DNA from: Mogibacterium sp.
GTDB taxonomy: Bacteria > Bacillota > Clostridia > Peptostreptococcales > Anaerovoracaceae
NCBI GenBank assembly: GCA_024403035.1
Contig: JAKSSP010000008.1
Location: 1-64,000, forward strand
Direction of reading: 5' to 3'
Length of the DNA stretch: 64,000 nt
Shown here: positions 1 through 64,000 of the stretch, in pieces
How positions within the stretch are numbered: position 1 is the stretch's first letter
Layout: every line of letters begins with the position of its first letter
The notes under the pieces: model-generated
What the model was told of the DNA's origin: nothing
The model's database searches: none
What the model saw: only the letters and a program-made list of their open reading frames with translations
Made by a program: the position numbers and the translations under genes

Positions 1-331
1 CGATTGGTATCGACAGCGTACTCGCTGCTCATGTAGTCGATGTAACGCTTGGTAAGCTCCACATATTCGGTGGTAGTGTAACTGCCATGGTCGTCAAGGA
101 TCGTTTCGGGATAGGTCGGAACAGCTACAATGGTCGGATTGACCGTCTGCCATTCCTCCGTTGCCCACACAAGACCGCCGCGTCCCTGCGTCAGGGATAC
201 TGTGGCATCGTTTCCTGCACAGCTGGAATCACCGATAAAGACCACCATCGGATAAGAGGCAGATGCATCGTACCCCTCCGGCAGATATATATTATCTCGT
301 CATATGTGAATCTGATCTTAGGTCTGAACAT
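1..331 (-). pseudogene. Esterase/peptidase-like alpha/beta hydrolase, 5' part, frameshifted
   Basis: The gene runs off the left edge of the window. A good start exists: AGGTGAG lies a few bases before ATG at 329-331, giving MFRPKIRFTYDEIIY. The frame then breaks in an ATATATAT tract at about 284-292. The next frame carries the recognisable part (LPEGYDASASYPMVVFIGDS, then LTQGRGGLVWATEEWQ and PTYPETILDDHGSYTT), which resembles the N-terminal core of secreted or cytosolic esterase/peptidase-type alpha/beta hydrolases. Removing one AT dinucleotide restores a single frame. The nucleophile region lies outside the window. It could be a true pseudogene, a slippage-prone gene or a sequencing error. 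The family call is moderate and the frameshift is seen directly. Confidence 0.6.
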
Positions 332-413
332 GATGTCTCACCTCGTCTTTCCTTTTTTGGTTTAAGTCTAAAGCGGGATCATCAACTCTGCAAATGTGCG
401 ATTTGGAAGAGAG

Positions 414-441
414 GTTAGAAAAGTGTGAACACTTTTCTAAC
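414..441. promoter_or_regulatory. 28-bp perfect palindrome, possible operator
   Basis: Two 13-base arms, GTTAGAAAAGTGT and ACACTTTTCTAAC, are separated by two bases. The element lies 83 bases upstream of the esterase start on the minus strand, where an operator would be expected. There is no U-tract after it in either direction, so a terminator is unlikely. The regulator is unknown. The rest of 332-650 holds no convincing gene. It does contain two further short palindromes, at 522-533 (TGGTCCGGACCA) and 544-559 (TTTTTTGGCCAAAAAA), and a small hairpin at 579-596. Confidence 0.45.
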
Positions 442-651
442 TATTTTATCCTGAGCTGTTCGTTTCGGCCGTGTCAACTATGCCCGCGTTTTTTGACGAT
501 TTTTTGCGATTTTCGGCACTTTGGTCCGGACCATTTTTCCGACTTTTTTGGCCAAAAAACCTATCTCTGGGTAGGTATACGCATGTCTGCATGCGTTTTC
601 AGCGGATCTGCAAAAATCGCTGCATCGCTTGAAATCACTGCAATCCGTTGC

Positions 652-683
652 AAATAAAGAACTCCAGAGATTTCTCTCTGGAG
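652..683 (-). terminator. Rho-independent terminator of ssrA
   Basis: A perfect 9-bp stem (CTCCAGAGA / TCTCTGGAG, loop of four) followed on the minus strand by TTCTTTATTT, 10 bases after the tmRNA 3' end. Confidence 0.85.
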
Positions 684-692
684 CCTTAACAA

Positions 693-1046
693 TGGTGGAG
701 ATGGCGGGAGTCGAACCCGCGTCCAAGAGTATTTCCGAAAGACTTTCTCCGAGCGCAGCCGTTTGCTGCTGTTTCGCTCACCCGTCGCCCTACGGCAAAC
801 TCGGGGTTTCGCTATCCCGTGGATACTCTTACGCTACCGGGAGATCACGCAAGAGGTCCCTGCATGCATGACGCCGGGTTCCTTCACTGCAGGTGACGAA
901 GGGCCGACGCGCGGGGCTGAACTATGCAGCCAGTGCGAAGTTGTTGTTTGTTTTAGCGTTTCTTCTTAACGGGTACTTTTTACGTGGATCACCGCCACGG
1001 CTCGCTTATCTTTGTTCCACACACCTGTCGAAACCATTACACCCCC
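693..1046 (-). ncRNA. ssrA: tmRNA (ssrA)
   Basis: Transfer-messenger RNA for trans-translation rescue of stalled ribosomes; it works with SmpB, encoded at 4489. The 5' end GGGGGTG pairs with CATCTCC at the 3' end to form the acceptor stem, followed by ACCA. The T arm (GGTTCGACTCC) and the diagnostic 5' GGTTTCGAC are present. The tag reading frame is GCT AAA ACA AAC AAC AAC TTC GCA CTG GCT GCA TAG, giving AKTNNNFALAA, which has the usual hydrophobic ALAA degron. The 354-nt length is normal for a one-piece tmRNA. The 3' CCA is encoded. Confidence 0.97.
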
Positions 1047-1085
1047 ACAAAGGGTATGAGCGGCCCTTGTTTTGGACCGCTCTTC

Positions 1086-1113
1086 ATTATACCCATATTA
1101 ATCCATCTGTCAA
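1086..1113 (-). promoter_or_regulatory. Sigma-A promoter of ssrA
   Basis: TTGACA (1108-1113) and TATAAT (1086-1091), both perfect consensus, are separated by 16 bases. A GC-rich hairpin (GAGCGG...CCGCTC) at about 1058-1083 lies between this promoter and the mature tmRNA 5' end, probably part of the precursor leader. Confidence 0.85.
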
Positions 1114-1117
1114 TAAA

Positions 1118-2557
1118 CTACAGGTTGTCTGCGCCGTATTTGTTGAGCAGATCGTGCTTGAGGTTCCAAAGCGGTTTGCTGAGGTCGACATAGTATGTCT
1201 GCGGGTTCTCGAATCTGAGCGACTCACCCCAGAGCTTGTCTACCTGCTCCGCGCATGTCTTCTTGATCTCCTCGATGGTCGGCTCCTTGTAGACCAGCTC
1301 GCCCTTCTCAAAGATCGGTACCAGGAGCTCGACTGCCGTGTAATCGTAAAGCACCTTGCGCTTCCACACGGCGTTAGGGTCGAATATCTCGAACGGCTTG
1401 CCGTCAGGCAGCGGCTCATCTCTGAGCATGATCACGTCCGCCAGCGCCTTGCCGTAGTCGTTGCCGTAGAATCTTACGACTTTCTTGAATCCCGGGTTGG
1501 TGATCTTCTCTACGTTCTCTGAGATCTTCATCTTAGGGATCATCTCGCCGTTTTTCCAGATGCCGGACAGCTTGTAGACGCCGCCGAATACCGGTTCAGA
1601 CCTTGCGGTGATAAGTCTCTCGCCTACGCCGAAGGAGTCGACCTTGGCGCCTTCAAGGATAACGTCTCTGATTATGTACTCATCGAGTGAGTTGCTGATG
1701 ACGATCTTGCAGTCCGTGAGGCCCTCTTCATCGAGCACCTTACGGCACTCTCTTGTGAGGTATGTGATGTCTCCGGAGTCTATGCGGACGCCCATCCTTT
1801 CAGGCTTCAGTTCCTTGAAGACCTTTATGGCGTTAGGCAGTCCCGACTTGAGTACGTTGTATGTGTCGATCAGCAGTGTCGCGTTCTGCGGGTAGAGTTC
1901 CGTGTATTTGTAGAATGCCTCGTATTCGCTGTCGAAGCTCTGCACCCAGCTGTGGGCCATCGTGCCGAGAGCCGGTACCTGATGGTTGCGGTCGGCGATG
2001 GTGCACGCGGTGCCTACGCATCCGGCGATGTAAGAAGCCCTTGCGCCGTAAACCGCGGCGTCAGCTCCGTGGGCTCTTCTTGTGCCGAACTCCATGACCG
2101 GTCTGCCCTGAGCGGCCCTGACGATACGGTTTGACTTTGTGGCTATGAGGCTCTGGTGGTTGAACTGCATCAGAATGAATGTCTCAACGAACTGCGCCTG
2201 GATCAGCGGTCCCTTGACTATCATGACGGGCTCATGCGGGAATATCGGGTAGCCCTCAGGCACCGACCACACGTCGCACTTGAACTTGAAGTTGAGCAGA
2301 AAGTCCAGGAACTCCTCGCTGAAGCAGTTTTTGCTCCTGAGATATTCCGTATCCTCTTCCGTGAAGCTGAGGCGCTTCATGTGGGCGATTATCTGCTCTA
2401 GTCCTGCCATGATGGCGAAACCGCCGCCGTCAGGTACGCGTCTGAAGAAAACATCGAAGCATGCCTCCGCGTCCTTTATATCCGAATTGAAATAACCGTT
2501 TGCCATCGTGATCTCATAGAAATCCGTCAGCATGGTGAGATTATAATCGTTAAGCAT
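1118..2557 (-). CDS. pncB: Nicotinate phosphoribosyltransferase
   Basis: Converts nicotinate and PRPP to nicotinate mononucleotide (ATP-stimulated), the entry step of NAD salvage; cytoplasmic. The 479-residue protein shows the family signatures: MLTDFYEITMANGY at the N-terminus, EFGTRRAHG near residue 156, the His of MAHSWVQSF (His202, the expected phosphorylated residue) and VRIDSGD. I chose ATG at 2555-2557 over the in-frame upstream ATG (2623) because AAGGAGA sits 5 bases before it and the family begins with LTDFYE near the N-terminus. It is transcribed alone from the promoter at 2688-2716 and ends just before the ssrA promoter. Confidence 0.95.
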   Translation of the reverse strand: MLNDYNLTMLTDFYEITMANGYFNSDIKDAEACFDVFFRRVPDGGGFAIMAGLEQIIAHMKRLSFTEEDTEYLRSKNCFSEEFLDFLLNFKFKCDVWSVPEGYPIFPHEPVMIVKGPLIQAQFVETFILMQFNHQSLIATKSNRIVRAAQGRPVMEFGTRRAHGADAAVYGARASYIAGCVGTACTIADRNHQVPALGTMAHSWVQSFDSEYEAFYKYTELYPQNATLLIDTYNVLKSGLPNAIKVFKELKPERMGVRIDSGDITYLTRECRKVLDEEGLTDCKIVISNSLDEYIIRDVILEGAKVDSFGVGERLITARSEPVFGGVYKLSGIWKNGEMIPKMKISENVEKITNPGFKKVVRFYGNDYGKALADVIMLRDEPLPDGKPFEIFDPNAVWKRKVLYDYTAVELLVPIFEKGELVYKEPTIEEIKKTCAEQVDKLWGESLRFENPQTYYVDLSKPLWNLKHDLLNKYGADNL

Positions 2558-2687
2558 GGCGCTCTCCTTACCTCTGATGCGGTATGCCGCATCTCGTCGC
2601 AAATCTCCTCTGCTCGCTGTCAAGCTCGCTGCCGGAACATTTGCTGCGTACGGCGCCGTTTCTTAACGCGCCTTTTTTACCGTCTTA

Positions 2688-2716
2688 AGTATACCGAGCA
2701 TGACGCGTATTTGCAA
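2688..2716 (-). promoter_or_regulatory. Sigma-A promoter of pncB
   Basis: TTGCAA (2711-2716), a 17-base spacer and TATACT (2688-2693) on the minus strand. The 5' leader to the pncB start is about 125 nt. I see no clear NiaR-type operator. Confidence 0.65.
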
Positions 2717-2797
2717 TGTATCTGTGTTGAGGAAGCGGCCCGCACGTGTTAGAATATATTGAGATTTTGTGTGCGCCGGTTAGTGCGCAGGAGGACC

Positions 2798-3814
2798 ATG
2801 CGGGAGATCATAATCACGTCAAACGATTCGGGCCGCAGGCTTGACCGCTTTCTGAGAAAATACCTGCCGGGGGCATCCCTGAGCGAGGTATACAAAGCCA
2901 TCAGAAAGGACGTCAAGGTCGACGGCAAGCGCAGGAACGAATCGTACATACTGAATGAAGGCGAAGTCCTGACGCTGTACCTGACGGACGAGGCTCTTGA
3001 GCGCTTCGGCGCCGGGTCACATAGAAACGTACACGGCGGACATGCTAAGCGCACTTTCGGCACCGTCTACGAGGATGACGATGTGCTGATGGTGAACAAG
3101 CCTTTCGGGTTGCTTACCCACGGCGATTCGCACGAGAAAAAGGCCCATCTGGCCAACCAGGTGAAAGATTATCTGATCGAGACAGGCGCCTACGACCCCC
3201 GCAGTGAAAAGGTCTTCGTACCGGCACCGGTCAACAGGCTTGACCGAAACACGACGGGCATAGTCCTGTTCGGCAAGACCGCAGCCGCCATGCGCGAGCT
3301 CAGCCGCATGATACGCGAAGACGATATCCGCAAGTTCTATCTGACCATAGCCTGCGGAGAGATCAAAGAAGAAATGCATCTTGGCGGCTCACTAGTAAAG
3401 AATGAAGACGCCAACAAAGTAGAGATCTTAGCCGGCGGTGAGGGCAAGGATATCGAGACCATCGTGCGTCCGCTGGAGGTCCTGCGTTTCGGAGGCGGCC
3501 TGACTGCTACTCTCTGCGAGGTTGAGCTCGTGACCGGAAGGTCGCACCAGATAAGAGCTCATCTGGCCAGCACAGGTCACCCGCTCATCGGTGACAGCAA
3601 GTACGCCACAAGAGGCGCGGCCGCTGTCAACGATTACATCAAAGCAAACTACGGGCTGACGACTCAGCTTTTGCACGCGGACAGAGTGGAATTCCTCGAC
3701 TCCGCAGCAGGATCCGAAAGCCTCGGCTATCTGGCCGGAAGGGCTTTCGACGCGCCGGTCCCTAAACGATTCCGCGAGATCTTTACCGGACTCGGCGGAA
3801 AATACATCTATTGA
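2798..3814 (+). CDS. RluA-family 23S rRNA/tRNA pseudouridine synthase
   Basis: Isomerises uridine to pseudouridine in structured RNA. The 338-residue protein has an N-terminal S4-like RNA-binding domain (about 10-65, with SGRRLDRFLRKYLP) followed by the catalytic domain. The catalytic motif NRLDRNTTG places the active-site Asp at about residue 149, and the later motif TGRSHQIRAHL is typical of RluC/RluD enzymes. The start at 2798 is chosen because AGGAGG precedes it and the S4 domain begins immediately; the longer reading from 2759 has an implausible Arg-rich prefix. It is the first gene of a plus-strand group with signal peptidase and smpB. Which uridine is modified cannot be told from sequence. 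Confidence 0.9.
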   Translation: MREIIITSNDSGRRLDRFLRKYLPGASLSEVYKAIRKDVKVDGKRRNESYILNEGEVLTLYLTDEALERFGAGSHRNVHGGHAKRTFGTVYEDDDVLMVNKPFGLLTHGDSHEKKAHLANQVKDYLIETGAYDPRSEKVFVPAPVNRLDRNTTGIVLFGKTAAAMRELSRMIREDDIRKFYLTIACGEIKEEMHLGGSLVKNEDANKVEILAGGEGKDIETIVRPLEVLRFGGGLTATLCEVELVTGRSHQIRAHLASTGHPLIGDSKYATRGAAAVNDYIKANYGLTTQLLHADRVEFLDSAAGSESLGYLAGRAFDAPVPKRFREIFTGLGGKYIY

Positions 3815-3826
3815 TAAGGAAAGAAA

Positions 3827-4489
3827 ATGAGATCAGACAGATACAAACAGAGCAACCATACATCGACAATGAAGGAAGAAGACCGCAAGGATTTCTGGAG
3901 CGGTGCGTCCGTAGACCAGCACGCGGAAGATGTGCCTGCAAGTGAAGGCTCCGGCAGTTTCCTCAAGAGCCTGCTCATAGATATAGTTATCGCGGTGCTA
4001 CTGGCAAGCGCGGTGCTCTACTTCATAAGACCGACCATCGTAAAGCAGACTTCCATGGAAGACACTCTTCATGAAAACGACTACATGATCATGTACCGTC
4101 AGGCGTATAAGAAACACGACCCTGAGCGCGGTGACATCATCATTTTCCAGAGTTCACTCACCGATGAAGACTCGGGGCGCGACAAGCTGCTCATCAAGCG
4201 TGTCATCGGCCTGCCTGGCGACCAGATAATGATCTCCGACAATCAGCTGTACATCAACGGCGAACCGTATATCGAAAACTACCTGCGCGACGGCTACACT
4301 CCGGCGTTCGAAAGACCGGCGGAGGGCGAGACATACACCGTTCCGGAGGGTTATTACTTCTGCATGGGCGACAATCGTGCGGGGAGCGTCGATTCGCGGC
4401 GCTTTGAGGTCGGCGACGTCCCGCGGGACGCTATCAAGGGCAAAGTCGTCTTAAGGCTCTTCCCGTTCAATCAGATAAAGACATTCTAA
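3827..4489 (+). CDS. lepB: Signal peptidase I
   Basis: Membrane serine protease that removes signal peptides from exported proteins. The 220-residue protein has a hydrophilic cytoplasmic N-terminus (1-45), one transmembrane helix (about 46-66) and an extracytoplasmic S26 catalytic domain. The Ser/Lys dyad is visible: Ser76 in KQTSMEDTL and Lys124 in [11 protein letters not shown]. Box E ([12 protein letters not shown]) is present. AAGGAAAG precedes the ATG. It starts 12 bases after the pseudouridine synthase gene, and its stop codon overlaps the smpB start (TAATG), so the two are probably translationally coupled. Confidence 0.93.
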
Positions 4490-4965
4490 TGGCAAAACGT
4501 ACACGCAAGGTCATCGTGAATAACAAGAAGGCGTTCCACGATTATCACATCGAAGAGCGTTATGAGGCGGGCATCGTGCTGACCGGGACCGAGATCAAGT
4601 CGATCCGCAAAGGTTCGTGCAGCATCAAGGAGAGCTATGCCAAGATCACCAGCAAGGGCGAGCTGATACTGACCGGCATGCACATTGCTCCTTACGAGCA
4701 GGGCAACCGCTTCAACGTCGACCCGCTGAGGCCGCGCACTCTTCTGATGCACAGAAAAGAAATAAATAAGCTGTACGGAACGGTCAAGACACAGCAGGGC
4801 CTTACTCTGGTCCCGCTGTCTGTCTATCTGGATGAGCACGGCAGATGCAAGGTAGAGCTGGGGCTGGCCCGCGGCAAGAAGAACTACGACAAGCGCGAGG
4901 CAGAGGCAAAGCGTGACGCGGAGCGCAAGATGGACAAGGCCATAAAGGCATCGAGAAAACGTTAA
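4489..4965 (+). CDS. smpB: SsrA-binding protein SmpB
   Basis: Binds the tRNA-like domain of tmRNA and delivers it to stalled ribosomes. The 158-residue length is normal. Family features are [19 protein letters not shown] near the N-terminus, GTEIKSIR and the C-terminal basic tail [18 protein letters not shown], which occupies the empty mRNA channel. Its ATG overlaps the signal peptidase stop by one base. Its RNA partner ssrA is only 3.5 kb away, on the other strand. Confidence 0.96.
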
Positions 4966-4970
4966 TGTTT

Positions 4971-4995
4971 CAGGGGGCATTATGCCCCCTGTTTT
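4971..4995 (+). terminator. Rho-independent terminator after smpB
   Basis: Perfect 9-bp stem CAGGGGGCA / TGCCCCCTG with a TTA loop, then TTTT. It separates the lepB-smpB group from adenine deaminase. Confidence 0.8.
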
Positions 4996-5016
4996 GATAG
5001 AAAAGGAGGGACCCTA

Positions 5017-6819
5017 ATGCTGAACAAATTCTGTAAGAAACCGCTCTATGAAGTGACACTCAAGATGGCAAACGTTGCCACGGGTGTTGAAAAGGCCGAC
5101 ATGGTCATCAAAAACGCAAAGCTGGTAAACGTATGCACCTGCGAGATCCAGGAGGGCATAGACGTCGCGATAGCTGAAGGAAGGATTGCTCTTGTTGGCG
5201 ATGCTTCTCAGTGCATTGGTGATGCCACTAAAGTGATCGACGCGACCGGCCAGTATATCGCCCCGGGCTTCATGGACGCGCACATCCACGTAGAATCTGC
5301 GATGATCGGCGTGGGCGAGTACGCGAGGGCTGTAGTTCCTCACGGTACCACAGGCATCTTCATGGACCCCCATGAGATCTGCAACGTCTGCGGACCTGAC
5401 GGTGTAAAAGCCATGATAGAAGACGGCAAACGCGTGCCTCTCAAGTCTATGTCCAATGTGCCGTCGTGTATACCTGCCGTTGCCGGATTTGAAGATACCG
5501 GCTCTCACATCGGACCTAAGGAGGTCCGTGAGATGATGACATGGGACGGCGTCATGGGACTTGGCGAAATGATGAACTTCCCGGGCGTTATCTACGGCGA
5601 TCCTAACGTACACGGCGAACTGGCTGAGACTCTTAAAGCCGACCAGGTGATAACAGGTCACTATTCCGTGCCTGATACCGCCAACGGACTGAACGCCTAC
5701 ATCGCGTCAGGTGTAAGATGCTGCCACGAGTCGACTCGCGCCGAGGACGTGCTTGAGAAGATGCGTCACGGCATGTACGCACTCATGCGCTACGGCAGCG
5801 CCTGGCACGACATGCCGGTGATCATACGCGCGATACTCGACAACAAAGTAGAGGACCGCTTCGCCTGCCTCATCTCTGATGATACGCATCCGGATACGCT
5901 GATCAGCGAAGGACATCTGGACTACATCGTCCGCCTCGCTGTGAAAGAGGGCCTCGATCCTATAAAAGCCATCCAGTATGTCACCATCAACCCGGCCACC
6001 TGCTTCCGCATGGACCATGAGATGGGAAGCATCACACCTGGCAAGTGCGCGGACATCGTCTTCTTTGACGACCTGAATGACATACAGATCACCCGTACGA
6101 TGATCGACGGCGACATCGTTGCGGAGAACGGCAAGATGACAGTCGAGATCGGCAAGTCCGCTTTCCCTGCTTCGGTCTATGACACGATGCACGTTGGCGA
6201 GACCATCACACCGGAAAGCTTTAAGATCGCGGCTCCTGAAGGCGCCGGCGCAAGCGTGAAGACCCGCGTCATGGAGATCATCCCTAACCGCGTAGGCGAT
6301 TACGAAAGGATCATGGATCTTAAGGTCGCGGACGGAGCAGTTCAGAATGACCCTGATAACGATGTGATAAAAATGGCTGTGTTTGAACGCCACCACAAGA
6401 CCGGAACGAAGGGCCTCGGATTCCTTAAGGGATTTGGGCTCAAGAAAGGCGCTATGGCGCAGACCGTCTCCCACGATGCTCACAACCTGCTGGTAGCAGG
6501 CACGAATGATGAGGATATGGCGCTTGCAGCCAACACTCTGATCGAGTGCGGAGGAGGCCTTTGCGCGGTCGCTGACGGAAAGGTGCTGGCTCTGGTGCCG
6601 CTGCCTATCGCGGGACTCATGAGCGATGAACCGGTAGAGGTAGTCGCTGATAAGATCACAAAACTCGACGCGGCCTGGAAGGATATGGGATGCACCATCA
6701 ATTCGCCGTACATGACCATGGCACTGATGGCTCTTGCCTGCCTGCCTGAGCTGAGGCTCACTAACCGCGGCATGGTAGACTGCAGGACATTCCAGTTCGT
6801 CGACCTATTTGCTGAATAA
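5017..6819 (+). CDS. ade: Adenine deaminase
   Basis: Deaminates adenine to hypoxanthine plus ammonia in purine salvage; metal-dependent amidohydrolase. The 600-residue protein matches the bacterial Ade/AdeC architecture: a small beta domain, then the TIM-barrel metal motif DAHIHVESAM (His89, His91), DPHEICNVCG, an SDDTHPD segment, and a C-terminal domain with LVAGTNDEDMALA and GG-rich substrate loops. AGGAGGG lies 6 bases before the ATG. It is transcribed alone between two terminators. The family call is firm because both the double-His motif and the adenine-deaminase-specific PHEI segment are present. Confidence 0.93.
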   Translation: MLNKFCKKPLYEVTLKMANVATGVEKADMVIKNAKLVNVCTCEIQEGIDVAIAEGRIALVGDASQCIGDATKVIDATGQYIAPGFMDAHIHVESAMIGVGEYARAVVPHGTTGIFMDPHEICNVCGPDGVKAMIEDGKRVPLKSMSNVPSCIPAVAGFEDTGSHIGPKEVREMMTWDGVMGLGEMMNFPGVIYGDPNVHGELAETLKADQVITGHYSVPDTANGLNAYIASGVRCCHESTRAEDVLEKMRHGMYALMRYGSAWHDMPVIIRAILDNKVEDRFACLISDDTHPDTLISEGHLDYIVRLAVKEGLDPIKAIQYVTINPATCFRMDHEMGSITPGKCADIVFFDDLNDIQITRTMIDGDIVAENGKMTVEIGKSAFPASVYDTMHVGETITPESFKIAAPEGAGASVKTRVMEIIPNRVGDYERIMDLKVADGAVQNDPDNDVIKMAVFERHHKTGTKGLGFLKGFGLKKGAMAQTVSHDAHNLLVAGTNDEDMALAANTLIECGGGLCAVADGKVLALVPLPIAGLMSDEPVEVVADKITKLDAAWKDMGCTINSPYMTMALMALACLPELRLTNRGMVDCRTFQFVDLFAE

Positions 6820-6868
6820 AAAAGCGGGCAGTCCTTGCTGCCCCGCTGAGTAAGCTCAAAAGAAAAAC

Positions 6869-6888
6869 CCCGCGCCTGCCGGCGCGGG
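6869..6888. terminator. Bidirectional terminator between ade and the MBL-fold gene
   Basis: 8-bp GC-rich stem CCCGCGCC / GGCGCGGG with a TGCC loop, an A-run before it and ATTTATTTT after it, so it can serve ade (+) and the minus-strand operon. A second hairpin at about 6826-6848 (GCGGG...CCCGC) lacks a U-tract. Confidence 0.8.
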
Positions 6889-6895
6889 ATTTATT

Positions 6896-7720
6896 TTATA
6901 TCTCAAATACCAGTCCCGTTCTGAAGCTGCGTGCTTTGTCTCCCAGCTCTTCGCGAAGTATATCCATCGCCCTGTCGCCTGTGCAATGCCCGGTATAGAT
7001 GCTTTCTACCCCGGTGCTTCCAAGTCGGTGCGCGAATGCCCTTACATAATCATCGCTCTTGTTGAAAAGATGGAACCCTCCGATCACCGCCTTTATCTTG
7101 CGGTCAGGGTATGCCTGTATCGCTTCATTGACGATACTGTCAGCGCCCGCGTGTGAGCAGCTGTTGAACACGGCCACCCCGTCATCCAACTCAAAGATGA
7201 GACTCTGTTCATGTCTGAAATCGTCAGGGATGTACTCCCCCGGTCCTCTTTTCAGATACATGGCTTCCGCTATCCCCAGATTTTCGAGATCCGCTGTCGT
7301 ATGTCCGAGCAGCCTTATACCATCATCTATCATCATGTCGGCATCTGCCCTGACGATGCGGTCCTTATACCTTTCAAGGATCCCCTGCGGTATGCCCGCG
7401 TACACGAACTCACCATCTCTCAGGTCATAACAGTCCTCTCCGCATTCGCGCGCTACATAAAGAGGAGCGTAGCCGTTGACTTCGAAGAATGTTTCAAAGC
7501 CGTTCGCGTGATCGTCATGCGCGTGCGAAAGAACGGCACAGTCGACCTTCTCAAGATCGATACCGAGCTTTTCAGCGTTTTCGGCAAACAGGCCGGACAG
7601 ACCGGCGTCAAGCAGTATGGTCCTGTCCCCGTACTCTATGAGATGAGACAGGCCCCACTCGCCTTTCAGGTTTTCGCCATCTATATTATCCGCGAGTACC
7701 GTTACCTTCATGTGTTTCAT
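6896..7720 (-). CDS. MBL-fold metallo-hydrolase
   Basis: Member of the metallo-beta-lactamase superfamily, resembling the group that includes the MJ0936/7,8-dihydropterin synthase-like hydrolases. The metal-binding motif SHAHDDH is at residues 65-71 (HxHxDH type), with LLDAGLS (about 37-43), CSHAG and GGFHL further on. No signal peptide, so cytoplasmic. The natural substrate is not predictable. It is the last gene of a three-gene minus-strand operon, 4 bases after the metallophosphoesterase. A second ATG three codons later (MKVTVL) is an equally good start. 274 residues is usual for the group. Confidence 0.8.
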   Translation of the reverse strand: MKHMKVTVLADNIDGENLKGEWGLSHLIEYGDRTILLDAGLSGLFAENAEKLGIDLEKVDCAVLSHAHDDHANGFETFFEVNGYAPLYVARECGEDCYDLRDGEFVYAGIPQGILERYKDRIVRADADMMIDDGIRLLGHTTADLENLGIAEAMYLKRGPGEYIPDDFRHEQSLIFELDDGVAVFNSCSHAGADSIVNEAIQAYPDRKIKAVIGGFHLFNKSDDYVRAFAHRLGSTGVESIYTGHCTGDRAMDILREELGDKARSFRTGLVFEI

Positions 7721-7724
7721 TCTT

Positions 7725-8366
7725 CTATATCTCCATTCTGTAGCTTCCGCTGGCGTTTATCAGCAGAGTACCGGACGGATGTGTCATGCAGCGCGTGAAC
7801 ACACCATACTCCTCATGCACATGACCGTAAACATGCATCTTTGGCTGATGCTTGCTGAGGAACCTGTTGAAGCACTCAAATCCGGTGTGAGCTATGTCTT
7901 CCATGTCTCCGTAACCCTTGCACGGAGCGTGGGTAAGGAGTATGTCGAAGCCCTTCTTTCCTTTGAGCCTTTCCCTTAAAAACACCTTTTGCAAATGAGC
8001 TATCCTCCAAGCCATCTCTTCTTCCGTGTACATGTCATCAGAATAGTCTTTGTATCTCATGGAACCGCCCAGGCCGAGAATACGTATCTTCTCCTTCACG
8101 GCTCCTTTGCCGCATGCCACTTCCACTATCTCCCCGTCCGCGTCGATGCAGCCTTCCGGCGGCTTAATATCATAATGCCCGTCGTGATTTCCGCGCACGT
8201 AAACAAGCGGAACATTGAGCATGGTAACGAGGAACTCCAGATAGTTTGCATCCAGGTCGCCCGCCGACAGTATGAGATCGATGTCCGACAGCTCTCTGCG
8301 GGTGTTCTGATTCCAGTCTTCCCAAAGATATCTTTCTTCGTTGTCCGCGATCAGGAGCAGCTTCAT
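7725..8366 (-). CDS. Calcineurin-like metallophosphoesterase
   Basis: Hydrolyses an unidentified phosphoester. The 213-residue protein shows the fold's metal ligands: SAGDLDANYLE (about 34-44), VRGNHDGHYD (GNHD at 59-62), LLTHAPCKGYGD and the C-terminal YGHVHEEYG. The first motif is DNEERYLW rather than the usual DxH, a relaxed form seen in many YfcE/Icc-like members. The ATG overlaps the stop of the upstream BMP-domain gene (ATGA), so translation is probably coupled. Its context with a nucleoside-binding BMP domain suggests a link to nucleotide or nucleoside turnover, which is inference. Confidence 0.82.
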   Translation of the reverse strand: MKLLLIADNEERYLWEDWNQNTRRELSDIDLILSAGDLDANYLEFLVTMLNVPLVYVRGNHDGHYDIKPPEGCIDADGEIVEVACGKGAVKEKIRILGLGGSMRYKDYSDDMYTEEEMAWRIAHLQKVFLRERLKGKKGFDILLTHAPCKGYGDMEDIAHTGFECFNRFLSKHQPKMHVYGHVHEEYGVFTRCMTHPSGTLLINASGSYRMEI

Positions 8367-10333
8367 TTTATCCTCGCCTTCTCGACGCCGCCGTATTTGA
8401 CGGTATTCTGCGCTTCATCATTCAGCGAGTCGATCTTAGGGATCTCGCCTATGATGTTTTCGTTTAGCTGATCCATCATGATGATATCCTTTGAGCCGAG
8501 CTTATCAAACGGGTCGAAACGGCCGTCAATGATGTCATCCCTAAGCAGGCCCACAAGTTTCTTTGTGTACGGAGACAGGTCATCCGACAGCTCTATGTCC
8601 ACGACCCCTGACACCATGCCCCACCAGTAATTGGTGGCCTGATCCTTTTTGTCAACCCGGCTGGCATGATAGGTGCCTTCTATCATGGTCCTGATGATGA
8701 TCTCGTAGAGCTTGCCCCATTTGATTATAGGCGCTGCGAGATTGGTGATACGGCAGCTGCCGGACAGGTCGTTTCCCTGGCCCGGCTCACAGCGCTCCAC
8801 ATAACAGAGACCATATGCATCACTGCCGTCAACGCTGTAAAGCGAGTCCACAGCGGATATCACATGGATCCCCTTATCCACCATGTCCCACCACCAGTTG
8901 GTATCGCGCCTGGAATACCAGTCAAGGTGGATCTTCACCTGAGGATCCGCCATGGCAGCGCCTATCGCGAACGCGTTGATTCCGGCTATGGTACCGTAGA
9001 TAGGATAGTCAGAACAGTAGCCGATGGTATGTGTACCGTCAGAAGCCGCAGCCAGCCCCGCGACAATACCTGAGAGGAATTTGGCTTCGTAGATCTTAAC
9101 GTAATATGTGCGGACAGCCTGATGCGCCAGATTGACCGAGCAGTTTAGGAACTCTATGTCCTTATACTCTATGGCAGCGCGAAGAGCGTCGTTGATCTGT
9201 CCCGGGGAAGTCGTGAACACTGCTTTAGCGCCCCACTCAGCAGCATCCTTCACCGCGGCCTCAAAACTTTCCGAATCGCCGCAGCCCTCGTAGCACCTGG
9301 TCCCGACCAGTCCGCCATATGCTTTTTCAAGCCTGAGCCGTCCTTTTTCATGGTCAGCTATCCTGCTTGATGCCTCTATGCGCTTGTCATAAATGAATGC
9401 TGCCATGAATGGGTTCTTTACCGAATACGTTACAGCCGGGATCACTTTTCCGATCAGCGAATCAGGACCCGCTACAAGATTGCCGGCTTTGGTAATGATG
9501 CTGCCTGCCTTGACTGCCTCATCTGATGATTCTACCAAAGCGACTCTTTCCTTGTTGGCTTCTGTAAGGAGTTCCTTTTTGATCCGCATCAGCTTCTTAC
9601 TTACGACCGAAGGAGACTGATGGTTCAGCGCGTCCCTGATGTATATGCGCAAGTAGACGACGAATGCGTCGCCCGGCGGTAGGTCGGGCATCTTATCGCC
9701 GAGCTCGCGCCACGCCATCGAAAACATCCAGTAGGCGCTGCGCAGCGACCTTACCAGATCGTGCGGCCAGGGTTCTTCAAGATCACGGCCCAGGAGCTCG
9801 GCTATCTCCGCGTACGCTCCCTCCCAGGTCGTCTCTATATCGTAAACAGGGGCAACATTGTAGAACTTAAGAAACTCCCTGTACTCCGGGTGCTGATCCA
9901 ATACATCGGCCGAAGGAACTATCCTTTCCACATCCGCGGCTATCGTCGGAATATCAAGAAAGCGGCTCACTGAGATCCGCTTGTTGCCCTCCTCCACGTA
10001 GAACCTGTGCAGGTATTCATACACCTTGACCGGATCTCTGAATCCCTCGCTGATCTGAGCTTTATACAGATTGTTCCACTTCGCGGCAAACTCGCTGTCC
10101 GGTCCGATAAGCGGCATGAAATCCGGCGCAAACGAATTCTGCCTGGCACGTGTCTTTGTGCCTGCTACCAGATCTACCGGTATCTCAATGATGCCCAGTG
10201 ACTGGTGTGTCAGTGTGTCAGCATCAGGAGCTATATCGTCGAGTGCCGGCAGATACGGGTACTCACCCGCCGCGTGCTTTGTCTTATATGCTTTTTCACC
10301 GGCCTTAAGGGCCTTGTTATATTCTTCAGTCAT
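8363..10333 (-). CDS. ParB-like domain fused to BMP (PnrA/Med-like) nucleoside-binding domain
   Basis: The 656-residue protein has no signal peptide or lipobox, so it should be cytoplasmic. The N-terminal part (about 70-170) contains DPVKVYEYLHRFYVEEGNKRISVSRFL in short segments, typical of a ParB/sulfiredoxin-like nuclease fold with its GNKR motif. The C-terminal part (about 290-640) resembles the periplasmic binding domain of BMP-family ABC transporters (VFTTSPGQINDALRAA, IGYCSDYPIYGTIAGINAFA, WWWDMVDKGIHVISAVDS). BMP proteins normally sit outside the membrane and bind purine nucleosides. Here the domain probably acts as an internal sensor. GGAG precedes the ATG. It is the first gene of an operon with a phosphoesterase and an MBL hydrolase. 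Function unknown. Confidence 0.7.
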   Translation of the reverse strand: MTEEYNKALKAGEKAYKTKHAAGEYPYLPALDDIAPDADTLTHQSLGIIEIPVDLVAGTKTRARQNSFAPDFMPLIGPDSEFAAKWNNLYKAQISEGFRDPVKVYEYLHRFYVEEGNKRISVSRFLDIPTIAADVERIVPSADVLDQHPEYREFLKFYNVAPVYDIETTWEGAYAEIAELLGRDLEEPWPHDLVRSLRSAYWMFSMAWRELGDKMPDLPPGDAFVVYLRIYIRDALNHQSPSVVSKKLMRIKKELLTEANKERVALVESSDEAVKAGSIITKAGNLVAGPDSLIGKVIPAVTYSVKNPFMAAFIYDKRIEASSRIADHEKGRLRLEKAYGGLVGTRCYEGCGDSESFEAAVKDAAEWGAKAVFTTSPGQINDALRAAIEYKDIEFLNCSVNLAHQAVRTYYVKIYEAKFLSGIVAGLAAASDGTHTIGYCSDYPIYGTIAGINAFAIGAAMADPQVKIHLDWYSRRDTNWWWDMVDKGIHVISAVDSLYSVDGSDAYGLCYVERCEPGQGNDLSGSCRITNLAAPIIKWGKLYEIIIRTMIEGTYHASRVDKKDQATNYWWGMVSGVVDIELSDDLSPYTKKLVGLLRDDIIDGRFDPFDKLGSKDIIMMDQLNENIIGEIPKIDSLNDEAQNTVKYGGVEKARIK

Positions 10334-10549
10334 GATACTCTCCGTTTCTCACTCTATTTTACACGACATGACCGCCTTTTTCCGATACTTTTGGCACTTT
10401 TTTCGACAGTATCTGCACAGCAGCTGTTCGAATGAGCTCCGAATGCCTTGCAAACAGCGGGTTTATCCTGTTTTTTTCGCTGATTTGACTCTGCCCTCCC
10501 TCTGCTGACATACTGTGTCCACCTGAAACACCTTATTCGGAATGGAGAA

Positions 10550-11509
10550 ATGCAAATGCTGGATTTTACGGAATTTAAAAACGAATTCATCAACGGCTGC
10601 AGAGACGAGCTTGCCGGGGTCGCCCGCTTTTCCCCGTACAGCAGGATCGAGCTTGAGGAACACAGTATCACTAAGGCACAGCGGGGCGAACTCACGGGCC
10701 TTATCTTCAAAGAGCCCGGTACCGTATGCGCGCCGACTTTCTACGTCGAAGATTTCTACGACTTGTATAAAGAAGGCCGCTCGCTGAAGGACCTTTCGGT
10801 CACGGTAGTACAGGACGCCTACCGCTATATCCACAATCCGCCCGATTTCCCCGATATAGATCCGGATGTTTTGTCCGGTCAGGGCTTTTTCGGGGTAAGA
10901 CTTCTCAACAAGTCCGGGAACAGTGATTACCTTAAGGATGTGACTTACCTCGACGCAGGCTGCGGCTTCGCTCTCATAGCGGAAATAAGGTCAGGTGACT
11001 TCCGCGCGGTCATCACCAACAGTCTTCTGGACTCGCTCGGCATGACCAGAGAGGACCTTTTTGAAAGGGCTCTTGAGGACTCCTCGATGAATGACCGCGC
11101 GACATTATTCGATCTCGCGGACATGCTCCCTTCCTTTCCGGAAGGCAACATCAACCTTCTGGATTCGGAGGCCGGAACAGTGCTCCCGCCCGTTTCCCTG
11201 TATGTTCTCAGCAACGAAAGCAGCTTCTGGGGAGCGGCGGTGCTGTTTTATCCGGGCATGCTGGATCGTCTCAATGACCTGATGGGCGGCAGCTTCTACG
11301 TGCTGCCTTCATCCATACATGAAGTGCTTCTGCTGCCGGCAAACGAGGGTGATCCTCAGAGGCTGGTGGATATCATAAGGAGCGCAAACAGAACTGTTAC
11401 GGACAGTGATGTATTCCTGGCGGACGAGCTGTTCATCTGCGAATCCGGCAGGCTCAGACAGGTCAGTTACGGCGGAGTAGTACCATCCGCGGGAAATTTT
11501 CCCTGCTGA
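10550..11509 (+). CDS. DUF5688 family protein
   Basis: 319 residues, no membrane segment or signal. The sequence matches my memory of the DUF5688 family, common in multiple copies in gut Clostridia: an N-terminal helical start (MLDFTEFKNEF), a middle region with YIHNPPDFPDIDPD, ITNSLLDSLGM near residue 160, and a C-terminal region with LYVLSNESSFWGAA and FYVLPSSIHEVLLLPA. No catalytic motif is obvious and the function is unknown. GGAG overlaps the region before the two candidate ATGs (10550, 10556). A possible promoter TTGACT-18-CATACT lies just upstream (about 10484-10513). The gap 10334-10549 contains no other gene. Confidence 0.75.
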   Translation: MQMLDFTEFKNEFINGCRDELAGVARFSPYSRIELEEHSITKAQRGELTGLIFKEPGTVCAPTFYVEDFYDLYKEGRSLKDLSVTVVQDAYRYIHNPPDFPDIDPDVLSGQGFFGVRLLNKSGNSDYLKDVTYLDAGCGFALIAEIRSGDFRAVITNSLLDSLGMTREDLFERALEDSSMNDRATLFDLADMLPSFPEGNINLLDSEAGTVLPPVSLYVLSNESSFWGAAVLFYPGMLDRLNDLMGGSFYVLPSSIHEVLLLPANEGDPQRLVDIIRSANRTVTDSDVFLADELFICESGRLRQVSYGGVVPSAGNFPC

Positions 11510-11550
11510 TAAAGATCCCTCATCTTTATAGAAGTATGTAGAAAAGAAGA

Positions 11551-11566
11551 GAAGCCTTACGGCTTC
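11551..11566 (-). terminator. Terminator of the rnf operon (bidirectional)
   Basis: GAAGCC / GGCTTC stem with a 4-base loop. The minus strand continues TCTCTTCTTTTC and the plus strand ends in CTTTTTT about 10 bases later, so it lies between convergent DUF5688 and rnfB. Confidence 0.65.
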
Positions 11567-11608
11567 CCTTCGCTTTTTTGATCTGTTGCGGTCAGCCGGC
11601 TTTTCAGC

Positions 11609-12493
11609 CTATGCTCCCGCGGCTTCCTTAGCTTTCGCAGCCTCGGCCTTGGCCTTCTTGGCTGCTGCCGCCTTTTCCGCTGCCTCTTTCTTAGGCAGTT
11701 TCTTGAAGCTGTTGATAGCACCGGTCGGGCATACCGCGGCGCAGAGGCCGCAGCTCTTGCACTTGTCGGCATCGATCCTCGCGAGGAAGTCCTCTACGTG
11801 GATGGCGTCAAAGTTGCAGACCGTGGTGCACTTCATGCAGCCGATGCAGGCATTGTCGCAGTTCTTGCGGGCAACAGCGCCCTTGTCTGTGGATGAGCAC
11901 AGAACATGTACCTGATTCTTCTTTGGTACGAGCTTGATTATCTTCTGCGGGCAAACGCCTACGCACGCGCCGCATGCCACGCAGTTTTCTCTGTTGACTC
12001 TCGCAACACCGTCTACTACTCCGATAGCGTCGAACTGGCAAGCGTTCATGCAGTCGCCGAGTCCGATACATCCGAACATGCAGGCATTAGGCGAAGAGAA
12101 CCAGCCCTTCGCGCCTTTGCATGACTGCATGCCCTGCCACTCGAGCACGGTCTTGGATGCTTCGCATGTTCCGTTGCACATTACCTGAGCTACCTGAGGC
12201 TCTGCCGCGCCTGCGGATCTGCCGAGGATCTCGGCGATCTGAGCGGCTACAGCAGCTCCGCCCGGGGAGCACTTTGTGCAAGGAAGCTCTTCGTCAGCTA
12301 CCAGGTTTGCCGCGTAGTCATCGCATCCCGCGAATCCACAGCCGCCGCAGTTGGCGCCCGGCAGTACTTCTCTGACCTGGGTGACTCTTTCGTCTACCGC
12401 TACATGGAATACCTTGGAGGCGAATACCAGCAGGCCGGCGCAGACGAGGCCAATGACTGCTACTAACAGTACAGGGGTCATTACTCCACTCAT
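11609..12493 (-). CDS. rnfB: Rnf complex subunit RnfB (iron-sulfur electron input)
   Basis: Membrane-anchored multi-cluster ferredoxin that takes electrons from reduced ferredoxin for the Rnf Na+/H+ pump. The 294-residue protein has one N-terminal transmembrane helix (about 5-27), the conserved LPGANCGGCGFAGCDDYA 4Fe-4S motif (Cys49, Cys52, Cys57) and several CxxCxxCxxxCP ferredoxin motifs (CVACGACVGVCP, CIGCMKCTTVC, CKSCGLCAAVCP). The tail after residue 265 is a Lys/Ala-rich, probably helical extension (EAAEKAAAAKKAKAEAAKAK). It is the last gene of rnfCDGEAB, the usual clostridial order. Confidence 0.95.
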   Translation of the reverse strand: MSGVMTPVLLVAVIGLVCAGLLVFASKVFHVAVDERVTQVREVLPGANCGGCGFAGCDDYAANLVADEELPCTKCSPGGAAVAAQIAEILGRSAGAAEPQVAQVMCNGTCEASKTVLEWQGMQSCKGAKGWFSSPNACMFGCIGLGDCMNACQFDAIGVVDGVARVNRENCVACGACVGVCPQKIIKLVPKKNQVHVLCSSTDKGAVARKNCDNACIGCMKCTTVCNFDAIHVEDFLARIDADKCKSCGLCAAVCPTGAINSFKKLPKKEAAEKAAAAKKAKAEAAKAKEAAGA

Positions 12494-12505
12494 CTCTCTA
12501 CCTCC

Positions 12506-13087
12506 TTACTGGAACATCCCTGCGAATCCCATGAACGAGAGCGCCATGATCGATGCCGATACGAGGATGATGCCAACGCCTCTGAACGGTGCCGGAACTC
12601 CATCGAGATCTACCAGCTTCTCTTCACGGATGCCTGCGAAGAGGACCATGGCTACCATGTAGCCGACGCCCGCTCCGAAAGCATACACAACGGATTCGAT
12701 GTAGGTATAGCCATAACTTATTGCGTTGATCGTCGCGCCCAGGATAGCGCAGTTTGTTGTGATCAGCGGGAGGAAGATACCGAGGGCCTTCTGGAGGGCC
12801 GGCAGGTACTTCTTCATGAACATCTCTACGAACTGCACGAGTGCGGCGATAACGAGAATGAATACTACGGTCTGGAGATAAGCCAGATCGTATTTATTCA
12901 GGATCTGCATCACAGGCCAGGTAACGAGTTCGGCGATGACCATTACGAAAACGACAGCGCCGCCCATACCTACCGATGAGCTCATCTTGTTGGATACTCC
13001 GAGGAACGAGCAGATTCCCAGGAACTGGGACAGTACGAAGTTGTTAACAAGCACTATCCCCATAAAGATAACTATAAGGTTTACCAT
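12506..13087 (-). CDS. rnfA: Rnf complex membrane subunit RnfA
   Basis: 193-residue integral membrane protein with about six transmembrane helices, forming with RnfE the symmetric membrane core that holds an Fe-S centre. Signatures are NNFVLSQFLGICSFLGVS near the N-terminus and PLITTNCAILG in the middle; the Cys in each half-repeat is the expected cluster ligand. It lies 12 bases upstream of rnfB and 17 bases downstream of rnfE, within one operon. Confidence 0.95.
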   Translation of the reverse strand: MVNLIVIFMGIVLVNNFVLSQFLGICSFLGVSNKMSSSVGMGGAVVFVMVIAELVTWPVMQILNKYDLAYLQTVVFILVIAALVQFVEMFMKKYLPALQKALGIFLPLITTNCAILGATINAISYGYTYIESVVYAFGAGVGYMVAMVLFAGIREEKLVDLDGVPAPFRGVGIILVSASIMALSFMGFAGMFQ

Positions 13088-13104
13088 TATGCCTGCCCTC
13101 CTTC

Positions 13105-13815
13105 CTATACTGCCGGTGCTGCCGGAGCAGCTTTCTCTGCTTTAACTTCCTCGTTGGCCTCGGCGGTGTTGCACGAATTGTACATCGGGCAGAGTCCGCA
13201 GCTGAAGCCCTTTGCCTTGAGAGCCTTGCCCTTCGTAGCAGCCTGCATGATGGCGATCAGTACTCCGAATACGAAGAATCCGCCAGGAGGCAGGTTGAAG
13301 AAGCCGATCGAGAAGTTAGGGATGATGGTGAAGCCAAGCAGGCAGCCCGTTCCCAGAAGTTCTCTGATAGCTCCCATGCATGCGAGTGCGAGTGTGAAGC
13401 CCAGTCCCATGCCGATACCGTCAAGAGCGGAATCGATGACGCTGTTCTTGTTCGCGAACGCCTCAGCACGGCCGAGGATGATGCAGTTAACTACGATCAG
13501 AGGGATGAATACTCCCAGTGCCTTATTGATGTCCGGAGCGTAAGCCTGGAGTACGAACTGTACCAGTGTTACGAATCCGGCGATAACTACGATGTAGCAA
13601 GGGATCCTGACCTTGTCAGGGATGACCTTACGCAGCATCGATATTACGATGTTGGAACAAATCAGTACGGCTGTAGCTGAAAGTCCCATTCCGAGCGCGT
13701 TGATCAGGGATGAAGATGTAGCGAGGAACGGGCAAGTTCCGAGCAGGAGTACCAGCGTAGGGTTCTCCCTGATGATACCGTTGGTCAGTATCGAGAGCTT
13801 ACTTTTCTTTTCCAT
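13105..13815 (-). CDS. rnfE: Rnf complex membrane subunit RnfE
   Basis: 236 residues with about six transmembrane helices; a homologous partner of RnfA in the ion-translocating core. The motifs LLGTCPFLATSSS and IPLIVVNCIILGRAEAFA contain the conserved cluster Cys residues. After the last helix there is an unusual cytoplasmic tail with four cysteines (FSCGLCPMYNSCN) followed by an Ala/Glu/Lys-rich end. The tail could bind metal, but this is not a known part of core RnfE. The stop overlaps nothing downstream; the start abuts the rnfG stop. Confidence 0.94.
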   Translation of the reverse strand: MEKKSKLSILTNGIIRENPTLVLLLGTCPFLATSSSLINALGMGLSATAVLICSNIVISMLRKVIPDKVRIPCYIVVIAGFVTLVQFVLQAYAPDINKALGVFIPLIVVNCIILGRAEAFANKNSVIDSALDGIGMGLGFTLALACMGAIRELLGTGCLLGFTIIPNFSIGFFNLPPGGFFVFGVLIAIMQAATKGKALKAKGFSCGLCPMYNSCNTAEANEEVKAEKAAPAAPAV

Positions 13816-14390
13816 TAGTTTACACCTCCCATCGCTTTGTACTGCTCAAGCGCGCAGTAAACGGCCTTATGAACGGCTCCGGACGATACGGATGCTCCTG
13901 TTACGTACTGAACGGACGGATCGTTCTTGACTACATCGCTGCCGAGCTCTGTGAGTCCCTCATACTGAGAGAGATGCTCTGCGGCATGAGCCTTTGTGCC
14001 TACGCCCGGTGTGTCGGCGTGGTCTGTGACCTTGACGCCCGTGATCTCTCCGTTGCTGTTGATGCCGACCATTGCTGTCAGCATTCCGCCGTAGGAGTTG
14101 GTCTTTACTGTAACTACCATGCCTGCTCCGTTGTCTGCCTTGAAGACTTCAGTCGCGTAGACCTTGCCCTCTTCAAGGGTAAACAGGTCTGCTCCCGCGT
14201 CGCTGAAGCTGTCGCCTTCAGGGAGGAGTTCCATTCTGGCTTCGCTGGCAGCCTTTGCCGTGTTCTCAGCAATGATAGGTGCCGTGACGCCGTATGTGAA
14301 CGCCAGCAGGAAAGTGGTCACGAAGCAAATGACTACAAGTACCAGTATAGGCGAGATGTATTCCTTGAATGCGCTGTTTTTATTTTCCAT
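13815..14390 (-). CDS. rnfG: Rnf complex subunit RnfG (covalent FMN)
   Basis: Extracytoplasmic FMN-binding subunit anchored by one N-terminal transmembrane helix (about 12-32). The covalent flavin motif is near the C-terminus: VTGASVSSGAVHKAV, with the Ser/Thr of SSGA in the flavinylation position. GVKVTDHADTPGVG matches the FMN-binding domain. The start at 14390 (MENKNSAF) is preferred over 14399 because AGGTG precedes it at good spacing. It overlaps the rnfD end by 11 bases. Confidence 0.93.
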   Translation of the reverse strand: MENKNSAFKEYISPILVLVVICFVTTFLLAFTYGVTAPIIAENTAKAASEARMELLPEGDSFSDAGADLFTLEEGKVYATEVFKADNGAGMVVTVKTNSYGGMLTAMVGINSNGEITGVKVTDHADTPGVGTKAHAAEHLSQYEGLTELGSDVVKNDPSVQYVTGASVSSGAVHKAVYCALEQYKAMGGVN

Positions 14391-15351
14391 TCTTAGCACC
14401 TCCCTCCTTCAGATAGAACTTGTAGGACAGGTTGTTCAGAAGCGGTGTGCAGAGGTTCATCAGCAGGATCGAGAAGGACACGCCTTCAGGATACGCGCCA
14501 AAGAGCCTGATGCTCATAGTGATGATTCCGCAGCCGATGCCGAATATCAGCTGGCCGAGAGGCAGCTTAGGCGATGTGACATAGTCTGTCGCCATGAAGA
14601 ACGCTCCCAGCATGACGCCGCCGGACAGGACGTGGAAGAGTGCCCAATGAAGGCTTCCCGTCGCGATGAATCCGAAGACGAAGACCGTGCCGATGAACGC
14701 GCACGGGATGACCGGGCTGATGACCTTGCGGACGATCAGATAGATGCCGCCAATCAGCAGAGCCAGTGCGCAGACCTCGCCGGTCGAGCCGCCGTGGAAT
14801 CCAAGGAACATCTGCATCAGTCCCGGGATCTGGTCCGTGTTGCCCTCAGCGTAGAGCGCCAGAGGTGTAGGGCCTGTAACAGCGTCCGTAGCCTCCGCGA
14901 GTCTCGTCACAGGCCATGTGGACATGTTTGCCGAGAACGAGATGAACAGGAAGATACGCGCTGTGATAGCCGGGTTGGAGAAGTTTCTTCCGATGCCGCC
15001 AAAGAGCTGCTTCACGACTACGATCGCGAAAAGGCATCCGATGATGGCCTGCCAGAACGGGAAGTTTGCCGGCACGTTGAACGCGATCAGCAGTCCCGTC
15101 AGAGCCGCGGAAAGATCTCCGACTGTCTGTTTCTTATGTGTGATTGCATTGTAGATGTACTCGAAGAGTACGCTGGCTGCTACGCATACGACCGACAGCA
15201 GCAGGGCCCTGAGGCCAAAGATGTAGATGCTGGCGATCCATGCAGGAGCGAGTGCGAGAAGCACTGATCCCATCAGCCTGGTTGTATCCGATTCCGTTAC
15301 GATGTGCGGTGAGGAGGATACGATCAAATTGTCATGAAACTTATTAGCCAT
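14380..15351 (-). CDS. rnfD: Rnf complex membrane subunit RnfD (covalent FMN)
   Basis: 323-residue membrane subunit with about nine helices. NqrB/RnfD features are SSPHIVTESDTTRLMGSVLLAL in short form at the N-terminus, NPAITARIFLF in the middle and the flavinylation motif VTGPTPLALY, where the Thr carries FMN in homologues. MATDYVTSP follows later. The ATG at 15351 overlaps the rnfC stop, and its end overlaps rnfG, showing tight coupling in the operon. Confidence 0.94.
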   Translation of the reverse strand: MANKFHDNLIVSSSPHIVTESDTTRLMGSVLLALAPAWIASIYIFGLRALLLSVVCVAASVLFEYIYNAITHKKQTVGDLSAALTGLLIAFNVPANFPFWQAIIGCLFAIVVVKQLFGGIGRNFSNPAITARIFLFISFSANMSTWPVTRLAEATDAVTGPTPLALYAEGNTDQIPGLMQMFLGFHGGSTGEVCALALLIGGIYLIVRKVISPVIPCAFIGTVFVFGFIATGSLHWALFHVLSGGVMLGAFFMATDYVTSPKLPLGQLIFGIGCGIITMSIRLFGAYPEGVSFSILLMNLCTPLLNNLSYKFYLKEGGAKNGK

Positions 15352-16661
15352 TACTTTGACGCCTCCTTTACCATCATCTTAGCGAGCTTGTTTGTCAGGC
15401 TCAGCGGACGTCTTGCCGGGCATGTGTACGAGCAGCTGCCGCATTCCATGCACTGCATGACGTTGAATCTGTTAAGTTTATCGACATCCTTGTGCTCGTA
15501 CGCTTCGGCAAAGATGCTTGGCATCAGGCTGAACGGGCAGGCTGTGTGGCAGCGCTGGCAGTTGAGACATGCGGTCTCTTCCTTTACCTCTGCCATCTCC
15601 TGTCCGAAGCACAGAATAGACGATGTGTTCTTCATTGTTGGGGACTCGTCGGACTTTGTAGCTCTTCCCATCATAGGTCCGCCCATGATGATCTTGCGAG
15701 GCTCTTTCTTGTAGCCGCCGCAGAACTCCACTACGTCCGCGATCCTTGTACCGATCGGAACGAAGACATTCTTAGGCTCGGTGACAGCGTCGCCGTCGAC
15801 CGTGACTCTTCTTCTTACGATCGGCATGCCGGTCTTGAAATACTCGGCCATGACTCCGACTGTCGAAACGTTGTCGAGTATGACTCCCAGCTGTGCAGGG
15901 AGCACGCCCGCGTTCATCGTCTTGCCTGTGACTTCGTAAACGAGTACACGCTCAGCACCCTTCGGGTAGCTTGACGGAAGCGGAACGATCTCGATGTCCT
16001 TGATCTCGTTCTGTTCGATCAGTCTCTTGAGGTTTGCGATCGCGTCAGGCTTGTTTGTCTCGACTCCGATGTAGCCTTTCTTGAGGTCCAGCCACTTCAT
16101 GATCAATTTCATTCCGTCGAGAACGTCCTGACCGTTCTCCACCATTTCTCTGTTGTCCGTCGTGATGAACGGCTCGCACTCTGCGGCGTTCACGACGAGG
16201 CACTCACACTCATCGAGGTTCTTAGGGTTCAGCTTGACGTGAGTCGGGAAGGAAGCTCCTCCCAGACCTACCATACCGCTGTCTCTTGCAGCTTTGACGA
16301 AATCCTCAAAGCTGTTGATCTCAGGTATTTTGACTTCCTCGCTGATCTCCTGTTTTTTGTCTGTCTCGATGACTATGTGAGTTTCGAAGCCGCCCATTGA
16401 ACCGCGGACCTTGTCGATCGACTTAACGGTGCCGCTGACGCTTGAAAAGATAGGTGCGCTGACAAAGGCTTCGACGTCGCCGATCCTCTGTCCTACCTTT
16501 ACATAATCACCCTTCTCTACGAGAGGCTGACAAGGAGCGCCGATGTTCTGGGACATGCTTATGCTTACTTCATCCGGTATCGGCATCGTCACGGTCTCGC
16601 ATGCGGCCGTGTTTTTGTGATGCGGTACATGGATGCTTGGCAAATGTTTCCTTTGGCTCAT
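15351..16661 (-). CDS. rnfC: Rnf complex subunit RnfC (NADH-linked flavoprotein)
   Basis: Peripheral subunit that reduces NAD+ during ferredoxin oxidation. The 436-residue protein carries the Gly-rich nucleotide/FMN loop VGLGGASFPTHVKL, an SLBB-like region, and two C-terminal 4Fe-4S motifs (CLNCQRCHTACP and CMECGSCSYTCP). I start it at MSQRKHLPS (16661), after GGAG at 11 bases; the longer reading to 16730 adds a Cys-containing prefix not expected in the family. It is the first gene of the operon. Confidence 0.93.
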   Translation of the reverse strand: MSQRKHLPSIHVPHHKNTAACETVTMPIPDEVSISMSQNIGAPCQPLVEKGDYVKVGQRIGDVEAFVSAPIFSSVSGTVKSIDKVRGSMGGFETHIVIETDKKQEISEEVKIPEINSFEDFVKAARDSGMVGLGGASFPTHVKLNPKNLDECECLVVNAAECEPFITTDNREMVENGQDVLDGMKLIMKWLDLKKGYIGVETNKPDAIANLKRLIEQNEIKDIEIVPLPSSYPKGAERVLVYEVTGKTMNAGVLPAQLGVILDNVSTVGVMAEYFKTGMPIVRRRVTVDGDAVTEPKNVFVPIGTRIADVVEFCGGYKKEPRKIIMGGPMMGRATKSDESPTMKNTSSILCFGQEMAEVKEETACLNCQRCHTACPFSLMPSIFAEAYEHKDVDKLNRFNVMQCMECGSCSYTCPARRPLSLTNKLAKMMVKEASK

Positions 16662-16763
16662 CCCTTTAGAAACTCCTTTCACATAACATCTTGTACATTC
16701 AATAACTACTATTGCATCTTCTTTTTGCACATCAAAAGAAGAGAGCTGTCAAACAGCCTACAT

Positions 16764-16769
16764 ATTATA
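16764..16769 (-). promoter_or_regulatory. Likely -10 element of the rnf operon
   Basis: A perfect TATAAT on the minus strand 95 bases upstream of rnfC, in an AT-rich stretch; the -35 is not clear. A short hairpin (AGGCTGT / ACAGCTC) lies just downstream in the leader. Confidence 0.45.
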
Positions 16770-16846
16770 TACTATTTGATTCAAAAAAAGATGATTGCCA
16801 AAAACATAACAGTACAAAACTGTTCCTTTTAGGGTACAATATCGGT

Positions 16847-18358
16847 ATGAAAGAATACACCATTGCGGATTTTCTGAATAAGAACGCGGCAAAGGACGAC
16901 GTATCGTTCCACATGCCGGGGCACAAGGGCAGAAGCGCGCTTTATGAAGAGGCGGGTTACGGCGCTTTGCTGAAAAACGCGGCCGCCTGGGACATCACCG
17001 AGATACCGGGAGCGGACTCGCTGTTCAGCCCGCGCGGCGCTCTGCGTAACGTGATGGACAACTACGCAGAGCTGTATGGCGTCCGCCATACGGAGCTGTT
17101 GGTGAACGGCTCCAGCGCGGGCCTCATAGCCGCCATCATCTCGAGCGTACCCGTCGGCGGCAAGCTCATACTCGGACGCAACTCGCACCATGCCGCTTTC
17201 AGCGCTCTTCGCCTCGGCGGTATCAACCCTGTGTATATCCGGCCTGAAACGGACCCGGATTACAATATCGCAGCTGAGATCTCTCCTTACGAGCTCGAAG
17301 CCGCCTGCGAAGCAAACCCTGACGCTTCAGCCGTGCTCATCACCAGCCCTAACTACTGCGGACAGCTGAGCGACATCGCCGTGCTTTCCGATGTAGCACA
17401 CGACCACGGCATGCTCATCATAGTCGACCAGGCGCACGGCGCGCATCTGAAGTTCTTTGACTATGACGCCGAGACCGCCAGAGAGGAAGGGGCATACATC
17501 CCTCACATGAGGCACGCTGCCGAATCGCTCGGAGCGGATATCGTCATAAACAGCACACACAAGACACTACTCAGCTTCACCGGCAGCGGCATACTTAATA
17601 TCTGCGGTGACAGTGTGGACATAGACGCGGTGAGTGAGGCCCTGAGAATGGTACAGACCACCAGCCCTTCATATCTGCTGATGGCAAGCCTGGATATAAA
17701 CGAAAAGATAATGCGTAACAAGTGGCGTGAGATCGTCGCCGCCTGGAAAGAAGATCTTCGCGGATTCTACAAGGGCGCCTCAAAGATAAACGGCCTCACC
17801 ATTGTGACAGGAGGCGGCGCCAGAGGATCCGGCGCGCAGGATGAGGAAGTCTTTGCGCTGTACAGATACAGGGAAGGTCCGGATCCGACCAAGATAAACA
17901 TAAGCATGTCGGAGCTCGGCCTCTCCGGTGAGCGTCTCGACATAGAACTCAGATACAGGGGCATCATCTCCGAGATGGTCCACGGCGAGTACGTCCTTCT
18001 GATGACGGGAGCCGGCAACGTAAGGCATGACTATGAGCGTCTGCTCGAAGCCCTTCAGGATATATCCTCAAGCTACGGAGTCGGGACACACATCGACCGC
18101 ACACCTCGCTCCTTCGATGACATAGTCCTGGACTACGCCGACGTGCCTGTCGACGGAGTATACGTGCCTCTCTATGAGGCGGTGGGCAGGGTCCTTTACG
18201 ACCCTATAATCACCTACCCTCCGGGCACACCTATCGCTTGCCCGGGCGAGATACTCACTATGGAAGTGATCAGCCACATATCCGGCATCCTTGAAGACGG
18301 AGAAACCATCACCGGCGTGGATGAAGAAGGCATGATCAAAGTCGGCACCGGATATTAG
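16847..18358 (+). CDS. Orn/Lys/Arg decarboxylase (PLP-dependent)
   Basis: Decarboxylates a basic amino acid to a diamine (cadaverine, putrescine or agmatine; substrate not decidable here). 503 residues, the short SpeA/Cad form of Gram-positives. Visible motifs: FHMPGHKG (residues 21-28), VDQAHGAH with the PLP-binding Asp194, and NSTHKTLLSFTGSG with the Schiff-base Lys239. The C-terminal domain contains the family end AVGRVLYDPIITYPPGTP. No usable Shine-Dalgarno precedes ATG 16847, and a TACAAT -10-like box sits only 6 bases upstream, so the transcript may be leaderless. It is divergent from the rnf operon. Confidence 0.88.
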   Translation: MKEYTIADFLNKNAAKDDVSFHMPGHKGRSALYEEAGYGALLKNAAAWDITEIPGADSLFSPRGALRNVMDNYAELYGVRHTELLVNGSSAGLIAAIISSVPVGGKLILGRNSHHAAFSALRLGGINPVYIRPETDPDYNIAAEISPYELEAACEANPDASAVLITSPNYCGQLSDIAVLSDVAHDHGMLIIVDQAHGAHLKFFDYDAETAREEGAYIPHMRHAAESLGADIVINSTHKTLLSFTGSGILNICGDSVDIDAVSEALRMVQTTSPSYLLMASLDINEKIMRNKWREIVAAWKEDLRGFYKGASKINGLTIVTGGGARGSGAQDEEVFALYRYREGPDPTKINISMSELGLSGERLDIELRYRGIISEMVHGEYVLLMTGAGNVRHDYERLLEALQDISSSYGVGTHIDRTPRSFDDIVLDYADVPVDGVYVPLYEAVGRVLYDPIITYPPGTPIACPGEILTMEVISHISGILEDGETITGVDEEGMIKVGTGY

Positions 18359-18368
18359 GGAAACGAAA

Positions 18369-18402
18369 GGGGCTGCCACATTTTTTCAAATGCGACAGCC
18401 CC
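18369..18402. terminator. Bidirectional terminator between decarboxylase and serS
   Basis: Long hairpin with GGGGCTG / CAGCCCC at its base and CATTT / AAATG near the loop, placed between convergent genes. Confidence 0.75.
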
Positions 18403-18417
18403 CTTATCATATGCAAA

Positions 18418-19722
<1,305 letters not shown>

Positions 19723-21648
19723 TTACAGTATGTTGCGTCTGTATTTACCGTAGACCTCGCGGAGCTCCTCGAGCTTCTCCTCGATCTCGAGCTCGAGCCT
19801 GCTGAGGCCGGCGTAATCACTTTCATCAATGGCCTTCCTCGCCTGCATCAGCAGGGAGTCTCTGCCGTTCTCTTCGCGCCCGATCAGAGACTTGAGCTCC
19901 GCGCTCTTTGCCCAGTTGGACGCGTCGTATTCATTGCCGTCATCCTCGTGAAGCTTCACACAGCTCCTGAGGAAATCCATGGTGTTCTGTATATATCTGT
20001 CATGATACTCCATCCACCACTTGAGTATCATCTGCTCACGGTAAGAGCGGAGCGTGCTCACGGCCGCCTCATCACCAAACGTGATCAGGTCTACGGTCTT
20101 TCTGTCGAAAACACCGTCGCCCCAGGACATGAAGCCCTCCCAAACATTCGAAGGAGCCCTGCCGAACAGCTTCTCTCTTTCCTCAGCCGTAAACTCAGTA
20201 AAGAGGTTGCGCTCAGCCCTGTACTCGCGGTCCTTTTCGAGGTAGAAATCCTCTTCCCCGTACTTCTTGCTGATAGATGCCTCAAGCTCGCGCGGCGTCT
20301 TGCCGGCAGCCAACACTGCCTTGATGCCGTCCAGCATCGTAAGATAGCCCGCGCCGATAACGAGATAGGTGTTTGTGTGCGGGTTAGGCGACCTGAGTTC
20401 GAATCTTGTAGCCAGCGGATTCAGCCGGTCTCTGACCAGACCGACAAGAACGGTCCTGTTACGAGAAGGTGTTTTGTGATCCATGCCCAGCGAAGTGACT
20501 ATGCAGACAGGAGCTTCATAACCCGGCTTCAGTCTCTGATAAGCGTCATGCGTCGGCGCCACGATAGGATAAAGCAGCTCATAGTTTCTAAGCAGTCCCA
20601 TCAGCGCACCGAAGCCTACAGGGCTCATGAAGTCATCGTCTCTGTCAACAGGCTCAAAGAGGTTGACCGTTTTACCGTTTTTCAGCTTTGCGGCGATACC
20701 AAAGTGAGTGTGCTCGCCTGAGCCCGCGACTCCGTATATCGGCTTGGCCAGGAAGGTGACTTCGAGACTGTTCATGCGGAACACATCTCTGATGATGTTC
20801 TTTACCTGGGCCTCGTTGTCGGCGGCCTGCATAGGACTCGCGTACTTCCAGTCCACTTCCAGCTGCTCCATGATGTGGTCGAAGTTGCCGGAGTTGCCCA
20901 TCTTGGCCTTTACTCCGCCCACCTCTTTATGACCCATCTCTACGCCAAAGCCGTAGTGGTCGAGTATCTCCAGAGTCTGTTCAAGAGCCGTAGCCACCGG
21001 ACCCGTAACTCTCTGCCAGTATTGTTCCTTGAGCTCCTGAGCTATCGAAAGCTGGTCTCTGTCCGCTCTGTCGTCAGGCGTCTTGACCCAGAACTCCATC
21101 TCTGTCGCGTTGGTCAGCAGTACGTCGTCGATTTCGGCTGCGCTGTCAACAGCTCCGATGTGTTCAAACACATAAGGATGCTCAGCCAGCTCTTTCATGA
21201 TCTCTGCCCTGACCTTCTCCGTGGAATTTTTCAGGTACACCCTGGCCCCGACCAGCGTGTCACCGTTATGGAGCAGGAAAGACGGGATCCTGAGTGTACC
21301 CACAGGCAGTCCGGTCTCATAGTCGATATTGTCGTAGTTGTACTCGACAAACCACTTGGCATCCATGTCCGGTACCAGATCGACTCTCGCGTTGGAAAGG
21401 TCGGCGATGGTAGGGAGCGCAACGGATGAGCCGTCAGTCTGGACGCCTCCCTTAAGCAGCTTCTCCATGTCTTCAATGAAAAGTGCTACAGGTATCTTCT
21501 CGTCGGTGTTGTGGCCTCCCATGTCTACGCCCGTGAAAGACACGAACTTGACTTCAGGGTGAGCCACGAGACGACTCCGGACGGTCTCTGAGTCGTGCTC
21601 GTCCGGAGTCAGTGTAAATAACATTCTGTTCAAATCAAATCTGATCAT
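19723..21648 (-). CDS. Glutamine synthetase-like enzyme, long form
   Basis: 641 residues, much longer than GSI (about 440-470), and it lacks the layout of GSIII. ATP-grasp-like GS features are present: QTDGSSVALP (about 95), GSGEHTHFGIAAKL (metal/ammonia site region) and RFELRSPNPHTNTYLVIGAGYL. The extra length is a charged helical C-terminus of about 170 residues (PSNVWEGFMSWGDGVF onward). It may make glutamine or a related gamma-glutamyl amide; the divergence leaves the substrate open. Upstream of serS, downstream of UPF0182. Confidence 0.8.
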   Translation of the reverse strand: MIRFDLNRMLFTLTPDEHDSETVRSRLVAHPEVKFVSFTGVDMGGHNTDEKIPVALFIEDMEKLLKGGVQTDGSSVALPTIADLSNARVDLVPDMDAKWFVEYNYDNIDYETGLPVGTLRIPSFLLHNGDTLVGARVYLKNSTEKVRAEIMKELAEHPYVFEHIGAVDSAAEIDDVLLTNATEMEFWVKTPDDRADRDQLSIAQELKEQYWQRVTGPVATALEQTLEILDHYGFGVEMGHKEVGGVKAKMGNSGNFDHIMEQLEVDWKYASPMQAADNEAQVKNIIRDVFRMNSLEVTFLAKPIYGVAGSGEHTHFGIAAKLKNGKTVNLFEPVDRDDDFMSPVGFGALMGLLRNYELLYPIVAPTHDAYQRLKPGYEAPVCIVTSLGMDHKTPSRNRTVLVGLVRDRLNPLATRFELRSPNPHTNTYLVIGAGYLTMLDGIKAVLAAGKTPRELEASISKKYGEEDFYLEKDREYRAERNLFTEFTAEEREKLFGRAPSNVWEGFMSWGDGVFDRKTVDLITFGDEAAVSTLRSYREQMILKWWMEYHDRYIQNTMDFLRSCVKLHEDDGNEYDASNWAKSAELKSLIGREENGRDSLLMQARKAIDESDYAGLSRLELEIEEKLEELREVYGKYRRNIL

Positions 21649-21685
21649 CTTTTTTGTCCCTTTTCTCCAGTCCCTTGGAAAAAAC

Positions 21686-24600
21686 TTATGCTGCGTCGTC
21701 CTCGGCCGCAGGCTCTTCTGCCGCAGGTTCTGCCGCCGGAGCTTCCTGTGAGCCGCTGCCGCTCTCGTTTGCGAGCTTGGTCAGATAGCCTTCCAGCTGC
21801 TTGATGTACTTGCCGTAGCCTTCCCAGTCACCGTTCTTCTGGCACTCGATGGCCTTATCGTAAGCGTTCTGGGCCTTGCTGATGAGAGTCTTGACGTCTT
21901 CGCTCGTATCGCTGTCTCCGTTGTCAAGGCTGCCGATGTCATTTCCGGCGCTGTCGGCATTACCGCCGAACAGGCTCAGCAGGGCTTCGCCAAGGGTAGG
22001 CTCATAAGCTATCTTATCCTGGTAAGCCACGATTACTCTCTTGACCTCCGGGATAGCCTGGTTGGTAGCCTCAAGGTATACCGGTTCGACGTAAAGCAGC
22101 GATGTGCCGATAGGTATTACGAAGAGGTCTCCTCTCTTATATGTCGATCCGGATTGTTTCCACAGCGAGAACTCCTTGGAGATCTCGGTGTTCTGGTCGA
22201 TCTGCGCCTCTATTTGCATCGGGCCGTAGATGGTCTTGTTCTTAGGCATCGTGTACACGATCAGCTGACCGTAGTTGTTGCCGTCATTACGTCCCATCAT
22301 GATGGCCGTCATGTTCTGCTTTGACTTCGGAGTGAACGGCACCATGTTGATGAACTCGGCGCCCTCTTCAGTGTCAGGCAGGTTGAATACGTAGTAGCTT
22401 GGATCCATTTCGACATCGTCCACGCCGTAGATCTGGTGAGCGATATCCCACAGGTCCTCCTTCTGGTAGAAGACCTTGACCTCGTCCATGTGGTACTTGC
22501 AGTATACCTGCGCCTGGATCTTGAACATCGCGTTCGGGTATCTCAGGTGTGTCTTCATCTCATCCGATATCTCGTCATACGATCTGAACAGCTTCGGATA
22601 GATCTTCCTGTATGTCTGAGCGATAGGATCGGTCTCATCCACGATGTAGAATCTTGTGCTGCCGTCGTAAGCGTTTACGATGACCTTGATGGAGTTTCTG
22701 ATGTAGTTGGTCGGACGGACAGCGTTCGGATCGCTGTTGTAAGGCTCGGAGTACGGATACTTGCTGCTTGTTGTGTAAGCATCCAGTACCCAGTAGAGCT
22801 TGCCGTCAACGATGGTCATGTACGGATCCTCTTCATACGCGAGGTAAGGCATGATCTTCTCGACTCTGCTCACAACATCTCTTACGAGCATGATCTTCGA
22901 CTTGCTTGTGATGTTGGACGAAACGAGGATATTGATGTTTCCTTCCCTGATGGCAAACAGTATCCTGTTGAAGAAGTTGAGCTTGATGCCCGTTTCTCCT
23001 TCGTACTCGGTATACTTGTTCTCGCTTCCGTCCGGATAGTCAAACTCGGCTTCCTTGGTATTTACGATAATGTAATCCTTCGAAAGCTCGCCGAAGTATA
23101 TCTCAGGTCTGTCGATCTTCAGCTCTTCAACGTTGGTCTCAGGCGGGATGTTGCCCTCGACTACGTCAGGCTGTCCGGATGAGGTGACCTTGTCTACCTG
23201 CGATACCGCGACACCGTAGCCGTGCGTGTACTTGAGGTGCTTGTTGATCCATGTATTGGAGATCTTTTCCTCGTCTATCTCTCTTGCCGAAAGATAGGTC
23301 TGCGTGATAGCGTCGTTGATCGTATATCTGTCGATGTCAACGTCGTTGAACCTGTAGTACTGACGGATCGACTGCGTCTGGTTGTAGAAATCCTCTACAG
23401 GCAGATAGTCGTTGATACGGATATTGCCGATAGTCTCATCCGCGTTGCTGATCACATCAGCATTGAGCGAATCGTCGGCGGCAAAGTTAGCGACTCTTAC
23501 GTCATCGATACCGTAAGCATGTCTTGTGTACTCGATATTGTTCTCAAGATACTTGGACTCTTTGTTGATTTCGTCCGGGCTTACTATGAGCGACTGCACC
23601 AGGCTGCCGGCTCCGACTCCCAGAGCATATACAAGGACCAGGATCACAGGCAGCTTAAGCAGCTTTGTGATCTCGCCCTTCTTGATGTGGATCGCGAACG
23701 TGACCGCTCCGACGAGGCAGAGCAGCATGATCACGCGGTATACCCACAGTGTGATGTTGACGTCAACGAATCCCGCGCCGTAAACGACACCGTTGTGAGC
23801 GTGGAGAAGTTCGAACTGTCTTAGGAAGAAGTCGACCGCCAGCATCAGGTAGAAGATCACGCCCAGGATGATGAGCTTGCCGCTTGCTATGCTCATCAGA
23901 TTCTCAACATTGCTGTTGTTGATGTCTGTGGAGCGTCCTCTCTTCTTCTTGCGGTTAGGATCGAACGCGGCCTGGACAGCCTTTCTGCACGCTCTTACCA
24001 TCCTTCCGATCACGGAGTGGTCGATTGGCGTGCGGTAGATGACCTTAGGCTCCTCGTCCTTTTCTTCCTCTTCGAATTCATCCGGTTCAGGCGGCAGATC
24101 ATCATCGTGATCGAAGATGTCAGGCGTCCTTACCGAAAGCAGGAACGAGTAATACACGATGGTCACCACTACCAGACCGATAACAGAGACCAGTATGATC
24201 TCGTTTACCTTATCGAGCCAGTCAAGGTTGAAGATGTAAAATCCGATGTCCAGGTTGAACAGCGGGTCCTTGAGTCCGAATTCCGTCGAGTACTTCGACT
24301 TCAGGAACGTCAGCCATGTACCTGTTGATGTGTAGAACGCGACTCCAAGGCCGAATATAATCGAGAGTATCCAGGAGGTGGAATTGATCCTCCTCAGATT
24401 AGGGATCTCATGCGACTCTATCTTCTTGAAGTAACCGCTCTTGAGAGTCCTCAGGTAGAATCTGGCGAGCAGGGTCACCACTATGAACACCGGCACTCCG
24501 AGTTCGAGCTGCGTGACCAGCCTCTTCCAGAATACGCTTGTGTAACCGAGGTCCTTGAACCACATCCAGTCGGTTATGAAGCCGACCGTCATGACAAGAA

Positions 24601-24736
24601 ATGCCAGGACCACAGCGAAGATCATTATCGCTACGGACAGGCCTTTATTGCCTCTTCTCCTCTTTCCCTGGAACTCTGTCCTTTCCCTTTGTTTCTTTTC
24701 TTTTTTTGATCTCTTTCCGTCTGTGAATTCTGCCAA
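21686..24736 (-). CDS. UPF0182 family large membrane protein
   Basis: 1016 residues with about seven transmembrane helices in the N-terminal third (first at about 33-55) and a very large extracytoplasmic domain (about 400-930). A charged cytoplasmic loop with an acidic run (DEFEEEEKDEEPK) separates the helices. The mid-region NIEYTRHAYGIDDV and YGVAVSQVDKVTSSGQPD are family signatures. The C-terminus carries a helical segment and an Ala/Glu/Pro-rich tail. Function is unknown in all members; the family occurs in Actinobacteria, Cyanobacteria and Clostridia. First gene of the group with GS and serS. Confidence 0.9.
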   Translation of the reverse strand: MAEFTDGKRSKKEKKQRERTEFQGKRRRGNKGLSVAIMIFAVVLAFLVMTVGFITDWMWFKDLGYTSVFWKRLVTQLELGVPVFIVVTLLARFYLRTLKSGYFKKIESHEIPNLRRINSTSWILSIIFGLGVAFYTSTGTWLTFLKSKYSTEFGLKDPLFNLDIGFYIFNLDWLDKVNEIILVSVIGLVVVTIVYYSFLLSVRTPDIFDHDDDLPPEPDEFEEEEKDEEPKVIYRTPIDHSVIGRMVRACRKAVQAAFDPNRKKKRGRSTDINNSNVENLMSIASGKLIILGVIFYLMLAVDFFLRQFELLHAHNGVVYGAGFVDVNITLWVYRVIMLLCLVGAVTFAIHIKKGEITKLLKLPVILVLVYALGVGAGSLVQSLIVSPDEINKESKYLENNIEYTRHAYGIDDVRVANFAADDSLNADVISNADETIGNIRINDYLPVEDFYNQTQSIRQYYRFNDVDIDRYTINDAITQTYLSAREIDEEKISNTWINKHLKYTHGYGVAVSQVDKVTSSGQPDVVEGNIPPETNVEELKIDRPEIYFGELSKDYIIVNTKEAEFDYPDGSENKYTEYEGETGIKLNFFNRILFAIREGNINILVSSNITSKSKIMLVRDVVSRVEKIMPYLAYEEDPYMTIVDGKLYWVLDAYTTSSKYPYSEPYNSDPNAVRPTNYIRNSIKVIVNAYDGSTRFYIVDETDPIAQTYRKIYPKLFRSYDEISDEMKTHLRYPNAMFKIQAQVYCKYHMDEVKVFYQKEDLWDIAHQIYGVDDVEMDPSYYVFNLPDTEEGAEFINMVPFTPKSKQNMTAIMMGRNDGNNYGQLIVYTMPKNKTIYGPMQIEAQIDQNTEISKEFSLWKQSGSTYKRGDLFVIPIGTSLLYVEPVYLEATNQAIPEVKRVIVAYQDKIAYEPTLGEALLSLFGGNADSAGNDIGSLDNGDSDTSEDVKTLISKAQNAYDKAIECQKNGDWEGYGKYIKQLEGYLTKLANESGSGSQEAPAAEPAAEEPAAEDDAA

Positions 24737-24839
24737 AGCTTTCTTCCTCCCGGCGTTGAGCCTCTGTTGTGTTTCTTAAAATAATTGCAGCGACAGCGTC
24801 GGCTGCCGCTGCAAGTGAAGTTACGTTTTTACTTGCTGC

Positions 24840-27428
24840 TTAAAGCAGGAACTGTCCGCCTCCAGGCGGTAACATGCTGAAGCTTGAAGTGATGCTCTCG
24901 ATGAGAGAATCGATCCATGCGGCTGCTCCGCTGTCCGGAGCGATCTGCAGGATCAGTATCACAGCGAGCAGAGCGATAAGAATGATCGCGATGATCACGG
25001 CAAGTATCGTGAGAAACTTGCTTCCGTGCTCTACGTCTTCGTACTCGACTTCGACTTTCTTCTTTTCCTCTTTTTTCTTAGGCTTGTCCGCAGGAACTTC
25101 AGCAGGCGCCTTAGGTTCGGCAACTGCCGCAGCCTGTGTGAAGTCTACTTTCATCTGCTCATCGAGAAGTTCCTTTGGCATGTAGATAGTCTCGTCTTCT
25201 ACCTGTCTGTAAGCCTTTTCCTTCTCGACCGGGACTTCCGGTTTTTCAGGCTCTGCCGGTGCAGGAGCAGGTGCAGGTGCTGCAGCTGCTGCTTTTGCCG
25301 CTGCCTCGACCTCAGCCATCTTAGGGACGGCATCAACTGCCTGCTTCTCTTCTTCCGTCAGTCCGCCTCCGTGTTTCAGCTTTTCGTATTCTTCATCGAG
25401 AAGTCTCTGGAACTCCTCGTTCTTGCGATAAAGCGTGTAGAACTTGTCTATCTTCTTGGTTTCTTCAGCCTCTACCTCTTCATCAAAAGCTTCGCCAAAC
25501 AGGTCTCTTTCGAGTTCTTCCAGAGAGAGCGCGTCTGTGTCCTTCACTTCCGCAGGCTCTTCGGCTGCAGGCTCTTCAACGGCTTCCTCAACTACAGGCT
25601 CCGGAGCAGGTTCCGCGACTTCCTCTACGGCTTCTTCAATTGCAGGTACCGCAGGCTCCTCAACTTCTACGTAAAGTTCAGGAACTTCTTCATTGATGAT
25701 CTCTTCCGGTATCTCTACATCGAATTCCGGTGCAGGCGGCTCTGTCACAGGCTCGGCTCCGTCAAGTCTGATGGTAGGTGCCTTAGGCATCTCAGGTCTT
25801 TCTTCAGGCTCGTCCTTCAGATACAGATCCTCTACCGAAGCTTCAGGTTCAGGTTCGACCGCCGGCTCAGCAGGGATCACTACCTCAGCATCAGTCGATG
25901 TGACGCTTGCAGGCTTCAGGGAGTCAAACAGAGCATCAAGTTCAGGTGTGATCTTCGGACTGAACGCAGCCTCTGCGAAGATATCATCTCCCGGCTCGTC
26001 AAAGAGCATGTCTTCCGGCTCTGCCTCAGGCTCATCCTCAAGATCGTCAAGGTCAGCTGCTTCTGCAAGATCCTCAGGTGTATACATATCTACGCCCGTG
26101 AGTTCTGCCAGTCTCTTTCTGAGCGCTTCTATCTCTGATTCCTTGTCAGCAGGAGGAGCGATGGTCATGCTCGGCTTTTCCGGAGCGGTCTCTTCCATTT
26201 CCTTGAAGAGCTCATCCTCATCGACCGGGTTTTCTTCTTCCTCTTCCTCCTCGTCGTCCTCTTCTTCGTAATCGTACTTGTTCAGATCGAATCTCGTTCC
26301 GAATTTTCCGGTCGTTTCGCTTTCGTCGAGGTCAAGGTAAAGATCTTCCATCGACGCTTCATCTTCAGCAGCGTCTTCAGGTTCGCTTTCATCATATTTA
26401 GGTTCCTCGAATACAGGTTCCTCTGCAGCAGGCTCTTCAAATAAAGGCGCCTCTGCAACCGGCTCCTCAAACACAGGGGCCTCTACGATCGGTTCCTCAT
26501 ATTCAGGTTCCTCTTCAACTTCTTCAAGCTCGATCACAGGAGGTTCATCTGTCTGAAAAGGCTCTTCGACCTCAGGCTCTTCCGGCTCCTCGATCTCAGG
26601 TTCCTCTTCCTTTCCGAAGTCAGCGATCTTTTTAAGGAAGTCCGGCAGCTCAAACTTAGGAGCGCTTACCGGCGGCTCTTCGTATACAGGCGCCTCCGGT
26701 TCAGTCTCTTCAGCAATGCCCGCTTCTCTCTCAAAGCTCTTTACAAACTCATCGAACTGAGCGATGGTCTCTCTGGATAATTCCAGCTCTTCTTCATCAG
26801 TCTCCGTAAGTCCGTTCGCTTCCATAGGAGCAGGTTCTTCGTCGAACTTAGGCTCTTCTTCGAACTTAGGCTCTTCTTCGATAACAGGCTCCGGTTCCTT
26901 GAACTCAGGCGCGTCGAACGGAGTCTTCACAGGCTCGTCCACATCATCGTAGAGAGGAGCGAACTTGATGCCCGCTACTTCGTCGAAAGGCCCAAGATCC
27001 TGGTCGAAGTGGAGTACTTCAGTGTACTCGATCGCTCTGTCTGCTGCAGCCTTTTCTCTCTCTTCCTTCTCAGCCTTGAGAACGTCGATGAAACTCATCG
27101 TGCGGCTCTTTCCGCCGGGATTTGACATCTCCGAGAAAAGCTCCTTCTCATCGATGCTTCCTGTGGTTCCCCACGGCGACTTGATATCCGGGATCTCCCT
27201 TTTGTGCGGCTCGTCGACTACATTGCTCCAGTCGAAAGAAACCTTTTCCCTTACAGGCTTTTCTTCAGGTTCCGGTGCTTTCTCGAAAGTCTTTGTTGCC
27301 TCAGGCTCCGAAAAATCAACATCCGGGAAAGTTCTGAATTCAGGCTCCGGTCTCGATACTTTAGCTCCGCATTCGCTGCAGAACTTAGCACCATCGGCAA
27401 GCTGGCTTCCACAATTACTACAGAACAT
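24840..27428 (-). CDS. Zinc-ribbon, highly acidic repeat protein with C-terminal membrane anchor
   Basis: 862 residues starting MFCSNCGSQLADGAKFCSECG, a double CxxC zinc ribbon, so ATG 27428 (after GGAGG) is the start. Residues about 40-780 are extremely acidic (Glu/Pro/Ala-rich, with imperfect repeats such as PVFEEP, EEPVFEEP and EEPAAEEP) and contain a run of Glu/Asp near residue 400. A transmembrane helix (FLTILAVIIAIILIALLAVI) lies about 45 residues from the C-terminus, followed by a short extracytoplasmic end. The protein is probably a disordered, membrane-anchored scaffold or spacer with a cytoplasmic zinc ribbon. No family function is known to me. Monocistronic. Confidence 0.75.
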   Translation of the reverse strand: MFCSNCGSQLADGAKFCSECGAKVSRPEPEFRTFPDVDFSEPEATKTFEKAPEPEEKPVREKVSFDWSNVVDEPHKREIPDIKSPWGTTGSIDEKELFSEMSNPGGKSRTMSFIDVLKAEKEEREKAAADRAIEYTEVLHFDQDLGPFDEVAGIKFAPLYDDVDEPVKTPFDAPEFKEPEPVIEEEPKFEEEPKFDEEPAPMEANGLTETDEEELELSRETIAQFDEFVKSFEREAGIAEETEPEAPVYEEPPVSAPKFELPDFLKKIADFGKEEEPEIEEPEEPEVEEPFQTDEPPVIELEEVEEEPEYEEPIVEAPVFEEPVAEAPLFEEPAAEEPVFEEPKYDESEPEDAAEDEASMEDLYLDLDESETTGKFGTRFDLNKYDYEEEDDEEEEEEENPVDEDELFKEMEETAPEKPSMTIAPPADKESEIEALRKRLAELTGVDMYTPEDLAEAADLDDLEDEPEAEPEDMLFDEPGDDIFAEAAFSPKITPELDALFDSLKPASVTSTDAEVVIPAEPAVEPEPEASVEDLYLKDEPEERPEMPKAPTIRLDGAEPVTEPPAPEFDVEIPEEIINEEVPELYVEVEEPAVPAIEEAVEEVAEPAPEPVVEEAVEEPAAEEPAEVKDTDALSLEELERDLFGEAFDEEVEAEETKKIDKFYTLYRKNEEFQRLLDEEYEKLKHGGGLTEEEKQAVDAVPKMAEVEAAAKAAAAAPAPAPAPAEPEKPEVPVEKEKAYRQVEDETIYMPKELLDEQMKVDFTQAAAVAEPKAPAEVPADKPKKKEEKKKVEVEYEDVEHGSKFLTILAVIIAIILIALLAVILILQIAPDSGAAAWIDSLIESITSSFSMLPPGGGQFLL

Positions 27429-27633
27429 TACTACCTCCGTATGGTCTATTGCCCTCAAAAGGGCAGGTTTAACTTTTTATGCACGTCAAAATCGTGCCTG
27501 TTCATAATTATTCAGTGAAATACTACTATATTATTGTTATAAATTCAATGATTTGATTGAGATATGAACGTATTGTAAGGGACGCGGCCTGCATAATTAT
27601 GGATTTTCTGCTTGATTTTTTGGTTTTTTTCTA

Positions 27634-27662
27634 TTGACTTGACCCTGCTTGGGTGGTAATAT
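27634..27662 (+). promoter_or_regulatory. Promoter of tRNA-Lys
   Basis: TTGACT (27634-27639), 17-base spacer, TAATAT (27657-27662). A hairpin GCTCGC...GCGAGC (about 27672-27694) lies in the leader before the mature tRNA. The stretch 27429-27633 contains no gene that I can support. Confidence 0.7.
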
Positions 27663-27709
27663 CATCAAGCGGCTCGCGAAAGACATCTTGCGAGCGCTGA
27701 AGTGAATAT

Positions 27710-27785
27710 GGATGATTAGCTCAGCTGGCAGAGCACCTGACTCTTAATCAGGGTGTCCAGGGTTCGAGCCCCTGATCATCCACCA
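27710..27785 (+). tRNA. tRNA-Lys(CUU)
   Basis: 76 nt including an encoded CCA. Acceptor stem GGATGAT / ATCATCC is perfect; D arm GCTC...GAGC; anticodon loop CTCTTAA gives anticodon CTT (Lys); T loop TTCGAGC is standard. The prophage begins shortly after its terminators, but the tRNA is intact and no duplicated 3' end is seen at the other prophage end. Confidence 0.95.
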
Positions 27786-27862
27786 GACCAACATTGTCCG
27801 AACACTGACGTATATGTCGTTAGTCGAGGGCGCATAATAATAGCTATAGTAGACTATTAAGC

Positions 27863-27889
27863 AGAAGAGACGGGATGACCGTCTCTTCT
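27863..27889 (+). terminator. Terminator of the tRNA-Lys transcript
   Basis: Perfect 11-bp stem AGAAGAGACGG / CCGTCTCTTCT with a 5-base loop, followed by TCTTTCTTTC. Confidence 0.8.
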
Positions 27890-27902
27890 TTCTTTCCCAA
27901 AA

Positions 27903-27943
27903 AAGCAAAAGCGCCGGGCGCAGTGCCCGGCGTTCTTTTGCTT
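27903..27943. terminator. Long bidirectional terminator at the prophage's left end
   Basis: AAGCAAAAG and CTTTTGCTT flank a GCCGGGC / GCCCGGC stem with loop GCAGT. It has A- and T-rich flanks on both strands, so it can stop leftward prophage transcription before the tRNA. Confidence 0.8.
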
Positions 27944-28016
27944 GACTATTCTAAGGAAGCATTATATGGAATTCTGTCGCTTCCAGAGCGACCTGTGTTA
28001 AGGTGAGGTCATTGCC

Positions 28017-28208
28017 TCACTTCACCGTGATCTTGAGCTTCTGTCCTACAAAGATCACGTTAGGATCGATTATGCCGTTCTCTTTGGCAATCTTCTTATA
28101 TGTAGTGCCGTACTTCGAAGCGATGCCTGAGAGTGTATCGCCCTTCTTGACCGTGTACGTGATCGTCTTGGTGGCGCTGCCGCCTGTACGGCCTAACCCT
28201 TGAACCAT
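28017..28208 (-). CDS. Orphan LysM cell-wall-binding protein
   Basis: 63 residues: a short linker (GLGRTGGSA) and one LysM domain ([20 protein letters not shown], ending [12 protein letters not shown]). It has no catalytic part and no signal. Its ATG lies inside the last codons of the upstream membrane-protein gene in another frame (16-base overlap) and has no good Shine-Dalgarno, so expression probably depends on coupling to that gene. The GLGRTGG-type linker is typical of the join between an endolysin's catalytic domain and its LysM, suggesting a detached binding domain. Last gene of the late operon; a hairpin covers its stop. Confidence 0.7.
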
Positions 28209-28510
28209 TCCGGCTTTACACCGTCGGTGTATTCTTCAAGCCATTTGTTGAATATGCTGGTCATGTACCAGTTGCCTTTCAAGACGTGGAAATACTTCTC
28301 GCCAAGCGTCATAATCTCCTGTTGCTCCTCAGGTCTTAAAAGCACCATGAGAAGCAGCTGTGTCCTGAGTCCGTCCTTCTCGAGTAGAATGAGCTTGCCC
28401 TTCACGTTCTTGCGTGTATCGTGCCTTGTAATAAGGAACTGCAGTATCGCAAAGAATCCGTTTGACGTAAGGATGGCGATCACTATGGTTGTTATGATGT
28501 CTTTATCCAT
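28193..28510 (-). CDS. Phage membrane protein of the lysis module
   Basis: 105 residues with an N-terminal transmembrane helix (about 5-27: [21 protein letters not shown]) and a charged cytoplasmic remainder with a conserved-looking helix ([18 protein letters not shown]). It lies directly after the endolysin gene and overlaps the LysM gene. The single helix and position suggest an accessory holin, spanin-like or regulatory lysis protein; the specific family is not recognised. Confidence 0.65.
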
Positions 28511-28520
28511 GTCTGCCCTC

Positions 28521-29732
28521 CTACTTTAGTCTTACGATAGCGAGCACCTTACGGCTTCCGCTATACTTACGAGGCTTACCTGTTTTCGCACAAGTCTTAC
28601 TTGACTCAAAATCCCAGATATACGGATCTGTACCGCTCCACTCTCCTGTGGCGAAGAATACGTGTCCGCCAGAGCCTTTTACACCGCTCTTGTTATCATC
28701 CAGCAGGATGCAGTCGCCTTTCTTGATGGAGCCTTTGAGAGCCTTGATTGTCTTATTGTTCATGTACGTCACTGTCATGGTGTCCTCGTTGACGCCTGTG
28801 ACCTTGCCTGTGCCGTATCCCTTGCCATTCTGCCATACGAACTTACCACTGGCGAGAGCACCGAGCCTCTGGAAGACCACACCCTCATAGGTGGCACAAG
28901 TGCCGGCCTCCTTGCTGTGCTTCAGAGTGACTGGAGAATAGTCGCCGTATTTGGCGTTCTTCATGTACTCGGCCTGTGCCTTGCAAGCGTCCATGATCTT
29001 GTCCTCTTTTGTCTTGACAGGATAAACTGCTTTGCCGTTCTCATCGAATACATAGTATCCTTTGTGCTTGTCACATTCCTTCTTGGCATTAGCCAGGCTC
29101 TTGTACGCACCGACCTGTGACGCTGCGTCCTTCCATGTCTTACGGACACGATAGAGCTGTGTCGGTGTAGGTGCCGGAGCTGGAGCTGGTGCTGATTCCT
29201 TGAAGGCGATTCCGAGATAGTTGCAGATACCTTTAGCTATCAGTTTGCCGTACTTGTCAGGCTGGTCACGGAGTATCTTCAAATCTTGCTTTATCGAGCC
29301 AGTTTCCAGTATCACAGCCGGCGCGTCCGTCTGATTCAGCTCATACAGATCACTGCGCTTGACCACGCCTCTGCTCTTCATCGGCATCCCGTTCTTGATG
29401 GCGTAGTTCAGTGCCGTAGCGAGTTTCTTGCCGTTAGCCGATACATAAAGCGGCATCACTCCCGAAGGAGCTTTGCTGTAGTCGCAGTGGATTGAGCAGT
29501 AGAGTTTGACTTTCTCTTTATTAGCCCATGCGACGTCTCGGATCATGTTCTTGTTGTTGTTGGTATCCGCATCGGATATGACTGTGATACCACTCGCCCT
29601 GAGGTACTTGACTGCTGCCTTCGTTATCGGGAGCATGAGAGCCGCCTCGCTGTATCCAGCGTAAGTAGTGCCGCAGTCCCATTTGCCATTTGTTTGTGTG
29701 CCATGTCCGCACATGACTGCTATCTTACTCAT
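28521..29732 (-). CDS. Endolysin: amidase_3 plus C-terminal NlpC/P60-like domain
   Basis: 403 residues. The N-terminal domain (1-180) is an N-acetylmuramoyl-L-alanine amidase with zinc/catalytic residues visible in CGHGTQ (His9), YSEAAL, SIHCDYS and VILETGSI. A middle region (about 190-245) looks like a SPOR-type segment (SQVGAYKSLANAKKECDKH). The C-terminal domain (about 250-403) resembles a cysteine peptidase of NlpC/P60/CHAP type: EAGTCATYEGVVFQRLG supplies a candidate Cys and GSGGHVFFATG a candidate His. Two different cuts in peptidoglycan are therefore likely. No signal peptide, so release needs the holin. Its start overlaps the holin end by 8 bases. Confidence 0.85.
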   Translation of the reverse strand: MSKIAVMCGHGTQTNGKWDCGTTYAGYSEAALMLPITKAAVKYLRASGITVISDADTNNNKNMIRDVAWANKEKVKLYCSIHCDYSKAPSGVMPLYVSANGKKLATALNYAIKNGMPMKSRGVVKRSDLYELNQTDAPAVILETGSIKQDLKILRDQPDKYGKLIAKGICNYLGIAFKESAPAPAPAPTPTQLYRVRKTWKDAASQVGAYKSLANAKKECDKHKGYYVFDENGKAVYPVKTKEDKIMDACKAQAEYMKNAKYGDYSPVTLKHSKEAGTCATYEGVVFQRLGALASGKFVWQNGKGYGTGKVTGVNEDTMTVTYMNNKTIKALKGSIKKGDCILLDDNKSGVKGSGGHVFFATGEWSGTDPYIWDFESSKTCAKTGKPRKYSGSRKVLAIVRLK

Positions 29733-30063
29733 CTTCGTACTCCTTTAGCTCTTCCTGAAGCTCCTCATCTGTGGCTATCCAGTATGCGCCCTCTTCATCG
29801 GTCATCTCGCCCAGCGTGTCCACCTTGATGAACTGATGAAACGCCTGATGCAGTCCGACAGACGCGAGACCTGACAGCATACCTTTCACAATGCCCTCAT
29901 AATCGACACCGAATAAAATTGCCCCCGAGATAGCTCCGAGGACAAGCAGTATAGTCGGTATCCATTTATCGTCTGCCGGCATCCACTTTTTTAGTACGAA
30001 GCCGATACAGAGACAGCCTACCGTGATAATTGGTATTAAGTAATTTTCAAAATTGATGTTCAT
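29725..30063 (-). CDS. Phage holin
   Basis: 112 residues with two or three hydrophobic helices (about 9-25, 36-52, 58-75) and an acidic C-terminal tail (EEELQEELKEYEDE in part). Size, topology and position immediately before the endolysin identify it as the holin that forms the lysis hole. It overlaps the endolysin start by 8 bases. Confidence 0.82.
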   Translation of the reverse strand: MNINFENYLIPIITVGCLCIGFVLKKWMPADDKWIPTILLVLGAISGAILFGVDYEGIVKGMLSGLASVGLHQAFHQFIKVDTLGEMTDEEGAYWIATDEELQEELKEYEDE

Positions 30064-30156
30064 TTATCTATCCTCCCTACTTGCCGCCACTGCAAGGCAA
30101 GTCAATAACATACCCGTGAACGCTCCGATAGCGAAGCAGATGAAATTTAGAAACAT
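30064..30156 (-). CDS. DUF3789-type 30-residue membrane peptide
   Basis: MFLNFICFAIGAFTGMLLTC then LAVAASREDR. It is one hydrophobic helix with a short basic end, the form I recall for DUF3789 proteins found beside holins in Clostridia phages. AAAGGA lies 7 bases before the ATG and the stop abuts the holin ATG. The small size means it is easily missed. It may be an antiholin or co-holin, which is inference from position. Confidence 0.7.
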   Translation of the reverse strand: MFLNFICFAIGAFTGMLLTCLAVAASREDR

Positions 30157-30169
30157 TGTCTTGTCCTTT

Positions 30170-32200
30170 CTATGCTATTCTGTGCCAACGATTGACCACG
30201 ATAAATGGTTGCATTGTTGATACGTTTCCGTGATTATGTGCCCCACCGCCACCGACACTATCATGCGTGTGCGTGGCGTTTATTGTGACCTTCGAACCTG
30301 CACGGTTGTTTGATGAAAAGCCTGTGTATGCTGATGATGAATATGCCGCTTTAGACATAATTCCGTCTGCGGTCACGCTGTTAAGATTTACGCAATACCA
30401 ATTTCCTGTTAATGATCTTTGCCCGTGCGTATGTGCCGGGATCTCTGATGTCGTCAGCGTGTGGTTGCCCGTTGCTGATGTGGTGTCACCACCGTCTTTT
30501 GTATCTGTTGGTGCTCCACTAACAGGATAATTTGTACCTGCGGATATATGCACCAACCCCTCTGTTTCAAGTTGCCAAGTGCCGCCCCATGTGACATTCG
30601 GGTTGAATGATGTGTCACTTGTTTCGTAATAAGAGCCGACAGGATAAACGAAATCGAACAGTGCCCTCATGACATCTGCTTTATCTACAAAATGAGCATC
30701 CATATTACAGAAGAACCCATCCTGTAAAGAAGGTTGACCGAAGGCGATTCCATGACCACCTGCTCTAAAATCGACGGTATAAAAGGCACTTCCTAATGTC
30801 TGCGTGTATGATGCACCGCTATTCGGCTTACTGTCATTAGGCGTGACCTTTATGTTGTAGGATTCATTCTTATCGAATAGATTTGAGGTGCTATTCTTTA
30901 CCAAGCCATAAATAGGTGTTATCGGGTTTGTAAGCACGATTGATGCCCAATTGTTTATCTCTCCCGACACTCCTCCGCTACTTGTCCATGCTGTGTACCA
31001 TGTAACAGATGATACCTGCACATTCCCATCAAGGTCGGTCACTTCTACTGTCGGCTCGGCTAAATGATAGACTGCGTCCACCCATGAAAAATATCCTGTG
31101 ATGACCGCGCTCTCTCCCTCATCATTTGTTGTTCCATTGGCATTTGCCCTTATGACATTGAATGATACAACTGTCGGAGGTGTGTATCGAAGAACATCTA
31201 TATCAGCGAGAGGGATTGTGTTGGTCGCACCATATGAATCCGTTATGATAATCTGCGGTGTGAAACGCCCGACTGTATTCGGACTAATCTCAAAAGGATC
31301 TGTGAAAGATGATGTCTTTGCGTCTTCCTGTGCTCCAAGCCTTAATGCTATTGATGATACTGACGCACCCTCATAAGTGGTTATATCCGATACTTCTGCC
31401 GAATATGTTGTGCCAATATTGTAATATGGTGCAGAACTCGTTACTGTCGGCGTCAGCGTTGGCAGAGTATGAGCTACAACTGTGATGGCTGTCATCGAGT
31501 AACTTTTGGTCTGACCTCTGCTGTCTGTCACCGTTACTGTTGGAGTGTAGTTACCGCTTGCAGACGGAACTGTTACAGACAATGCACCGTTGGTTGACCT
31601 CGACGCTGTAACGCCACCCACATTCAGAACTACTGATGAGATCGTTCCACCATAGTATGCAGTCAGTCCCGATATATTAACAGAATAGGTCGATATACCT
31701 GCATAATATGTTCCCGAACTCGTTGTAGTCGCAGTACATATTGGCGGAACATTAAGTGTTACTGTGGCAATGGTTCCAAGACTGACGGTTGCCGAACTTT
31801 CAAAAGCATTGTAATGGTCCCAATCATTTAAGAATGAATATGCGTCCCTGTATGTGATTGAAAATGGTATATTGACCGTCTTTACAGTTTTATTGCTTGC
31901 GGTAAAAAGGCTCGATGGGTTGACATAATATGTCCTGGAGCCAACATTTATAAGTTCGTTGTTGTCCCACCACAAAGGATCAGCGCTATCACCTGCTTGC
32001 CAAGTTAAACCATTGGCTATAACTCTTAAATACGCTCTTGTTTTATTTGCTTGATATTTTGCCTTTAGCCCGATGGAAACGCCTAGCGATGTTTGACCAC
32101 TTGCGGTTACCGTAGCATTTGTGCCTGTAAAGTTTAGCGTCCAATATGACTGATGCGAGGTTTCCTCATTTTCTTGGAAATTGTGTGTTAATGTTGCCAT
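30170..32200 (-). CDS. Tail fibre / receptor-binding baseplate protein
   Basis: 676 residues, Ser/Thr-rich. The N-terminal 500 residues are a jelly-roll domain followed by two or more Ig-like repeats (TYYAGISTYSVNISGLTAYY and YYNIGTTYSAEVSDITTYEG are parallel units), resembling the DUF859 siphovirus proteins. The C-terminal region (about 520-676) is a tail-collar/short-fibre type domain: YPVGSYYETSDTSFNP, WGGTWQ, then a His-rich loop (IPAHTHGQ, ATHTHD, GGGAHNHG) and the end PFIVVNRWHRIA. It probably contacts host surface glycans. Base composition is richer in A+T than the head genes. Confidence 0.8.
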   Translation of the reverse strand: MATLTHNFQENEETSHQSYWTLNFTGTNATVTASGQTSLGVSIGLKAKYQANKTRAYLRVIANGLTWQAGDSADPLWWDNNELINVGSRTYYVNPSSLFTASNKTVKTVNIPFSITYRDAYSFLNDWDHYNAFESSATVSLGTIATVTLNVPPICTATTTSSGTYYAGISTYSVNISGLTAYYGGTISSVVLNVGGVTASRSTNGALSVTVPSASGNYTPTVTVTDSRGQTKSYSMTAITVVAHTLPTLTPTVTSSAPYYNIGTTYSAEVSDITTYEGASVSSIALRLGAQEDAKTSSFTDPFEISPNTVGRFTPQIIITDSYGATNTIPLADIDVLRYTPPTVVSFNVIRANANGTTNDEGESAVITGYFSWVDAVYHLAEPTVEVTDLDGNVQVSSVTWYTAWTSSGGVSGEINNWASIVLTNPITPIYGLVKNSTSNLFDKNESYNIKVTPNDSKPNSGASYTQTLGSAFYTVDFRAGGHGIAFGQPSLQDGFFCNMDAHFVDKADVMRALFDFVYPVGSYYETSDTSFNPNVTWGGTWQLETEGLVHISAGTNYPVSGAPTDTKDGGDTTSATGNHTLTTSEIPAHTHGQRSLTGNWYCVNLNSVTADGIMSKAAYSSSAYTGFSSNNRAGSKVTINATHTHDSVGGGGAHNHGNVSTMQPFIVVNRWHRIA

Positions 32201-32201
32201 G

Positions 32202-33179
32202 CTATCCTACCCATTTCAGATTCAGATTATTTTTTGGAGGGTTCTCATCATTCGGATGCACCATCCATGACCACTGACCCTTCCCTTTTGGGATAGTCTC
32301 TCCTAAATCCATCTGCTCTAATACGATTGTCTGCGTGATATATAACTTCTGACCATCTATGTATGCAACTTCGGTTTCATTGTTATAAAAACTCAATCGA
32401 GCTTCATTCCCGCCTGTCATCTGTATATGCATGCCATGAGGGTCTCCTATTACGGCTGTAGAACCATACTGACCGACTTGATGACCTTCCTCATCATACA
32501 GGACCACTCCATTTTCGGCAGACAACAATACCTTCGTCTGTATCCCTGTGCTGTCGGGTCTTTTGAGCCACAATCCTTCTCCATCGACCACCAACTGACT
32601 CGATATGTAATTCTGGATCGCGGTATCTATTCCTGTGAGTTCATAGAAGATACATTCATACCATCCTTCAGATGAAGGGTCTTCTGTTCCTACAGGTTCG
32701 ACTGCCGTATAGACATAAGGGTCATCTTCTACGCCTGTTCCCGATCTTGAATAATATGTCTTGCCCGGCACTACAGATGTATCCGTAGTCGGTGCGTACT
32801 CGATTGATGCAGGACTGTTAACCACCGAATAGACATAATTCGGACTTTCACCCGACCTTGTGAAATACCACTTATTCGGTATAACTGTCGAGTCACTCGT
32901 TACTTGATAGTCTCCATGTGTCTGAAGCATATCCAAGACACCGACAACATTCTCGACAATTCCTAAATGGTCGAGTGCGACATTTGCACTCGATGTGGCG
33001 CTTAATGCAGATTGCTGTGCATTTTCAGCATCAGCATAAATCTGCGTTAAAGTCGTTCCTGCTTGCGTCGCAGCATCTTCCATGCCGTCAAGCAATTCAT
33101 TGGCTCGGTCTGCGGCGTCATATATTGCTTTGACAGAAGCAATCGCCATATCATTTTGTGCTTTTACTTCTACGCTCAT
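32202..33179 (-). CDS. Minor tail/baseplate protein with two internal repeats
   Basis: 325 residues. An N-terminal helical segment (1-90, Ala-rich, coiled-coil-like) is followed by two similar units of about 40 residues, each with VxPxKxYxxRSG and YVYxxV (residues about 118-155 and 160-205). A beta-rich C-terminus ends near QWSWMVHPNDENPPKNNLNLKWVG. The architecture and its place between Tal and the fibre gene suggest a linker or tip protein. No specific family recognised. Confidence 0.65.
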   Translation of the reverse strand: MSVEVKAQNDMAIASVKAIYDAADRANELLDGMEDAATQAGTTLTQIYADAENAQQSALSATSSANVALDHLGIVENVVGVLDMLQTHGDYQVTSDSTVIPNKWYFTRSGESPNYVYSVVNSPASIEYAPTTDTSVVPGKTYYSRSGTGVEDDPYVYTAVEPVGTEDPSSEGWYECIFYELTGIDTAIQNYISSQLVVDGEGLWLKRPDSTGIQTKVLLSAENGVVLYDEEGHQVGQYGSTAVIGDPHGMHIQMTGGNEARLSFYNNETEVAYIDGQKLYITQTIVLEQMDLGETIPKGKGQWSWMVHPNDENPPKNNLNLKWVG

Positions 33180-34789
33180 GAGCCTACCTCCAGCCTTGCT
33201 CGTATATTAAGGGCGGTATACCCCATAGCTTCAGTTATCTCGAATGTCTGTCCAGTTGCCGGATTGCCGTACTTGTCTATCATCTGTGTCATCGTACTTG
33301 AGTCATACCATCTTATCGTGCCGATTTGTGCAATCTGCTGTTGCGACATTTCGCTTCCGTTTGCATATATGTGTGCTGACAGAACTGAGATGATTACTGA
33401 GTCAAGGAATAGTGTTCCCGCAGACGATGTTATCTCGCAGGACAGAGCAACCTGGGCATCGACCTCAAGCGGTAGCCATGAAAATACAGATGGATCTGTA
33501 ATGTCCACCGCTGGCGTGGTCATATTGACCGCAATACCGATGTATGACTTACCAGCCGGATTGAGACTGATACCGCTGCCCGTGTTGTCATCCGCATACG
33601 CCACCCATGTGTAGGCAGCTTCGAGATCTCCGAGCGCAGCAACATCCGCAGCGAGCTGGATGACCATGTCAGATATGCCCGACGACTTCAGCAGATAGTC
33701 TCCGATGGTCGCTGTCTGTGTCTGCTCTGCTTCGCACGTCTCTATTTTGAGTATGCGTGCTTCGAGGTAGAGCTCGCCGTCATCGTCGATGATATTCACT
33801 CTGTCGCCGATCTGTACGTCGTCAGGCAGCTTCGCAAAGTCGACCTCGTAGTTCACGGCAGGGACACTCAGCTTCTGGAGCTCTGCCCTTGCCTGTCCGG
33901 CCAGCGTGGCCTTGTCTGTCGTATCAAACGAAAACGAGCCCATCCAGAGCCCGTCTTCGTCTATCATGCTCGACCATCTGTCCATCGCGGTCACATTCCG
34001 CATCTGGCCTGTGGTCGTATCTACCCGGTACACATCACCTGTGTCAGGATCCGTGTAGCTGTAGTTGTAGTTTTTAAGATTTATCGGAGTGCTCGATCCG
34101 TCCGGTGTCCCGCCGGTTACCTTCAAGGCTGTAACGAGATCCGCTATGCTCGTCTTTGTGACGATGCGGTCTATGTCGTAGTTGAGCCTGAGCTGCGGGA
34201 TCGCTTCCTGGAGGCCGCGCCGCTTTACCACGTTGATGATCTTCTCCTTGACCTGCAAGCCCTCTATCCGGAACGAATAGTACAGCTCGCAGTCCCACAG
34301 TCCGGCCACAGACCTGAGACGCTCGGTGCAGGTGCTCTCTCCGTCCCACGTATTTGTCTTCGCGGTCGTCGGAGCGTCCTGTACGTTCAGCGTCCAGTCT
34401 GCCGGCTTGAAGTAGGTTATCATCTGCGAGATCGTCTTGTTTGTCAGCGTGGTCGCCTCGCACATGGTATTCAGAAGATCCAGACCGGCGTCCTCTGCAT
34501 AGAGGCGTATCGACTGATCTTTTGTGTCTGCCTCGGTCTCTATGATCTGGAAGAGGTTATTGTAATTCTCATCGTTCTTCCCGCTCTTCAGGATGAAGTA
34601 TCCCGTCTGTATCGCGTTCGTCAGATCTGCCCTGGTATCCTCCGTCCACGTGATGGTGCACTCGAAGGTGTTGACGCCGCTCTCGACATCCTCCACGGTC
34701 TTGTCATCGCTCACTCTGAAGCCTTCAGGGAGATTTGTTGTGGCCTGTCCCAGAATATTCAGTTGACGGTCACAGAAGTATATGATCAT
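33176..34789 (-). CDS. Tail-associated (Tal/prophage endopeptidase-like) baseplate protein
   Basis: 537 residues. The N-terminal 380 residues resemble the gp27-like ring domain of Tal proteins (start MIIYFCDRQLNILGQATTNLP; LNTMCEATTLTNKTISQMI; DRVNIIDDDGELYLEARIL). The remainder is a beta-rich domain (VAYADDNTGSGISLNPAGKSYIG in short form) that may be a carbohydrate-binding module. It overlaps its neighbours by 4 bases on each side. It forms the distal tail tip with Dit. Confidence 0.75.
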   Translation of the reverse strand: MIIYFCDRQLNILGQATTNLPEGFRVSDDKTVEDVESGVNTFECTITWTEDTRADLTNAIQTGYFILKSGKNDENYNNLFQIIETEADTKDQSIRLYAEDAGLDLLNTMCEATTLTNKTISQMITYFKPADWTLNVQDAPTTAKTNTWDGESTCTERLRSVAGLWDCELYYSFRIEGLQVKEKIINVVKRRGLQEAIPQLRLNYDIDRIVTKTSIADLVTALKVTGGTPDGSSTPINLKNYNYSYTDPDTGDVYRVDTTTGQMRNVTAMDRWSSMIDEDGLWMGSFSFDTTDKATLAGQARAELQKLSVPAVNYEVDFAKLPDDVQIGDRVNIIDDDGELYLEARILKIETCEAEQTQTATIGDYLLKSSGISDMVIQLAADVAALGDLEAAYTWVAYADDNTGSGISLNPAGKSYIGIAVNMTTPAVDITDPSVFSWLPLEVDAQVALSCEITSSAGTLFLDSVIISVLSAHIYANGSEMSQQQIAQIGTIRWYDSSTMTQMIDKYGNPATGQTFEITEAMGYTALNIRARLEVGS

Positions 34790-36423
34790 AGATAGACCTC
34801 ATTGAAGATTATCTGTATAAGTGGTTTGTAGTTAGCATCGACCCAGTTGGACCATGCCGCCCGGATGACGTTCTGTCCCGGCTTTATCTCGAAGTCCTCC
34901 CAGTCATTACCGAGAGCGCCGTATTGAGGCTCAAGGTGTCCCTCCAGCGAGCCGGATCTGTAGAGCACGACATTCGCGCTGTTGCAGTCAGCTTCTACCA
35001 CGTCTCCAGCTGTAAACACGTTCGGGATCTCCGCGAATGGTACGCCTGCTTTGGCTATCACGGAGCATGAGTGCAGCGCGTTCGTGTGGAAGCTGCCCGA
35101 GAAGCTGAAGACTATGTCGAGCGAAGCTGTATTCGCTATATCAGAGCACTTGTATGTCCTGTCAGGCAGATTGCCGACCGAGAACGTGACTACGCCCTCG
35201 TCCTTGCTCCAGCCTGTATTGAGGTTGCTCTGTGTGAAGTTCCACCCGCTCTGCACCGTGCGCGTCTTCGTAACGTAAGTGACCTTCTTCTGCTTCTTTT
35301 TCTTCTTCTTGACGTAGGTCACGACCTTTTCCTGATAGGTCTGTGTCGTGTAGACCGGCGTCCTGTTGCAGTATCCGAAATGTGTGTTGTACAGAGACAG
35401 ATCGATGTTGTCCGTGCCAACGACCTTGTCGTTCAGGATGTACTGCACCACGCCCGTTGTGCCGTTACCCGTCTTCTGGATGCGGATGCCGGTCACGATG
35501 ACGCCGTTGTTCATCGTGAAGGCCTCGAACTTTCCCGTCTGTCCGGCAGCACTCACGCACAGCCTGTGGACTATATCGAACTCAAAGTCTACAGCTCCGG
35601 CTGTCGTTCTGAATAGTTTGGCCGTTCCGGAAGGCTTGGCATATTTCTGTGTCTGGCCTGCTCCATTGTTCCAGTACGTGTCTGTGATCTGGCCAGCTGC
35701 CACATTCGTTGGCGTCCAGCCTGTCAGCGCTGAGAACTCACTGTTGGCCAGCGTGCCGTTCTTGGCGTACTGATCAACATCTATGACGTCAGGGTTTCCT
35801 AGCTGGATGATGTTCTCCTCTTCATCGAGGAAGGCCACAAAGCCACAATCTCCATCCTCTGAGTAGTCTCCGTTCTGCTTCGCTGAGGCAAACGTCGCTC
35901 TTAAGAGAGGTCTCGCCGGACGCGTGCCCTCGTAGTTAAAGGTGAACGTAGCCGAGTCTGCTCCGACCACAACGCCGCTGGCATCGTTACTGGAAAGGAC
36001 CACTGTGTCTACGGAGCGCTTGAACGGATACATACAGCGGATCGTGTATGATCCGCTGCAGGCGTTGTAATAGTTTTTAAAGTCTGTCCCGATGACAGGT
36101 TTACCAGTATAGAACTTATCCTCTTCATCATTGAAAATGAAATCTGCCTCATCGAGCGACAGCAGGTTGTTAAGCTGCGTTAGCTTGCTCCTGAGATCAT
36201 TCATGCTCTCCGCTTTGAGGATGAATTCGACCTTTATATCTCTTGCTGGATACTTTGATGACTTTATCTTCTCACCATCAGCCACCCCCACAGAGTAGGT
36301 CTCCAGTTCAGGCTGCAGGCCTTCTCTTCCGGATGTGACGACTGTCGTATAACCGTCAAGAACATCTTCCAGGTATTGTCCGTTTATCTTTACCGCCTCA
36401 AGAGGCAGATCGTTTCTATCCAT
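34786..36423 (-). CDS. Distal tail protein (Dit/sipho-tail family), enlarged
   Basis: 545 residues, about twice a minimal Dit. The N-terminal domain (1-170) has the Dit ring features (INGQYLEDVLDGYTTVVTSGRE, PARDIKVEFIL, then CSGSYTIRCMYPF). The insertion and C-terminal part (170-545) look like carbohydrate-binding modules. A striking basic run, VKKKKKKQKKVTYV, sits at about residues 375-388. Such evolved Dit proteins often bind host polysaccharide. Located between tape measure and Tal, as expected. Confidence 0.75.
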   Translation of the reverse strand: MDRNDLPLEAVKINGQYLEDVLDGYTTVVTSGREGLQPELETYSVGVADGEKIKSSKYPARDIKVEFILKAESMNDLRSKLTQLNNLLSLDEADFIFNDEEDKFYTGKPVIGTDFKNYYNACSGSYTIRCMYPFKRSVDTVVLSSNDASGVVVGADSATFTFNYEGTRPARPLLRATFASAKQNGDYSEDGDCGFVAFLDEEENIIQLGNPDVIDVDQYAKNGTLANSEFSALTGWTPTNVAAGQITDTYWNNGAGQTQKYAKPSGTAKLFRTTAGAVDFEFDIVHRLCVSAAGQTGKFEAFTMNNGVIVTGIRIQKTGNGTTGVVQYILNDKVVGTDNIDLSLYNTHFGYCNRTPVYTTQTYQEKVVTYVKKKKKKQKKVTYVTKTRTVQSGWNFTQSNLNTGWSKDEGVVTFSVGNLPDRTYKCSDIANTASLDIVFSFSGSFHTNALHSCSVIAKAGVPFAEIPNVFTAGDVVEADCNSANVVLYRSGSLEGHLEPQYGALGNDWEDFEIKPGQNVIRAAWSNWVDANYKPLIQIIFNEVYL

Positions 36424-36431
36424 ATTGCCTC

Positions 36432-38162
36432 CTATATGTATCCGAGCTTGCGGTTTGCTCTTATCTGAAGCTTATTCAGCTCAGGTTCTATATATGGAGC
36501 TACTACTCTGGCTATCTCGCGGCCATCGACCTGCAGCACTATAACTGTAGGTCTATTTCCAGCTCCACCTGCTGCAGCCTCTGCTGTGCCATTCACAATG
36601 GCCTCACCCCAATCATCTAGTGTCTTCCAGAATGGCGTCAGTGGTACTCCAGCCTCAGCTCCTGCTTCACCAAAGCCATGTACCAAGGTAGGCTTTTCGA
36701 AGAGTACGCCTTCCTTGTGCCATGCAATCGACAGCTTTGGGATCGTGCCCTTAAGAAGGTCCCCGAGCTTCCACCCGGATGGGCTTATGCTGAATGACGG
36801 CTTTGGTATGTGCGGCGTCGACACCTTGAACTTGAAAAAGCCCTTTATCTTATCTACGATCTCCTTGACCTTATCTCTGGCTGTTTCGAACGGCTTCGTG
36901 ATCGCTGCCTTTGCTGCCGCAAATTTTGATTTAACAGCTCCAACGGTTGCGGAAGCTTTCTGGATTAATGCTGTTTTAATCGGTTCGAACTTTGCTGCTA
37001 TCGCCTGTGCGCCGGTCTGTATAAGGCTGGCGGCCGCTTGTCCGAGAGCTGATATGAAGTATCCCACCAAACTGATTGCTGCTGCAGCTAGTTTTGGCAG
37101 ATTCCTTAAAAGGCCCAGCGCAAAATTCTTTATGAATTCGCCTGCAGCATTACCAACAGCCGGATCGTCTCCTGATTCCTGAAGTTTCGTAATTATATTC
37201 TCTGCAAGATGACCTAGCGAGTCAGGGAGATTTAGAAATACATTGCCAACTGCTTTAAGCAAGTTCTCTCCGAATGTAATCGCCGATTCGAGCAAGGCGT
37301 CCATTGCGCCGGATACGTCTTCTCCGACTACGAGCTGTGCCATAAAGTTCGATGCTGCCGATTTCATAGACGCAAAGGATCCGGACAGTGTGCTTTCAGC
37401 CTCCTTTGCAGTTGTGCCGGTAATGCCAAGCTCACCTTGTATAACGTGTATCGCTTCATAGACATCAGATAGATTGTTGATATCATATTTGACGCCTGTC
37501 ACCTTCTCTGCATCGGCCAGCAATCTCTCCATTTCGGTTTTTGTGCCGCCATAGCCGAGTTTGAGGTTGTCGAGCATGGTGTAATTCTGCTTGGCAAAGC
37601 CCTGATACGCATTCTGGATATCCTGTATATTGGTACCCATTTTGTTGGCGTTATCAGACATGTCTATAACAGCCTGGTTGGCAGCTTCTGCCGCCTTTGA
37701 CTGATTGCCGCCTACAGACTGAAGGAGCGAGGCGGCGAATGACGTGGACTGCTCCATGTACTCATTGGCGGATATGCCTGCGGTCTTCCAAGCATCGTTG
37801 GCGTTTTTCATCATCTGGTCTTCAACCGCCTTGAGCCTGTTATACTCGCCAGATACTTCATTCACGGTCTTGCCGACCATTTTGGCGTATTCCTGAGCGC
37901 TTTTTGCTCCTTTAGCACCAAAAAGCGTCTCTATGCCGCCTCTGCCTTGCTCATACCGAGCGCCTTCCTGAATCGTGTCCTTCAGGATCTTTCCTATTCC
38001 GGCTGCAACGATCGCCTTTTTGATTGTCCCAATCAGTTTGGCTCCTGTGCTTTTGCCGGCACTATCTGCCTCTCCGCTTAGTACACTCGAAATGCTTCCG
38101 GATATGCCCTGTGCCGATGGCACTATCTGTACATATGCTTTTCCAAGATTACTCTGTGCCAT
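36432..38162 (-). CDS. Tail tape measure protein
   Basis: 576 residues, short for the family, implying a short tail. The N-terminal part contains the conserved region around FAKQNYTMLDNLKLGYGGTKTEMERLL, a hallmark of one siphophage tape-measure family. Hydrophobic helices occur at about 330-390. The C-terminus has PALVHGFGEAGAEAGVPLTP-like residues (PTLVHGFGEAGAEAGVPLTP). Length sets tail length and the protein carries DNA-ejection functions. It overlaps the DUF5361 reading frame by 14 bases. Confidence 0.88.
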   Translation of the reverse strand: MAQSNLGKAYVQIVPSAQGISGSISSVLSGEADSAGKSTGAKLIGTIKKAIVAAGIGKILKDTIQEGARYEQGRGGIETLFGAKGAKSAQEYAKMVGKTVNEVSGEYNRLKAVEDQMMKNANDAWKTAGISANEYMEQSTSFAASLLQSVGGNQSKAAEAANQAVIDMSDNANKMGTNIQDIQNAYQGFAKQNYTMLDNLKLGYGGTKTEMERLLADAEKVTGVKYDINNLSDVYEAIHVIQGELGITGTTAKEAESTLSGSFASMKSAASNFMAQLVVGEDVSGAMDALLESAITFGENLLKAVGNVFLNLPDSLGHLAENIITKLQESGDDPAVGNAAGEFIKNFALGLLRNLPKLAAAAISLVGYFISALGQAAASLIQTGAQAIAAKFEPIKTALIQKASATVGAVKSKFAAAKAAITKPFETARDKVKEIVDKIKGFFKFKVSTPHIPKPSFSISPSGWKLGDLLKGTIPKLSIAWHKEGVLFEKPTLVHGFGEAGAEAGVPLTPFWKTLDDWGEAIVNGTAEAAAGGAGNRPTVIVLQVDGREIARVVAPYIEPELNKLQIRANRKLGYI

Positions 38163-38535
38163 TGCTTTCTCCGCTTAATAATCTATGTTTTTCAGCCTCA
38201 AAGTCCTCTACGCTGTCAAACCGCTGGATCCCATCTTCCGGATCTTTTGTAACCACGCCTTCATAGCATTGAGTAACGTATGACTGTAATGGCTCTCCTC
38301 CGCCGAATCCTGATATAAGGGCCCCAACCCGGTCTATGAGAACCGATATCAGCAGCTCCACATCGCTGACTATCTGGCCGTTTTTTTCTTTTTTCATCAA
38401 CATCTTGATTCTTGATTCATTCCTCAAGCCGACAGCATAAGTCGCCGCCAGTCTGGCTGGCAGCGACTTATAATCATAAATATGGTATGTCTCGGCGAAG
38501 TCGCATATAAGCGCCTCTTCATCGAGAGCTATCAT
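38149..38535 (-). CDS. DUF5361 tail-chaperone extension, read by -1 frameshift
   Basis: 128 residues as an ATG-started frame, matching DUF5361 (MIALDEEALICDFAETYHIYDYKSLPARLAA). The ATG has no Shine-Dalgarno. The frame is open upstream and joins, through a -1 shift at the slippery site 38553-38559, the end of the small chaperone gene (reading KNLIVLADMIALDEE). It is therefore probably made as the C-terminal part of a long GT-like chaperone isoform that binds the tape measure protein. Confidence 0.8.
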   Translation of the reverse strand: MIALDEEALICDFAETYHIYDYKSLPARLAATYAVGLRNESRIKMLMKKEKNGQIVSDVELLISVLIDRVGALISGFGGGEPLQSYVTQCYEGVVTKDPEDGIQRFDSVEDFEAEKHRLLSGESNGTE

Positions 38536-38549
38536 GTCGGCGAGGACAA

Positions 38550-38813
38550 TCAGTTTTTTACCGCATTTCCTGCTTTCTCGAATATCTCTTCGAGTGCGGC
38601 ATAGAATGCGCTCGACGGTACTCTTCCCTGCTCGTTTTCGAGATGTTTATAGAGGCGCTCTTTTTGTTCGATACCGAGAGTGGCCTCAGCAAGTTCCAAT
38701 GACGCTACAGCATCATCCCCAGCTTTCCTTATGAGCTCTATGTAGTACATATCATCAAGTGCGGTCTCGTCTATCTCGAATTCAAAGCCGTTATCCAGTA
38801 TACCTTTAGTCAT
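38550..38813 (-). CDS. Tail assembly chaperone, short form (G-like)
   Basis: 87 residues, acidic and helical (DDMYYIELIRKAGDDAVAS; LEEIFEKAGNAVKN at the end). Lies between the major tail protein and the tape measure gene, the standard position for tail chaperones. The slippery site sits on its last two sense codons, so most ribosomes give this short product and a minority the fusion with DUF5361. Confidence 0.8.
   Translation of the reverse strand: MTKGILDNGFEFEIDETALDDMYYIELIRKAGDDAVASLELAEATLGIEQKERLYKHLENEQGRVPSSAFYAALEEIFEKAGNAVKN
38553..38559 (-). promoter_or_regulatory. Programmed -1 frameshift slippery heptamer
   Basis: A AAA AAC in the correct zero-frame phase (GTA AAA AAC TGA), directly before the stop codon of the short chaperone. 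After a -1 slip the next codon is CTG and the frame continues into DUF5361. A AAA AAC is a classical bacterial/phage slippery sequence, and lambda-like G/GT expression is the known precedent. Confidence 0.8.
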
Positions 38814-38846
38814 TTTTCATCCTCCTGCTTCCTTTATCAGCTTTTA

Positions 38847-39461
38847 TTATGCTCCTGTTGACCCAGTCGCTCCGGTCGCACCAGTCGGCTTAGCAGTGTA
38901 CTCAAAATGAGTATTGCCTTCGGAGTCAGACGGATATGCCGTCACAGTTACTTCATATCCCACAAGATCTGTTTTCTTGTAGGCGATCTCCGAGATCTCG
39001 GTTATCTTGCCTTTCGGGATGACTGTTCTGCGGATGTACCCGCCTTTGAGCAATACATCGATGACGTAGGCATGCTCTGTAAGCTCCTTTGCATTGGCTT
39101 TTGCGATCATCTCTGTATCGATAGATCCGGTTACATTCTCGTCACCAAAGATCTCCTTGTTGACCACTTCTTTAATGATTTCAAGCATCTTATACTTGAA
39201 TGTGTCAGTCTTGCTGTCCTGCAGACTGGCTATCTCAGAGCCGGACCAGTCTTTGACAGGCGTAGAGCTTCTGCTGTTATTGTTAACATAACCGTCTTCG
39301 GAGATATATCCGAGTGTCACAAAAGCCTCAGGGAGTTCTGTCAGAGCGCTGGTTGGGATCGTGAGCGAGTTATCGATCACCGCCCTGTAGATCGCACCGG
39401 CGACTAACGGTTCTCCTGCGGACACATTGTCCACGTTTGCTATATTTGTATTATCTGGCAT
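38847..39461 (-). CDS. Major tail tube protein with collagen-like C-terminal tag
   Basis: 204 residues with the beta-rich core of siphophage tube proteins (LITEL-like start, SDGYVNNNSRSSTPVKDWSG, GYEVTVTAYPSDSEGNTHFEY). The core ends at FEYTAKP and is followed by TGATGATGSTGA, an extension not part of the tube fold. The identical 12 residues end the major capsid protein. The Gly-X-Thr pattern is a candidate O-glycosylation target. Position just upstream of the chaperones supports the call. Confidence 0.85.
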   Translation of the reverse strand: MPDNTNIANVDNVSAGEPLVAGAIYRAVIDNSLTIPTSALTELPEAFVTLGYISEDGYVNNNSRSSTPVKDWSGSEIASLQDSKTDTFKYKMLEIIKEVVNKEIFGDENVTGSIDTEMIAKANAKELTEHAYVIDVLLKGGYIRRTVIPKGKITEISEIAYKKTDLVGYEVTVTAYPSDSEGNTHFEYTAKPTGATGATGSTGA

Positions 39462-39475
39462 GTAATTACCTCCAT

Positions 39476-39814
39476 TCAGTAGTGGGTGATATCGAACACC
39501 GCCTGATAGCGGTATCTTTTTCTTTGAGTATCTGAGAAGTTGTAATCTGAATTAATGCTGACATCTGTGACTTCATCGAGCGAGCAAGCCTCCATCATGG
39601 CAGCCTTTACTAGCTCGTTAAGCGTCATGGCATCAAGCAGGCTCTGCCCGTATGACTTGACGGCTATCATTGATGTAATAAGCATATTCTCCTCTGCCGA
39701 GGATCCTGTCTTCTCAATAACCAAATAACGCGGATTCACCCCATCGGGTTCCTCCGCGTGTACAGGGCAGTTCATTGACTCCTGCAGGTATTCAAGGATC
39801 GTTACTTCAATCAT
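39476..39814 (-). CDS. Tail terminator/completion protein
   Basis: 112 residues; YLVIEKTGSSAEENMLITSMIAVKSYGQSL and YNFSDTQRKRYRYQAVFDITHY are typical of small tail-completion proteins that cap the tube (gpU-like fold). It sits between the gp10-like protein and the major tail protein, the usual location. Confidence 0.7.
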   Translation of the reverse strand: MIEVTILEYLQESMNCPVHAEEPDGVNPRYLVIEKTGSSAEENMLITSMIAVKSYGQSLLDAMTLNELVKAAMMEACSLDEVTDVSINSDYNFSDTQRKRYRYQAVFDITHY

Positions 39815-40056
39815 GAGCCGCCTCCCAATGCTTTAAGCAGTGTGTTGTTGTCGAAGTTGTCCCGAACGGCCTCTTCTGTCTCGGCATGTACAGAAGCGTT
39901 TACTCTGGTCTTGCCTACATAGGTATTGACCTCGTATCCGGATCCGGCACGTGCCTGGACATCTCTTGCATATGATTCGCATATACCAGCCATCTCGGGT
40001 GACTGCATCAGCTCTCTTACACCGTCCCTATCAAGTTCAAATCTGAAATTACTCAT
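39811..40056 (-). CDS. Head-tail joining protein, HK97 gp10-like
   Basis: 81 residues; FELDRDGVRELMQSPEM and CESYARDVQARAGSGYEV match short gp10-like/minor head-tail proteins. Overlaps both neighbours by a few bases, indicating coupled translation in the connector module. Confidence 0.65.
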   Translation of the reverse strand: MSNFRFELDRDGVRELMQSPEMAGICESYARDVQARAGSGYEVNTYVGKTRVNASVHAETEEAVRDNFDNNTLLKALGGGS

Positions 40057-40378
40057 AGCGTTCCACCATGACTTTCTTGTTCCAGCTGAGAGGTATGAGA
40101 TCTTCGATGCCCATTACGGGCGGAGCTACAACATGCCAGTCCTGACCAAAGAAGGTGACACGGCTGTCGTTCCAAACATGAGTATCACCCTTTGGCAGTG
40201 CCAGTTGATACTCCACCTTTGCACCATTTAGGTCAAGGCCACTGGGTATATCCTCTGCTGTGGCAGGAGCCACAAGCACGTTTTTGATATCAACGGGGAC
40301 CTCTTCATAGACAGGTCTGTTAAGACGGTCGGTCCCTGTCTGCACCTTTTCGTGCAATGTTACCGTTATGCCGCGCAT
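40049..40378 (-). CDS. Head completion / minor capsid connector protein
   Basis: 109 residues from MRGITVTLHEKVQTG. This start is supported by GGAGG 7 bases before and by lying one base after the previous gene's stop. FGQDWHVVAPPVMGIEDLIPLSWNKK is the C-terminal beta part seen in stopper/minor capsid 2-type proteins. The long upstream reading to 40579 overlaps the connector gene and is not supported. Confidence 0.65.
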   Translation of the reverse strand: MRGITVTLHEKVQTGTDRLNRPVYEEVPVDIKNVLVAPATAEDIPSGLDLNGAKVEYQLALPKGDTHVWNDSRVTFFGQDWHVVAPPVMGIEDLIPLSWNKKVMVERYE

Positions 40379-40379
40379 A

Positions 40380-40763
40380 TCAGGCCTCCGATTCTGATGT
40401 AAGCTCTTCCAGAGGACTCCATGTGCCGATTTTATTACCTTCACCCAGTAGACCTCTCTCAAGCTTCGAGAGATAGAGTTCCCCCGCAGCACCATTTCCG
40501 ATTTTCCAGCTCTGAGCATATCCAAGAGCTGATCTGCTGCCTTCACTTGCTCCGATCGGGATACCGGTGTCAGTACCATCTCCCAGCATGCGTATCACAG
40601 CTCTGCATGAAACCAGCTTTTTGGCTTCAGACGGTGCCTTAGAATTATAGCTGTCGATAATAACCGCTATGTCTTCGAGCAGCGTTTCGCATGCTGCCGC
40701 TTCCTCTGGGCTCAGATCATGTGTAAGCCTAGCCGATATATCCTCGGTTGTTGCATATGCCAT
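40380..40763 (-). CDS. Head-tail connector (gp6/gp15-like adaptor)
   Basis: 127 residues from MAYATTEDISARLTHDLSPEE. ATG 40763 is preferred because AGAGGTGG precedes it; a GTG at 40772 is the alternative. The helical adaptor signature (CETLLEDIAVIIDSYN, VSCRAVIRMLGD, SALGYAQSWKIGNGAAGELYLSKLE) matches proteins that bind under the portal. Confidence 0.75.
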   Translation of the reverse strand: MAYATTEDISARLTHDLSPEEAAACETLLEDIAVIIDSYNSKAPSEAKKLVSCRAVIRMLGDGTDTGIPIGASEGSRSALGYAQSWKIGNGAAGELYLSKLERGLLGEGNKIGTWSPLEELTSESEA

Positions 40764-40774
40764 ACGAGCCACCT

Positions 40775-40954
40775 CTACTCCTTAGTTGTCTTTTTAGATG
40801 TCGTCTTTCTGGATGCCACTTTCTTCGGCTTTTCTGCAGGTGTGGAAGCAGAGGCAGCAAGCCTGTGGCCTGCCTCTTTGTATTCCTCTACACGGTCTTC
40901 CGCGACCCACATCTCATTGCCGAAGAGCGAGTTGATCATTTTAACCTTCTTCAT
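40775..40954 (-). CDS. Small basic capsid-module protein (59 residues)
   Basis: MKKVKMINSLFGNEMWVAED at the N-terminus and a Lys/Thr/Ser-rich tail (KKVASRKTTSKKTTKE). GAGGAGG lies 5 bases before the ATG, and the gene overlaps the glycosyltransferase end by 14 bases. The N-terminal pattern (KVKMINSLFGNEMWVAEDRVEEY) is common among small phage head proteins in this position. Function unknown; the basic Ser/Thr tail could bind DNA. Confidence 0.7.
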   Translation of the reverse strand: MKKVKMINSLFGNEMWVAEDRVEEYKEAGHRLAASASTPAEKPKKVASRKTTSKKTTKE

Positions 40955-41606
40955 GCTTTACCTCCTCAGGCCACTGCAGTCTTCTGAGCATATGCCCGCA
41001 TCCGACTCTCACATCAGCCATGACCGGAATGCCGGCAGTTTTCAGCTTCTCGCAAAAATACAGATCTTCCGAAAGCATTCCCCGATGGTCGTCCGCGTAA
41101 TTGACCCAGTCATACCACGGATAAGCCAGCCTTCTGAACAGCTCAGTTTTAATCATCGCGCATCCCATTCCGCCGCCGTGTATCCGTATTTTTTTTACGC
41201 CTTCCCCAATCATTTTCTTAAGCTCAGAAGCTTCATACTCACTCTCGAGAGGGTAATTGAAATACTGAGATCCGTCTGGTTGATAGAGCTTGCAGATGCA
41301 CGTCCTTCCACGGTATATATTGTCCGCATCACGATGCGCATAGTATCCGAGGCATAGCGGCTGTGGATCTTCCAGTAGATGCGCTATAGCATCTTTTGGA
41401 AGGACCACATCGTTATCCACCATCAGCACATAATCGTAGTTGCCGTCAATGGCACGCTGCGCGATGTTGTTTCTGGCCGTAGCACAATCGTACCCACGCA
41501 CAAAATCGAAGTCTATGATGTGACCACATGGGTCACACTCATAGATCGACTTGAAAGTGTCGGGATAGATCGTCTCAAAGGTCGGTACTGCTATGAGAAT
41601 CTTCAT
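40941..41606 (-). CDS. GT-A fold glycosyltransferase in the capsid operon
   Basis: 221 residues. Family 2-like features: IAVPTFETIYPDTF at the N-terminus, ARNNIAQRAIDGNYDYVLMVDNDVVLP with a DxD-type metal motif (DND, about 64-66), HGGGMGCAMIKTELFRRL and SEDLYFCEKLKTAG, the acceptor/catalytic Asp/Glu region. No membrane helix, so it acts in the cytoplasm on newly made proteins or sugars. It begins 13 bases after the major capsid gene and overlaps the next small gene. Its placement among head genes, rather than in a sugar locus, suggests that its acceptor is a virion protein. Confidence 0.82.
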   Translation of the reverse strand: MKILIAVPTFETIYPDTFKSIYECDPCGHIIDFDFVRGYDCATARNNIAQRAIDGNYDYVLMVDNDVVLPKDAIAHLLEDPQPLCLGYYAHRDADNIYRGRTCICKLYQPDGSQYFNYPLESEYEASELKKMIGEGVKKIRIHGGGMGCAMIKTELFRRLAYPWYDWVNYADDHRGMLSEDLYFCEKLKTAGIPVMADVRVGCGHMLRRLQWPEEVKHEEG

Positions 41607-41619
41607 GCATCAGCTCCTA

Positions 41620-42552
41620 TTAAGCTCCTGTCGAGCCCGTCGCTCCGGTTGCTCCGGTAACGGCGGAGTACGGAGTTGTCAGCAGATTGAATACAGATGT
41701 ATCGGCGCGGAATCCGACCTCGATCTCTGCTCTAACAGCTACCATGTTCTGCTGGAACAGATTGATGGTCTTTGTTTCGCCGTTATCCTCATATGTGAGT
41801 GTCGCTTCCTCGCTGATGCCGATCTGTACGCCCTCAACGGTACCGTAGAGTGCCATCGACCAGTCGCCGGCTACGCCTACTACATTAGGGACGCTTTCGC
41901 CCGTACCCGCCTTGTATGCGGCTTTGCTCTGAAGAGTCTTCGCTCCGAGGATCATCGGGATAGCACCTTCAGCAACGCTGTTGATGAAGAGTGGCCTGCC
42001 TTCTCCGTCCTTGGCAGAAAGAAGTGTGCCTCTTGCCTTAGGAGAAATGGCATATCCGTTAAGGATTCCGTCGTGGTCAGCGATATCTACATCTGCGGCA
42101 ACAAGACCGTCGTAAGTATTCGTGCCACCGATATTCTGCGCTGTACAAGCGGCAAATGTATCGAAGTTGCTTCCCGGAGCACTTCCGTGGAAGACTGTGC
42201 TGTCGAATTTCTTACCGAGCGCTGCAGGCAGCCTCTTTACCAGCTCATCGTAGAGTCTTTTCGAGTCTCTTACGAACTCTTTGGAGAACGGTACGATGAC
42301 AGCCAGCTTGTAAGCTGTCATGATCTTCTTGTCGAGACCTGGATTGGATACAGGCTTTACCCCAGTCTCGCTGACCCAGTCAGCGGATGGATCCGAAAGA
42401 ATTACCGGGATCTCTACGCCCCTGCCCGGCAGATCGATCTGTCTTGCGAGCTGCATTACTGCAGACGCTTCCTGTGTTTTCTGAAGTATCTCCTGGCTTA
42501 CGTCAGCTGGGAGATCGATGTTGGTTCTGTTGGTTGGTATTCCGCTTGGCAT
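41620..42552 (-). CDS. Major capsid protein (HK97 fold) with collagen-like C-terminal tag
   Basis: 310 residues. HK97-type phage capsid sequence: EILQKTQEASAVMQLARQIDLPGRGVEIPV near the N-arm, KKIMTAYKLAVIVPFSKEFVRDS, and LEQ-like beta strands to VRAEIEVGFRADTSVFNLLTT. The core ends at TPYSAV and is followed by TGATGATGSTGA, identical to the end of the major tail protein, with different codons. It follows the scaffold gene by 14 bases. No protease domain is seen nearby. Confidence 0.88.
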   Translation of the reverse strand: MPSGIPTNRTNIDLPADVSQEILQKTQEASAVMQLARQIDLPGRGVEIPVILSDPSADWVSETGVKPVSNPGLDKKIMTAYKLAVIVPFSKEFVRDSKRLYDELVKRLPAALGKKFDSTVFHGSAPGSNFDTFAACTAQNIGGTNTYDGLVAADVDIADHDGILNGYAISPKARGTLLSAKDGEGRPLFINSVAEGAIPMILGAKTLQSKAAYKAGTGESVPNVVGVAGDWSMALYGTVEGVQIGISEEATLTYEDNGETKTINLFQQNMVAVRAEIEVGFRADTSVFNLLTTPYSAVTGATGATGSTGA

Positions 42553-42566
42553 TTTTGTACCTCCTG

Positions 42567-43130
42567 TTAATTAGTTACTTGATCAAACCAGTTAGCGAAC
42601 TGGTCTCTTGTGCTCATTTTGCCGCCTGTCTCCGATGGTTGCCCGCCATCCTTGACATCCGGGTATCCATTGTCATCCGTAAACAGGAATGGTCTGGACT
42701 CCTTGATTGTTTTGATTTGTTCATCAAGGCCGGTCACTTTGCCGTCATCTCCAAGGATGAGCTTTGTTTTGTCAAGAAGGCCTGCGACAAGTTCAGCATC
42801 GCGGGCTGTATTACCCAATGCTGCCGTAATGGCGTTTGTCATCTTCATTTCGGCAATCTCTGCTGAGTATTTGGTCTCCTTGTCCTTCAGATCATCCTGT
42901 AGCGTCTTGATCTGGGTTCTAAGGGCCTCGCTGTCACCAGCCGATGCCTTGAGCTTGTCGAGCTCGGTCTTTACGCTGTTTAGCGCTTCCTCTGCATTTT
43001 TCTTCTTCTGGACCTCTTCATTGAGCCTTGCTCTTGGCACATAAGCCTCCATCTCTTTCTTTGAGGCTTCTGCTGCCTTTTCAGCAAGTTCTTCGGAAAT
43101 CCCCAGTGCGACAAAATCTTCTTTTTTCAT
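42567..43130 (-). CDS. Capsid scaffold protein (GP20/DUF4355-like)
   Basis: 187 residues from MKKEDFVALGISEELAEKAAE, after AGGAGG. The centre is a long charged coiled coil (LNEEVQKKKNAEEALNSVKTELDKLKAS) and the C-terminus has KESRPFLFTDDNGYPDV and ends DQFANWFDQVTN. This layout and position directly before the capsid gene identify the scaffold, which guides procapsid assembly and is then lost. Confidence 0.82.
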   Translation of the reverse strand: MKKEDFVALGISEELAEKAAEASKKEMEAYVPRARLNEEVQKKKNAEEALNSVKTELDKLKASAGDSEALRTQIKTLQDDLKDKETKYSAEIAEMKMTNAITAALGNTARDAELVAGLLDKTKLILGDDGKVTGLDEQIKTIKESRPFLFTDDNGYPDVKDGGQPSETGGKMSTRDQFANWFDQVTN

Positions 43131-43219
43131 GTTTGATTCCTCCTGACTTTTGTTATCGCGGTTTATTCCGCGCAATCGACATCTCACTTTTTTCGTCCTG
43201 CGATGTCCTTGGGACGAGA

Positions 43220-43288
43220 TGGTGCCCGATCAGGAGTCGAACCTGTATCCCGGATATGGGTCTCCCGGGCCTGGCCGCAGTTAGGGCA
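43220..43288 (-). other. tRNA-like element, degenerate or minimal
   Basis: On the minus strand the segment ends GGTTCGACTCCTGATCGGGC followed by ACCA. TGCCC at the 5' end pairs with GGGCA, a T arm (CAGG-TTCGACT-CCTG) is clear, and a CCCGG / CCGGG stem occupies the anticodon position. The total is only about 69 nt, the D arm is nearly absent, the acceptor has mismatches and the anticodon loop is 9-11 nt. It may be a decayed phage tRNA or a tRNA mimic. It lies between the scaffold gene and the 65-residue gene. Confidence 0.4.
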
Positions 43289-43352
43289 AAACAAAAAGCA
43301 CCACCGAAGCGATGCTTGTTTCCTAGATTGTTTAGTGCTTATACTTTTTTGA

Positions 43353-43550
43353 TTATTCCTCGATTATCTCCCATCGACCGCCGATAGAACTACCATCTAA
43401 AGGAGCCGGATTATCCTTTGAATAAAGATAATCCTCTCCACTGTCATCAACGACTCTATACATTCCGTCGTTTTCGATTTCAGCATCGTATATCTTGCCA
43501 TCCGTAAGCGAATCGATTCCAAATGACTCTCCAACGTATTTCAGCTTCAT
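43353..43550 (-). CDS. Small protein downstream of MuF/VG15 gene, possible immunity-type partner
   Basis: 65 residues, acidic: MKLKYVGESFGIDSLTDGKI, then YDAEIENDGMYRVVDDSGED and a Trp near the end (GGRWEIIEE). SH3-like small beta fold is likely. Its ATG overlaps the stop of the minor capsid gene by 4 bases. Similar small proteins occur near phage head genes and toxin genes, so an antitoxin role toward the upstream C-terminal domain is possible but unproven. Confidence 0.6.
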   Translation of the reverse strand: MKLKYVGESFGIDSLTDGKIYDAEIENDGMYRVVDDSGEDYLYSKDNPAPLDGSSIGGRWEIIEE

Positions 43551-44608
43551 TTTCGCTCCTTCATATGTTTGATTTTTGGCTCTCTTACTATTCCATCATC
43601 ACTCTCGTACCAATGAATATCAAACTGATACTTATCGCTTCTGATTTTGCCTGCCATTTTCTTCCATTCCGATTCGTCCTTCTGATAAACGGCTACTAAC
43701 CTATTCACATCTCGGATTTCTTTTTCGGTTCCTTTTCCGGCCATCACATATGGCTCCTGAATGACGGAATGCAAAGGAATAAACTCAAGGGTGCCATTGT
43801 AACTGAACTGCAGCCTTTCTGTCAAGCTTCTTTCATCCTCCGGCTTACCTTTTTTTCTTGCATACGCAGCTCTCTTCTGGGCGTTTATTTGATCCTTATT
43901 GGCTGCGTATTGTTTGCGTCTTATGATGTTGAGTGCATTATTGTCATGTCCTTTTGCATTGTGGCCGGACATCCGAAGCAGGGACTCCGCATCGTATTCG
44001 CCGTCGGTCATATCAAGGATATCCTGATTGATCTCATTTGGATCATAACCCTCTATCTCAAGGTCGCCTTTGAAGTCTATGGCATATTCGCAGTCGCAAT
44101 TGGCATGTATGTGTTCAGCATGACCGCCTTTAAGAGTCAAGTCTCCCGCCTTTTGCCAGCCTAATCCGGCCAGTGCCATACAGTACGTGCATGTATCTCC
44201 ATGTGCCACCCAGGCAAAATATGCGCCGTCTCTCTTTGCGTTTTGCAGTGTTGTATCTGCCCCTGCCTGTTTGACAAGTCTTCCCACGGTATCAGGGATC
44301 AATGACGGAGATCTTTTGCCAGCGCCTTTAACTGCTTTGGCCACTTCTCCGTAAGAAGCATCCTCTGCAGGTATGGCATCTGGAACAGTTACATGCTGCG
44401 CTCTAGCCAGTTGATCATACATCTCGCATGACAGCGCTGATGCGGCCTCGCCGTACTTGCTGACAAGTGCATACGCATAGTCCGCGATCTTATCCATGTC
44501 ATCAGTACCGTGAACCGCTATATAACGCTCCATGCGCCTTTCTGCGGCTTTATTTGCCGATGTGTGAGTGTTTATATATTTTATCCAGTAATCAGCTGTT
44601 AGTCTCAT
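43547..44608 (-). CDS. Minor capsid protein, MuF/VG15-like, with C-terminal extension
   Basis: 353 residues from MRLTADYWIKYINTHTSANK (GAGGAG 8 bases upstream). The head-morphogenesis core (1-250) holds the Cys/His cluster TCTYCMALAGLGW plus GHAEHIHANCDCEYA typical of VG15-type proteins. An extra domain of about 90 residues follows (LEFIPLHSVIQEPY; RLVAVYQKDESEWKKMAGK; YQFDIHWYESDDG). MuF proteins often carry toxin or enzyme domains there. A Lys/His/Trp-containing small domain would fit a BECR-type nuclease, but I cannot confirm it. Overlaps portal by 17 bases. Confidence 0.78.
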   Translation of the reverse strand: MRLTADYWIKYINTHTSANKAAERRMERYIAVHGTDDMDKIADYAYALVSKYGEAASALSCEMYDQLARAQHVTVPDAIPAEDASYGEVAKAVKGAGKRSPSLIPDTVGRLVKQAGADTTLQNAKRDGAYFAWVAHGDTCTYCMALAGLGWQKAGDLTLKGGHAEHIHANCDCEYAIDFKGDLEIEGYDPNEINQDILDMTDGEYDAESLLRMSGHNAKGHDNNALNIIRRKQYAANKDQINAQKRAAYARKKGKPEDERSLTERLQFSYNGTLEFIPLHSVIQEPYVMAGKGTEKEIRDVNRLVAVYQKDESEWKKMAGKIRSDKYQFDIHWYESDDGIVREPKIKHMKERK

Positions 44609-46025
44609 CTGCCAGCTCCTCTGATTCCTCGAGTTCGATCTCTCCAATCAGGGACAGTCCTCTTGCCCTCTGTTCCTGCGCCTTGATCCTGCGTATATCC
44701 GCCTGGTCGAAACCTATCATCTCGAGGAACACATCCGTGCTAGCGAAGTCCTCTCTCGCTGATGCAATCTTGATAGCTGCATCTGATGTTGCAGCTATCG
44801 ATGGCATTGCGGGGTTTTTGAAGTGTGCAACGATACCTTTTTGCTCATCCGACAAAGCTTCTATGGTGGTATTATTCGCAATAGCAAGAGCCATAATAGC
44901 AATCGTCCTAAGAGACTCACCATTTCCGGCATTTAATTCTTCAGCCATAGCCACCAGCGTCTGTGACTGAGCAAGGATAGCATCAGAGCTAGTAGGGTTC
45001 GCATCATTAACCACTCCGGTATCAGTCACCGTCAAACCTGTCGCTGCTGAAAACTGTGTAGCGAGGATCCTCATCATCTGAACATGCGGTTCAATGTTGC
45101 CCTGCGGCAGCTGCCCAAACTCCGGTGTCTCTCCAGTATTAGGATCTCTTGTTGAAAAAAGAACACTTCCGACATACTGTCTGAATTTCTGATTAATCAG
45201 CGTCTCATACTGCTTATTTGAGACTCCCAGAAGGTATTTCTGTGGCGCAGTTGAGAACTCCAGCCCAATTGTCGCATTTGCTATGGTCCTCACATAGCTC
45301 TGAATAAGACGTCTGATTGGTTCTTTGAGCCTCGAGCGTCCAAATGGCTTGTTCGATGTCGCGTTCCACACAAGGGGTTCCATAAGAGGTCTGCCCATCA
45401 TGTGCTTATGTTCTGTTGCGGTCCATGTGTAACTGTCGATTTTAATGACCCAAACCGCAGTATCTGTGTACAAATTGATAAGCGATGGCCGCCAAAGACC
45501 GCTCCGAGATTCAGACTCGTCCTTTACAGTGTCTATAATCGCAAATCCGCAGTCGATACGGCCTTTCTGACCGTTCCATCTGGCAGCAGCTGTCGATGGA
45601 GGATGGAATCTTATACGACACTTGACCGCCTTGTCAGCTGACAGTGTGGCAAAGGTGCAGCCAAATTCGAGTTCGTCTCTGCAGGCTTTTGTGTACTCGG
45701 AAAGGAGTCTATTGCCCTGGATGATCTCGTCCAGCTCGGAAGTTTCCGCGCCTTCAACGCCTACAAATCCATCAAACATGGATCTTGCCGCGAGAACATC
45801 TACCGTCTTTGCTCCCCACGCACAGCCTATCTCCAATTTTTTCAGCTCATCGGGAAGTGCGATCCCGAGATTGACATCTCTCAAAGGGATATTGCCCTCA
45901 TAGTGTTTTGCTTTTATTTCATTCTTTGACTGGTGGTAGTTGAATATATTGACAAGATCCTCGAGCATCCCCTGCTCTTCTGGTCCAAGTCCATATACAC
46001 GGTTAGGTACTGTCAGGTTAATCAT
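44592..46025 (-). CDS. Portal protein (SPP1 gp6-like)
   Basis: 477 residues; dodecameric DNA gate at one capsid vertex. LVNIFNYHQSKNEIKAKHYEGNIPLRDVNLGI in short segments at the N-terminus, NRLLSEYTKACRDELEFGCTF, and the C-terminal helical region with LAQSQTLVAMAEELNAGN are typical portal features. It follows the large terminase directly (adjacent codons) and precedes the MuF gene. Confidence 0.9.
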   Translation of the reverse strand: MINLTVPNRVYGLGPEEQGMLEDLVNIFNYHQSKNEIKAKHYEGNIPLRDVNLGIALPDELKKLEIGCAWGAKTVDVLAARSMFDGFVGVEGAETSELDEIIQGNRLLSEYTKACRDELEFGCTFATLSADKAVKCRIRFHPPSTAAARWNGQKGRIDCGFAIIDTVKDESESRSGLWRPSLINLYTDTAVWVIKIDSYTWTATEHKHMMGRPLMEPLVWNATSNKPFGRSRLKEPIRRLIQSYVRTIANATIGLEFSTAPQKYLLGVSNKQYETLINQKFRQYVGSVLFSTRDPNTGETPEFGQLPQGNIEPHVQMMRILATQFSAATGLTVTDTGVVNDANPTSSDAILAQSQTLVAMAEELNAGNGESLRTIAIMALAIANNTTIEALSDEQKGIVAHFKNPAMPSIAATSDAAIKIASAREDFASTDVFLEMIGFDQADIRRIKAQEQRARGLSLIGEIELEESEELADETNS

Positions 46026-47456
46026 CTATCCTATCCTCATCTCCATTGTCGGGTCACGCTTCGATGTCTTCGCTCCCCACAAAGCAAGGGCTGCTGCCTC
46101 GATGGTTATCGAGTTATCACCGCCGAAACCCCAGCCTCCTCCTATTGGTCTTTTTATCGATGTAACGGCGCTCTCGCGCATCTGTGGCTGTCCGGAGTAC
46201 CATGTTAGTGTCTTTTCATTTACCGCATCTGTGAGCATGCTGACGGATGCAAGCACATTTTTGGTAGTAGCGCGTAAAACAGAGTTTTTGGCACACCAGC
46301 TTTCAGATATCCTGTCAATAAGCACGTCTACACCATTGCGGCCGTCTATGACCACGCATGACGCACTCCCGCTGCGTTCATTCAGCCAGTCAGAGAGCCA
46401 TTTGATGCCGATCACAGTCGGCTTCTGGTTTATAAGGGATATCCTTGCGGGACCCTCCTCCGGGATAACGGCACCGCACAGGCACACCTCAGAACCGTCT
46501 GCAGAGAACTTGACTCCAAATGCCGTCTTGCCCTCAGGTTTTCCAGTATCAGACTTGCATGCGTCCCAAGCCTCTTCATCGATGGCACGGTCAATGCTTT
46601 GCTCCACTTGCGGCATCCACCAACCGAGCCGCTCTCTGGCGAAGCCGTCTCTGGTCTCCGTTCTGAGTTCTTCTGCTGTGAATTCCTCTGTAAGTCTGAC
46701 ACCCAGTGCTGGATTCGTCATGTACCAGAGACTCACATCATCAACGTTGATATCTTCAATGCTATCTGCTACTACACCCCACTCGTGCCAGGCATCGTGT
46801 TTACCGGGACCCATATTGCACGAAGCACGTCTTCTCCGGAACACATCGCCCGGGCACCCCGGGTATGGAGGCGTTCCGGTGTAGATGAGCTGCCTTATGC
46901 CCGTTGATGATGCCGAGAGGGTAGCCATAATAGCCTCGACCTGATCATCTGTCAGCTCCTGCGCTTCATCAAAAACAACCAGGGAAATACCGTCAAAGCC
47001 TCTGACTGCCTGGCGGGATCTTGATGAGAATTCGATAGATCCGCCGTTGTACAGCTCTATACACTCTTCACCGTTGGTATAACGAATGTTTTTGACGAGC
47101 TCTGTGATCTCCGGATGTCTCTTGTCTGTAAATATTGATGCAAGACGTCTGAATGACTTTTTGGCCGTTCTTACCTGATGCGCCGTATGTAGGATCTTCT
47201 CTGCATTTATGACCATGCCGTAGAATTCTCTGGCCTCCAGGCATGCGTTTTTGCCGTTCTGCCGTGCCAGTGCAAGACCTGCAGAAGTGACTGTGTATCT
47301 GTCATCTTCATCCTTGCCGAGCCAGCAGGTTAATACATCAGTCTGCCACGGATCAAGTGTATGCGCATACCCTGCCATCAATTCGGCAGCATACGGTCCG
47401 TCCGATTTGACTCTGTAAGGCTCGACTCTAACTCTTGGTTCCTGAGATCCAATCAT
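46026..47456 (-). CDS. terL: Terminase large subunit
   Basis: 476 residues; DNA-packaging ATPase and nuclease. Walker A-like region GLALARQNGKNACLEAREF and Walker B LVVFDEAQEL are in the N-terminal ATPase domain; coupling motif YTGTPPYPG follows. The C-terminal nuclease domain has FGVKFSADGSEV (first acidic residue) and VVIDGRNGVDVLIDRI. It overlaps the small subunit by 4 bases (ATGA). Confidence 0.92.
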   Translation of the reverse strand: MIGSQEPRVRVEPYRVKSDGPYAAELMAGYAHTLDPWQTDVLTCWLGKDEDDRYTVTSAGLALARQNGKNACLEAREFYGMVINAEKILHTAHQVRTAKKSFRRLASIFTDKRHPEITELVKNIRYTNGEECIELYNGGSIEFSSRSRQAVRGFDGISLVVFDEAQELTDDQVEAIMATLSASSTGIRQLIYTGTPPYPGCPGDVFRRRRASCNMGPGKHDAWHEWGVVADSIEDINVDDVSLWYMTNPALGVRLTEEFTAEELRTETRDGFARERLGWWMPQVEQSIDRAIDEEAWDACKSDTGKPEGKTAFGVKFSADGSEVCLCGAVIPEEGPARISLINQKPTVIGIKWLSDWLNERSGSASCVVIDGRNGVDVLIDRISESWCAKNSVLRATTKNVLASVSMLTDAVNEKTLTWYSGQPQMRESAVTSIKRPIGGGWGFGGDNSITIEAAALALWGAKTSKRDPTMEMRIG

Positions 47457-47851
47457 GCGGTTCCCCTGCTTTTTTCTCTGACCTGATCAAGGACCGTTTT
47501 GGGTATTAAGCCCTCAATTTTTACAGCTTCAGAGCCCGATATTTCGTCTGGGAGCTCGTCAATAATCCTGCTCATTCCAATCATAAAAGTCTTAAAAAAA
47601 GACTCATATCGCTTGAATTTGGGGTTCTCCCGGATGCCTTTTTGCCCTCCTCCGTTGTCATATTCGACCATAAAGTCCTCATGAGCTATCTCATCCCGCA
47701 GCTCATCGAGCTTGACTTTCATCAGGGCAACATTCTCGATGATCGGTTCAAAAACCTTCATCTTATGCGCCGGTATTTTTGAGTCCCGAAATAGCTTCCT
47801 GAGCTTATTTCTTTCGCTCCTTACGGCCTTGTCGAAGTCGGCCTCATTCAT
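47453..47851 (-). CDS. terS: Terminase small subunit (P27-like)
   Basis: 132 residues, mostly helical (KVFEPIIENVALMKVKLDELRDEI; NPKFKRYESFFKTFMIGMSRIIDELP). Position directly before terL and size fit the P27/small terminase group that recognises the packaging site. AGGAGG precedes the ATG. Confidence 0.8.
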   Translation of the reverse strand: MNEADFDKAVRSERNKLRKLFRDSKIPAHKMKVFEPIIENVALMKVKLDELRDEIAHEDFMVEYDNGGGQKGIRENPKFKRYESFFKTFMIGMSRIIDELPDEISGSEAVKIEGLIPKTVLDQVREKSRGTA

Positions 47852-47873
47852 AAAAAAACCTCCTTGTCAAGAC

Positions 47874-47902
47874 CACCCCCCTTTCGCGCGCGCGCGTGAG
47901 GG
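47874..47902. other. GC-rich inverted repeat, candidate cos site
   Basis: CCCCC TTT CGCGCGCGCG TGA GGGGG lies between HNH and terS. Firmicutes phages with an HNH gene beside the terminase are usually cos-type, and their cohesive ends are GC-rich. No experimental support; the same region could also be a hairpin in the mRNA. The rest of 47852-47976 has no gene. Confidence 0.4.
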
Positions 47903-47976
47903 GGTATTTCGGCGCTGGACGGCGCTGTCGCCTCAGGCTCTGGGAAGGGTCTCTCCCCCTGGTTCAGCTGAAGCAT

Positions 47977-48324
47977 CTACCACTCACCGTCCAGTTCGTT
48001 TACAGGTATCGCTCTTACATCCGGATCGAAGCCCAGCTTGTTGCCCTTTGCTTGATTGCAACAGTAGTGAGCAGCCTGCAGATTGTTATAATCATTAGCT
48101 GCTGCCTGCGGTGACTCATATCCGAATTGCTTCCATCTGCTCACCGGAATGATCTCATCAACTACAAAGCTGAGCGGATGCTGTGCATCGCTTGGCTCAT
48201 CGTAGTGAATAGGACCAAGTCTTCCCTTGCATATGCCACACTCACAACCCTGCGCTTTCAGCCTTGCCCGGTGCTTCCGCCTCAGATTGCCGTTCGAATA
48301 GCGTGGGTTCTTTCTTGAGGGCAT
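47977..48324 (-). CDS. HNH endonuclease of the packaging module
   Basis: 115 residues. Zinc and catalytic motif visible: CECGICKGRLGPI, then FVVDEIIPVSRW (in place of DHIIPVS), NNLQAAHYCCNQAKGNK. The His of the usual DH pair reads as DE here, so the active-site His may come from a neighbouring residue or activity may be altered. HNH proteins next to terminases help cleave cos DNA during packaging. GGAGG precedes the ATG. Confidence 0.82.
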   Translation of the reverse strand: MPSRKNPRYSNGNLRRKHRARLKAQGCECGICKGRLGPIHYDEPSDAQHPLSFVVDEIIPVSRWKQFGYESPQAAANDYNNLQAAHYCCNQAKGNKLGFDPDVRAIPVNELDGEW

Positions 48325-48339
48325 ACGTTCCTCCTGTAC

Positions 48340-48367
48340 AAAAGCAAAAGACCGGATCGCTCCGGTC
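48340..48367 (-). terminator. Terminator between candidate late promoter and HNH gene
   Basis: Perfect 7-bp stem GACCGGA / TCCGGTC with a 4-base loop, followed on the minus strand by TTTTGCTTTTG. It lies in front of the late genes, so late expression would need read-through or antitermination. Confidence 0.7.
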
Positions 48368-48416
48368 TATGCTATTATGAATAATCATTACAGAAAGGGA
48401 TACCTTATGGCAGTGA

Positions 48417-48479
48417 GGTTCCTGTTCCCTGTTTCTATACATACATCATAGCAGGGAACCATGTGGAACTGGTAGGAAC
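48417..48479 (-). promoter_or_regulatory. Candidate late promoter with GGAAC/GTTCC repeats
   Basis: Three GGAAC copies at exact 10-base spacing (48455, 48465, 48475) face two GTTCC copies (48418, 48424) in opposite orientation. Between them, on the minus strand, is TATGAT (48445-48450); the -35 position falls inside the GGAAC array and lacks consensus. This is what an activator-dependent promoter looks like, and the ArpU-like gene ends 5 bases away. Confidence 0.55.
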
Positions 48480-48483
48480 TCTT

Positions 48484-48876
48484 TTACAGATCTCTGATCG
48501 CCTTGAATTCAACTAGGCGTACCCATCTCGTAACATATCCGGTAAGTTCAGCTACCTCTTCCCATGTGTAGCATTTCAGGTATCTAAGCTTCAGTATCTT
48601 TCTGGCAAGAGGATCCTCGACAGTTTTTATGAATAGCCCCGCCTTGATCTGCAGCTCCAGCAACTCTGCTTCCTTCCGCTGTATTTCTTTGTCAAGATCC
48701 GCAGCTTCATCACTGTACTTGTTTACATTGTTGCTTGGCGAAGTCTGCACCCGCTCTGTATCGTTAAGGGACGGAATGCTTGTAGACTTCTCCCTGAGGA
48801 AGAGTAGTTGTTCTTTATCTCGCTTTATTGATTTGTGTAGTTCCGGTATCCTTCGGATCTCTTCACGTGTGATCAT
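48484..48876 (-). CDS. ArpU-like / sigma-70 region 4-like late regulator
   Basis: 130 residues. An N-terminal coiled-coil half (IKRDKEQLLFLREK; LDKEIQRKEAELLELQIK) is followed by a C-terminal HTH of the sigma region 4 type (DPLARKILKLRYLKCYTWEEVAELTGYVTRWV in shorter segments). Such proteins (ArpU, DUF1492) control late genes in Gram-positive phages. It is the last gene before the late control region and the DNA-packaging genes. Confidence 0.75.
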   Translation of the reverse strand: MITREEIRRIPELHKSIKRDKEQLLFLREKSTSIPSLNDTERVQTSPSNNVNKYSDEAADLDKEIQRKEAELLELQIKAGLFIKTVEDPLARKILKLRYLKCYTWEEVAELTGYVTRWVRLVEFKAIRDL

Positions 48877-48900
48877 TGCATCCCCTTCTCTTTACTCGTA

Positions 48901-49746
48901 CTACAACACATCCCACCCATCGAGTGAGTCCATGCTTATCTGTATCTCTTCAGCGCGGCGGTATGTCTCTTGTCGGTCGACTATCTTGCCGCGTCGCCAT
49001 GTCTTTATTCTTGGGACCGGATCTGTGGCGACCATCATGTATTCGATGTGCTCCAGTCCGGTAAAAGGATGCTCGAATCGTCTGACAGAGTCCGCGTCGA
49101 TCTCATAGCCCTTGATGGCTTTAGGATCTTCACGGAGTATACGAGGCGTTATGATTTCGCGCTTGACGATCGGCCTTGTAAGGTTCCTCGACGCGCTCCA
49201 CCGGCGCTTGGTCTCATTGCCCGGCTTTCGCATCGTCTTGGTTGTTTCTTTGACGAGGTACTCGGCCAGCTTATGGTAGTTGCGGCTCCTGTCCAGGACG
49301 CTCGTCCGGATGTGGCCTCTCCTCCATTGCCGCTCGATCACTCTCGGATCTATGTATGTCAAAACCATGTGATGGTGGATACGGTGGTTATCGTACTCGG
49401 TGGTCTCAATCCACTTGTACGTGATGCCGCGCTTCTCATACTCGCGGCCCAGTCTCTCCTTGAAGAGCTTGATCTCTCTCTTCGCTTCCTTCTGGCTCGG
49501 CTCTTCGTCTGCATACGTCAGTGTGACGTGAAGATCTCCCGGATGGAAGTTGCCATTGAGGAGCATCGTCAGCTTCATGACGGCCAACCTGTCATTGTTC
49601 TTTATGACAGCTTCTCTGGTAGGCTTGCACTTCTGTGCTCTTTTGCCTCTGCCCGGATGGATGGAGTACTTAAGGATCGTGTAGATCGTTGCTCCGGCTA
49701 CGATGGTCTCCCTGATGAAGTTGTTTCCTGTGATTTTTTTCTTCAT
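48901..49746 (-). CDS. HUH-type rolling-circle replication initiator-like protein
   Basis: 281 residues. The three Rep motifs are in order: DLHVTLTY (about 71-78), the metal-binding HUH motif in HRIHHHMVLT (about 121-130) and YHKLAEYLVKET with Tyr157/Tyr163 as candidate nucleophiles. This resembles Rep proteins of small ssDNA phages and plasmids. No helicase, primase or loader gene is recognisable in the prophage, so this may be its only replication protein, recruiting host enzymes. Confidence 0.75.
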   Translation of the reverse strand: MKKKITGNNFIRETIVAGATIYTILKYSIHPGRGKRAQKCKPTREAVIKNNDRLAVMKLTMLLNGNFHPGDLHVTLTYADEEPSQKEAKREIKLFKERLGREYEKRGITYKWIETTEYDNHRIHHHMVLTYIDPRVIERQWRRGHIRTSVLDRSRNYHKLAEYLVKETTKTMRKPGNETKRRWSASRNLTRPIVKREIITPRILREDPKAIKGYEIDADSVRRFEHPFTGLEHIEYMMVATDPVPRIKTWRRGKIVDRQETYRRAEEIQISMDSLDGWDVL

Positions 49747-49838
49747 TTATGCTTCTTGAGATAATATTCTAATCAAGCCCTAACCCGGCGCTGTGCCGGG
49801 TCTCTGACTTCCTTATATATAATGTAGGTTGCGATGCT

Positions 49839-50084
49839 CTATCCGAGCGACTGGAGCGTCAGCTCGCCGAGTGCGGCTTTCAGCTCCCGGACTGCATCTC
49901 TTAATGTGCAGGCTTCTTCTGCTTTCGTCTTTGCTTCGGCTGTCACATTTGCCAAGCTGCTCTCGAGTTCTTTGACCTGCTTCCTCAGTCTGTCATTCTC
50001 AGCCTGTACAGCCTTGAGCCTTGCTGAAGTGAAGTCGTATTCGTCCTTTGTTGCGTGCTTCGGTTCATAGTTTTCAGTTTCCAT
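49839..50084 (-). CDS. Small coiled-coil early protein
   Basis: 81 residues; from about residue 18 it is one long charged coiled coil (LKAVQAENDRLRKQVKELES). GAGGAGG precedes the ATG. Function unknown; part of the early operon. Confidence 0.6.
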   Translation of the reverse strand: METENYEPKHATKDEYDFTSARLKAVQAENDRLRKQVKELESSLANVTAEAKTKAEEACTLRDAVRELKAALGELTLQSLG

Positions 50085-50098
50085 ATAGATGCCTCCTC

Positions 50099-50314
50099 TT
50101 ATTTCTTCCTTTCAGATATAGCTATTGCTTGCTTCCCTTTCGTCGAGGACATCCACTCGGATCTCTTTGCGCTCAGCTGCCTGTTAGCCCTTGCGTAGCA
50201 TTCAGGGCACATATACCTAACTCTTCCGGTGAATAACCTCTTCATCTTGATAATGTCGAATTCTTCGCCGCAGTTGCAGCATTCTGCGACCTCAATAGGT
50301 CTGATGGTTTTCAT
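50099..50314 (-). CDS. Small zinc-ribbon early protein
   Basis: 71 residues with CCNCGEEF and MCPECYAR, a two-CxxC zinc ribbon, followed by a basic tail (SAKRSEWMSSTKGKQ). Probably binds nucleic acid. No family name known to me. Confidence 0.6.
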   Translation of the reverse strand: MKTIRPIEVAECCNCGEEFDIIKMKRLFTGRVRYMCPECYARANRQLSAKRSEWMSSTKGKQAIAISERKK

Positions 50315-50332
50315 TGATGTAAGCTAGCGTCC

Positions 50333-50566
50333 TCATTTCCAGCCGCAGTCCGTACTCGGCTTGGGCCTGGCTTTATCTGCTTCCGGCTGCAGCACCTCAT
50401 ACATCAGCTCGATCTGCGAAGGATCGAGAATAATTGGCTTTATGTTCTGCAGCCCTTCGAAGTGGATATTGATTATCTCTCCAAATCCATTCCTCGTGAG
50501 TGAACACTCCTCGCATATCACAGTAAATTCTCTGCCACTCTTCAAACGAATTACTAGCTCGTACAT
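50333..50566 (-). CDS. Small early phage protein (77 residues)
   Basis: Beta-strand-rich protein (MYELVIRLKSGREFTVICEE; EIINIHFEGLQNIKPIIL) with a hydrophilic C-terminus ending DCGWK. Overlaps the 28-residue gene by 13 bases. Resembles small phage proteins of unknown function. Confidence 0.6.
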   Translation of the reverse strand: MYELVIRLKSGREFTVICEECSLTRNGFGEIINIHFEGLQNIKPIILDPSQIELMYEVLQPEADKARPKPSTDCGWK

Positions 50567-50640
50567 TCTCTACTCCTTTCTGCCCATTCATGCCATGCAA
50601 GTATCAACGCTATGGCTATCTCTACGGTGCGATCACTCAT
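50554..50640 (-). CDS. 28-residue early phage peptide
   Basis: MSDRTVEIAIALILAWHEWA then ERSRECTS. An AAAGGAG lies 6 bases before the ATG, and it overlaps the next gene by 13 bases, which argues for real translation. One amphipathic or membrane-associated helix. Function unknown. Confidence 0.5.
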   Translation of the reverse strand: MSDRTVEIAIALILAWHEWAERSRECTS

Positions 50641-50723
50641 CGTCTGCTCCTTTCAAAGCGTCTTTGACATACTTCCCATCTACAAATCCGTCTGCGCGTC
50701 CTGTCTTCTTATTAGATCCCCAT
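50633..50723 (-). pseudogene. Frameshifted mini-gene upstream of the 28-residue gene
   Basis: ATG GGG is followed by one extra base, after which an open frame reads SNKKTGRADGFVDGKYVKDA then LKGADDE and a stop that overlaps the next ATG (GATGAGTGA). GAGGG precedes the ATG. The overlap and codon pattern suggest a former 29-codon gene broken by a single inserted A; an ATA start is the alternative. Confidence 0.35.
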
Positions 50724-50734
50724 ATTTATCCCTC

Positions 50735-51094
50735 TTATGCCTCAAGCTTTACAGACGATACTTTTTTTCTCGAGACGCTTACGCCGTCCTTGATCTGCTT
50801 TATGGTGACGCTAGAGTCCGCCAGACGGATGGTCGCAGCTTCAACGTGGCCGTATACGCAATGTCTACCGATATCCTTCATGCTGTCGATCACTTCTTCT
50901 GTAACGAGATCCATTCCGAATTCTTTTGATGACTCGCCGCAGATCCGGTCAATGTTCTCTGCGCACTGATGAACCTTCTTGAGATTGTTATCGCACGTGC
51001 AGTTCTCCGAGGCGAGCCTATCGGCTTCGCTCTGTGTTTCTGCCTGCACCATCCTTGTCTGCCCGCAGAACAGGCATGTACCTGTCATTTCCAT
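50735..51094 (-). CDS. Early protein with Cys-rich zinc-binding N-terminus
   Basis: 119 residues: MEMTGTCLFCGQTRMVQAET plus a second Cys pair (CTCD), so a small zinc site, then a helical middle and a C-terminal segment (SVTIKQIKDGVSVSRKKVSS). Related proteins occur in other gut Clostridia phages. Function unknown. Confidence 0.65.
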   Translation of the reverse strand: MEMTGTCLFCGQTRMVQAETQSEADRLASENCTCDNNLKKVHQCAENIDRICGESSKEFGMDLVTEEVIDSMKDIGRHCVYGHVEAATIRLADSSVTIKQIKDGVSVSRKKVSSVKLEA

Positions 51095-51098
51095 ACTT

Positions 51099-51281
51099 CT
51101 ACTCCTCCGTATTACACTCTTCCGTATCCTGTGGTGCTTCTCTCTTTATCTCGAGGGAGAAGGCATGCTCGTTCCAGTATTTCTCAAACATGGCCTCTAC
51201 GAGCATGAGTGCCGTTTCGAGTTCCATGCCTCTTGCGACTACTATCCCGTCGCACAATACCGTGTACTTATATGTCAGCAT
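51099..51281 (-). CDS. Small early protein (60 residues)
   Basis: MLTYKYTVLCDGIVVARGME with a helix (TALMLVEAMFEKYWNE) and an acidic end. Overlaps the preceding 53-residue gene by 14 bases. It is a compact alpha/beta protein common in phage early operons. Confidence 0.6.
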   Translation of the reverse strand: MLTYKYTVLCDGIVVARGMELETALMLVEAMFEKYWNEHAFSLEIKREAPQDTEECNTEE

Positions 51282-51429
51282 TCTGGGCCTCCTCGTAGAA
51301 CGACTGGAACGCGTTGATCGCGTCCTCCATGCCTTCCTCGTATCCGTTGCTGTTGCCTATGCTGTATGCCATGCCTGAGAAGGCTATCATCGCCAGCACA
51401 AGCGCGATTATGGTCGCTATTCCTGTCAT
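51268..51429 (-). CDS. 53-residue membrane-anchored early protein
   Basis: Starts MTGIATIIALVLAMIAFSGM: an N-terminal transmembrane helix, then a polar tail (YEEGMEDAINAFQSFYEEAQ). AAGGAAG precedes the ATG. Function unknown. Confidence 0.6.
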   Translation of the reverse strand: MTGIATIIALVLAMIAFSGMAYSIGNSNGYEEGMEDAINAFQSFYEEAQNADI

Positions 51430-51482
51430 CTTCCTTTTACCTTCCTTTCTGATAAATCATCTCTACAGCTCTTTTGTGGGTC

Positions 51483-52535
51483 TCATGACCCCCATCTCTC
51501 TATGACCTTCTGCAGAGCTGCTCTCAGTTTCTCCCCGAGTTCCGGATCCTTTTCGCTCGTTTCAATGATGATCTTGTCGATTTCGGAGTAGATGTCCTGT
51601 AGCTGGTCCACGTACACCTTGAACTCCATCACAGATGTGTTGCTCAGCTTCGCCTTATCTGCTTCGAGCTCTGAGACGCGGTCCTTAAGCGCCTGAATGG
51701 TCTCGGACTGCTCTTTCAGTGCATTTTCGGTCTCCTTCTGTGCATCGGCGCGCGCCTGATCTTTCAGTTCCGAGCTGGCCGCTTCGACCTTCTTCCGGAT
51801 CTCTTCGTCCTTGGACGCTTCGAGTTCCTTCTGTTTTGCCTTTGCCTTCTTCAGGTTATCTTTGACCTTATCGAGCTCCGCCTGAACGCCAGCCTTGTCA
51901 TCCTCAATCTGATCCATCTCCTTGCGGAGAGCCTCTGTCCGCCTCTCGTAGTCTTCCCGCATCTGATCGAATTCTTCCTCACTGACAGTCTCCGAGAGCT
52001 TTCTCTGCATCGAGGCGAGTTCCTTGCGGATGTCATCATTGTTGTGGTCGATCATCTCGGCCTTGCGTTCCGCAGCTTCTTTCTCTTCCCTGACTCTGGC
52101 CAGCTCCGCTTTAAGCTCCCGGACAGTCATATCAGAGATATCATTGGTCTCAATGACCTCTGCAGCGACCTCTTCCGGAGCGGCTAAAAGTGCCCAAATC
52201 CTTGAAATTCCAATATCCGTAAACGTTTCCGTTTTTGAAAACAGGCTACCCTCTTCATCGATTCGCTGCGCCAGTTTCATCATCTTTTCAGCCTTGCTCT
52301 TGCTGAATTCAAGATTATCTGCGCACCACTGCCCGAACTCGCCGTGCGGGATCCTGTTCTTTACCTCAACGAGTCTGCGGCCGGCGTCTGCCAGCATCGT
52401 CATGCTCATCTGTGCCAGGCTCTCCGCTTGGCGGTACCTGACATTGATCTCTGCAGTCAGCTGCTCGGTGCTTTTGTTTTCGATGCTGACTTCGGTCTCG
52501 TATGCGACGTCTATAGCGTTTACATTGCCGGACAT
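51483..52535 (-). CDS. DUF3102 family coiled-coil protein
   Basis: 350 residues. The N-terminal part (1-110) matches DUF3102: INVRYRQAESLAQMSMTMLA, GRRLVEVKNRIPHGEFGQW and LEFSKSKAEKMMKLAQ. Residues 130-300 are a continuous charged coiled coil. DUF3102 proteins are found on phages and conjugative elements, often near plasmid-like genes. Overlaps PcfJ by 16 bases. Confidence 0.8.
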   Translation of the reverse strand: MSGNVNAIDVAYETEVSIENKSTEQLTAEINVRYRQAESLAQMSMTMLADAGRRLVEVKNRIPHGEFGQWCADNLEFSKSKAEKMMKLAQRIDEEGSLFSKTETFTDIGISRIWALLAAPEEVAAEVIETNDISDMTVRELKAELARVREEKEAAERKAEMIDHNNDDIRKELASMQRKLSETVSEEEFDQMREDYERRTEALRKEMDQIEDDKAGVQAELDKVKDNLKKAKAKQKELEASKDEEIRKKVEAASSELKDQARADAQKETENALKEQSETIQALKDRVSELEADKAKLSNTSVMEFKVYVDQLQDIYSEIDKIIIETSEKDPELGEKLRAALQKVIERWGS

Positions 52536-54127
52536 AATATCTGTGTACCTCCTCCTATAGCTGCTACCTTCGCAGTCTTCTTTTCCTTGTTTATCTCTGC
52601 CTTCAGCTTTTTGGTGAAGGCCTTTGTGAATATATCTACATCTTCAGTCATGCTGCAGTTATGTAAGCCTCTGCACTGTACGAAGTCTCCGTTTGGGCGA
52701 GTCTCCAGAGTGTAGTATGGCTCCTGAGGATCACTTGTCCTTCTGATGAAGAATATGAAGCAGTCTCCCCTCGCTATCTTGTCGCCGTAGGTCTTCACGC
52801 AGTGGCAGAGCTTGGCGCTTTCCTTGTTCAGGTCTTCCTGGCTTTGTGCAGGTATGATTATCAGGTCTTTGGTCTTGAATTCTGATGCGCGGCTGTTCTC
52901 TGCGATCGCCTTCTCTATAGCTGCGTTTCTTTCGATCTTCACCTGTTCGATGGCTTCATCGTGAGCCAGTTTCAGATCCTTCGGCCGTAAGACACTGTAC
53001 TTCCGGATGTCTCTCCCGAGCTTCTCACAGGCTTGCATATAATCTTTGTAGTCGCTGAGCAGGTCTATGCGGGACCGGCCAGCTGACATGTAGTGCTCCT
53101 GAGTCTTTGCCCAGCGCAGCCATTTATCAAAGGGCATGAACCTCTCGACTTCCCTTCTATAGATGTTCTGATATTTGTGAGCCTTATAGTCATACTCTCT
53201 CCAGCAGAGCATGTCTTTCAGGATCGGGAAGCACACTATTTCCTTTTCTGGTTCTGACAGCGCCTGGAATGCCTCGAGCTCACACATTGTAGGATCATAG
53301 TCTCTGAGCATCCTGACATGACGCCTCGGCAGTTTGAGGATCTTCTCGAGGCTCTTGCCCCGCCAGTTGATCCCTCTGCATCCATCGCCATCTATTTTCG
53401 CCCTAGCTATATGCTCGAATCCGGCTTTGCCGAGAAGCTCAACGCTGTGATACTTCATGCAGGTCGAAAGAAACCGTATGATGTTCATCCCGTCGAAGTC
53501 GCGCAGTATAGGCATGTACAGGAGATGCCGACAGTCGCTTCTTGCGAGCATTTCATAGAGCCCAATTGTGTAGACATGGTCCTCATACTTCGAGTAGTAT
53601 GCCCAGCAGCCGCCCATAGCATGAGGCGCGGGCGGGACATGCATAGGCTCGACTTGTTCGTAATAACCGTCACCGCACCAGTTGTCTCTCAGCCTGTATC
53701 GTGTCTGCTCTTCCCTGCCGATGATGTAAATATTCGTCAAAGACTTATAGAGATCCGGTCTGCCGAATGGTCTGAAGTCTGCAATGACCTCATTAAGGAA
53801 GCCGTAGATCTTGCCCTGGTGTTCTGCGAATGACAGCACTCTGAAGTACTCCGTATAGCGCTGCCTTCCTCTTCCCGCTGAGAGGACTGTGCATCGTTCC
53901 CCGCATTCCGGGCACCAGCCTTCCATCCCATGCAGACCTGTGCATTCTCCCTGGCAGATGACCCACTCCTCGCCGCAGCGTGTACAGACCGCCTTGTTCC
54001 TTTTGCCGTTGTATATGATGTATCCGCGCTTGATGTATTCCTGATAGCAGGTCTCTATGAGCGCCGGATCTGATGGTGGGACGTCCTTCAGGAGCCTCTC
54101 CATATCTTCTATTTCCATCCGTTTCAT
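52520..54127 (-). CDS. PcfJ-like protein
   Basis: 535 residues. N-terminal zinc-binding region with CTRCGEEW, CQGEC and WCPECGERC (about 48-85); the C-terminal PcfJ domain contains CHCVKTYGDKIARGDCFIFF and CRGLHNC. PcfJ was first named on enterococcal conjugative plasmid pCF10; its biochemical role is unknown. Paired with PcfK, 11 bases upstream, as on plasmids. AGGGAGG precedes the ATG. Confidence 0.82.
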   Translation of the reverse strand: MKRMEIEDMERLLKDVPPSDPALIETCYQEYIKRGYIIYNGKRNKAVCTRCGEEWVICQGECTGLHGMEGWCPECGERCTVLSAGRGRQRYTEYFRVLSFAEHQGKIYGFLNEVIADFRPFGRPDLYKSLTNIYIIGREEQTRYRLRDNWCGDGYYEQVEPMHVPPAPHAMGGCWAYYSKYEDHVYTIGLYEMLARSDCRHLLYMPILRDFDGMNIIRFLSTCMKYHSVELLGKAGFEHIARAKIDGDGCRGINWRGKSLEKILKLPRRHVRMLRDYDPTMCELEAFQALSEPEKEIVCFPILKDMLCWREYDYKAHKYQNIYRREVERFMPFDKWLRWAKTQEHYMSAGRSRIDLLSDYKDYMQACEKLGRDIRKYSVLRPKDLKLAHDEAIEQVKIERNAAIEKAIAENSRASEFKTKDLIIIPAQSQEDLNKESAKLCHCVKTYGDKIARGDCFIFFIRRTSDPQEPYYTLETRPNGDFVQCRGLHNCSMTEDVDIFTKAFTKKLKAEINKEKKTAKVAAIGGGTQILCPAM

Positions 54128-54138
54128 CGCCGCCTCCC

Positions 54139-54468
54139 TTAAATGAGGTCAAGGATGTCCACGCGGCTTGCAGGCTCTCTCTTCGGCGCCTTCGTACCGA
54201 GCTGCTCAAGCCCGTAATACTTATCGACCATGTCGTAGACTTCCTCAGGCGGGATGTATGCGCAGTTGCCCTTTCTTCTCTTTTTGGCCTCAGACCAGAT
54301 ATTGTCATAGATCTTCTTGAGGCTTTTATCATCTGCGAGTATCAGGAGTGCAGCTGCGTCTGACGTGCACTTTTCCGTCAGATGCTCCTCTATGGCAAAG
54401 GCTATAGGATCATTGATCGCCATAGCTTCCTGTGTGATCTTCGCGATTGCCTTATCTATCATTTCCAC
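54139..54468 (-). CDS. PcfK-like protein (AcrIIA9 family)
   Basis: 109 residues: AIEEHLTEKCTSDAAALLIL, SLKKIYDNIWSEAKKRRKGN and PPEEVYDMVDKYYG are the PcfK family core. PcfK homologues include the Cas9 inhibitor AcrIIA9, so this protein could protect the phage from type II-A CRISPR-Cas; many family members may have another role. The C-terminal 25 residues are a basic linker then DILDLI. Immediately upstream of PcfJ. Confidence 0.75.
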   Translation of the reverse strand: MEMIDKAIAKITQEAMAINDPIAFAIEEHLTEKCTSDAAALLILADDKSLKKIYDNIWSEAKKRRKGNCAYIPPEEVYDMVDKYYGLEQLGTKAPKREPASRVDILDLI

Positions 54469-54489
54469 TCTTCCTTCCTGTTTAAACCT

Positions 54490-54789
54490 TTATACGGCTG
54501 TGCGTTTGGCAGCCTTCCTTCTCTCTTTTGCCTTTTTGATCGCATATGCCTGAGCCCTTGCCTTCTTTCTGGCCATGTATATGTCTGTGATCCGGCGCTC
54601 TTCTTCCGCCTGGCGTCTTTGTGCTCTGAGCCTGGAGGCTTCTCTCTTCTGCTCCGGTAACATATAGCCGCAGCTCCATATCCCGGACCAGCTGGTGTGA
54701 TGCTCGCAGCGCCGGCAGCACTCCGCACATACCCTCCCGCCGTTCTTCGCACAGACAGGGCCCCACCAATGGCAGTCCGGCGATGTCAC
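54490..54789 (-). CDS. Cys/His-rich zinc-binding early protein with basic tail
   Basis: 99 residues from GTG 54789. Zinc-binding pattern DCHWWGPVC, RVCAECCRRCEHH and WSCGYML, followed by a long Arg/Lys/Ala-rich helix (RLRAQRRQAEEERRITD; KKAKERRKAAKRTAV). Start uncertain: the frame is open upstream and encodes another CxxC (YTCRVCG) before the GTG, but offers no ATG and no Shine-Dalgarno. Two other frames here are also open and are shadows. Confidence 0.55.
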   Translation of the reverse strand: MTSPDCHWWGPVCAKNGGRVCAECCRRCEHHTSWSGIWSCGYMLPEQKREASRLRAQRRQAEEERRITDIYMARKKARAQAYAIKKAKERRKAAKRTAV

Positions 54790-54815
54790 CCCACATACGC
54801 GGCAGGTGTATTCCT

Positions 54816-55064
54816 CTATGACCGCTTCGTCGGCATCCTCATCAGCTCGAAGTTCGCCTGGTACATCCCGTCCTCCGTGATCATCGACGATACCTGTATC
54901 GGATAGCCCTTCCTCCGGAGCTCCTTGATATCGTTCAGGATCACGCCTCTCGTGACCCTGAGTCTTCTGGCCATATTGCTGCTCGTAGCGCCTCCCGGCT
55001 GTGAGATCAGCGTCAGCACTCTGCTCTGCCTGTAGCCTGCTGCCTGTTCTTTCGTTAACCCCAT
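54816..55064 (-). CDS. Small winged-helix/HTH early protein
   Basis: 82 residues with a helix-turn-helix (SSNMARRLRVTRGVILNDIK) followed by a wing (GYPIQVSSMITEDG), the HTH_11/BirA-like layout. Probably a DNA-binding regulator of early genes. Starts 2 bases after the 51-residue gene. Confidence 0.7.
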   Translation of the reverse strand: MGLTKEQAAGYRQSRVLTLISQPGGATSSNMARRLRVTRGVILNDIKELRRKGYPIQVSSMITEDGMYQANFELMRMPTKRS

Positions 55065-55066
55065 GT

Positions 55067-55222
55067 CTAGCCTCCTATAGCCGAGAGCATGAAGCAGATC
55101 GCGAGCAGCCCCACCCAGGCGACAATATCGCCGACAATCTCGAGTGCCGCTGCCCGCCTCTTCATTTTCTGGTCTTGTCTCTTCCTCTCTGCGAGGATCC
55201 TTCTTATTTCGTTATCGCTCAT
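55067..55222 (-). CDS. 51-residue early protein with C-terminal membrane helix
   Basis: Starts MSDNEIRRILAERKRQDQKM, basic, then a hydrophobic helix (VAWVGLLAICFMLSAIGG). It overlaps the HTH gene to its right by 11 bases and abuts the next. It could tether a complex to the membrane. Unknown family. Confidence 0.6.
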   Translation of the reverse strand: MSDNEIRRILAERKRQDQKMKRRAAALEIVGDIVAWVGLLAICFMLSAIGG

Positions 55223-55430
55223 CTAAGTACCCTCCTTTGTATTTCGGGTTGAAGACTATCTCGTAGTCCAGAGCTCGCATGATAGCCAGCATCGTGTCCA
55301 TGCGCGGTGAAACAGATCCGTTTTCAATGTTCGCAACCGTCTGCTGGCTCATGTGCACCTTGTCTGCAAGTTGCTTCCTGGTAAGGCCTCTCTTCTTGCG
55401 GATCTTCTTTACGATCTCTCCTGTGTTCAT
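55212..55430 (-). CDS. XRE-family HTH protein (early)
   Basis: 72 residues, nearly all one HTH_3 domain: IRKKRGLTRKQLADKVHMSQ then QTVANIENGSVSPRMDTML. A phage-encoded regulator separate from CI and Cro. It overlaps both neighbours by a few bases. Confidence 0.8.
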   Translation of the reverse strand: MNTGEIVKKIRKKRGLTRKQLADKVHMSQQTVANIENGSVSPRMDTMLAIMRALDYEIVFNPKYKGGYLDER

Positions 55431-55627
55431 GCTTGTGCTTCCCTGGCCTCTCTCTCAGCGCGGATCTGCTCCGCCCTGGCCATGACTCTGTCTCTGACTT
55501 CCGGATTGTTTTTCATGTCATTCAGAAAGATCGGGATTATCGCATAGCCAAGCGCCGTTATCCTCCAATCCGGGATCTCTATATTTCCGTATTTGACCTT
55601 GCCTCCGGTGCTACTTATGGAGTCCAT
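55427..55627 (-). CDS. Small early protein (66 residues)
   Basis: From MDSISSTGGKVKYGNIEIPD; this ATG has AAAGGAAG at good distance, unlike the longer reading to 55768 that runs through the divergent promoter. A beta start, then a helical, strongly charged end (RDRVMARAEQIRAEREAREA). Unknown function. Confidence 0.55.
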   Translation of the reverse strand: MDSISSTGGKVKYGNIEIPDWRITALGYAIIPIFLNDMKNNPEVRDRVMARAEQIRAEREAREAQA

Positions 55628-55675
55628 ACCGATCTTCCTTTCCTGTGTTGATAAGTTCCTCTTCATCGGCGACCG

Positions 55676-55684
55676 TGTTATACT
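55676..55684 (+). promoter_or_regulatory. Extended -10 promoter of the plus-strand zinc-ribbon gene
   Basis: TGT followed by TATACT, 22 bases before the start codon at 55707 and 13 bases before a perfect AAAGGAGG. No clear -35, as usual for extended -10 promoters. Confidence 0.5.
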
Positions 55685-55706
55685 CTCCGTGAAAGGAGGT
55701 GACTGT

Positions 55707-55910
55707 ATGAGCAAGAGTAGGGTCACAGTTGAAATGTCTAAGGACCTCGATAAGATTCTCAAAGACATGACTGAGAATTACTTGAAAGACGGCGGCGAAA
55801 TTGAAATTGAGTGTCCGCATTGTGGTCTTCCAGTAAAAGTGCATGCCGGCGAGACTACTTGCCCATCCTGCAACAACCTAATCACGGTTATCGACGAAAT
55901 TAAGTTGTAG
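55707..55910 (+). CDS. Plus-strand zinc-ribbon protein inside the leftward early operon
   Basis: 67 residues from MSKSRVTVEMSKDLDKILKD; a helical start and a C-terminal CPHCGLPVKVHAGETTCPSC zinc ribbon. The ATG at 55707 has AAAGGAGGTGA, the best ribosome site in the region. The gene opposes the early operon, with its own promoter, and its last 33 bases overlap the end of the 59-residue minus-strand gene. Confidence 0.7.
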   Translation: MSKSRVTVEMSKDLDKILKDMTENYLKDGGEIEIECPHCGLPVKVHAGETTCPSCNNLITVIDEIKL

Positions 55911-56057
55911 GGTGATTTCTCCCTTGTTGGCCAACTGATCCAGAAGGAAGTTGGCCTTTTCTAATGCGTCATTCAGCTCATCAACTTTTGACTTGACCTT
56001 CTCAACCTCTGTTAGATCCGGCCTGACTTCGACGTATGCGACTTTCGTTTTTTCCAT
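55878..56057 (-). CDS. 59-residue helical early protein
   Basis: MEKTKVAYVEVRPDLTEVEK, then a coiled coil (KSKVDELNDALEKANFLLDQ) and a beta end (GEITLQLNFVDNRD). GGGAGG precedes the ATG. First early gene after Cro; its 3' end overlaps antisense with the plus-strand zinc-ribbon gene. Confidence 0.65.
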   Translation of the reverse strand: MEKTKVAYVEVRPDLTEVEKVKSKVDELNDALEKANFLLDQLANKGEITLQLNFVDNRD

Positions 56058-56084
56058 TCCGTTCCTCCCGATAAGTCCCTCTTC

Positions 56085-56136
56085 ATTACCTATGTCAATA
56101 GGTAATGATCAGTGATACCCGTAGGGTAGCACTGAT
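56085..56136. promoter_or_regulatory. Two adjacent palindromes between Cro and the early genes
   Basis: ATTACCTA / TAGGTAAT (56085-56106, 6-base loop) and ATCAGTGaTACCC / GGGTAgCACTGAT (56108-56136, 3-base loop). Neither has a U-tract on the minus strand, so they may be protein-binding or antitermination sites rather than terminators. Confidence 0.45.
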
Positions 56137-56138
56137 AT

Positions 56139-56153
56139 ATAACTTTAAGTTAT
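56139..56153. promoter_or_regulatory. Repressor operator copy at the end of cro
   Basis: ATAACTTTAAGTTAT, the same ATAACT-N3-AGTTAT palindrome as at 56406-56420. It overlaps the cro stop codon. Confidence 0.6.
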
Positions 56154-56359
56154 GTAGTGGGTAAAAAAATATAGTCCGCACCGATATTGTATAAGCGGCA
56201 CATCATCTCGAACTCGGCCGGTTTAGGTGTTACCTTCCCCTTTTCCCAGTTTCCGATTGTCTGCTTGCTTACCTTCATCGTGCGGGCTACGTCTTCCTGT
56301 GTCATGCCTGCATTCACTCTAGCAGCTGCCAGTGATATCTGTAATGGTTTTCTTTCCAT
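56150..56359 (-). CDS. Cro-like XRE repressor
   Basis: 69 residues from MERKPLQISLAAARVNAGMT (AAAGGA upstream). HTH_3: MTQEDVARTMKVSKQTIGNW then EKGKVTPKPAEFEMMCRLYN. First gene of the leftward early operon, divergent from the CI-like gene; the operator at 56406 lies in its promoter. Confidence 0.82.
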   Translation of the reverse strand: MERKPLQISLAAARVNAGMTQEDVARTMKVSKQTIGNWEKGKVTPKPAEFEMMCRLYNIGADYIFLPTT

Positions 56360-56397
56360 TTTGAGGTTCCTTTCATCTGTTCTCATCCGATGGCATT

Positions 56398-56426
56398 ACT
56401 TTAATATAACTCTAAGTTATTGTCAA
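56398..56426 (-). promoter_or_regulatory. Early promoter with embedded operator
   Basis: TTGACA (56421-56426), 17-base spacer, TAAAGT (56398-56403). The 15-base palindrome ATAACTCTAAGTTAT (56406-56420) fills the spacer, so repressor binding would block RNA polymerase. A looser third copy (ATAACTTTCAATGAT) is at 56467-56481 before the CI-like gene, and ATTACTTT/AAAGTAAT arms (56395, 56432) flank the site. Confidence 0.65.
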
Positions 56427-56516
56427 TACTCAAAGTAATATTTTTTTACTTTTAGTGTCGACAAGTATAACTTTCAATGATAATATGTAGTTCCTACTAT
56501 TAAAGGAGCCTCCAAA

Positions 56517-56936
56517 ATGAACGAAAGAGAAGACAAAATTAACCTTATAATAGCTAGCAACCTTGTTAAGCTCTTAAGGGAAAAGAATCGCACTCAGCTC
56601 GAATTAGCTGAGTACCTTGGCGTTACGCAAGCATCTATATCGAACTGGTGTAACGGTATCAAAATGCCCCGCATGGACAAGATAGATTTGATCTGTGACT
56701 TCTTCGGTATTCGGAGGTCTCAGCTCATGGGGCTGGACGACGAGCCCTCTTCATCCGGATCTGATCAGGCTGACGCCCTCTTCATCGAGAAGTACGGTCA
56801 GCCGGTCTTTGATGCTGCCATGATCTACTCCTCCCTTGACGAGCTGGACAGAGGCAAAATCGACGAGCGCATGAATGTGCTGCTGGAGGACGAAAAGTAT
56901 CAAAAAAGGTCACATTTCACCGCGAAGGCAATTTGA
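56517..56936 (+). CDS. CI-like prophage repressor (XRE)
   Basis: 139 residues: N-terminal HTH_3 (LREKNRTQLELAEYLGVTQA then SISNWCNGIKMPRMDKIDLI), then a Ser/Asp linker and a helical C-terminal part (FIEKYGQPVFDAAMIYSSLD) without the S24 peptidase residues. It would therefore not self-cleave in the RecA way, and induction must differ from lambda. AAAGGAG lies 8 bases before the ATG. Divergent from Cro. Confidence 0.83.
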   Translation: MNEREDKINLIIASNLVKLLREKNRTQLELAEYLGVTQASISNWCNGIKMPRMDKIDLICDFFGIRRSQLMGLDDEPSSSGSDQADALFIEKYGQPVFDAAMIYSSLDELDRGKIDERMNVLLEDEKYQKRSHFTAKAI

Positions 56937-56967
56937 TATATTTGTCGTTTCAGAAGGAGTAATTGTA

Positions 56968-57453
56968 ATGGGTATATTAAAAGAAATGTTTAATCCCCAA
57001 AAGTCGCAGAAGAAGGATATGCCAAAGAAGGAGAATACTTCTGAAAACACCTTTTTTGAGCAAAGCTTTATTCAAAGCCATACATTTAAGGGATACAAAC
57101 GATTTCAAGTATCATACTACGGATATGCCCCTGCTGAAAAAGGAGTCGCTACATTTCGTAAATATGATCTTGATCTTGAAGGAGCTGAAGTTCGCCTTAA
57201 GGGTGTTAAACGAAGTGGTTATCTATTCCTTGATGTTTTTGTGCATGGCTTTTTTCTTGGAAGCGTTACCTTTTGGGGCTCTGATGACAACAATCTTGCT
57301 TTTATGAATCAGTATCTGTTCAAAGGTCTTGTTGAAAAAGCGCACATAAGGATTGATTATGAAACCATAATTACTTCGGAAGGTTCGGTAAAAAGAGAAA
57401 AAATATATCTATTTTTGAAACCCAAGCAACAAAAGAGAAATGCTACTTCGTAG
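56968..57453 (+). CDS. Uncharacterised protein, possible HIRAN-like domain
   Basis: 161 residues from MGILKEMFNPQKSQKKDMPK (AAGGAG upstream). A disordered basic N-terminus is followed by a beta-rich domain (YKRFQVSYYGYAPAEKGVAT; GAEVRLKGVKRSGYLFLDVF; FFLGSVTFWG) reminiscent of HIRAN domains, but the match is weak. Its 3' end replaces the 5' end of hicA. A+T-rich relative to neighbours. Cargo region. Confidence 0.5.
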   Translation: MGILKEMFNPQKSQKKDMPKKENTSENTFFEQSFIQSHTFKGYKRFQVSYYGYAPAEKGVATFRKYDLDLEGAEVRLKGVKRSGYLFLDVFVHGFFLGSVTFWGSDDNNLAFMNQYLFKGLVEKAHIRIDYETIITSEGSVKREKIYLFLKPKQQKRNATS

Positions 57454-57584
57454 AACATGGTAAAGAGCATGACAAATGGCACAGTGATATAACCGGGAAG
57501 GACTTCAGAGTCCCTCGACATCAAAGCAAAGAAATCCGACCTGGCACACTGGACGCAATCATGAAGGACGCGGGGCTGAAATAA
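57441..57584 (+). pseudogene. hicA toxin remnant lacking its N-terminus
   Basis: The frame overlapping and following the previous gene reads YFVEHGKEHDKWHSDITGKD, FRVPRHQSKEIRPGTLDAIM, KDAGLK and stop: the HicA core with its catalytic His (GKEHD). The usual first helix (about 14 residues up to GWY) and a start codon are missing; the open frame upstream (KRKNISIFETQATKEKC) does not look like HicA. HicA is an mRNA interferase. This copy is probably not made, though its partner hicB is intact. Confidence 0.75.
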
Positions 57585-57619
57585 GCCCCGCCTTCCCCAC
57601 ACATATAGGAGGTATAGAA

Positions 57620-58009
57620 ATGAGATACGCATATCCGGCGATATTTACAAAAGAAGATGAAGGATACTCTGTTATCTTTCCTGATCTGGAAGGATGCTAC
57701 ACCAGCGGAGACGATCTGCAGGACGCGCTGTACATGGCTGAAGATGTTCTTGCTTTCACTCTGTTCGATTACGAAAAAACCGGCAGAGATATTCCGGTTT
57801 CAAGTGATCCTGCAGCTCTCGATGTCGGAGACAACAGCTTTGTGAACTATGTAGCCTGCGATACCATAGAGTATCAGAAGCGTAACAATAACAGGGCCGT
57901 CAAGAAGACCCTCTCTATTCCGGAGTGGCTCAATGAGATCGCTACCGAAAAAGGCGTGAACTTCTCGCAGGTACTTCAGGATGCCCTGAAGAGTCAGCTG
58001 GGACTGTAA
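57620..58009 (+). CDS. hicB: HicB antitoxin
   Basis: 129 residues. HicB fold at the N-terminus (YPAIFTKEDEGYSVIFPDLE, GCYTSGDDLQDALYMAEDVL) and a C-terminal ribbon-helix-helix segment (VKKTLSIPEWLNEIATEKGV). AGGAGG precedes the ATG. It normally neutralises HicA and represses its own operon; here it is an orphan after hicA truncation and could act as an antitoxin against other HicA toxins. Confidence 0.88.
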   Translation: MRYAYPAIFTKEDEGYSVIFPDLEGCYTSGDDLQDALYMAEDVLAFTLFDYEKTGRDIPVSSDPAALDVGDNSFVNYVACDTIEYQKRNNNRAVKKTLSIPEWLNEIATEKGVNFSQVLQDALKSQLGL

Positions 58010-58025
58010 TTATAAGGAGTGTGTT

Positions 58026-58730
58026 ATGGAATATAACATTTACTGTGACGAGAGCTGCCATCTGGAGCATGATGATTCAACAGTGATGGTTTTGGGTGGC
58101 ATTTATTGTCCGAATAGCAAAAAAGCCGAGCTATTTGAGAAAATCCGCAAGCTCAAGGTTGCTCATGGGTTGGATCCATTTTTCGAAATCAAGTGGACCA
58201 AGGTTTCCTATTCAAAGATTGATTTCTATAGTGATCTCGTTAAGCTATTTGCTGAAGAAGACTGTTTGTCCTACCGCTGCTTAGTAATAAAGAACAAGGC
58301 TAAATTGAACCACGAGAAGTATAACCGTGGAAGTCACGATCTCTGGTACTACAAAATGTACTACCTTATGCTAAATGCAATAATACTTCCAGAGAATCAG
58401 TACAATATATACATCGACATAAAGGATACCTTGGGACGAAAAAGAATCGACACGCTTCAGGACGTTCTGTGCAACAATATATATGATTTCAAAAAGGATG
58501 TAGTTAAGCGCATTACACAGATTGATTCTAAGGAGTCTGAGCTCCTTCAGCTGGCGGATCTCCTGAATGGTGCTATATGTTTCTTCCACAGGGGACTTCA
58601 CAAGGTAAAAAACGCAAATCAAGGAAAGGTCGCCATTGTAAAAATGCTATCAGAGCAACATGATCTGAGTCGTAAAACACCTATCGAGAGCCAGAAATTC
58701 AATCTTTTTATCTGGACTCCGAAGCTGTAG
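58026..58730 (+). CDS. DUF3800 protein
   Basis: 234 residues with the family's acidic motifs: YCDESC near residue 6, YIDIKDTLGR and SELLQLADLLNGAI. DUF3800 has an RNase H-like fold and occurs widely on mobile elements; nuclease activity is plausible but not shown. AAGGAG precedes the ATG, and the gene is 18 bases before its partner. Moderately A+T-rich. Cargo position between repressor and recombinase. Confidence 0.82.
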   Translation: MEYNIYCDESCHLEHDDSTVMVLGGIYCPNSKKAELFEKIRKLKVAHGLDPFFEIKWTKVSYSKIDFYSDLVKLFAEEDCLSYRCLVIKNKAKLNHEKYNRGSHDLWYYKMYYLMLNAIILPENQYNIYIDIKDTLGRKRIDTLQDVLCNNIYDFKKDVVKRITQIDSKESELLQLADLLNGAICFFHRGLHKVKNANQGKVAIVKMLSEQHDLSRKTPIESQKFNLFIWTPKL

Positions 58731-58748
58731 TTGTGGAGGTGTGAAGAA

Positions 58749-59363
58749 ATGGATCAGTTGCAAATCATTCCGCTTCCAGACGATATTTCCCTTGATGATG
58801 CTTTTGACAAATGCTATGAAGAATTTAAGAGTAGTTTTATGGCAAAGTCTAAGCGGCCGCTCTTAGGGAATCGTGAAATCGTATTTCCTGCAAATGAAAA
58901 GAATTGGATTGAGCATAAATTAGAATTATTCTGGCATGCTTCAAGCCTTGATCAGAAAATTCGTTTTGAGATACTTCCTTGTACTAATGATGTCGGAAAA
59001 CTGTTATGTGATGAAAACTGTACAAAAGGCATGAAAGATGTCCTTATGAGTAATGGTGATATCAGATATAAGTGCATATATCGAAGCGAAAGAGTCAATC
59101 TTATCTCACAAATAGTATCATTGTATAACGAAGGCGACTCGAGAGTTAAATACTGGGAGAGGCTTCATGGGCATGGCCGTGAAAAGCGCAATCGCATCTA
59201 CCTCAGGTACCAAAGTGGATACCTTGATTACTTGCTAGTATTCGAGCACAAGAGTGAAAAAAGGGTCACTGCAATAACTGCATTCCCTGTATTTTTTAAG
59301 AGTGACAGTGAAAAATATGATAAGTATTACAACGAATACATTGAAGAAATAAAAAACCGGTAA
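58749..59363 (+). CDS. Uncharacterised partner of the DUF3800 protein
   Basis: 204 residues from MDQLQIIPLPDDISLDDAFD (GGAGG upstream). Segments such as RPLLGNREIVFPANEKNWIE, HGREKRNRIYLRYQSGYLDY and LLVFEHKSEKRVTAITAFPV suggest a mixed alpha/beta enzyme with conserved Arg/His/Tyr. No family recognised. Low GC compared with the structural genes. Likely co-transcribed with DUF3800 as a two-gene module. After it, 59364-59532 has no gene, only A+T-rich DNA with a short palindrome (CTACC...GGTAG). Confidence 0.65.
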   Translation: MDQLQIIPLPDDISLDDAFDKCYEEFKSSFMAKSKRPLLGNREIVFPANEKNWIEHKLELFWHASSLDQKIRFEILPCTNDVGKLLCDENCTKGMKDVLMSNGDIRYKCIYRSERVNLISQIVSLYNEGDSRVKYWERLHGHGREKRNRIYLRYQSGYLDYLLVFEHKSEKRVTAITAFPVFFKSDSEKYDKYYNEYIEEIKNR

Positions 59364-59532
59364 TCGCAGGGCGAAAACCGGAGACTCTTTCTACCCATGG
59401 TAGATGAGTTGCATTAATAATATACCTATTTACACGCATTTTTGCAATAATTGTCACAAAAAACTCACAGGAATCATAACAAAATAACAACTTGTCAGGC
59501 CATTTTGATGGCAAAAGCACTATATATTGATT

Positions 59533-61116
59533 ATGAAAGCGGTTATCTACGCAAGATACTCTTCCCACGCTCAACGTGAGGAGTCAATAGAGGGTCAGCT
59601 TCGCGTCTGCTATGAATATGCAGCACGCGAGAATATTGACGTGATCAAAGAATATACCGACAGTGCTATGACTGGCACTAACGACCAGCGGCCTTCGTTC
59701 CAGCGTATGATTGCAGACAGTGCCAAGCATCAGTTTGAGGTCGTTCTGGTTTATGCCGTCGACCGCTTCTCAAGAGAGCGATATGACGCTGCCATTTACA
59801 GGAAGAAGCTCAAGGACAACGGCGTGCGGATCATCTCTGTTACACAGCCTATCGATGACTCTCCGGAGGGGATCCTCCTTGAGTCTCTGCTGGAGGGCCT
59901 TGCGGAGTATTACTCCAAGAACCTTGCCAGAGGCGTCAAACGTGGAATGCGTGAGAATGCCCTTAAGTGTATGGCTGTTGGCGGAGTCGTTCCTACTGGT
60001 TACAAGGTCGACCGCGACACCATGAAGTATGTGATCGATGAGCCGAAGGCTGCTATCATCAGAGAGATCTTCCAGATGTATGCGAACGGTCACAGCATCG
60101 TAGATATATGCCAGCACTGCAATTCCCTCGGATATAAGACGAGCCGCAATCAGCCGTTTACACGTAACAGCATGTCTACTATACTCAAAAACAGAAAGTA
60201 TACAGGGCTGTATGTTTTTGAAGATATCGAGATCCCGGGCGGTATGCCTGTGATAATCGACCAGAAGACCTTTGATGCGGTTCAAAAGAGGATATCTATG
60301 GGGCGCAAAATATCTCCTAAAAAGCACGAAGATGTAGATTTCATTCTGACCGGCAAGCTGTTCTGCGGTCACTGCGGTCAGGCGATGGTGGGCACTAGCG
60401 GGAATAGTAAAAGTGGAAAGACCTATTATTATTACACCTGCCGTGTTCATGGCAATAACTGCACTAAACACGCAGAGAAGAAAGATGAGCTTGAGGATTT
60501 CATCATCGACTATATACTCAATCACTTCCTTGTGCGTGAGAATGTCGAGATCATCGCCAGCCGAATAATGGACATTATTAATAATGACGAATTCGCGGCA
60601 ATAATGAAGAGCATAGAGGCTCAGATCAAGGATAAGGATCGCAGGATCGCCAATCTGATGAAGGCCGTGGAGGACTCCGGCGATGCAGACCTCTTCATGC
60701 CTCGTATCATGGAGCTGAAGAAAGAAAAGTCTCAGCTGGAGAGAGAGCTTGCTGACGAGAAGATTTCTAACCTATCATTCCTAAGCAAAGATATCCTCAC
60801 TGCTTGGATGCTGGACTTTGCCGAAAGGAACGATGGATCCAGAGCTTTCCATCGAGAACTGATCACTACGTTCGTTAATGCCATCTATGTTTATGACACT
60901 GACGAGCCGTCTGACGATCCTAAAAAGAAACGGAAGAAGCGCAAAATAGTCATTGCTTTCAACACTTCCGGGCCTGAGAGTAAGGTAACCCTCGAGTGTT
61001 CGGATAAGTGTCTGAACGGACCACCAAAACATTCCAAATCGAACCTTTATCATTACAGACGAGGATTCGCTGTAGAGATATGGTTCAACAGGGAGCGAGG
61101 AATCAACGGCTGGTAG
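59533..61116 (+). CDS. Large serine recombinase (integrase)
   Basis: 527 residues from MKAVIYARYSSHAQREESIE; the ATG at 59533 is used, not the upstream TTG. Resolvase domain with catalytic Ser (about residue 10), YAVDRFSRERYDAA and ESLLEGLAEYYSKNLARGVK; recombinase domain; zinc-ribbon domain with CGHCGQAMVG and a second Cys pair (CRVHGNNC); coiled coil; C-terminal basic region. Carries out attP x attB integration. No Shine-Dalgarno precedes the ATG, and a TATATT box lies just 5-10 bases upstream. Confidence 0.92.
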   Translation: MKAVIYARYSSHAQREESIEGQLRVCYEYAARENIDVIKEYTDSAMTGTNDQRPSFQRMIADSAKHQFEVVLVYAVDRFSRERYDAAIYRKKLKDNGVRIISVTQPIDDSPEGILLESLLEGLAEYYSKNLARGVKRGMRENALKCMAVGGVVPTGYKVDRDTMKYVIDEPKAAIIREIFQMYANGHSIVDICQHCNSLGYKTSRNQPFTRNSMSTILKNRKYTGLYVFEDIEIPGGMPVIIDQKTFDAVQKRISMGRKISPKKHEDVDFILTGKLFCGHCGQAMVGTSGNSKSGKTYYYYTCRVHGNNCTKHAEKKDELEDFIIDYILNHFLVRENVEIIASRIMDIINNDEFAAIMKSIEAQIKDKDRRIANLMKAVEDSGDADLFMPRIMELKKEKSQLERELADEKISNLSFLSKDILTAWMLDFAERNDGSRAFHRELITTFVNAIYVYDTDEPSDDPKKKRKKRKIVIAFNTSGPESKVTLECSDKCLNGPPKHSKSNLYHYRRGFAVEIWFNRERGINGW

Positions 61117-61128
61117 GCCGTTGTTTTT
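61104..61128 (+). terminator. Terminator of the recombinase gene
   Basis: CAACGGC / GCCGTTG stem (loop of six) then TTTTT; the stop codon lies inside the loop. Confidence 0.8.
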
Positions 61129-61186
61129 CGTTTTAGCGATCTATATATCAGTAAGTAGCGGGTTTTAATCCCTCCGCGCGCAACAT

Positions 61187-61218
61187 AAACGCCTTGGAGT
61201 CATGTGTCCAAGGCGTTT
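61187..61218. terminator. Bidirectional terminator at the prophage's right end
   Basis: Perfect 12-bp stem AAACGCCTTGGA / TCCAAGGCGTTT, 8-base loop, between the plus-strand recombinase and a minus-strand regulator gene. Just before it, 61158-61182 contains a T-arm-like sequence whose origin is unclear. Confidence 0.75.
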
Positions 61219-61231
61219 ATCTCTTCCTTGA

Positions 61232-61732
61232 TTATCTCTCATTTGAATTTGCCCTCCTTTCTGAACGCTTTTTATATATCCCTATACCCACTAGCCCAAC
61301 GCCAAGTCCAACTACCAAAATCATCGGAAGATGCTTTAAATACTCAAGAGCATTCGAAAAACACTCTCCTTTAATCTGCAATGACAAGAATTGGAACACA
61401 AACGACATAACAACAGCTACTAATAGCAATATGAATCCTATAATGATTATCGTAGTTGAATTGCATCTATGTGTCGTCTTTTCCCCTTGAAGACTATCCT
61501 TTTGTTCTGTACGTTTTATCTGATCTACAGAGTCATATTTGTCGAACAATAAATATTCAACAGGAACTTGGAAAAATTTGCTTATTAATACTATATTATC
61601 GGTATCGGGAACAGCGACATTTTGTTCCCACTTTGAGATTGCCTGTCTCGACACATTTAGTCTTTCAGCGAGTTTTTCCTGAGACATTGAATTATCTTTT
61701 CTTAGTTTGTATAGCTTTTCTCCAAACTTCAT
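61232..61732 (-). CDS. XRE-family regulator with membrane helices
   Basis: 166 residues from MKFGEKLYKLRKDNSMSQEK (GGGAG upstream). N-terminal HTH_3 (LAERLNVSRQAISKWEQNVA) then two transmembrane helices (about 100-122 and 138-156). A common chromosomal Clostridia regulator type, probably membrane-responsive. Probably host rather than phage, beyond the prophage end. Confidence 0.82.
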   Translation of the reverse strand: MKFGEKLYKLRKDNSMSQEKLAERLNVSRQAISKWEQNVAVPDTDNIVLISKFFQVPVEYLLFDKYDSVDQIKRTEQKDSLQGEKTTHRCNSTTIIIIGFILLLVAVVMSFVFQFLSLQIKGECFSNALEYLKHLPMILVVGLGVGLVGIGIYKKRSERRANSNER

Positions 61733-61828
61733 GTTGAATTCTCCCAACACAATAATCAGCTGAATTCCATTTTTCGTGATAACCTTTGCTGTGTGCACAG
61801 CACTAATATACACTTAACAGCCTTTCTT

Positions 61829-62268
61829 CTACAACATATAGAACGTTACATTCTCGCAACTAGAGTTTACATATTTACCTTTTGCACATTTATATGTGCT
61901 GCTAATCTTTAAGCCATCCTCGAAATCCCCGTCTTCCTTGGGCTTTCTGTTAAAAATTGTTTTTTCTTCACAAATACCGGAAATATCACTATTTAAAACA
62001 TCGTTGTAAATCTGCTGTACCATCAACGAATCATCTTGCGTCTCTATCATTTTGTCTGTCTTTAACCGGATCATATATCCTGAGGCCAGCCCTTTCGATA
62101 GCATACTGCATCAGTTTTTCAAGTGTGTTGCCCCAAGCTTCGGCCCATGATTCACGGCCGTATTTGCTCATCGACCTGCACATTTCTGTGATTATAAGTA
62201 TAGCTTTTAAAGGATCGGCATCATCACCCTTACAAACATCTTCACTTGTTCTTTACTCAGTTGATACA
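61829..62268 (-). pseudogene. Decayed gene remnant, at least two frameshifts
   Basis: Starts at ATG 62268 after AAGGAGG (MYQLSKEQVKMF), shifts to a frame reading KGDDADPLKAILIITEMCRS, MSKYGRESWAEAWGNTLEKL and MQYAIERAGLRIYDPV, then shifts again to MIETQDDSLMVQQIYNDVLN and on to the end. The middle part clearly looks like protein. Family not recognised. A further open stretch at 62253-62447 (ending ITFFKILEEGGSEYVSTE) may be the 3' end of an upstream decayed gene. A hairpin ACCTCCG / CGGAGGT followed by TTTTTC at about 62399-62424 resembles a terminator. Confidence 0.5.
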
Positions 62269-62481
62269 TACTCTGAGCCTCCTTCCTCGAGTATCTTGAA
62301 AAATGTGATATCGATTAAGGCAGGCAAGGCGATCGATCTTTCAAAGTTTGAGGAAGCGTAGATAGAGTAGCTGCCGCCGTGCCGTTGATCATCCACCCAG
62401 ACCTCCGTGAACGCGGAGGTTTTTCTTTCTCCGGATCGTTCTTGCAATACATTTTTCTGTCATAATTCTTTCCTTCCTCCA

Positions 62482-62516
62482 AATCATAACCACCAGTTGA
62501 ACTGGTGGTTATGATT
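62482..62516. repeat. Perfect 16-bp inverted repeat
   Basis: AATCATAACCACCAGT and ACTGGTGGTTATGATT with a 3-base loop. No U-tract on either side. Could be a cruciform, the end of a small mobile element or a regulatory hairpin. The stretch 62448-62795 has no gene that I can support. Confidence 0.6.
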
Positions 62517-62795
62517 GTGCGTACTCCTGCGTACTGGCAATACCGATCCGAAAATTCCCTAAATTTCAATGGTGTTCAGGGGGACAGGCCCTGCCCACCT
62601 TGCGGTTTTTTCCCTGAATTTCAAGGGTTTCAGCGTTGACCGCTTTGAGTACGATTGAGTACTTTTTGACCCCTGGGAACCGCTATTAAGCACACGTTCA
62701 GGCCTGAAGCGCCTTCTCCAGTATTTCCTTGCGCTCATCTTTAGTATGTCTGTCATAGCAATAAGAGTTCATCGTAGTATATCTGATCCAAATAG

Positions 62796-63977
62796 TTAGA
62801 ATTGATTGATTTCTTCTATCGCTTTAAGCAGCTTTGGAAAGTCTTCCAGCACCGGCATTCTTACTCTGGCAGCGCTCGAGTCCAGCCCCTTAAAGTCGTA
62901 CCCGTCGATCACCAGAACTCCCCGCTTAAAGAACTCTTCTTTAAGATTTACATCTCTGTTGTCATGATACAGCAGGCAGATCGAGTTGGTCTCGAGCGTC
63001 TCAGCCATGTGCAGGTTTCCGGATGATCCTGCAGGGCTTTTCTCATCGCAGCCCAGGGTCTTTCTGATCTCAGCTTTCATTACCCTGAAGTCCTCTCTGC
63101 ACCGGTCCACAAAACCCTCGCTTCTGACAGCAGCCGCAGCAACCTCTCTCGACAGCTCGCCCACCATATACGGATTGGTCATCTTGTTCATGCAGCTGAT
63201 CAGATTCTTATGGGCAATTATGTAACCTACCCTCATGCCTGCGAGGCCGAAACCCTTTGACATGGTGCGTACGACAGCGAGGTTAGGATACTTTGCAAAG
63301 AGCTGTACCGCAGAGTTTTCTTTCGGCATGAAGTCACCGTAAGCTTCATCGATGATCACTGTGATGTCATACCTGACAGCCTCCGCAACTATCCTCTCTA
63401 TGTCTTTGACATCTATGCACTGGCCTGTCGGGTTATTCGGATTGTCGATGTATATGAAATTGTATGACTTGCCAGTCGTAGGAAGCAGCACTTCCCCGCT
63501 GCCTGCCTCTTCATAGTGCATGTGCAGGAACTCTTCTATATCGAATTTATAGTTCCTTGACTTATCAAGCTGATAAGGAGCATATTCGATCCCTATCATT
63601 TCAGCGTGCATGTAATAATCCGTAAACTGCGGCGAGACCCCGAGTACGACGGCATTGTGAGTGTCAAATATGTTGTTCACAATGTAGAGAGCGCTCATGC
63701 TTCCGTCAGTGAGCAATATGTTGCCCCGCTCCACATCTATCTGGTCTGACCAGAAGTCATGTATCGCTTCATACAGTGCCTGACTGTGCGGATAAGGGCC
63801 GATCCCGGCCGGGTCAAAATTCCTGAGAGCGTCGGCGCACTCCGGCGGAAAGCCGTAAGGGTTGCAGCCTTCACTGCAGTCGATACCGCCCTCAGGCAGC
63901 TCCACATGATCCATTGCGTAGCTTATTTTCTCCTGCTCCAGCAGCTGCCTTTTTATCTTAAGTCTGCTCATTTCCAT
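62796..63977 (-). CDS. Class I/II PLP aminotransferase (HisC-like)
   Basis: 393 residues. Fold type I features: IDCSEGCNPYGFPPECADAL at the N-terminus, IDNPNNPTG, IIDEAYGDFM and RTMSKGFGLAGMRVGY with the PLP Lys. Closest in layout to histidinol-phosphate aminotransferase and related threonine-phosphate decarboxylase-like enzymes; no his genes are nearby, so the substrate is uncertain. AAGGAG precedes the ATG. First gene to the right of the decayed region; upstream sequence leaves the window. Confidence 0.83.
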   Translation of the reverse strand: MEMSRLKIKRQLLEQEKISYAMDHVELPEGGIDCSEGCNPYGFPPECADALRNFDPAGIGPYPHSQALYEAIHDFWSDQIDVERGNILLTDGSMSALYIVNNIFDTHNAVVLGVSPQFTDYYMHAEMIGIEYAPYQLDKSRNYKFDIEEFLHMHYEEAGSGEVLLPTTGKSYNFIYIDNPNNPTGQCIDVKDIERIVAEAVRYDITVIIDEAYGDFMPKENSAVQLFAKYPNLAVVRTMSKGFGLAGMRVGYIIAHKNLISCMNKMTNPYMVGELSREVAAAAVRSEGFVDRCREDFRVMKAEIRKTLGCDEKSPAGSSGNLHMAETLETNSICLLYHDNRDVNLKEEFFKRGVLVIDGYDFKGLDSSAARVRMPVLEDFPKLLKAIEEINQF

Positions 63978-64000
63978 CGTCCGGTCTCCTTTAAGCTTCT

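Follow-up and report, generated by a model that had tools for sequence, protein, structure and literature searches.

Freeman et al. (2023, Cell Host Microbe) are said to have described virion glycosylation in mycobacteriophages such as Che8. According to one account of these phages, the Che8 major capsid protein carries glycan groups and, in a related phage, putative glycosyltransferase genes lie near the 3' end of the genome (PMC11256854). In C. difficile, SgtA, whose gene adjoins bclA3, adds beta-O-GlcNAc in vitro to threonine, and accepts serine, in the synthetic peptides VGPTGATGATGADGV and TGATGLIGPTGATGA and in related peptides (PMC7157674).

We analysed a window of 64,000 nucleotides from Mogibacterium sp. 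(contig JAKSSP010000008.1) that contains a prophage. Like the SgtA/BclA3 system of the exosporium, the window has a glycosyltransferase gene beside the gene for a protein with GxT repeats, and the SgtA peptides are very similar to the phage tag (PMC7157674). The two systems differ in that BclA3 sits on the spore surface and has an extended collagen region, whereas the tag of the window has 12 residues, and in that SgtA has 358 residues with C-terminal TPR repeats, whereas the 221-residue phage enzyme has no TPR match in Pfam. With the Che8-type phages the window shares a phage-encoded glycosyltransferase; glycans on structural proteins are reported for those phages. The Che8 capsid protein ends in FNKTGS and the tail protein in QYSDGS, without GxT repeats and hence without a shared GxT peptide. 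The glycosyltransferase genes of the Che8-related phage lie near the 3' end, whereas that of the window adjoins the capsid gene, and the accessible text makes no mention of a shared appended acceptor tag for Che8-type phages (PMC11256854). Virion glycosylation is already known, and it is the appended tag as a shared acceptor signal that appears to be new: in a literature search that reached few subscription papers, no title or opening of an abstract named a GxT tag common to the capsid and tail of a phage.

Results

The capsid and tail-tube proteins of the window belong to different families (Table 1), and, as the original prediction stated, both end in TGATGATGSTGA; its statement that the underlying codons differ at third positions only also agrees with our count. 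A six-frame pattern scan of the window returned these two tags and one short additional match (GITGTT, 37410-37427, minus strand). Because enzyme-free relatives of the capsid end near the point at which a tag would start (..CFNLLTTPYA in L110 and ..CFNLLSTPYSA in L095, compared with ..VFNLLTTPYSAV-TGATGATGSTGA in the window), the tag on the capsid is more than a chance ending, and none of the 58 scored enzyme-free relatives of this capsid, with the enzyme judged within the stretch around the head gene, has a GxT tag. The prophage around these genes looks complete, with a serine recombinase (59527-61116), terminase, portal, holin and amidase.

Table 1. Positions, within the window, of the tagged structural proteins, their tags and the adjoining enzyme
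Feature	Position	Strand	Remarks
Major capsid protein, HK97-type, 310 aa	41620..42552	-	PF05065 E 1.5e-27; phrog_10
Major tail (tube) protein, 204 aa	38847..39461	-	PF25681 E 1.2e-10; phrog_117
Capsid C-terminal tag TGATGATGSTGA	41623..41658	-	Thr/Ser the presumed acceptor
Tail-protein C-terminal tag TGATGATGSTGA	38850..38885	-	Peptide identical to that of the capsid; 7/12 codons different
GT-A-like glycosyltransferase, 221 aa	40941..41606	-	Starts 13 bases after the capsid stop codon

The glycosyltransferase gene lies inside the structural operon of this prophage and is thus phage-encoded. Its product contains a D64-N-D66 motif, and in a 39-sequence alignment that includes relatives at 21-24% identity, D64, D66, E180, D181 and H205, which we take to be the catalytic residues, are invariant; the enzyme thereby has the metal-binding DxD motif and the conserved acidic and histidine residues of a GT-A (GT2-like) glycosyltransferase. 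Because the maximum Kyte-Doolittle mean over 19 residues is 1.02, a membrane helix is unlikely, and in these respects the enzyme is as first described. The Pfam GT2 match is weak (E 0.0058 to 0.01; 17 bits, below the curated cut-off of 23.3), as it is for the enzyme of a relative, L142 (18.5 bits against the same cut-off), and the PHROGs match is to phrog_1574 (E 1e-13). The nearest solved sequences to the enzyme profile, yeast Mnn9 (E 1.3e-4), STIV A197 (E 0.0017) and procollagen galactosyltransferase 1 (E 0.0054), are remote, with about 54-66 residues aligned and with other hosts and substrates.

Had the proposed link between enzyme and tag been mistaken, homologous phages might be found with both proteins tagged and the transferase consistently absent; we found the opposite. 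Across three unrelated head families, whose loci were collected with tag-free queries, a GxT C-terminal tag was present in 45 of 48 enzyme-positive loci vs. 0 of 133 enzyme-negative loci, the latter being loci without the enzyme in the stretch examined, which extends 1.6 kb or more downstream from the head gene and for most loci is not the whole contig. Loci with both, with the enzyme only, with the tag only and with neither numbered 8, 0, 0 and 58 in phrog_10; 9, 1, 0 and 52 in phrog_544; and 28, 2, 0 and 23 in phrog_909. From 219 loci entered, 181 were counted, after the removal of 4 without a closed head protein and 34 enzyme-negative loci with less than 1.6 kb downstream. On the trees of phrog_10, phrog_544 and phrog_909, tag and enzyme are gained and lost in step (parsimony changes, in that order: 2, 5 and 7 for the enzyme, 2, 4 and 7 for the tag, and 2, 5 and 7 jointly).

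The reverse search, which the original prediction had proposed, points the same way: among 32 viral contigs in which a head or tail protein terminates in GATGATGA, the enzyme is present in 25 and appears as an edge fragment in 2, so that 27 tagged contigs are accompanied by the transferase. In L345 a search of its record placed the enzyme a short way upstream of the genes for scaffold and capsid. Tagged head proteins belong to phrog_10, 544, 3270, 422, 29 or 909 and tagged tail proteins to phrog_117, 885, 2645, 158 or 88, and the placement of the enzyme gene next to that of a GxT-repeat protein recurs among the relatives. Because the tail protein of the window, used as a query against viral contigs, found no relatives, tails were identified inside loci fetched with head or glycosyltransferase queries. 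The co-occurrence tables together with the codon divergence lead us to reject chance or a low-complexity artefact.

There are exceptions to the association. L323 (a 26.4-kb contig, possibly incomplete) has a tagged capsid and tail and no transferase; L178 (8.4 kb) has a tail tag, and L169 (43 kb) a tail ending in TGTTGH, each with no enzyme. A glycosyltransferase search of 13 records that either had other endings or were unusual exceptions (L178, L169, L198, L213, L237, L179, L139, L141, L154, L156, L160, L161 and L128) found none, several of these being fragments in which absence says little. L388, from the genus of the host, has the enzyme, a capsid ending in RTHTA and a tail ending in GGSSS; L180 and L389 have the enzyme and untagged tails (L388 and L389 were examined with 10 kb around the enzyme). 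The protein adjoining the enzyme has no tag in L022, L035 and L065, and tags are absent from three loci with weak enzyme matches, i.e., L385 (3.2 kb, upstream ORF ending in FTKVKK) and L270 and L272 (21-24% identity). In the phrog_909 group the small head protein is tagged, and the major head protein of about 357 residues and, by reading, most tails have no GxT tag; the suggestion that sugar coats the whole virion consequently does not hold for all relatives.

Variant tags often agree between the two proteins of one genome (e.g., GAS, EET or ten threonines). From 122 loci entered, both proteins were identified in 70, and 50 unique pairs with both ends tagged were used for permutation, under a lenient rule that accepts Ser/Thr-rich ends and therefore overstates tail tagging in phrog_909. 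The observed within-genome similarity was reached in 0 of 20000 permutations overall and in 4 of 20000 for the capsid and tail families of the window itself (n = 11); for phrog_885-type tails (n = 8) the match was not above chance (9585 of 20000). An enzyme subclade at 44-48% identity (measured for L142, L146 and L152) goes with capsids ending in GGQTG, and its tails, where in view, end in GGQTG or GGTTG; by appearance, L147, L149 and L150 resemble this subclade. L001 is mixed, with GATGATGATGA on the capsid and poly-S on the tail. Matching of variants within genomes argues against a collagen helix and for O-glycosylation of threonine and serine.

Discussion

We propose, with a probability of roughly 0.8, that the window encodes a portable module for O-glycosylation of the virion. 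A small soluble glycosyltransferase of the GT-A type would take sugar from a nucleotide-sugar donor and attach it to the threonine (and serine) hydroxyls of a short, flexible C-terminal tag, which is appended to abundant structural proteins, i.e., the capsid or a small head protein and the tail tube. Because the tag would be a portable acceptor sequence, one enzyme could modify unrelated proteins. We infer that the capsid and tail tube of the window are substrates, with threonine or serine as the presumed acceptor, that the phage enzyme, rather than one of the host, would start the glycan chain, and that the tag would be exposed on the virion surface. The idea that the enzyme modifies the tag on both proteins gains support from the co-occurrence in three head families.

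With less assurance, though still on the favourable side of even odds, we extend this proposal to suggest that a GxT or Thr-rich tag would by itself be the complete portable signal, recognised by a dedicated viral enzyme regardless of the carrier. Bacterial viruses and, with a collagen-like variant, methanogen viruses would have repeatedly equipped unrelated capsids, head proteins and tail tubes with this kit; the subclades of the enzyme would have matching dialects (GAT, GQT, GAS, EET and poly-T), and second transferases would yield different glycans.

If the first sugar were added by a host enzyme, the phage enzyme would merely extend or cap the chain on a tag that is glycosylated all the same. 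The window has no second transferase adjoining this one, and the sugar donor must be supplied by the host, both of which suit host initiation. A second enzyme lies between the tagged protein and the glycosyltransferase in 27 of 80 loci, so that a division of labour seems to occur; among second enzymes picked by eye, Pfam confirmed GT8 for 3 of 3 candidates, one of them not from the 27 loci, and PF04464 for 2 of 2, and such an adjoining GT8-type or PF04464-type enzyme probably adds to the glycan in many relatives. However, the glycosyltransferase is the constant partner of the tag, whereas the second enzyme varies or is absent, and the module occurs in bins labelled as Firmicutes, Coriobacteriales, Bacteroidota and Methanobrevibacter, hosts so distant that a required host initiator is less likely. 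We regard host initiation as improbable.

Considerably less probable is that the tags are collagen-like structural or adhesive tips, trimerising or binding a ligand, with the enzyme acting elsewhere (e.g., on glycans of the host wall). GxT triplets do look like bacterial collagen-like proteins, and in 10 of 12 Methanobrevibacter loci GxT-rich collagen-like proteins come after a related enzyme (41-45% identity). Yet there are only about four triplets in the window, where 12 residues do not amount to a long Gly-x-y tract of the kind that can fold into a triple helix and Pfam has no collagen match on either the capsid or the tail protein; such tips would, moreover, leave the joint gain and loss of tag and enzyme unexplained. 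The equivalent tags of other genomes include T10-G, EETEET, GASGAS and poly-S; because those of some relatives (T10, (EET)n or poly-S) are not Gly-x-y, the term collagen-like, used in the original prediction, probably describes a mere resemblance. A collagen function was set aside, as the tags of some genomes drift to T10, EET, GAS or poly-S, several with both proteins together.

That the shared tag has no function and arose by recent copying, by gene conversion or through faulty assembly is hardly credible, as first argued. The tags of L061 are alike at all but 1 of 9 third positions, so sequence may occasionally be copied from one gene to the other, but many contigs and unrelated families show the association, and in the five of 70 same-genome pairs with identical terminal runs of at least 6 residues, differences occur in 28 of 56 codons and are confined to third positions, against 33.0 (sd 3.6) expected from random codon draws. 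For this comparison a tail could be assigned in 62 of 66 loci and in 45 of 62, L180 not among them.

Virion glycosylation must otherwise be shown chemically on cultured phage; if O-glycosylation directed by the tag is true, it could be read directly from genome sequence. With a sequence-readable acceptor tag tied to its enzyme, anyone could predict which phages carry a sugar coat and which of their proteins bear it, in metagenomes of gut and rumen that lack close cultured relatives. A small soluble enzyme acting on a C-terminal tag of 12 residues would come with it, and might serve to produce defined glycoproteins in E. coli. The testable question also arises of why gut and rumen phages and archaeal viruses repeatedly gain and lose a sugar coat.

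The glycosyltransferase has matches at E 1e-5 in 23 of 50,697 annotated phage records, the best at 41.7% identity, and therefore no close relative was found in that set. The enzyme has matches in 6 of 197 genomes of the host's family at E 1e-3, its own included, and in 1 of 391 genomes of the host's class at E 1e-40, which is its own. Of the remaining five matches in the family, L385, L388 and L389 are described above, and in L386 and L387 the enzyme matches lie inside proteins of 508 and 537 residues.

A tag and a glycosyltransferase in one head-tail module

As originally noted, the capsid and tail-tube proteins of the window prophage, which belong to different families, share their last twelve residues, TGATGATGSTGA; 7 of the 12 codons of this tag differ between the two genes, always in the third base alone, the peptide being the same where the DNA has diverged. 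The predicted glycosyltransferase lies between the two genes, starting 13 bases past the capsid gene, and is a 221-residue protein with weak similarity to GT2. Its profile aligns remotely, over short stretches, with Mnn9, STIV A197 and procollagen galactosyltransferase 1, and its DxD, ED and His positions are invariant in 39 relatives. The prophage looks complete (serine recombinase, terminase, portal, holin, amidase). A Lys/Thr-rich open reading frame overlaps the 3' end of the enzyme gene.

Features of the window head-tail module
Feature	Position	Strand	Family or size
Capsid gene	41620-42552	-	PF05065 / phrog_10
Glycosyltransferase gene	40941-41606	-	phrog_1574
Lys/Thr-rich ORF	40775-40954	-	59 aa
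Tail-tube gene	38847-39461		PF25681 / phrog_117

Association of tag and enzyme

Scanning viral contigs with the enzyme yielded 117 relatives, and among the best 80 of these (64-81% identical) a pattern scan detected a repeat-like C terminus at 77 loci (L-numbers denote loci fetched for comparison), or 76 after reading, the match in L035 being discounted as not a real gene. Of the other four loci, L021 is on a contig that begins inside a tag, and the contigs of L022, L035 and L065 contain several GxTGxT-coding stretches elsewhere, more than a reversed control pattern. The usual tagged protein is a head protein 5' of the enzyme, adjoining or one gene apart, and frequently the tail tube, encoded further downstream at a distance of mostly 0.6-2 kb and at most about 3 kb, is tagged as well. 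Tagged heads tested belong to phrog_10, 544, 3270, 422, 29 and 909, and tagged tails to phrog_117, 885, 2645, 158 and 88. On a tree of 74 enzymes with an assigned tagged head, head family changes 9 times, against a minimum of 5 for six families and a shuffled-label mean of 31.4, so the module tends to keep to one head family, yet with several moves between families. The idea that sugar coats the whole virion does not extend to all relatives: tail tubes are often tagged, but four phrog_909 loci (L030, L042, L070, L053) carry the tag on a small head protein of 123-134 aa, and the 352-360-aa protein after the enzyme, in L030 a phrog_29 major head, is untagged.

In the reverse direction, GATGATGA with a TAA or TAG stop directly after it was found in 44 stretches, 34 of them (on 32 contigs) on head or tail proteins by reading; one, L347, is the L021 tag, where the contig edge leaves only 12 residues visible. 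Of the 32 contigs, 25 contain the enzyme and two more a truncated fragment of it at the contig edge (24- and 17-residue matches). In L345 it directly precedes the scaffold and capsid genes, next to what is by eye a PF04464-like gene; a search of the record located it there, outside the stretch around the tag. The enzyme was not found in five. Four of these contigs are shorter than 10 kb (L327, identical to L178 and 8.4 kb long, L343, L218 and L357); the fifth, L323, is the sole serious exception, with both tagged proteins in its 26.4 kb. The other 10 stretches are on collagen-like or other short proteins; the enzyme is absent from the stretch around the tag in all ten, and searching nine of these records whole (all but L333) gave one weak match.

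When three head proteins (phrog_10, phrog_544, phrog_909) stripped of their tags served as queries, 219 loci were fetched and 181 were scorable, with the enzyme called by HMM in the examined stretch and the tag by a fixed pattern. The tag occurred in 45 of 48 enzyme-positive and 0 of 133 enzyme-negative loci, the latter defined by the examined stretch, so that an enzyme may lie elsewhere in the contig; whole-record searches of 13 records, some enzyme-negative loci among them, found none. Fisher p values by family were 1.7e-10, 4.9e-10 and 4.8e-13; because related sequences are not independent, we also counted parsimony changes on FastTree trees of the three families (enzyme 2, 5, 7; tag 2, 4, 7; joint 2, 5, 7), treating the weakly scoring L270 and L272 as enzyme-negative. 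These two, whose enzymes are just 21-24% identical to that of the window, and L228 were the enzyme-positive loci scored as tagless; the L228 capsid ends in GGATGA, a single repeat below the pattern's reach. By the same pattern, tails of the phrog_10 set were tagged in 2 of 5 enzyme-positive versus 0 of 57 enzyme-negative loci, the three missed tails ending in GGTTGA, GGTTGA and S11-GGN, and those of the phrog_544 set in 5 of 6 versus 2 of 39; the tail of L180, a further phrog_544 locus with the enzyme, is untagged.

Of 197 genomes from the family to which the host belongs, 6 matched the enzyme at E 1e-3. Two relatives with the enzyme are partial exceptions to the pairing: L388, from the same genus, with only HTA and GGSSS as ends, and L389, with capsid end GETGETGETGET and an untagged tail. 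The enzyme ORF of L383 / L389 (G214:C1:99541-100125) is open over 194 aa with TAG at its end, and the one TAG inside the match is probably a plain terminal stop.

Enzyme-less relatives of the window capsid (L139, L154, L156, L160, L161) carry on capsid and tail another common short ending (..VPSI / ..VPSV, ..SVPSI / ..SVSI and others; e.g. L139:6173-7042 and 8469-9029), and both proteins of L128 end in ..DSE. These are possibly another shared C-terminal tag; the six records contained no enzyme of this glycosyltransferase family. In L178, L169 and L213, ORFs of 222-227 aa between capsid and tail genes look by eye like inserted GIY-YIG homing endonucleases.

Tag dialects

By comparison of ends within loci, the two tags of one genome are often alike: GATGASGASGASGASN and GATGASS in a Solobacterium bin (L295), EETEETEETEQTE and ETGETGETEETE in a Blautia bin (L310), A-T10-GA and G-T10-GN in a Coriobacteriales bin (L308), and GETSEG (L080) or SGATGATNG (L061) on both proteins; L001, with capsid GATGATGATGA and a poly-S tail, is a counter-example. 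Permutation of 50 unique pairs reached the observed within-genome similarity in 0 of 20000 trials, and within the window's capsid and tail families (n=11) in 4 of 20000; within phrog_885-type tails (n=8) similarity was not above chance (9585 of 20000). An enzyme subclade of L142, L146 and L152 (44-48% identity), to which L147, L149 and L150 also appear to belong, occurs with capsids that end in GGQTG; where the tail end is visible, in four loci, it reads GGQTG or GGTTG.

Five of 70 same-genome pairs share identical runs of at least 6 residues, and of the 56 codons in these runs 28 differ, all of them in the third base only; since random codon draw would give 33.0 (sd 3.6), the peptide has been retained while the DNA is near-randomised. 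The L061 pair differs at 1 of 9 third positions only. The tag had been called collagen-like, and the GxT resemblance is there, but the conserved feature is a low-complexity end with Thr/Ser rather than a collagen repeat, and such ends fit a role as O-glycosylation acceptors.

Proposed reaction and precedent

From the observed pairing of tag and enzyme, we infer that the enzyme would glycosylate Thr/Ser of the tag, and it may initiate the glycan chain on a presumably surface-exposed tag. An ORF of at least 150 aa separates tagged protein and enzyme in 27 of 80 loci, which suggests that extra enzymes may build di- or oligosaccharides; none adjoins in the window. Pfam identified GT8 (PF01501) in L047, L051 and L065, the last outside the 27, and PF04464 in L074 and L027, the remaining ORFs being classified by eye. 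In L005, a 537-aa ORF that starts 28 bases past the tagged head protein seems by eye to join the GT8-type and PF04464-type enzymes in one fused protein; in other phages the two are separate.

Clostridioides difficile SgtA, whose gene adjoins bclA3, is reported to add beta-O-GlcNAc to Thr of synthetic 12-16-mers of the tag type, VGPTGATGATGADGV among them, with metal dependence (Mn2+ best) and acceptance of Ser (PMC7157674); such peptides can thus act as acceptors as free chains. Virion glycosylation has been reported for mycobacteriophages (Freeman et al. 2023, as cited in later papers), and the two proteins of Che8, unlike those of the window phage, lack a GxT tag. It is not general, since one of these citing papers reports staining ten other phages with no glycoprotein observed (PMC12894461). 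Virion glycosylation is therefore already known; its proposed form here, a tag-and-enzyme module, appears new in the literature searched.

Spread across hosts

Among annotated phages, 23 of 50,697 records match the enzyme (best 41.7%). A profile search of one genome per species found 31 loci among 84,980 species, many from ruminants; their record titles name Lachnospiraceae, Oscillospiraceae, Solobacterium, Blautia, Coriobacteriales groups, Elusimicrobiaceae, Paludibacteraceae, Saccharibacteria, Methanobrevibacter and others, labels drawn mostly from metagenome bins and so open to mis-binning. By reading, 14 of the 31 have tagged proteins resembling head or tail proteins, ten with both proteins matched to seeds and four (L292, L298, L304, L305) by eye. 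The ends are of GQT/TTGA or poly-T type in L299, L304, L305 and L308, and the seed-matched head protein of L301 is itself untagged. Six loci have no tag in view, and one (L296) has a GxT-rich protein directly upstream. Of the 12 loci from Methanobrevibacter, where one bin supplies three, 10 have the enzyme directly followed by GxT-rich collagen-like proteins. These follow a related enzyme, several at a time, in L306, L309, L311, L313, L314, L316-L319 and L321, and are rich in GDTGATG-type repeats; the loci look like proviruses of methanogens.
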